Shown here: positions 1 through 20,525 of the stretch, piece by piece
How positions within the stretch are numbered: the first letter of the stretch is position 1
How the letters are laid out: every line of letters starts with the position of its first letter
Origin: a virus
Reading direction: 5' to 3' (one strand)
Virus record (IMG/VR): IMGVR_UViG_3300038457_000239
Coordinates: 1 to 20,525 of that record
DNA: 20,525 bases
Made by a program: the position numbers and the translations under genes
Notes under the pieces: generated by a model
The model's database searches: none
Seen by the model: only the letters and a program-made list of their open reading frames with translations
Told to the model about the DNA's origin: nothing

Positions 1-333
1 CCAGTCGCTCTAAACGGCATCGGCCGCGACGTCAGCCTCGCCGTCGCCAACACCGGCTCGTCCGCGCTGACCGGCTTCAAAATCCAGCGCCAGTTCATCG
101 ACAACGGCCCGTGGGTCGATTGGCTGGCCAATTCCGACTTCGCGACCGCCACCAGCAAATTCAGCGCATCCGGCGGGTCCTCCGGCAATCTCGTCAACAC
201 CCTCCCCGCCGGCGCCACCGGCTGGATTGATTTCGATCCCGGCGCCGCGGTGGCCGTCCAATTCCTCGCCTCCGCCGCATCCGCGACCACCCTCTCCCTG
301 AACGGCGGCGCGCGCCTTATTCGCCGCGAATAG
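1..333 (+). CDS. C-terminal part of a phage structural-type protein
   Basis: Reading frame 1 is open from the first base to a TAG at 331-333, giving the last 110 residues of a protein whose start lies left of the window. The residues are rich in Ala, Gly, Ser and Thr, with alternating hydrophobic stretches typical of beta-sandwich virion proteins. They include paired tryptophans (WVDWL near residues 38-42) and end in GGARLIRRE. There are no Cys residues and no visible catalytic motif. The next gene, 79 bases on, is a gp36-like head-tail protein, so a virion role such as decoration, neck or tail is the natural reading. I do not recognise a family. The frame is supported by strong C/G wobble usage matching the other phage genes; the antisense open frame over the same bases is a GC shadow. 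Confidence 0.62.
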   Translation, partial: PVALNGIGRDVSLAVANTGSSALTGFKIQRQFIDNGPWVDWLANSDFATATSKFSASGGSSGNLVNTLPAGATGWIDFDPGAAVAVQFLASAASATTLSLNGGARLIRRE

Positions 334-411
334 CCGCACCTCGATTAACCTCGCGTCTTTTGTCTTGCAATGAAACGCAACAAGTTTCGCGCCCCGCCAG
401 GAGCCAATTAA

Positions 412-846
412 ATGTCCGCCCCATCAACCGCCACCGGCCTCTATTCCGCCCAGGCCGACGTCGAAGACATCTTCGGCATCACCAACATCGCTGTCTGGTC
501 GCAACTCGACCCCACGCAACCGCCCGGCACCGCCGACGTGAACCGCATTCAGCGCGCCCTCGACTACGCCGACGCGCGTATCATCAGCTTCTTCCGCAAC
601 TACGGCAATTACCTCACGCCGCTCGCCCCGCAAAACAACGACGTGACCCTCGTCACCCGCTGGTCCGCCACCCTCGCCGGCGTCTGGCTCTACGAAAGCC
701 GCGGCCTGCGCGACGACACGCACGAGGCCAACAAATTTACCGCCCTGGCCGAGCAGGTAATCACCGAAATGGGTCCATATCGCAGCCAGGAAAAACTGGA
801 CGCCGCGCGCCGCTGGCCCGCCCCCACCGCCCCGGCGGCATGCTAA
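412..846 (+). CDS. Mu gp36-like (DUF1320) head-tail protein
   Basis: This 144-residue protein fits the DUF1320 / Mu gp36-like family, small helical proteins made among the head-tail completion genes of many tailed phages. The family pattern is visible: an N-terminal segment (YSAQADVEDIFG) followed by a D-rich helix (IQRALDYADARIISFFRNYG, about residues 45-64). A helical bundle then follows (TRWSATLAGVWLYESRGL). The length is normal for the family. The ATG at 412 has an AGGAG at 399-403, 8 bases upstream, which fixes the start. The gene ends 12 bases before the ParB-domain gene, so they probably share a transcript. In Mu-like phages this gene usually lies after the major capsid gene, whereas here it lies about 11 kb before it. 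The family call rests on motif memory, not on a search. Confidence 0.72.
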   Translation: MSAPSTATGLYSAQADVEDIFGITNIAVWSQLDPTQPPGTADVNRIQRALDYADARIISFFRNYGNYLTPLAPQNNDVTLVTRWSATLAGVWLYESRGLRDDTHEANKFTALAEQVITEMGPYRSQEKLDAARRWPAPTAPAAC

Positions 847-858
847 CGAGACTTCCCC

Positions 859-1410
859 ATGACCATCGAATCCCTCCCCATCGCCAAACTCTGCGCCGAC
901 CCGGCCAACGTCCGCGTCCATTCCGCGCGCAATCTCGACGCGATAAGGGCGAGTCTCCTCCGCTTCGGCCAGCAAAAGCCAATCGTCATCGATGCCCGCA
1001 ACATCGTCCGCGCCGGCAACGGAACTCTCGCCGCCGCCCAAGCTCTGGGCTGGACGCACATTCAAGTCGTCCGCTCCGACCTGATGACCAGCGACGCGAC
1101 GGCTTATTCCATCGCCGACAATCGCACCGCTGATCTCTCCGATTGGGACGAGCCTGCCCTGGCCAAACAATTGGAAAGCCTCCGCGACGAAGGCATGAAT
1201 CTTTCCGATCTCGGCTTCGACGAACGCGAAATCCGCAAACTGCTCGACGAAGCTCAAGCCGCCACCGAAGAAGAGTCATCGGAAAAACCCGAAGACGAAA
1301 TCCCAGAGCAATGGCTTGTCCTGGTCACCTGCAAAGACGAAGCCGACCAGACCGCCTTCCTCCAACAAATGCACCGCGAAGACCGCACCTGCCGGGCACT
1401 GATGTCATGA
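859..1410 (+). CDS. ParB/Srx-domain phage protein
   Basis: This 183-residue protein begins with a ParB/sulfiredoxin-type domain (about residues 5-90). After IAKLCADPANVRVHS there is a helix that starts LDAIRASLLRFG, then a QKPIVID strand and the hallmark VRAGNGTLAAAQALGW, which contains the GNGTLAAA nucleotide-binding/DNase-like motif. IADNRTADLSDWD (around 90-102) is also typical of phage ParB-like proteins. An acidic linker (about 136-150) leads to a C-terminal segment that ends CRALMS; I recall similar tails in other phage ParB-domain proteins. No DNA methyltransferase domain is attached, although many phage ParB-like domains carry one. The stop overlaps the next start (ATGA at 1407-1410), so it is translationally coupled to the ABC-GNAT gene. 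A role in DNA modification or DNA handling is inferred from this pairing. It is unlikely to be a partition protein, because no ParA or HTH region is present. Confidence 0.82.
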   Translation: MTIESLPIAKLCADPANVRVHSARNLDAIRASLLRFGQQKPIVIDARNIVRAGNGTLAAAQALGWTHIQVVRSDLMTSDATAYSIADNRTADLSDWDEPALAKQLESLRDEGMNLSDLGFDEREIRKLLDEAQAATEEESSEKPEDEIPEQWLVLVTCKDEADQTAFLQQMHREDRTCRALMS

Positions 1411-2732
1411 GCGAAAATACAACCACATTTTCAACGCCGCGCACGGATGTTGCCGCAGCGCCCGCCCTTCCCGCGCTTCTCCCTCTTTCCCCCTCCTCCG
1501 GTATTCCGGGGGAGGGTTGGGGTGGGGGTTCCTGCCAGGAGCGCCGCATAGGCCGCTCGCTCCCCCTCTCCATCAACCTCGAAATCCACCGCCAGGTCGA
1601 AATCGCCTCCACCCCGCGCGTCCAGCAGCTCCAGGGCCTCTTCGACATCCCGCCCGCGCCGCGCTCCCAGCACCATTGGCATCACCGCTTCACGCTCCCC
1701 GATTCCTGGAACATCGGCGTGATCGTCGGCCACAGCGGCTCCGGCAAAACCACCCTCGCCCGCGAACTCTTCGGCGACGCCATTCGCGAGCGCTGGCCCT
1801 GGCCCGCCGACAAAAGCCTCCTCGACGGCTTCCCCCCGTCGATGGGCATCAAGGAAATCACCGGCCTACTCTGCTCCGTCGGCTTCAGCTCCCCGCCTGC
1901 GTGGCTCCGCCCCTTCGCCGCCCTCAGCAACGGCGAGCAATTCCGCGTCACCCTCGCCCGCACCCTCGCGGAAATGCCCGACGCAAATGCCAAAGGCTCA
2001 GTGATTCCCGGCGAAGCCTCCGCGATCGCCGTCGTCGATGAATTCACCAGTGTCGTCGACCGCACCGCCGCCCGCATCGGCTCCGCCGCCGTCGCCAAAG
2101 CCGTGCGCCGAAGCAACCGCGAGTTCGTCGCGGTCACTTGCCACTATGACGTGCTCGATTGGCTCGAACCCGATTGGGTATACGAACCGCACACAGGAGA
2201 TTTCCGCTTGAACAACAACCTTCACGCACCGACCGCAAGGGGGCGTCTTTGGCGTCGCCCACCCATCCAGTTGGAAATCCTCCGCGTCCATTCGTCGATG
2301 TGGAAAATTTTCCGCCCGCATCACTATCTAAGCGCCAAGCTCCACCGCTCCGCCCGCTGCTTCCTCGCCGCCGCCCGCCTGGCTGATGATGCCGCCCCAG
2401 CCCAGCCCGCCGCCTTCATCGCCGCCCTCCCCTTCCCACACCCCCATCGCCCCGGCTGGCGCGAGCACCGCTGCGTCTGCCTCCCCGATTACCAGGGCGT
2501 CGGCATCGGCAACGCCCTCAGCGAATTCGTCGCCCAACTTTTCGTCTCCCTCGGCAAACCCTATTTCAGCACCACGAGCCACCCCGCCATGATCCAACAC
2601 CGCCTCAAATCCACCCACTGGCGAATGCGCCGAACCCCCTCCCTCTGCGGCCGCCACCGCGGCTTGGATGGCCACTGGCGCGGCTCCCCCAACCGCCTCA
2701 CCGCGGGATTTGAGTATGTCGGTCTTCGATGA
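1407..2732 (+). CDS. ABC ATPase fused to a GNAT-like acyltransferase
   Basis: This 441-residue protein starts at an ATG that overlaps the ParB-domain stop. The frame is open further upstream, but that stretch overlaps the preceding gene. The first half is an ABC-type ATPase: Walker A GHSGSGKTT (108-116), signature LSNGEQFR (173-180), Walker B AIAVVDEF (206-213) and an H-loop VTCHYD (H246). There are no membrane segments, so it is not a transporter subunit. The second half resembles the GNAT fold, with an acyl-CoA loop in YQGVGIGNAL (362-371) and the motifs FRPHHYLS (302-309) and FSTTSHPA (387-394). Phage Mu Mom, which modifies adenines in DNA, is also placed in the GNAT superfamily, so a Mom-like or other DNA-directed acyl-transfer role is a reasonable inference. 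Residues about 28-41 are encoded by a REP-like palindrome, so the N-terminus may be dispensable. The domain calls are firm; the function is not. Confidence 0.82.
   Translation: MSENTTTFSTPRTDVAAAPALPALLPLSPSSGIPGEGWGGGSCQERRIGRSLPLSINLEIHRQVEIASTPRVQQLQGLFDIPPAPRSQHHWHHRFTLPDSWNIGVIVGHSGSGKTTLARELFGDAIRERWPWPADKSLLDGFPPSMGIKEITGLLCSVGFSSPPAWLRPFAALSNGEQFRVTLARTLAEMPDANAKGSVIPGEASAIAVVDEFTSVVDRTAARIGSAAVAKAVRRSNREFVAVTCHYDVLDWLEPDWVYEPHTGDFRLNNNLHAPTARGRLWRRPPIQLEILRVHSSMWKIFRPHHYLSAKLHRSARCFLAAARLADDAAPAQPAAFIAALPFPHPHRPGWREHRCVCLPDYQGVGIGNALSEFVAQLFVSLGKPYFSTTSHPAMIQHRLKSTHWRMRRTPSLCGRHRGLDGHWRGSPNRLTAGFEYVGLR
1491..1528 (+). repeat. REP-like palindrome inside a coding frame
   Basis: Arms CCCTCCTCCGG (1491-1501) and CCGGGGGAGGG (1506-1516) form an 11-bp stem with one G-T wobble around a TATT loop. 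A G-rich tail, TTGGGGTGGGGG (1517-1528), follows. This shape resembles dispersed extragenic palindromes of GC-rich bacteria. Here it sits in frame in the N-terminal codons of the ABC-GNAT gene and encodes the low-complexity stretch SGIPGEGWGGG. The hairpin is read directly; membership in a dispersed family is inference. Confidence 0.6.
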
Positions 2733-2744
2733 ATTTATTGCGTA

Positions 2745-2773
2745 TTGCGGAGGTTTACCCCAACGCCTACAAT
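2745..2773 (+). promoter_or_regulatory. Sigma70-type promoter candidate before the protease gene
   Basis: TTGCGG (2745-2750) and TACAAT (2768-2773) are separated by 17 bases. The second box matches the -10 consensus at 5 of 6 positions and the first keeps the TTG of the -35 box. The pair lies in the 84-base gap after the ABC-GNAT stop and about 40 bases before the protease ATG. It would let the protease and the small gene after it be expressed apart from the late operon, as expected for a moron. The call rests on consensus matching only. Confidence 0.45.
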
Positions 2774-2816
2774 TTTAGCCACCAGTTCATACGGTCACAA
2801 AGGCGAGGCGGAAACG

Positions 2817-3914
2817 ATGGGATTAGAACAAAGGATTCCTCTTTACGGAAAACTTAAGGCGAAACGTAAGCGACCACTCATCGTTTATGTCACCAGTACG
2901 CGACCACAGGCCGAGGCGCAGATCGCGAGCGATTCCATTTCCGAACTGGTTGCCCAGTTACAGGCTCTCCCACCCGACGCTACCGAGCTCGATTTCTACC
3001 TTGTGAGCAACGGCGGTGACGGCACCGTTGCCTGGCGAATGGTCTCCTTGATCCGCGAGCGCGTGAAAAAGTTTTCTGTCCTTGTGCCACAGGCAGCATT
3101 CAGCGCGGCAACGCTGATCGCATTAGGCGCCGACGAAATCGTAATGCACCCCTACGGTAACCTCGGCCCTACCGACCCGCAGATTACGAACCGGGCGAAG
3201 AACGTTCAATTCGGCTCCCAAGACCTTGCGGCATTCCTAACTTTTGCAAAGGAAGAAGTCGGCTTAACCGACCAAGCCCCACTACTCGAACTCTTTAAGG
3301 ATTTCAGCCAGGAAGTGGGATTCGTCGGAATCGGAGTCGCAGCCCGAAGTGCACAATTGACCGCCAGCATGGCGGAGAAGCTTTTGCGCTTGCACATGAC
3401 GTCCGACACTTCATCGCAAAAGGCGAAGGTGATCTCGGAGTCATTAAACACCAAGTTCTTTCACCACGGCTATCCCGTAAGTAAAACCGAAGCCAAGGGA
3501 ATCGGGTTGCCTATCGCCGCCGATGACACCGAAACACAGTCGCTGCTTTGGCAGATTTGGCTCGACATCGAAGCGGAATTAAAGCTTCGCCAACCGTTTT
3601 CCCCGGTTACCGTACTTCGCGATGATCCAGCCTGTGCCCCGCTATTCGCACCCGTTCCACTGGGCAGCCCGCCGATAGCTGTGCCGCCGGCAAGTTTCAC
3701 AAACCTCACAGCGATCATGGAAAGCTCCCGCCACGCGACGCGCCACATGGTCGAAGGTGAGATTACCGGCATGAAAATGCCCGACCAAAAACTTAACATC
3801 TCTCTGGTGCCTATCCGAACGGGCTGGAAGGATGTCCCGATACCACAACGAGTTGTGGACATTCCGGCGCCGGCGACCAAAGCCAAGCAGCCAAAAACGC
3901 CGAAAATTAAATAG
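2817..3914 (+). CDS. SDH-family (ClpP/SppA-like) serine protease
   Basis: This 365-residue protein matches the serine dehydrogenase proteinase group of the ClpP/crotonase fold (SppA-like, membrane-free). YLVSNGGDGTVAWRMVSLIR (61-80) forms the oxyanion-hole and helix region. VPQAAFSAATLIALGADEIV (90-109) carries the predicted nucleophile S96, followed by MHPYGNLGPTDPQI. No signal peptide or transmembrane segment is visible, so a cytoplasmic enzyme is expected. The tail (about 350-365) is rich in Lys and Pro. The ATG at 2817 is chosen over an upstream in-frame TTG at 2745 because GAGG (2805-2808) lies 8 bases before it and the upstream codons overlap the promoter candidate. The gene uses visibly more A/T at third positions than its neighbours, which suggests separate acquisition. 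In phages such proteases may act in head maturation, but this phage already has a gpI-like protease, so accessory cargo fits better. Confidence 0.85.
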   Translation: MGLEQRIPLYGKLKAKRKRPLIVYVTSTRPQAEAQIASDSISELVAQLQALPPDATELDFYLVSNGGDGTVAWRMVSLIRERVKKFSVLVPQAAFSAATLIALGADEIVMHPYGNLGPTDPQITNRAKNVQFGSQDLAAFLTFAKEEVGLTDQAPLLELFKDFSQEVGFVGIGVAARSAQLTASMAEKLLRLHMTSDTSSQKAKVISESLNTKFFHHGYPVSKTEAKGIGLPIAADDTETQSLLWQIWLDIEAELKLRQPFSPVTVLRDDPACAPLFAPVPLGSPPIAVPPASFTNLTAIMESSRHATRHMVEGEITGMKMPDQKLNISLVPIRTGWKDVPIPQRVVDIPAPATKAKQPKTPKIK

Positions 3915-3966
3915 ACGCAACCCGTCCCGTCACGTAAAATGAGATTGGAAGAGAGGGGTAAAGCTC

Positions 3967-4182
3967 ATGGGTAATCAACAATACAGCATCAGTTACGGGC
4001 CTCCGCTTACCGTGAAGGACCAACCTCATCGCGAGCTAAGTGCCATTCGTGGCGACTATGGACTTCCGTCCCCGGACCGCTCCAACGATGACGTCTCTTT
4101 CTCCGAGGAAAAGACCCTCGACAACTGGGTGGAAATATCCCAACCCATAATCCAAGAAGCTGAAATCTCTTGTATCAGCTAG
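3967..4182 (+). CDS. Small unknown protein after the protease
   Basis: This 71-residue protein has a good ribosome site, GAGGGG at 3953-3958, 8 bases before the ATG. It lies 52 bases after the protease stop in the same direction and shares its lower GC content, so it probably belongs to the same transferred unit. The sequence is polar and acidic, with a Pro/Gly-rich N-terminal half (SYGPPLTV, DYGLPSPDRS) and a short C-terminal amphipathic stretch (NWVEISQPIIQEAE). There is no signal peptide, membrane segment or known motif. It could be a substrate, partner or regulator of the protease, but nothing beyond position supports this. A chance open frame is possible. Confidence 0.5.
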   Translation: MGNQQYSISYGPPLTVKDQPHRELSAIRGDYGLPSPDRSNDDVSFSEEKTLDNWVEISQPIIQEAEISCIS

Positions 4183-4342
4183 TCGCACTCTCCGCGTCCC
4201 GGCTTATAGAAATCCCCAGCGATAAAAAGAACAACGGCCGCTAGCGCAATGAACGCTGTTTGGCGTCTCTGCGCCGTGCGCACCGCGCCCCTTTACTGCC
4301 GCCTAACGTCCGGCCGTAACTCTGACTGCGTTATTTACCCTT

Positions 4343-4858
4343 ATGTCCCGCCACCACCGAAAACCTCCGAAGAACCGTCGCAAACCCCGCTCCCGCGAAT
4401 TCGACCCGGAGATCGACCCTCTCCTCGTCCGCTGGTCCGCCCAGCGGCAAGCGACCCTCGCCGATATCTCCAGGCGCATCAACGTCCCCCAATTTAAATT
4501 GCGCGAGTGGCTCAACCGCTACCCCGAATTGGCCTCCGCCTTCTTCACCGGCCAGCATGTCGCCGATGCCAGGGTCATCGACGCCCTATTCAAGCGCGCC
4601 ACCGGCTGCACCGCCCAGGATTTGGAAATAAAAACCGACGAGGAGGACAAAAATGGCAAACCCCAAAAGGTCAAACGCCGCTACCGCAACCTCCCCGCCG
4701 ACGTCCGCGCCATCCGCTTCTGGCTAAAAAACCGCCTCCCCGAGCAATGGGCCGACCGCCCCAAGTCCCCAACCGCCGAGGAAATCACCGCCCGCTTCCG
4801 GCCCATCCCCCAACCGCCGGAACTCTATCCGCAAAGGGGGACGGACGAACACAAATAA
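4343..4858 (+). CDS. Terminase small subunit-like protein
   Basis: This 171-residue protein has a basic N-terminus (HHRKPPKNRRKPRSRE). A helix-turn-helix-like segment follows (LADISRRINVPQFKLREWL, about 39-57), then a helix and charged hairpin (EIKTDEEDKNGKPQKVKRRY, 95-114), and last IRFWLKNRLPEQWADR (124-139). The FWLKNR-P-W ending after a KK/RR hairpin is typical of a common group of phage small terminase and terminase-like DNA-binding proteins, which recognise the packaging site and recruit the large subunit. The length is normal. Its GC-rich wobble usage matches the head genes and differs from the inserts on both sides, so it is probably an original phage gene, now about 2.2 kb from the large subunit. 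No clear ribosome site precedes the ATG; translation may depend on an upstream transcript. Confidence 0.68.
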   Translation: MSRHHRKPPKNRRKPRSREFDPEIDPLLVRWSAQRQATLADISRRINVPQFKLREWLNRYPELASAFFTGQHVADARVIDALFKRATGCTAQDLEIKTDEEDKNGKPQKVKRRYRNLPADVRAIRFWLKNRLPEQWADRPKSPTAEEITARFRPIPQPPELYPQRGTDEHK

Positions 4859-4991
4859 ACCGAACGCCTAAAGGCACAATATTGCGTACCACCGTGGGGC
4901 GAGGATCAACTGACTCCTTGTTTGCGTTCGCGCGGTCCACGCGGTAACAGAACACGGCGCGTCAGAAAGCACAAATTCAAGGAGTCCCAGG

Positions 4992-6242
4992 ATGGTTCAA
5001 CTGCTAACCGAGAGATTATTGCAGAAATTCACCGGGCGAATTGCCTCCGCAAGCCAGGTCGATATAGCTGTTGCTTGGGTCACGCCCTCAGAAGCCCTAG
5101 AAAGGCTCCGTAAACTGGCCCTCAGGCCTGGTATCAGGATACGTGTCGCAGTCGGCCTCTCCGGGAATGGCACACACCCCGAAGCCCTTCGATCGCTCCA
5201 GAAGTTCGCGGAGGTTCGGATTTGCCACAGCGCCGACGGCATCTTCCACCCGAAGTTCTACCTGTTCCGCTCAGCCGAGGAAAAAATTTGTTGGGTCGGT
5301 AGTGCCAATTTCACTCTCCAAGGATTCATGCGCAACTCGGAACTCGTCAACGAGTTCTCCGACGATGGGACCGCTTGTCGTTGGTTTGAGAGGCTATGGG
5401 ATACGCTGGAACCCGACTCATCGGAAGAGATAAGCCAGTACATTAAAGCCTGGAAGCCGTCACCCGCTGGTTACAGCTCGGAAAGACCCCCTCCCGGAGC
5501 GGATATAAACCAACCCCTCGGATTTCTGATACCCGCACCACGAAGTTGGGGTGAATACATGGCTGCGCTTCGGAAATGCGACGCATACTGGAAGAAAACA
5601 GGCGTTAAGAAGATTAAGCACGAAGTCTCTGTGCTAGACCCAGCCTGGAGCTGGACGGCCACGATACTCACAGGCAAAGAATTGGTCCGCCGCGAGAAGT
5701 GGGCCGAATTCACGGACGAAGAAATCAACGTGCTCCTGCCAAAGCATTCACGCGACGGCGCATGGGAATTACTTGGCTCGATGCAACCAACTAAGATAGC
5801 CGTGCCCGCCTTCGTCAAAAATCACCATAAGGAGAGAGAAGCCATACGCAATGCAATTGCCCCACTGTTTGGCGCACCTGATGAGGACGCGTTCGTGCGT
5901 GCGGCAGTGCAAGCGTTTACAAATATCCACGACGGGCTGAAGGGATTCGGTCCAGCGATCGCGACCCGCTTTATTACCCTCGCCCGACCAGACCGCGGTG
6001 TATCGGTAAATGCGGGGTCAGCACCCGGCCTCGCCGAACTAAGGGGGCTGCCCTCAAAACCCGGCGCGCTCGGTAACGCAGCGGATTACGGCGAACTACT
6101 TCGATGGGTCTATGGGCAGCCTTGGTACAAGGCCCCGAGACCGAAGGAACCCCTGGAACAAACTGTCTGGGGCATGCGCGCCGCGTTAATAGACTGCTTC
6201 GTCTACAAGCCCAAACCCCCGCCAAACGGGAAAAACGAGTAA
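4992..6242 (+). CDS. Phospholipase D-type nuclease with C-terminal HhH-like region
   Basis: This 416-residue protein has one HKD-type motif of the phospholipase D superfamily: HPKFYLF (H86, K88) followed by CWVGSANFTLQGFMRNSELV (100-119). The early strands DIAVAWV (24-30) and IRIRVAVGLSG (48-58) fit a PLDc_2 domain of about 130 residues. A single HKD half is characteristic of dimeric PLD nucleases such as Nuc and BfiI. Residues about 180-400 are not a standard PLD half; around 311-340 there is a helix-hairpin-helix-like stretch (IHDGLKGFGPAIATRFITL, then ARPDRGVSVN), which suggests DNA contact. AAGGAG (4979-4984) lies 7 bases before the ATG. Lower GC and a position between the terminase genes mark it as cargo. 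A restriction-like or phage-exclusion role is inferred. Lipid hydrolysis is less likely. Confidence 0.78.
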   Translation: MVQLLTERLLQKFTGRIASASQVDIAVAWVTPSEALERLRKLALRPGIRIRVAVGLSGNGTHPEALRSLQKFAEVRICHSADGIFHPKFYLFRSAEEKICWVGSANFTLQGFMRNSELVNEFSDDGTACRWFERLWDTLEPDSSEEISQYIKAWKPSPAGYSSERPPPGADINQPLGFLIPAPRSWGEYMAALRKCDAYWKKTGVKKIKHEVSVLDPAWSWTATILTGKELVRREKWAEFTDEEINVLLPKHSRDGAWELLGSMQPTKIAVPAFVKNHHKEREAIRNAIAPLFGAPDEDAFVRAAVQAFTNIHDGLKGFGPAIATRFITLARPDRGVSVNAGSAPGLAELRGLPSKPGALGNAADYGELLRWVYGQPWYKAPRPKEPLEQTVWGMRAALIDCFVYKPKPPPNGKNE

Positions 6243-6402
6243 GGCTATTCCCGATTCGCACCGCGACTGTGCCTGTTCGCGAAGGAAGATCAGGACGTCC
6301 AGATTTAGTCCGGGCATAAGGGAGCAGAGCGACCGACCCGTCATGCGAAACGCACCGTCTATGTGTCGCACCTGCGCGGGGCCACGGCCCGATTTGAACC
6401 TA

Positions 6403-6840
6403 TCACTTCTTTGGGCCACCATGCGCCGAAAGTAATATCGCGCCATCCGCTGGACCCCTGGCGCGACTTGACGGCAATGACTCGTTTTGTCTGACCTTGT
6501 ACTTCGATAACCGATCCGCGGTCCTCGTTCGGAGGTCAAGCGTCTCACGCTCGTACAGGTCGGACATCACTTGAGACTCAAACACCACATTCTGGGCGAT
6601 GCAACCATATAAGTCACTCATCGCGCGATCGGCGGCATCGGCAAGATTCGGATCTACACGACATGCGAGGTTCTCAACCGCCCTACCGAGCGTGACCACG
6701 TCACCTATCAACTGATGAGGATCGGACTGCCGACGACGAATCATCATCCTTAACCGCTGTGCCTTCACACAGAGTCCCCTCCGTTCGGCGTCCTCATCAC
6801 GAATACGACCATTCTCGGAAATGTCGAGCCGCTTTTTCAC
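6403..6840 (-). CDS. Probable small helical protein on the opposite strand
   Basis: A 145-residue frame runs leftward from a GTG (bases 6840-6838) to a TGA at 6405-6403. It is the only long frame in the gap between the PLD gene and the large terminase gene with mixed, protein-like composition. It has a charged N-terminus (KKRLDISENGRIRDEDAERR), a long helical middle rich in Arg, Leu and Asp, and a Gly/Ser-rich tail. No domain is recognised and no ribosome site lies before the GTG. A perfect TATAAT on the same strand (6852-6847) lies only 6 bases upstream, which would fit a leaderless message. It would be a divergent gene next to the PLD gene, perhaps a regulator or partner. It could still be a chance frame. 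Confidence 0.42.
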   Translation of the reverse strand: MKKRLDISENGRIRDEDAERRGLCVKAQRLRMMIRRRQSDPHQLIGDVVTLGRAVENLACRVDPNLADAADRAMSDLYGCIAQNVVFESQVMSDLYERETLDLRTRTADRLSKYKVRQNESLPSSRARGPADGAILLSAHGGPKK

Positions 6841-6846
6841 GCCGAG

Positions 6847-6863
6847 ATTATACCACGCGCGTG
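6847..6863 (-). promoter_or_regulatory. TATAAT box with adjacent 10-bp palindrome
   Basis: Read leftward, a perfect TATAAT (6852-6847) is preceded by the perfect palindrome CACGCGCGTG (6854-6863). A -10 box beside a symmetric site could be a promoter with an operator. No good -35 box is found at the usual spacing; the nearest TTGAAT-like sequence is about 26 bases away. The elements are read directly; the promoter function is a guess. Confidence 0.35.
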
Positions 6864-7075
6864 AAAAAATGCCCGTTAATTCAAGAGATCGGCGGAAACG
6901 GGGGAGCGAAAGCCAACCAGCGCGGCCGGTATCAGCCCCCCGTGCGTACCAATTGATTCTCCTTCGCGTTCTTCGCGCCTTCGCGTTTAAAAATCTTCCC
7001 CGTATTCCTCCGCGTCCTCCGTGTCCGGAGCCTGGCCGCCGCGGCGGCCGGTGAGACTATCTTTTTGAATTTCCC
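6864..7075. other. Repeat-rich gap before the large terminase gene
   Basis: I see no convincing gene here. The gap holds three TTCGCG units at 6963, 6972 and 6980, then two CCTCCG-type units around 7006-7020. This composition resembles the simple direct-repeat intergenic sequences common in GC-rich environmental bacteria. It also contains the 16-bp palindrome at 7034-7049. It marks the right border of the lower-GC insert. Short frames through it (for example 6759-6956 and 6821-7054, + strand) are repeat-driven and lack ribosome sites. Confidence 0.5.
7034..7049. repeat. Perfect 16-bp palindrome before the large terminase gene
   Basis: GGCCGCCGCGGCGGCC is a perfect inverted repeat 26 bases before the large terminase ATG. 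It could be a protein-binding site, a hairpin that controls terminase translation, or a GC-rich coincidence. The symmetry is read directly and no function is established. Confidence 0.5.
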
Positions 7076-8491
7076 ATGCCCAGACTTACTCTGCTCGAAG
7101 ACCCGAGCCTTTTCCCTCCCCACCCGCCAAGCACCGATGGCACCCCCTCCGCCCAGAGCCTCTTTCTGGACGACTACCGCCATCGCTACTGCGGCTTCGC
7201 CGCCGGATGGGGCGGGGGAAAGACATGGGCCGGCGCCCGCAAGCTGGTGAACCTCCATCTGATCAACGCGTTCGATCAGAAAGGTCGCCCCACCTTCGTT
7301 AAAGGATTGGCAATCGCACCCACCTATCAGATTGCCGCGACGGTGTTAGTCCCCGAACTCCGCCACGCGTTGGCTGAAGCCGATCTCAGCCACCGATTCC
7401 TGAGCGACTTGCGCCGGTTCTGTTTCGTGCTGCACGACCTCGGCTCCTCTAGTCTACCCAGCGAGATTCTCGTGCGCTCCGCACAGCGCCCCGATCGGCT
7501 CGCCGGGTTCGAGGTCGGTCATCTCTGGGGAGATGAAGCCGCACGCTACCGACAGAACGAGGATGATCCGACCGATGATGCGATGCTCCAGGCTGAAGGG
7601 CGTCTCCGCGCCCCCAAAGCCCGCATCCTCCAGGCGAACTACACGTTCACCCATGAAGGCGACTGCACTGCCGTCTTTCGCCGGTTCGAGCAGGATTTTT
7701 CGGATCATCCCGACTACGGCCTTTACCGTGGCTCAAGCGACCAGAACCCGCTCATGCGCCACTACGCCCAGGAGAAGCGCGCCCGATTATCGCCGCATTT
7801 GGCCGCGCAATACCTGGACGGAAACGCCGTAAATCTCCGCGGCTCTCCCCTCTATCCCTGCTTCGATGAGTCGTTGAACGCCGACTCATCCATCGCCCTC
7901 GCCGATCACCTGCCCCTGCACCTCTCGGTCGACTTCAACATCGACCCCGGCATGCACGCGGTGGTAGGCCAGTACGACCAAGGCAGGGATTGCCTCACCG
8001 CCGTCCACGAAATCCACGCCCCGCGTATGGACGTGTGGCAAATGCTCCACGCCTTCCGCTCTCTGGTGGAGCACCACTACGGCGGCTGGCGCTGGCCCGA
8101 TCTCTGGGTCTTCGGCGACGCCAGCGGCGCCGGCAAGTGGGCCGGCAGCGGCGAATCCTGCTGGGACGTCGTCTGCCAATCGCTTCGCCAGGCCAACATC
8201 CCCTTTAAGTTGAAGGTCCCGCGCTCCAACCCGCCGGTGGCGGATCGCGTCAACGCCTTCAATTGTGCCCTCTGCTCTCTTGACGCCCGTCGAAGGTATC
8301 TGATTCATCCGCGCTGTTCGCTGCTTATTCGAGATTTGAAACAGATGCGCTGGTCGCGCGGCCAGATCGACAAGGACGACCGCCGCCTCAGCCACGCCGC
8401 CGACGCCGAAGGCTACCGCGTCCACTGGCTCATGCCGATCCGGCCTATGCGCATGCCGGCCGGCGCCGGAACTATCGGGTTCTCGGCGTAA
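7076..8491 (+). CDS. Terminase large subunit
   Basis: This 471-residue protein is the packaging motor and nuclease that drives DNA into the procapsid. The ATPase half has a Walker A-type loop, GWGGGKTWAGA (44-54), and a Walker B, GHLWGDEA (148-155, D153/E154). The region ARILQANYTFTHEGD (182-196) fits the coupling motif. The RNase H-like nuclease half shows the three expected acidic positions: SVDFNIDPG (D286), WVFGDASG (D348) and SHAADAEGY (D443). The length is normal for the family. No strong ribosome site precedes the ATG. The portal gene follows after 32 bases, the standard order. The small subunit-like gene lies about 2.2 kb upstream, across the PLD insert. Confidence 0.93.
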   Translation: MPRLTLLEDPSLFPPHPPSTDGTPSAQSLFLDDYRHRYCGFAAGWGGGKTWAGARKLVNLHLINAFDQKGRPTFVKGLAIAPTYQIAATVLVPELRHALAEADLSHRFLSDLRRFCFVLHDLGSSSLPSEILVRSAQRPDRLAGFEVGHLWGDEAARYRQNEDDPTDDAMLQAEGRLRAPKARILQANYTFTHEGDCTAVFRRFEQDFSDHPDYGLYRGSSDQNPLMRHYAQEKRARLSPHLAAQYLDGNAVNLRGSPLYPCFDESLNADSSIALADHLPLHLSVDFNIDPGMHAVVGQYDQGRDCLTAVHEIHAPRMDVWQMLHAFRSLVEHHYGGWRWPDLWVFGDASGAGKWAGSGESCWDVVCQSLRQANIPFKLKVPRSNPPVADRVNAFNCALCSLDARRRYLIHPRCSLLIRDLKQMRWSRGQIDKDDRRLSHAADAEGYRVHWLMPIRPMRMPAGAGTIGFSA

Positions 8492-8523
8492 CACAACTCT
8501 TTACTCAGGGACAACCAATCACC

Positions 8524-9879
8524 ATGCCGCCCACAATGACCGCATTGCTCAGCCGCGCTCGGCGCACTGGCGCCGCCTTACGCAAATCGCTGCGTTTGAA
8601 ATCCAAGCCGCCCATGGGAATCGAGAGCGGCCAGCAAACCCGCAACGCCTCCCTACCCGGCGTTGCCACGGTCTCCCTCGGCTCCTTCGCCGCTCCCGCA
8701 TCGGGAACCTACGAGACCTACCGCCGGATGAACGCTCATCCGACCATCGCCCTGGCCCGTTCGATTGTCCTCTCGCCGGTCTATCGCAACGCCTGGGATT
8801 TCGCCCTCCGCCCCGGCTCACCGCAGCATTGGCTGGACTTCACACGCCAGACAATTGACCCCTTGCGTCCTCGATTGGTGCGCAATGCTTTGCGTGCCCT
8901 CGATTACGGCTGGTTCGGCGGCGAAATCGTCTGGGAGGAACGCGACGGCCAACTCTGCATCAGCCGCGTCAAACCGCTGCTGCCGGATGTGACCGCCATT
9001 CTCGCCGGCGACGACGGCGACTTCGCGGGCCTGGAGAATCGCCCCGGCAATTCCCCGCCCGTCACCTTACGCGCGGCCGAAGGCAAGGCGTTTCTCTTCA
9101 CCTACGACGGCGAGGCCGACGATCTTTACGGCCGCAGCCGTCACGAAAACATCCGCCATCAAGCCTGGGGTCCGGCTCTGCAAGTGGCAGAGAAGCTCGG
9201 CCAATATCTGAAGAAAGTCGCCGGCCTGGTCATCCAGCTTCATTACCCCGAAGGCACCAGCCGCGACGCCTCCGGCGCCGACCGCAGCAATGATTTCTTA
9301 GCCCAGCAGATTCTCGACGCCGTTTCCCAGGGCCGCAGCGTGCGGCTGCCGAATTTGTTCGCTTCCGTCGTCGCGGATGGGTCTGATCCGCGCTCCCTCG
9401 AAGCCGCCGCCGCCCTGGCCGGCAAGAGCCAATGGGTTCTCTCTGCCTTCGAGGCCGGCGCCGCCGACCACGCCGCCGGACTGCTGAATACCTTGAATTA
9501 TCTGGACAAACTCATGTTCCGCGGCTGGCTCCGCCCCGAACGCACCGGCCTGGAATCGACGCACGGCACCCGCGCCGACGCCGCCGTTCATACCGATACC
9601 GGCCTGCTCGACAGCGAGCTGATCGATTTGGATTTGGCCTTCGCCGTCAATCAGCAACTGGTGAACCCGCTGCTGGTTGCCAATTTCGGCCCGGCCGCGC
9701 GCGATGCCGTGGCCATCGCGCCCAATCCTCTATCCGACGATTCGACGCAAACCCGCCGGGCGATCGTGCAAGGGTTGCTCGCCAACCCAACGCTCGGTCC
9801 GCAGTTGGCCGCGAAGATCGACATGAATGCGCTGCTCGCCGACCTGGCCGTGCCGCTTAATTTGACGGAGCAATCATGA
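8524..9879 (+). CDS. Portal protein, Mu gp29-like (DUF935)
   Basis: This 451-residue protein would form the dodecameric ring through which DNA enters and leaves the head. It lies between the large terminase and a gpI-like protease, the portal position. The sequence fits the DUF935 / Mu gp29 group. An early helix pattern (YRRMNAHPTIALARSIVLS, about 61-79) precedes a stem-like segment (RNALRALDYGWFGGEIVWEE). A long helix resembling the family's clip and wing region follows (LLNTLNYLDKLMFRGWLRPE, about 320-339). Near the C-terminus lies DLDLAFAVNQQLVNPLLVAN. The stop overlaps the protease start (ATGA at 9876-9879), showing tight coupling. No frameshift or truncation is seen. The DUF935 group is a fit by pattern; the portal role is well supported by order. 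Confidence 0.87.
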   Translation: MPPTMTALLSRARRTGAALRKSLRLKSKPPMGIESGQQTRNASLPGVATVSLGSFAAPASGTYETYRRMNAHPTIALARSIVLSPVYRNAWDFALRPGSPQHWLDFTRQTIDPLRPRLVRNALRALDYGWFGGEIVWEERDGQLCISRVKPLLPDVTAILAGDDGDFAGLENRPGNSPPVTLRAAEGKAFLFTYDGEADDLYGRSRHENIRHQAWGPALQVAEKLGQYLKKVAGLVIQLHYPEGTSRDASGADRSNDFLAQQILDAVSQGRSVRLPNLFASVVADGSDPRSLEAAAALAGKSQWVLSAFEAGAADHAAGLLNTLNYLDKLMFRGWLRPERTGLESTHGTRADAAVHTDTGLLDSELIDLDLAFAVNQQLVNPLLVANFGPAARDAVAIAPNPLSDDSTQTRRAIVQGLLANPTLGPQLAAKIDMNALLADLAVPLNLTEQS

Positions 9880-11048
9880 CCCCCGCGACAACCACAACTC
9901 ATTCCCAACCCAAAGTTCGCCTCTGGAAGGACCTCATCCGCGTCGGCCGCTACCGGCATCCCACGAGGCGGTTCACCGTCCGGGTTGATCGCCCGCGGCT
10001 CGACCACTGGGCACACACGTTCAATCGCATGTCCACCAACGGCGTGCGCGTGCACATTCCCGCCGACCATTCCGACGCCGCTGCCGACAACCGCGGATAT
10101 GTCCTTGCCCTGCGCCGCGTGGGCGATCGATTGATGGCCTTGTGCCAGCTCATCGGCGCCGACGCCATCCGCGATGCGGCCCGCAATCAGGTCTCCATCG
10201 GCGTCGCCCCGACGTTCATCGACGGCCACGGAAATGTCTACCACGACGCGATCGTGCACGTCGCTCTCACGCCGGTTCCGGTGGTGCCGGGCCAGGGCGA
10301 TTTTCTGGCGGCTGAGGCGCTGCCCGCCGCGACGCGAACCAGTTCGTCCGCTGCTCACCACGTTCCACGCGTATCCCCCGCTCTCGCCGGCGCCGCGCCG
10401 GCGGGCGTGCTCACTCTCGCCGCGGCACATTCGTCTAACGGGAGGGTTTCCCCTCCGCAAAGGAGAGCCAACATGGCTCAGAAACTGCTGCCGTGCAGCG
10501 AGGAGAATCTCTCGACGCTGCACGATCTCATCCCGGGACTGTGCGATTCCCCCGATGAGCAAAAGCTGGAGAAGATTCTCCAGTTCGTTCAATCCCTCAT
10601 CGCGCAGGGTGTCGCCCAAAGCGTCGCATCGCCGCCCGAAGCAGCGGAACCTTCCGCGGGCCAGGCCGATTTAAGCCTGGCTGATTCGACCGATCCGCAG
10701 GTCCGCCAGGCGCTGCTGGACGCCGTCAGAACCAAGCGTGATCTGTGCATCACGCGCGGCGCCCTGACGCCCGCGGTAGCCGACGCGCTGCTGGCCCGCC
10801 TGATTCCCTCGGGCGATTCCGCGGTCATCAACCTTTCGCGCCAGGGCGGCTTGCCCGAGACGCTGGCCCTGAGCGTCTTCACCGCCCTGGCCGAGAACCG
10901 GCCCATCGTCCCCGGCCAGCGCACCGGCGCTCAGCCCCCCGGCCTGACGCCGCTGGCGCGAGCCGTCCCCGGCGAAGCTCAACCCGCCGGTCCTCCCCTG
11001 TATGAAAAAATGGCCGCCATGGCCAACGGCAAATGCGTCACTCTTTAA
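9876..11048 (+). CDS. Mu gpI-like capsid maturation protease with scaffold tail
   Basis: This 390-residue protein combines an N-terminal maturation protease with a C-terminal scaffold, as in Mu gpI and lambda C/Nu3. The protease part (about 15-145) shows the herpesvirus assemblin-like phage pattern: VHIPADHSD with predicted catalytic H65, then GYVLALRRVGDRLMALCQL. RNQVSIGVAP carries predicted nucleophile S107, and HVALTPVPVVPG (128-139) corresponds to the ALTNxP motif. An Ala/Ser-rich linker (about 145-195) leads to a helical, acidic C-terminal half ending YEKMAAMANGKCVTL. The start overlaps the portal stop. An internal in-frame ATG at 10473 with a strong ribosome site probably yields the scaffold alone. 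The decoration and capsid genes follow, completing the head module. Confidence 0.87.
   Translation: MTPATTTTHSQPKVRLWKDLIRVGRYRHPTRRFTVRVDRPRLDHWAHTFNRMSTNGVRVHIPADHSDAAADNRGYVLALRRVGDRLMALCQLIGADAIRDAARNQVSIGVAPTFIDGHGNVYHDAIVHVALTPVPVVPGQGDFLAAEALPAATRTSSSAAHHVPRVSPALAGAAPAGVLTLAAAHSSNGRVSPPQRRANMAQKLLPCSEENLSTLHDLIPGLCDSPDEQKLEKILQFVQSLIAQGVAQSVASPPEAAEPSAGQADLSLADSTDPQVRQALLDAVRTKRDLCITRGALTPAVADALLARLIPSGDSAVINLSRQGGLPETLALSVFTALAENRPIVPGQRTGAQPPGLTPLARAVPGEAQPAGPPLYEKMAAMANGKCVTL
10460..10465 (+). promoter_or_regulatory. Internal ribosome site for the scaffold protein
   Basis: AAGGAG lies 7 bases before an in-frame ATG at 10473, inside the protease gene. It is as strong as any site in the window and stronger than the one for the full-length gene, which relies on portal overlap. 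A small hairpin (GGAGGG 10441-10446, TTTC, CCCTCC 10451-10456) lies just upstream. Confidence 0.7.
10473..11048 (+). CDS. Scaffold protein from an internal start, Mu gpZ / Nu3-like
   Basis: This nested frame shares the last 191 residues of the protease gene. It is predicted to give the free scaffold that organises capsid subunits before cleavage. The sequence starts MAQKLLPCSEENLSTLHDLI and is largely helical, with a segment that may form a coiled bundle (DEQKLEKILQFVQSLIAQGV, about 28-47). Its C-terminal end could bind the capsid protein. Mu and lambda make scaffold in the same nested way, so the presence of AAGGAG exactly here is strong support. The downstream genes are decoration and capsid proteins. 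Confidence 0.72.
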   Translation: MAQKLLPCSEENLSTLHDLIPGLCDSPDEQKLEKILQFVQSLIAQGVAQSVASPPEAAEPSAGQADLSLADSTDPQVRQALLDAVRTKRDLCITRGALTPAVADALLARLIPSGDSAVINLSRQGGLPETLALSVFTALAENRPIVPGQRTGAQPPGLTPLARAVPGEAQPAGPPLYEKMAAMANGKCVTL

Positions 11049-11087
11049 CTCTTCTTTCGACTTCTTCAATTCCAATCGAGGTCAACC

Positions 11088-11795
11088 ATGTTTAACGTTC
11101 CCAACGGCAAGCCCGGCGTGCTGCTCAATCTCACCGCCACGCCCCGCGAAGTGTTCTATTCCGGGCGCGAGCGCGCCCAGTTCGTCGCCGTCCCCGTCAC
11201 CGTGGATGGCAACCTGACGTGCTGCCCGTCCAATGCGCCCTATACGTTTCAGATTCAAGCCGGCACGCTCATGGGCCGCGTTACCGCGACCAAGAAGTAC
11301 GCCAACAGCGTGCTGGGCCTGACCAGCAGCGCGACCGCGTCAGGCGCGACGACGATCCAGACGGACGTCAACACCGCCGCCGAGATTGTCCGCCGTATCG
11401 GCGCGACCGGCACGTTCAAGCTGACCGGCCCGCCCACCGCCGCCGGCACTGTCGCCACACAAGTCGTCACCTACACCGCCGTGAACACGACCACCGGCGC
11501 CATCACCTGTTCCGCCACCAGCGCCGCCGCCGTCACGCTCTCGCTCATTCAGCCGACCGACGGAAGCGATACGATCCTCACCATGGTCACCGATCTGTAC
11601 GGCATTAAGGTGACCGACCAGACCAACGTCAACCGCGTGGACGTCTTCGACCCGCGCCTCCTCCTCGGCGGCGGCACCATCAACAGCCAGATGATCGTGA
11701 ACTATCCGGCCGACACGTCACTGCAAGCGTACGTCAAGGCGGCTATCAAGACCTTCGCGTCCAACGTGACTTTCTCTGACGACATCACCGGCTAA
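11088..11795 (+). CDS. Probable capsid decoration protein
   Basis: This 235-residue protein lies between the scaffold and the major capsid gene, the place of lambda gpD-type decoration proteins. It is rich in Thr, Ala, Val and Gly, with repeated beta-strand-like stretches (FVAVPVTVDGN, TQVVTYTAVNTTTGAITCSA). It has no enzyme motif, signal peptide or membrane helix. It is longer than lambda gpD (about 110 residues); residues about 75-180 look like an added Thr-rich beta domain. GAGG (11078-11081) precedes the ATG by 6 bases. The role is inferred from order and composition; a minor head protein is the alternative. A long hairpin element follows its stop. Confidence 0.62.
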   Translation: MFNVPNGKPGVLLNLTATPREVFYSGRERAQFVAVPVTVDGNLTCCPSNAPYTFQIQAGTLMGRVTATKKYANSVLGLTSSATASGATTIQTDVNTAAEIVRRIGATGTFKLTGPPTAAGTVATQVVTYTAVNTTTGAITCSATSAAAVTLSLIQPTDGSDTILTMVTDLYGIKVTDQTNVNRVDVFDPRLLLGGGTINSQMIVNYPADTSLQAYVKAAIKTFASNVTFSDDITG

Positions 11796-11802
11796 ATGCC
11801 CG

Positions 11803-11906
11803 AGGACTGAGTGCTGAGGACGGAGGACTGAGTCGAAAGACCAAGTCCACGGAATACCGTTCGTATTTGCCTTCCTCTCGGCCCTCAGTCCTCAGTCCTC
11901 AGTCCT
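11803..11906. repeat. Long hairpin element, copy 1
   Basis: The left arm starts with AGGACTGAGTGCTGAGGAC (11803-11821). The right arm (about 11874-11906) contains three AGTCCT units and folds back on it with a few mismatches. The 35-50 base tip holds a small hairpin (ACGG-AATA-CCGT, 11849-11860). It fills most of the gap between the decoration and capsid genes. Copy 2 follows the gene that ends at 15833 and shares the 19-base left-arm sequence exactly. Confidence 0.75.
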
Positions 11907-11952
11907 GCTTTCCATAGCTGAACGATCCAACTAACCAACTCGAGGTTCCCCC

Positions 11953-13059
11953 ATGGCTTCCTACAACATCAACGACATTCTCGGCGGTCCCAACCTGGTC
12001 GGCATGATCCAGGCCACCACCAGCGGCATCCCTGATCCATTCCCCGCGGAGTTTTACCGCGTCGACGGTCAAGTCGACGGCGACACTGGCGAATACACCG
12101 TCTTTAACGGCCAGCGCGCTACGGCCACGCTCAGCGCCTATGGCGCCGCGTCCAAGGCGGCGCAGTTCGTTAACGTCGGCAAAAAGGCCGTCAAGCTGCT
12201 TCACTCCATTGAGTCGATCAGCCTGCCCATCTCGGCATACATCAATCTGCTGGCTTACAACGACCTCAGCAAACAGCGCCTGGGCATCGCTGAAGTCACC
12301 CGGCAGATCAAGGAATTCAAGCGGCGCTTCGCTAACCTGCGCGTGGCCGCGATGACCAGCGCCCTCTTCCAGGGCCAGATTTGTTTCGACAATCTCGGCA
12401 ACCTGCTCCCCAATTCCACCAATGCCGCCACCACCGTCAGCTACGGTGTGCCGACCGGCAACATCGGCCATCTCGATCCGTTCAACACCGGCACCCCGAT
12501 CCTCGGCGGCACCGCGTGGAGCAACGCGAGCAGCAATATCGACCAGCAGATTCAGGCGCTTTTGCAGGCTGCGGTCCAGCTCACCGGCTACGAACTCAAG
12601 CACGCCTTCTACGGCAAGAACATCACCCACTACCTCACCGGCAACACGAATCTCGGCAATTACTTCTATCGCAATATGCCGTTCAACAACGGATTCGTGG
12701 AAACCGCGGACATTCCCAACCCGCTGCTCGGCCTCACCTGGCACAAGGCGTATTACTCCTTCTTCCAGGATCAAAACGGCAACAACCAGCCGCTCGTCGG
12801 CGACGATCAGGTGCTGTTCACCCCCGATCCGTCTCCCGATTGGATCGGCGTGCTGGAAGGCTCCTACGCCGTTCCCACCGACGTCGGGCGCGTTGCATCG
12901 GACGAAGCCTCAATCGTGGACCGGATGCAGATCGCCCACGGCATGTTCGCCTACGGGCGGCAGATCGACGATCCGGTCACCGCGAAGATCGTCGCCGGCG
13001 ATACCTTCCTGCCGGCCATCAAGAACCCACAGGCGATCTTCATCGCCACCGTCGTCTGA
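11953..13059 (+). CDS. Major capsid protein, lambda gpE-like
   Basis: This 368-residue protein fits the lambda E-type major capsid family (HK97 fold), the subunit of the icosahedral shell. Supporting pattern: an N-terminal strand region (FPAEFYRVDGQVDGDTGEYT), the segment ISLPISAYINLLAYNDLSKQ (about 89-108), then a long helix (TRQIKEFKRRFANLRVAAM). The C-terminal family signature region includes QVLFTPDPSPDWIGVLEGSY and GMFAYGRQIDDPVTAKIVAG before a final beta strand. GAGG (11942-11945) precedes the ATG. The length is usual. A strong hairpin with a T tract follows about 30 bases after the stop, which may keep capsid messages in excess over the tail genes. Order after the scaffold and decoration genes agrees. 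Confidence 0.88.
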   Translation: MASYNINDILGGPNLVGMIQATTSGIPDPFPAEFYRVDGQVDGDTGEYTVFNGQRATATLSAYGAASKAAQFVNVGKKAVKLLHSIESISLPISAYINLLAYNDLSKQRLGIAEVTRQIKEFKRRFANLRVAAMTSALFQGQICFDNLGNLLPNSTNAATTVSYGVPTGNIGHLDPFNTGTPILGGTAWSNASSNIDQQIQALLQAAVQLTGYELKHAFYGKNITHYLTGNTNLGNYFYRNMPFNNGFVETADIPNPLLGLTWHKAYYSFFQDQNGNNQPLVGDDQVLFTPDPSPDWIGVLEGSYAVPTDVGRVASDEASIVDRMQIAHGMFAYGRQIDDPVTAKIVAGDTFLPAIKNPQAIFIATVV

Positions 13060-13088
13060 TTCGTCGGTCGTCCTCTTTTCTCCTCTCG

Positions 13089-13122
13089 GCGGCGCGCCGA
13101 CCGACGTCGGCGCGCCGCTTTT
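13089..13122 (+). terminator. Rho-independent terminator after the capsid gene
   Basis: GCGGCGCGCCGAC (13089-13101) and GTCGGCGCGCCGC (13106-13118) form a perfect 13-bp stem around a CGAC loop, followed by TTTT (13119-13122). This is the clearest terminator in the window. It lies 29 bases after the capsid stop and ends 19 bases before the next ATG, so it probably acts partially or as a 3' RNA stabiliser. Confidence 0.82.
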
Positions 13123-13141
13123 CAAACCGGAGCGCATTCAC

Positions 13142-13636
13142 ATGGCCGACCCCTGGGATCCTTTCACCGCCGCCCACGAGGCGATTTTCGCCGCGTTCCA
13201 GAACCAGCCCGCATTGGCGGCGCTTGTGCTGCCCGGCAATTTCATCGACACCACCGACCCGCTGTTTCAGCAGTTCAAGCCCGCCACCCAGGCCGGCGAT
13301 ACGCCGCAGGTGAAAATCCTCCAGGGGGAATTCACGCTCCCCCCCTTCGGCGGCAGCAGCACGACGGTGCATTTCACGCAGTCCTACCGCGTGCTGTTCA
13401 CGACCGACGTTCTGCGCGTCGTGCCGCTGAATCAGCTCAAATATCAGGCGCTGATCGCACTCGTGAAAGCCGGGCCGACGCTCGGGCTAAGCTGCGTGAA
13501 GGGATTTTCCGTCGAGACCGGTCGCGACGACATGCAATCGCCCGCGTCGGAGGCGCAGCGATCGCAGCGCTGGGTCGCGGCGTTCACCATCGAGGTGCGC
13601 CTGTATCTCTCCCGCCAGCAATTGGCCGGTTCGTAA
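13142..13636 (+). CDS. Probable neck or tail-completion protein
   Basis: This 164-residue protein starts at an ATG with GGAG (13129-13132) 9 bases upstream. The same frame is open upstream through the capsid gene, but those codons give shadow composition. The sequence begins with a helix (DPWDPFTAAHEAIFAAFQNQ), then a polar stretch and beta strands (TVHFTQSYRVLFTTDVLRVV, about 77-96; WVAAFTIEVRLYLSRQQL near the end). A short helix followed by a beta sheet resembles tail terminator or head-tail joining proteins. The position, first after the capsid gene and its terminator, agrees. No specific family is recognised. Confidence 0.62.
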   Translation: MADPWDPFTAAHEAIFAAFQNQPALAALVLPGNFIDTTDPLFQQFKPATQAGDTPQVKILQGEFTLPPFGGSSTTVHFTQSYRVLFTTDVLRVVPLNQLKYQALIALVKAGPTLGLSCVKGFSVETGRDDMQSPASEAQRSQRWVAAFTIEVRLYLSRQQLAGS

Positions 13637-13666
13637 ATCTTCCTCTGACATCAAGGAGCAACACAC

Positions 13667-14152
13667 ATAGCTATCAGTCATCCGAGTTTCGGCGCGGCAA
13701 TCGCCGCCACGGTGCCCGTGGGCGCCGGCAAATTCACCGCCACCGGGGCGTTGAATCATTCCATCACCTCCAACTACGCCGTCGGCGCGTCCGCGGGCCA
13801 GGTCGATACCGTCTACACCAAGGGCCGCACCGTCGCGTCGAGTTCCTCGCCCGATTCGGTCGTGCTGTCCAGCCTGACCGACCCGGCCGGCAACGCCATT
13901 GCTTTCGGCCACGTTGTCGACTTAATCGTTGAAAACACCGACGCGACCAACACCCTCACGGTGAGCGGCGGGTCAACCGCGATCGCCTGGCTCCCCAGCG
14001 CCGGCGTCGCGGTTCCGCCAAGCTCCGCGCTGATCCTCCATGTTCCCAACGGATTAACAGTCACCGCGTCCACCGCCGACCACTTACAGGTCGCCACCAG
14101 CGGCGGCGCCAACGTGGCCTACAACCTCACCATCGCGGGCCGCAGTCTGTAA
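13667..14152 (+). CDS. Beta-rich virion protein with apparent ATA start
   Basis: The best start for this protein of about 161 residues is an ATA at 13667, 8 bases after AAGGAG (13653-13658), in the sequence context where ATG-GCT-ATC would be expected. The frame then gives AISHPSFGAAIAATVPVGAG and continues without a stop to 14152. The first standard start is a GTG at 13712, which lacks a ribosome site and would drop 15 residues. The protein is rich in Ala, Ser, Thr and Val, with beta-strand segments (HVVDLIVENTDATNTLTVSG, SALILHVPNGLTVTAS) and no Cys. It looks like a decoration, neck or tail-surface protein. The position between neck and tail tube candidates supports a virion role; the family is unknown. 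Confidence 0.66.
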   Translation: MAISHPSFGAAIAATVPVGAGKFTATGALNHSITSNYAVGASAGQVDTVYTKGRTVASSSSPDSVVLSSLTDPAGNAIAFGHVVDLIVENTDATNTLTVSGGSTAIAWLPSAGVAVPPSSALILHVPNGLTVTASTADHLQVATSGGANVAYNLTIAGRSL

Positions 14153-14199
14153 TCGTCGCTCGCAAACGCGCACTCTCAACCCCCCATCCAAGGCATCCC

Positions 14200-14622
14200 A
14201 TGTCTCAGCAGTTTTATTCCGGCGTCGGCGGCACCGCCTCGGTGGGCAGTCCGCCGGTCGAATTGCCCATCACCGAATGGCAGGTCCGCCCCACGGCGCA
14301 GATCACGCGCTTCCGCAACTCCAAGACCGGCCCGTACGACCAGGTCGAAGCCTCCTGGCTCAACGCCACCGTCACCATCACCGTCGAATATGATTTCGAC
14401 AACAATCCCTTCCAGGCCCCCGCGGCGATTCAAATCGGCACGCTGTTGACCAACGTGAAACTCTACCTCCACCAATCCGCCGCCGGCCAACTCGACGGCT
14501 CGGCGTGGAGCTTTCCCACGCTGATGGTCACCGGCACCCCGCAAACGCTTCCGGTCAGCGGCGAGAACATCGTCACCCAATTCACCCGTGTCAGCAGCGG
14601 GCCGTTCACCTATCCGACTTGA
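14200..14622 (+). CDS. Probable tail tube protein
   Basis: This 140-residue protein begins MSQQFYSGVGGTASVGSPPV, then ITEWQVRPTAQITRFRNSKT. A strand pattern follows (ASWLNATVTITVEYDFDNNP, about 50-69), and residues 80-135 hold an outer strand-turn-strand region. A short N-terminal strand, a W-containing segment, a beta-barrel core and the length all fit small phage tail tube or tube-like proteins that polymerise as hexameric rings. It follows the neck-type genes, the expected place. Without a tape measure gene nearby the call is moderate. Another beta-barrel virion protein is the alternative. The stop lies 8 bases before the next ATG. Confidence 0.55.
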   Translation: MSQQFYSGVGGTASVGSPPVELPITEWQVRPTAQITRFRNSKTGPYDQVEASWLNATVTITVEYDFDNNPFQAPAAIQIGTLLTNVKLYLHQSAAGQLDGSAWSFPTLMVTGTPQTLPVSGENIVTQFTRVSSGPFTYPT

Positions 14623-14630
14623 GAAAACCC

Positions 14631-14906
14631 ATGGAACACAAACCGCATCGAAATTGCTCCGACACTCCGCCCGCCGCGCTCGCGGCGGATGCAACCACCG
14701 CAACGTCAAACACGCCCGCCTCGCGCCGCTCATCTCCGCAAGGCGACTGGCGCGATCGCTCGGACAGCCATTCATCGCCGCGCTCCGCGGGATCGCAATC
14801 CCTCGATCGCGCCGGCGGAGAATTGTCCCAAGCCGCCGAAGCAATCCTGACCGCGGCGCAAAAACTTTCCAGCGGCCCGGAACTGTTTGTCCTGCGCGAT
14901 GTATAG
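14631..14906 (+). CDS. Small unknown protein after the tail tube candidate
   Basis: This 91-residue frame starts at an ATG 8 bases after the tail tube stop and ends 36 bases before the next gene. The first two thirds are polar and low in complexity (Thr, Ser, Ala, Arg, Asp). The last third is a clear amphipathic helix plus strand (LSQAAEAILTAAQKLSSGPE, then LFVLRDV). Tail assembly chaperones sit here in many phages, but it lacks their usual size and there is no visible frameshift site. The close packing of genes is the main reason to accept it. Confidence 0.48.
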   Translation: MEHKPHRNCSDTPPAALAADATTATSNTPASRRSSPQGDWRDRSDSHSSPRSAGSQSLDRAGGELSQAAEAILTAAQKLSSGPELFVLRDV

Positions 14907-14942
14907 CGCATTTTCTTCACTCACGCCGAAAGCGAGCCATTC

Positions 14943-15833
14943 ATGCCCCTGGATTCAACCACCGCCATCACCATCGCCGGCGTGCAATGCTGGGACGCCG
15001 GCACGGAGGAGGATTTCACCCGCATCGGCCGATCCCGCGCCACGCGATCGCTCCTGTGCCTGTGGGACGACCGCGTGCCCCTCATCAACGCCGTCCTCTC
15101 CTCCGCCGCGACCATCGGCACGGCTGCGATCCTCGGCGTGGGCGTCTTCAACCAGCCCTACGCCTACCCCCAGGCCTCCTGGTTGCTTTTAGAACAGGTG
15201 AAATGCAAGGGGATTCCCGGCGAGACCGGCCTGTCCAACGAATCCTTCACCGCCCTCGACGGCTCCTCTGTCTCCCTCGTGGCCTATAAATACGCCGCCG
15301 TCACATTTGTCTACGCCTCCCAGGATTACCCCGCCCAGGATACCGGCAGCCTCTCCCTCGATTTCGGCGTGGAGACCATTTCCGCCCCGCAAAGTGCCGC
15401 AGCCTTTTCATATACTTCCGGCGGCCCGACCGGCGACGACCCCAACGACGTTCCGCCGGAAGACGCGCCGCCCCTGCGCGACACGGTGGTGACGCTGGTG
15501 CGCACGCGCAAGAATCTCACCAGCCTGCCGACGGATTTGATCCTCACCACTGCGCAAGCGCCGGTGAATTCGCTTCCTTTCACGATGGTCAACGCCCCGC
15601 CCATGGCCCCCAGCCAGGCTGCCGCGGGAACCGTGAAATTCGAAGGCGTCTCGACAACCTATCGCACCGTCGCCGGCGGATCCGCCATGTGGGACGCCAG
15701 CTTCCGCTTCGTCTACCGCGCCAGCGGCTGGAACAACGTCTATCGCCCCGACTCCGGCTACGTCCCGATCTACTTTAAGGGAACCACGCAAACGTATTAC
15801 GCCACCAGTGATTTGAATCAACTGTTGGTGTGA
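14943..15833 (+). CDS. Unrecognised virion-type protein, 296 residues
   Basis: This protein has two parts. Residues about 1-155 start PLDSTTAITIAGVQCWDAGT and contain FNQPYAYPQASWLLLEQVKC and strand-rich segments. After a Pro/Asp-rich linker (about 158-180, GDDPNDVPPEDAPPLRD), residues 190-296 form a second beta-rich part ending YIPIYFKGTTQTY-like strands (actual YVPIYFKGTTQTYYATSDLN). There is no signal peptide or enzyme motif. Composition and position point to a tail or surface protein. The two-part layout suggests a base domain plus an exposed domain. I do not recognise the family. A long hairpin element follows the stop within a few bases. Confidence 0.72.
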   Translation: MPLDSTTAITIAGVQCWDAGTEEDFTRIGRSRATRSLLCLWDDRVPLINAVLSSAATIGTAAILGVGVFNQPYAYPQASWLLLEQVKCKGIPGETGLSNESFTALDGSSVSLVAYKYAAVTFVYASQDYPAQDTGSLSLDFGVETISAPQSAAAFSYTSGGPTGDDPNDVPPEDAPPLRDTVVTLVRTRKNLTSLPTDLILTTAQAPVNSLPFTMVNAPPMAPSQAAAGTVKFEGVSTTYRTVAGGSAMWDASFRFVYRASGWNNVYRPDSGYVPIYFKGTTQTYYATSDLNQLLV

Positions 15834-15835
15834 GG

Positions 15836-15944
15836 CCAAAGGACTGAGTGCTGAGGACTAAGGACTGAGATGAAAGAGGAAGCTATGCGATAGCCTCGCA
15901 TTTCCATTCCTCTCAGTCCTTGTCCCTCAGTCCTCAGTCCTTGG
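15836..15944. repeat. Long hairpin element, copy 2
   Basis: The left arm (15836-15880) contains the same AGGACTGAGTGCTGAGGAC (15840-15858) as copy 1. The right arm (15904-15944) is its imperfect reverse complement, with CCAA at the outer end pairing with TTGG. The tip differs from copy 1 and holds GCTAT-GCG-ATAGC (15882-15894). It starts just after the stop of the 296-residue gene. Confidence 0.77.
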
Positions 15945-16008
15945 TCTCCTCCGCCCCCATGGTCTTCTCCCAGGCCTCCATGCGTACCCGCATGGAGAAC
16001 TACCCCCC

Positions 16009-17763
16009 ATGCTCAAACTCCCCCGCGCCACCGATGATCGCATCGCCCTCTCCGGCCAGGTCTGGAACCGCGCCGCCTCCGAGCTGGAGCGCCTCGCCAA
16101 CGTCCAGGTCTCGCCCCCGCTGGAATTGACCGACGGCCCCGCCGGCCGGCGGCTCAGCGTGCGCATTCGTCCGGATCGGCTGTATTGGGGTGTCATCCAA
16201 TGCACGGGCCCTGCCGGTACCGAGTCGGATTACTCCGACAACCGCTACTGGGTCGCCCTCGCCTTTGTCTCCAATGACCAGACCGACGCCGCCACCGCGC
16301 CGGTTACGGTCACGCCCTATGCGAGCGGCGATCCGCGCCGCAAGGTCGTCACCGCCACCAACTTTTTCGAGAGTAACGACCTCACCCATTCCGTGCGCCC
16401 GCAAACCATCGTCCGCCTCTGGGCGGAGTTTGACCGCGGCTCACCCGCGCAGCTTCGCTGGACGATGATCGTCGCCGATGAGGGCACGGAAAAATCCGCG
16501 CCGTGCACCGCCGGCTCCGGCTCGTCATCCTCTTCCTCCAGCTCCAACAGCGCCTCCAGCGCCAGCGGCTCAAGCCTGTCGTCGGGTTCCGCTTCGATCT
16601 GCCCGCCCGGATTTAACGGCACGCTTTACATGGGCGGCGCCATCAGCCGCGCCGGGGACGACATCATCCAATTGGTGGTCGGCCTCCAGTTCTGCAACGG
16701 CGCGCAAGTCCAGGTCGAAGCCCCCGGTTACGTCTCGGCATCCCTCTGCCCGCCGCCCAATTGCGATGTCAGCTCCGGCTCGGGCGCATTGAGCGCCGGC
16801 TCCAGCGGCTCAAGCGAAAGCTCCAGCGGCAGCGGATCATCCACGGGGTCCAGCAATTCCAGCGGCTCGGGCAGCGGCGATTCCGATGACGGCTCGGGCG
16901 GCTCAACCGGTTCTTCCTCCAGCAGCGCCTCCTGTCTCGACGCCGACAGCACACTCTGCCGCGGAACCTGCGACGACGCCGATCTCCCCCTGTGCGTCAC
17001 CGTCATGACCGGCTTGCTGGTCGCCTGCCAATCGTCGTGCGCGCCCATCCCGCCGACGATGTCACTCTCCGTCGTCGGCCGCTGCGAGGACGGCGGCGCG
17101 CCCCTGTTCTATGGCGAGGATACCACCACCTCCCTTGCCGCCCTGATTGTGTGGGACCCCGACAACGGCTGCTATGTCCTCTCCATCGGCGGATCCGCCG
17201 GCGCTGAAGCGCCCTGCCAGATCGTCACCTGGAAGGGATACTGTTCCACCGTCACCGGAACCTACACGCGCCTCTGCGGCGCTGATGGCGGCTGCGACGC
17301 CAACGCCGGAGTCCCCTATCTCAGCGTCAACGTCTGCGGCACATCCGGCTCGAGTTCGAGTTCAACCTCCAACTCGTCGGGCTCCTCAAGTTCCGGCTCC
17401 TCCAGCAGCCCGTGCGATTGCGGCGTCGGCGATTGCCCCGCCACGATCACCGTCCACACCTCGGGCATCAAGGATTGCACCGGCGTTTTCACCATGACCG
17501 ACTACACCCTCACCTTGAGCGGAACCTGCGACGACGGCACGGCCCTCTACCTCGGCGGCGACAGCAACTTCTCCGTGGGCCTCTCCTTCGAGGGCGCCGG
17601 CCCCACCTGCTGGCTGCTCACCATTTCCGGCGCCGAGGGCAGTTCCGCCGCCATGACCCTCGACGCCAGCCTCGAATGCGGCAATGGTCCCGCCGGCACG
17701 TACAACGTCTACGAGGCCGAATGCTCCGGCCTGCCCTCCACGATCCTGGTCACCGTCCCGTGA
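16009..17763 (+). CDS. Ser-Gly-linked, Cys-rich modular surface protein
   Basis: This 584-residue protein has an N-terminal domain (1-165) with one Cys (VIQCTGP) and strand-rich segments (RYWVALAFVSNDQTDAATAP). Three Ser-Gly linkers lie at about 168-196, 255-308 and 447-467. They separate three small domains that hold 26 of the 27 Cys residues. The last two domains look related: each has a C-[ED]-DG segment, then a strand that ends in C-Y/W-x-L-[ST]-I-[SG]-G, then a TGTY or AGTY motif. No signal peptide or membrane segment is visible, so export as part of a virion (fibre or appendage) is the likely route. GGAGA (15994-15998) precedes the ATG by 10 bases. The stop overlaps the start of the oxidase-glycosyltransferase gene (GTGA), suggesting that this protein is its substrate. 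Confidence 0.75.
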   Translation: MLKLPRATDDRIALSGQVWNRAASELERLANVQVSPPLELTDGPAGRRLSVRIRPDRLYWGVIQCTGPAGTESDYSDNRYWVALAFVSNDQTDAATAPVTVTPYASGDPRRKVVTATNFFESNDLTHSVRPQTIVRLWAEFDRGSPAQLRWTMIVADEGTEKSAPCTAGSGSSSSSSSSNSASSASGSSLSSGSASICPPGFNGTLYMGGAISRAGDDIIQLVVGLQFCNGAQVQVEAPGYVSASLCPPPNCDVSSGSGALSAGSSGSSESSSGSGSSTGSSNSSGSGSGDSDDGSGGSTGSSSSSASCLDADSTLCRGTCDDADLPLCVTVMTGLLVACQSSCAPIPPTMSLSVVGRCEDGGAPLFYGEDTTTSLAALIVWDPDNGCYVLSIGGSAGAEAPCQIVTWKGYCSTVTGTYTRLCGADGGCDANAGVPYLSVNVCGTSGSSSSSTSNSSGSSSSGSSSSPCDCGVGDCPATITVHTSGIKDCTGVFTMTDYTLTLSGTCDDGTALYLGGDSNFSVGLSFEGAGPTCWLLTISGAEGSSAAMTLDASLECGNGPAGTYNVYEAECSGLPSTILVTVP

Positions 17764-19238
17764 GTATTTCCCTCCCCATTACCTGCCGGCATTGGAGCCC
17801 AGCCGGCCCTCACACCGGCCGGTGCGATCTCCGTCCCGTCACGCGCGGCGGCCCGCGCCCGCTCCGCGCCTGGTGCTCGCGCCTTTGTCCCGAGCACTCA
17901 CCGGCCAGAATCGAGCGCGCAAAGCCACCCGCGGCGCAAAGGCCGGCCTCAGTTTCCATCACCGACCCGCGCTCCCGCCGCGGTCCCGAGCAATGGGGCG
18001 AACTCCATCGCTGGGCGCTCTCCTGCGAGGTCGCCAGCGCGCCAAATTGGCTTGGCCAATTCGCCCTGCGCATTCCCTGCGGCGATTGCCGCCGCCATTG
18101 GCTGGAACTGGTGCGCGAAATCCCCCCGTTGTTTTCCACGTGCGACCAAGCCTTCGCCTGGAGCGTCACCCTGCACAATCGCATCAACGCCCAGCTCTCC
18201 AAGCCTAATGTCTCGCTCGCCGAAGCGCGCCAGCGCTGGACCGCGCAAGTCGCCAATTACTTCGACGCCGTCTGGTGCATTAACCTCGACCGCGATCAAG
18301 ACCGCTGGCAAACCTTCCAGCAAACCCTCGCCGCGTGCGGCTGGCCCTTCGGCCCCGTCACGCGCATCTCCGCCATTCACGGCGACACCGTCGGCATCCC
18401 CGATCATTTCCACCAGGGCGGCGGCGCCTGGGGCTGCCTCCAATCTCACCGGCACGTCCTTGAACAAAGCCTGATGGCCGGCCACGAGCGCATTCTGATT
18501 ATGGAAGACGACGTCGATCTTCGCCCCGACTTCGGCGAGCGAGCCCGCGCCTTCCTCTCCAACCTCGGCGAAGAACCGTGGGACTGCCTCATGTTCGGCG
18601 GCCAGCACATGGCGCCCCCCAAACCTTTCAAGCCCGGCGTCGTGCGCGCCGCCAACATTCAGCGCACGCATTGCTTCGCCCTCAGCCGCACCTTCATGCG
18701 CGAGTTGTATCGCCACTGGTCCTCCCCGCTCGATCAGCATTGCGATTGGGCGCTGGGCCCCTTCGCCGCGCGCTGGAAAACCTACGCCCCAGAGCGCTTC
18801 GTCGCCGGCCAGCGCGGCGGCCATTCCTGGATCACCGGCGCCGACAAACCGCCGGAATGGTGGAACCCCCCGCCCCCCGACGCCCCCGTCGTCTTTCTCC
18901 GCTGCCCCCGCGAAGTCCTGGAATCCTGCCGCGATCTCTACCACGCCGGCAATCGCCGCAACGCCGAGGGCATCTGCGTCGGCCTGGCCGATGTATTCAA
19001 TCCAGGAAAAAACGCCACCAGAGATCGCAAAATCGCCGCGCTGAAGGATTGGATATCCATGATCCAATGGGAAGTCGCCAGCCGCGGCGATGGATCAGTC
19101 TGCACGATTTGGCATCCGCAGGCGGAGAGCGAGATTGTTAAAGCGGCGACGGGAAATGTGCTGATTGAGATTGACGCGACAACGCAACAACAAGCCCGTG
19201 AGCGGCATATCGGCGCGCAGGGCAACCCAAGGGACTGA
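17760..19238 (+). CDS. Erv/ALR-like thiol oxidase fused to GT25 glycosyltransferase
   Basis: This 492-residue protein starts at a GTG overlapping the previous stop. The N-terminus has a Cys/His cluster (C9, H18, C22, C39, C43). Residues about 76-160 match the Erv1/ALR pattern: WGELHRWALS (79-88), the redox motif IPCGDCRRHW (C107, C110) and FAWSVTLHNRINAQLSKP (132-149), whose HN-x-x-N-x-L-x-KP resembles the FAD-binding helix. Residues about 165-345 are a family 25 glycosyltransferase: WCINLDRDQDRW (172-183), AIHGD, GCLQSHRHVL (226-234 region) and ILIMEDDVDL (245-254) with the metal-binding EDD at 249-251. A C-terminal region of unknown fold follows. No membrane segment is seen. Disulfide formation plus sugar transfer on the upstream Cys/Ser-rich protein is the inferred job. 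Confidence 0.8.
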   Translation: MSISLPITCRHWSPAGPHTGRCDLRPVTRGGPRPLRAWCSRLCPEHSPARIERAKPPAAQRPASVSITDPRSRRGPEQWGELHRWALSCEVASAPNWLGQFALRIPCGDCRRHWLELVREIPPLFSTCDQAFAWSVTLHNRINAQLSKPNVSLAEARQRWTAQVANYFDAVWCINLDRDQDRWQTFQQTLAACGWPFGPVTRISAIHGDTVGIPDHFHQGGGAWGCLQSHRHVLEQSLMAGHERILIMEDDVDLRPDFGERARAFLSNLGEEPWDCLMFGGQHMAPPKPFKPGVVRAANIQRTHCFALSRTFMRELYRHWSSPLDQHCDWALGPFAARWKTYAPERFVAGQRGGHSWITGADKPPEWWNPPPPDAPVVFLRCPREVLESCRDLYHAGNRRNAEGICVGLADVFNPGKNATRDRKIAALKDWISMIQWEVASRGDGSVCTIWHPQAESEIVKAATGNVLIEIDATTQQQARERHIGAQGNPRD

Positions 19239-19274
19239 GCCTGACAACTCCGCGTATTGCGCGCTAAGCCTTCG

Positions 19275-20525
19275 CTATGGCTTGAAGTCCGGCTCGTTTC
19301 CCACGGGCGGCTGGAACACCGGCGCCGGCCGCGGCGGCGGGGGCTTGGGCGCCTGCGCCTGTGCCGGTCTCGCGCCTGGCGCTGCGGGCTGCGCCGGCTG
19401 GGCCGCCGCCTGGGCAGGCGTGCCCGGCTGCACCACCGTCAGTTCGTGCTGAAACTTCTTGTAGTCGTCGCTCGTCGTATCCAGTTGCGTGTCGCGCCGC
19501 TCGGACTTGCCGCTTGCGTCGGCAACCACCAGCGCCGTTCGCGATTCCGATCCCGGCCGCGTGTTCTTCACGTCCAGCAGCGTCCACTGCGTGGTGAAGT
19601 TGCCGCCGGTTCCCTCATCAGCGCCGATCTCGTCGCCGGGAGCGGGGCTGTAATCCTTGTTGAGCCACTGCCCGTCGTGCCAGGTATACACCGTGACCGC
19701 CACCTGCTCGGAGTCGCGCGCCCGCCCGCCGGGCTGCTTGGTCGAGCACCAGAATCGCGTGCGGGGCGAGACAGTGATCGTATCGCTCCAGGCACTGTCC
19801 GGGCTGTCCAAACCAAACTGATCGGAAATCTCCGGCGTCGCCGCGTGATTCGGCTGATCGTACACGGGGTTATACAGCGTGTAACGCAGCTTGTAATGGT
19901 ACGACTTGCCCGCCTGGGCGGTCATGTCAATCAGATAAATTTCAAGATCGCCGCCGGGGGCCAGCGTCGCCGGGCTGGATGGAGTCGCCGGCAACAGTTG
20001 CAGTTTGGGCAGCGCGGGAACCGCCGCCGCCGACCCGGGCGTCGTCGCAGACGGTGTCGCGCCGCCCGCGGCAGGGGCCGCAGGAGTCGCCGAAGGTGTG
20101 CCAAACAAATCGCCACCTCCCGCCGGCGGGGCCGTCGCTACGCCGGCCGCTTGCAGAGGGGCAACAGGATTAAACGCGCCGCCTGCCGCCGCGCCAGATG
20201 ACGAGCCGGGGGCCGCCGCCGCGCCCGCCGCCGGCGCTTCCGCCGCCGCCGTTGCGGCCGCGGCCTGTGCGGCTCGATAGGCGACCCACGAGTCCAGCGG
20301 CTGCCACTGCAAATCGCCTCGATCCCTCAGTGCCACGTCCGGAAATACCGGATTGGCGATTTCCGGCTGGGCCGTCCCCATCCAAATCTTGTATTGCGCC
20401 AACTGCTGGCGAAGTTGCCCCGATGCCGGCGGCGGATACGCCACGGGCGGGGTCGGGAAATTCGTCGGCGGCCCCACAACCACATCCGGTCCCCACGTGC
20501 CGTCGGGGTTCTGCTCCTGGCGGAC
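19275..20525 (-). CDS. Ala/Pro-rich protein, probably host, N-terminus cut off
   Basis: The frame runs leftward from the window edge to a stop at 19277-19275 and shows 416 residues. It stays open beyond the GTG at 20483, so the true start lies outside. Visible order: a Pro-rich N-terminal part, a polar segment (LRQQLAQYKIWMGTAQPEIA), and an Ala-rich low-complexity stretch of about 115 residues. A compact beta-rich domain follows (LEIYLIDMTAQAGKSYHYKL, WSDTITVSPRTRFWCST, VAVTVYTWHDGQWLNKDYSP), then a Pro/Ala-rich tail. Strand-rich domains of this kind with long Ala/Pro spacers occur in planctomycete envelope or assembly proteins, but I cannot name a function. It converges on the phage genes with only 36 bases between stops, so it probably marks the right edge of the phage DNA. 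Confidence 0.72.
   Translation of the reverse strand, partial: VRQEQNPDGTWGPDVVVGPPTNFPTPPVAYPPPASGQLRQQLAQYKIWMGTAQPEIANPVFPDVALRDRGDLQWQPLDSWVAYRAAQAAAATAAAEAPAAGAAAAPGSSSGAAAGGAFNPVAPLQAAGVATAPPAGGGDLFGTPSATPAAPAAGGATPSATTPGSAAAVPALPKLQLLPATPSSPATLAPGGDLEIYLIDMTAQAGKSYHYKLRYTLYNPVYDQPNHAATPEISDQFGLDSPDSAWSDTITVSPRTRFWCSTKQPGGRARDSEQVAVTVYTWHDGQWLNKDYSPAPGDEIGADEGTGGNFTTQWTLLDVKNTRPGSESRTALVVADASGKSERRDTQLDTTSDDYKKFQHELTVVQPGTPAQAAAQPAQPAAPGARPAQAQAPKPPPPRPAPVFQPPVGNEPDFKP

Follow-up and report, generated by a model that had tools for sequence, protein, structure and literature searches.

Genes and features at the locus

The window, by which we mean the whole 20,525 nt stretch of DNA that was analysed (IMGVR_UViG_3300038457_000239), carries two overlapping genes at positions 16009-19238. 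The first encodes a protein rich in Cys and Ser, the second a fusion of an Erv/ALR domain with a GT25 glycosyltransferase domain. The features are as follows, with the evidence for each in brackets.

16009..17763, + strand: gene for the Cys/Ser-rich protein, 584 aa, 27 Cys, the proposed substrate (ORF)
16009..16503, + strand: N-terminal Cys-poor domain, residues 1-165, one Cys (sequence)
16507..16575, + strand: Ser/Gly linker 1, residues 167-189 (sequence)
16576..16791, + strand: Cys domain 1, residues 190-261 (sequence)
16792..16932, + strand: Ser/Gly linker 2, residues 262-308 (sequence)
16933..17337, + strand: Cys domain 2, residues 309-443, 13 Cys (sequence)
17338..17409, + strand: Ser/Gly linker 3, residues 444-467 (sequence)
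17410..17760, + strand: Cys domain 3, residues 468-584, 8 Cys (sequence)
17760..17763, + strand: GTGA overlap, the fusion start lying inside the stop codon of the Cys/Ser-rich gene
17760..19238, + strand: Erv-GT25 fusion gene, 492 aa (single open frame)
17784..17888, + strand: N-terminal segment with four Cys, C9, C22, C39 and C43 (sequence)
17967..18254, + strand: Erv/ALR domain, residues 70-165, CGDC at 18078-18089 (Pfam, model, invariant residues)
18261..18839, + strand: GT25 glycosyltransferase domain, about residues 168-360, EDD at 18504-18512 (Pfam, PHROG, phmmer)
18840..19235, + strand: C-terminal segment, outside any matched family (Pfam, model)

The fusion gene starts with the GTG of the GTGA overlap, which had already been recognised in the original prediction, an alternative start being an ATG 43 nt upstream. 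It is the last gene before one on the opposite strand. No tape-measure or tail-fibre gene is recognisable within the window itself.

The 27 cysteines of the upstream protein are distributed as first described, with 26 of them in three domains joined by Ser-Gly linkers: C65 lies in the N-terminal domain and the others fall in groups at residues 166-252, 309-443 and 469-572. The protein has no matches in Pfam, PHROG or NCBIfam. The N-terminal Cys motif of Cys domain 3 weakly resembles a motif in the corresponding protein of another viral contig, L139 (36% over 47 columns, E about 0.015). When the Cys domains were modelled from one sequence alone, the result consisted mostly of strands, at a mean pLDDT of 38 that is too poor for a claim about the fold.

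The Erv/ALR half of the fusion protein

Residues 95-160 of the fusion protein match the Evr1_Alr profile (PF04777) with an E-value of 5.6e-10 and 39.9 bits, against a curated cut-off of 27.6. The model of this region has helices at residues 70-88, 91-103, 108-120, 128-145 and 153-168, which form the five-helix fold with pLDDT values of 90-98. Its best structural match is African swine fever virus (ASFV) pB119L (3gwl; Z 14.6, rmsd 1.7 over 95 aa), other Erv/ALR enzymes score Z 12.7-13.7 and QSOX about 7, and unrelated chains are all at or below 4.0. The catalytic and FAD-site residues W79, H83, C107, C110, H139, N140, N143 and K148 are invariant across 17 phage Erv sequences. The original prediction of an Erv/ALR-like domain with CGDC at residues 107-110 is thus upheld by Pfam, by the model and by the invariant FAD-site residues, and both things that it had proposed to look for in a model, the Erv fold and the FAD-site residues, were found. 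The helix motif that it described is also present, but is one residue longer than was written (HNRINAQLSKP, that is HN-x2-N-x2-L-x-KP). By fold and catalytic residues the N-terminal half is a sulfhydryl oxidase of the Erv/ALR type, predicted to bind FAD and to oxidise thiols.

The N-terminal segment with four cysteines could be a shuttle disulfide or a metal site. Cellular members of the family typically have a second, shuttle Cys pair. A segment in a similar position is found in the Erv proteins of L139 and L147 and is absent from several phage relatives. L140 and L141 are among those whose Erv proteins have few Cys beyond the CxxC motif and no obvious shuttle disulfide; many viral Erv enzymes likewise lack a shuttle disulfide (PMC3509050).

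The GT25 half of the fusion protein

A GT25 domain with EDD at residues 249-251 had been proposed, and database matches bear this out. Residues 171-268 match Glyco_transf_25 (PF01755; E 2e-6, 28.3 bits against a curated cut-off of 24; 28.5 bits in the record-level profile search), and the fusion protein matches a PHROG glucosyltransferase with an E-value of 7e-11. A phmmer match of the domain to procollagen galactosyltransferase 1 (COLGALT1) is weak (E 0.007); the motifs INLDRDQDRW (NLxRxxDR-like) and IMEDDVDL align to this protein. NLxRxxDR-like and EDD motifs are also common to bacterial LPS GT25 enzymes and to phage GT25 proteins, such as that of Prochlorococcus phage P-SSM2. Among the tblastn matches listed to phage GT25 genes, none starts before query residue 140 and none spans the Erv core. 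The model for residues 169-383, built without glycosyltransferase relatives, is mostly below pLDDT 60, and a structure search with it was uninformative, giving no convincing glycosyltransferase match.

Erv genes in other phages

A tblastn search of 50,697 deposited phages detected no Erv, and Erv is absent from 42 records that are cousins by terminase and ATPase. No relatives of the whole fusion protein were found in genome contigs or viral contigs, and a two-sequence Erv alignment had no match in genome contigs. Pattern scans of IMG/VR brought to light an Erv gene in another 19 viral contigs, with confirmation by the Pfam model. The productive patterns were of the fixed-gap form CxxC-x28-HNxxN, and the neighbours of the genes played no part in selection; a CGDCR-type DNA pattern gave chance hits only and no further Erv genes. 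L153-L155, L157, L159, L161 and L163 matched patterns but proved on checking not to be Erv. All of the phage Erv domains are homologous to each other. Our literature searches, for which subscription journals were mostly out of reach, turned up no described case of a phage Erv.

The Erv gene is paired with Cys-rich neighbours

Looking at Erv pairs elsewhere had been suggested at the outset, and the pairing recurs in unrelated phages: in nine of ten evaluable partner groups the gene immediately upstream of Erv is Cys-rich. We took as partner the ORF that ends where Erv starts; reading from stop to stop recovered partners that the automatic gene caller had missed (L139, L142, L143 and L173). This ORF often overlaps the start of Erv, by 4-29 nt. 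The same picking rule applied to 930 other phage genes gives base rates of 10% (at least 2.4% Cys) and 6% (at least 4% Cys), against which nine of ten has a p-value of about 1e-8, or about 4e-7 with the doubtful L147 start counted against the association. A chance neighbourhood is rejected on this comparison.

The Cys-rich partners belong to about nine families that show no relationship to one another, and such a combination of homologous Erv domains with unrelated partners is as expected for a fixed enzyme with a fast-changing substrate. L170 encodes a single polypeptide in which Erv is combined with a Cys-rich part and with Ser-rich linkers, GT25 being absent, and the Erv gene of L151 lacks a Cys-rich neighbour. 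Where a tail module can be recognised, the Erv pair is next to tape-measure and tail-fibre genes: in several lineages it follows the tape-measure gene, and in some it precedes collagen-like tail fibres. The Cys/Ser-rich protein of the window is probably a tail or virion appendage protein, and a place at the virion tail tip is likely; the latter rests on the relatives, because the window has no recognisable tape-measure or tail-fibre gene.

None of the 19 other Erv records contains GT25 and a single one contains GT29, so the system does not require a glycosyltransferase. The exception is L149, in which GT29 and Erv are fused in the order GT29-Erv beside a protein with 14 Cys. A DUF6734 protein adjoining Erv in L150 looked like a glycosyltransferase by eye; it has no PDB sequence match and was dropped as a candidate.

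Comparison with known systems

The fold, the CxxC motif, the FAD-site residues and viral encoding are common to the window protein and the Erv/ALR proteins of NCLDV, which include ASFV pB119L, mimivirus R596 and vaccinia E10R with A2.5L/G4L. In poxviruses this cytoplasmic pathway supplies disulfides to virion proteins (PMC1318495, PMC10598087). Unlike these enzymes, the window Erv is in a tailed-phage contig, is gene-coupled to one Cys-rich protein and is fused to a glycosyltransferase, and no counterpart of the poxvirus relay of A2.5L and the thioredoxin-like G4L is named among the annotated neighbours in the window. Yeast Erv1 and Erv2, human ALR and QSOX have the Erv domain fold in common with the window protein, their compartments and substrates being cellular. 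In QSOX the Erv domain is fused to thioredoxin domains and not to a glycosyltransferase.

Yeast Erv1p makes disulfides when engineered into the E. coli cytoplasm (PMC3022669, PMC2946281), which provides a precedent for oxidation in this compartment; that arrangement is artificial, whereas the window system would be natural and dedicated to a substrate. Phage virion proteins can carry glycans, as in the capsid and tail tube of mycobacteriophages (Freeman et al. 2023, as cited in PMC12619734). The acceptors described there are the C-termini of capsid and tail-tube subunits, with no coupled thiol oxidase, unlike in the window.

Proposed function and alternatives

We propose that the phage uses the two genes as its own cassette for maturing a Cys-rich external protein, which would receive disulfides in the cytoplasm and perhaps a sugar too; we put the probability of this reading at about 0.6. 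The Cys/Ser-rich protein would be synthesised first, with its translation coupled to that of the enzyme. Erv would pass electrons from substrate cysteines to the CGDC disulfide, then to FAD and on to oxygen or another acceptor, and would so place disulfides in the small Cys domains within the bacterial cytoplasm, a reducing compartment in which tailed phages are assembled. The GT25 domain would most likely add sugar to the same protein, for example on the linkers rich in Ser and Thr, or to a different glycan of the virion.

The genomic association supports the link between oxidase and substrate well, and the Cys-rich neighbour is probably the substrate of Erv. That GT25 acts on this neighbour we infer more tentatively, at a little under even odds. 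For the machine first proposed, which folds and glycosylates an appendage, the oxidase half is thus supported but the glycosylation half is only suggestive, through the GT29-Erv fusion of L149, since most Erv phages lack GT25 and GT29. The fullest version is more tentative still: a bifunctional enzyme that would install disulfides in, and glycosylate, the virion protein of the overlapping gene, as one form of a widespread, undescribed tailed-phage Erv system serving fast-changing, Cys-rich, receptor-facing proteins.

A less likely reading is that the disulfide half holds and that GT25 is an enzyme of the lysogenic-conversion type acting on a host surface glycan (LPS or other), its fusion to Erv being incidental or for co-expression. 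The Pfam label of the GT25 family is 'LPS biosynthesis protein', PHROGs places the matching family among moron and auxiliary genes, and a last gene before the opposite strand is in the usual moron position; GT25 is also missing from most Erv phages, including L170 with its Ser linkers. Against this, L149 joins Erv to the unrelated GT29, again beside a Cys-rich protein, and the occurrence of both fusion orders (Erv-GT25, GT29-Erv) points to a common acceptor.

It seems improbable that the Cys-rich neighbours are metal-binding proteins (zinc or Fe-S), with Erv controlling redox conditions at these sites or in the host and not making structural disulfides. Tight Cys clusters of the CCCDC and CACC types in some partners (CPSCCCDC in L140, CACC...CGGC in L170) would fit such sites, as would the N-terminal four-Cys segment of the window, L139 and L147 Erv proteins. 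The partners in L141 and L150 speak against it, their Cys being widely spaced as is usual in disulfide-rich repeats, as does the nature of Erv, a thiol oxidase by fold and catalytic residues, since oxidation would destroy metal-thiolate sites. Strongly disfavoured is a general anti-host or oxygen-stress role for Erv beside a variable late gene: L151 and the oxidation of small thiols by Erv in vitro (PMC3509050) are compatible with a coincidental neighbour, but the nine of ten partner groups and the fusion in L170 speak against one.

Implications

Phage structural proteins are assembled in the reducing cytoplasm and are generally assumed to be free of structural disulfides. On the cassette reading, phages probably have equipment of their own for cross-linking an external part, and perhaps sometimes for glycosylating it as well; that Erv is fused to glycosyltransferases of two unrelated kinds suggests a route on which both modifications are made together. 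The cassette makes a direct test possible, in which the pair is co-expressed and the disulfides are mapped, and it may be of use as a natural toolkit with which bacteria could produce disulfide-bonded glycoproteins. The simple rule of an Erv gene beside a Cys-rich ORF could help to pick out unusual proteins with receptor-binding or shield roles from phage genes that have no annotation. If the reading is true, Erv tied to diverse Cys-rich tail or virion proteins would give viruses of prokaryotes a counterpart to the NCLDV disulfide pathway, and would account for the folding of these Cys-rich phage proteins.

Domain structure of the cassette

The cassette consists of two genes.

16009-17763: Cys/Ser-rich protein, 584 aa, 27 Cys
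17760-19238: Erv-GT25 fusion, 492 aa, with Erv/ALR and GT25 domains both above the Pfam cut-off

The original prediction of an Erv/ALR-like domain joined to a GT25 domain is upheld. Sequence and structural model both indicate that the Erv domain is real. In an AlphaFold2 model built with an alignment of 17 phage Erv sequences, residues 70-165, which had been singled out for structure prediction, form five helices (pLDDT 90-98) with an Erv fold. The closest structure is ASFV pB119L (Z 14.6, rmsd 1.7 over 95 residues). Erv2, Erv1 and ALR come next (Z 12.7-13.7), QSOX and baculovirus oxidases score below these, and the first unrelated chain has Z 4.0. Sequence comparison with solved structures also points to Erv. 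Residues W79, H83, C107, C110, P122, H139, N140, N143 and K148, which include catalytic and FAD-site positions, are invariant in the 17 proteins.

The GT25 domain matches Pfam (E 2e-6) and a PHROG glucosyltransferase (E 7e-11), and by tblastn the GT25 genes of phages and plasmids. Procollagen galactosyltransferase 1 is a weak match, with which the NLxRxxDR-like and EDD motifs align. The model, built without glycosyltransferase relatives, is poor in this part.

The Cys/Ser-rich protein has no family match in Pfam, PHROG or NCBIfam. As first observed, 26 of its 27 Cys cluster into three groups with Ser/Gly runs between them, and the start of the fusion gene sits within its stop codon (GTGA). A 4-Cys segment N-terminal to the Erv domain (17784-17888) is common to the window and two other Erv-bearing contigs (L139, L147); it may serve as a shuttle disulfide or bind metal. 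The shuttle disulfide is often absent from viral Erv enzymes (PMC3509050).

Erv genes in other viral contigs

A tblastn search of 50,697 deposited phage records with the Erv domain gave no match. Erv genes were found in IMG/VR contigs by searching with the Erv domain and with two DNA patterns built on Erv motifs, all three blind to neighbouring genes. The Pfam model confirms Erv in all 14 records of one set and in 5 of 12 of the other (four above the cut-off, one weak and clipped by the contig end). A tree of the Erv domains places the window together with L139, which is without GT25, with support of 88/89, under the tool's strong mark.

We took as partner the ORF ending at the Erv start, with neighbouring ORFs set by simple rules.

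Partners of Erv genes in IMG/VR contigs (L numbers)
L139: 11 Cys, 197 aa
L140, L144, L146, L152: 21 Cys, about 349 aa
L141, L145, L148: 38 Cys, about 315 aa
L142: 13 Cys, 132 aa
L143: 6 Cys, 137 aa
L147: 10 Cys, 203 aa (from the first ATG, 5 Cys, 155 aa)
L149: 14 Cys, 556 aa (alternatively 15 Cys, 613 aa)
L150: 63 Cys, 835 aa
L172: 12-13 Cys, 234-249 aa
L173, L174: 41 Cys, 305 aa

The partner stop and Erv start mostly overlap by 4 to 29 nt. A Cys-rich neighbour is present in 9 of 10 evaluable partner groups (p about 1e-8; about 4e-7 if L147 is not counted as passing), in a sample of about ten partner groups from metagenomic contigs. The same picking rule applied to 930 genes passes 10% at at least 2.4% Cys and 6% at at least 4% Cys, and 2.5% of 1,329 called genes from 86 other phage loci reach both 4% Cys and a count of six Cys. 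An exception is L151, whose short Erv protein (10391-10729, minus strand) has no Cys-rich neighbour, is surrounded by very long, repetitive genes that look fibre-like, and perhaps comes from a different kind of virus. L171 is clipped by the contig end.

The Erv domains all match one another (BLAST, 27-100% identity), unlike the partners, which sort into unrelated sets. The enzyme is conserved and its Cys-rich partner turns over. Tail-module gene order matches between L140, L144, L152 and L172, L173, L141 (L172 and L173 being alike by sequence), and the Cys-rich proteins at the same place are unrelated, which suggests replacement of this gene between phage groups.

Fusions and additional enzymes

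L170 (3300010373_001365) encodes a single 420-aa protein with a Cys-rich N-terminus, Ser-rich linkers and Erv at 331-416, in effect the two genes of the window joined, minus GT25. An opposite-strand gene directly follows this fusion, as it does the window cassette. L149 (3300044630_006976) encodes a 462-aa protein in which GT29 (E 2.9e-13) precedes Erv (E 1.1e-10), matching mammalian sialyltransferases and Erv structures; its start overlaps the gene of the 14-Cys protein. Among the Erv records GT25 occurs only in the window and GT29 only in L149. Given the opposite domain order and different glycosyltransferase families, the two fusions most likely arose separately. In L150 a DUF6734 protein (10275-11150; PF20508, E 6e-11), possibly another modifying enzyme, overlaps the Erv gene end beside the 63-Cys protein.

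Genomic placement

The window, a 20,525-base virus record from IMG/VR, carries further late genes besides the terminase and portal. Features outside the cassette are listed here.

859-2732: ParB-like protein, then ABC/GNAT ATPase (phrog_11143, E 1e-89)
2745-3914: serine protease of SDH/ClpP-like type (PF01972, E 2e-15); may be a head maturation protease
4992-6242: PLD-like (HKD) protein, directly 5' of the terminase
7076-8491: terminase
8524-9879: Mu-like portal
19275-20525, minus strand: Ala/Pro-rich protein without a family match, directly after the cassette; may mark a prophage edge

The ParB-like and ATPase genes (phrog_11143 has no assigned function) are adjacent in dozens of further phage contigs. 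The PLD-like protein has weak similarity to NgoFVII-type and defence-associated PLD proteins.

A tape-measure gene lies 2-4 genes 5' of the pair in L139, L141, L143, L144, L170 and L172, and a collagen-like tail fibre lies downstream in L144; in these relatives the pair is in the tail-tip region. No tape measure was seen in the window, so a tail-tip position for its cassette is suggested by analogy with them.

Proposed role

Erv oxidases encoded by viruses have been described in NCLDV and related eukaryotic viruses (PMC10598087). In agreement with the original view that no described phage system is known to combine both activities in one polypeptide, we found no tailed-phage Erv and no Erv-glycosyltransferase fusion in searches of open-access papers. 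In contrast to the NCLDV enzymes, the Erv domain here is phage-borne, is linked to a single Cys-rich gene and, in two phages, is fused to a glycosyltransferase. During late expression the Erv domain would oxidise the cysteines of the neighbouring protein in the cytoplasm, a reaction that Erv1p carries out on heterologous proteins in E. coli (PMC3022669, PMC2946281). GT25 would next modify the same Cys-rich protein or another glycan, and mycobacteriophage virion glycosylation, as cited in PMC12619734, is a precedent for a virion acceptor.
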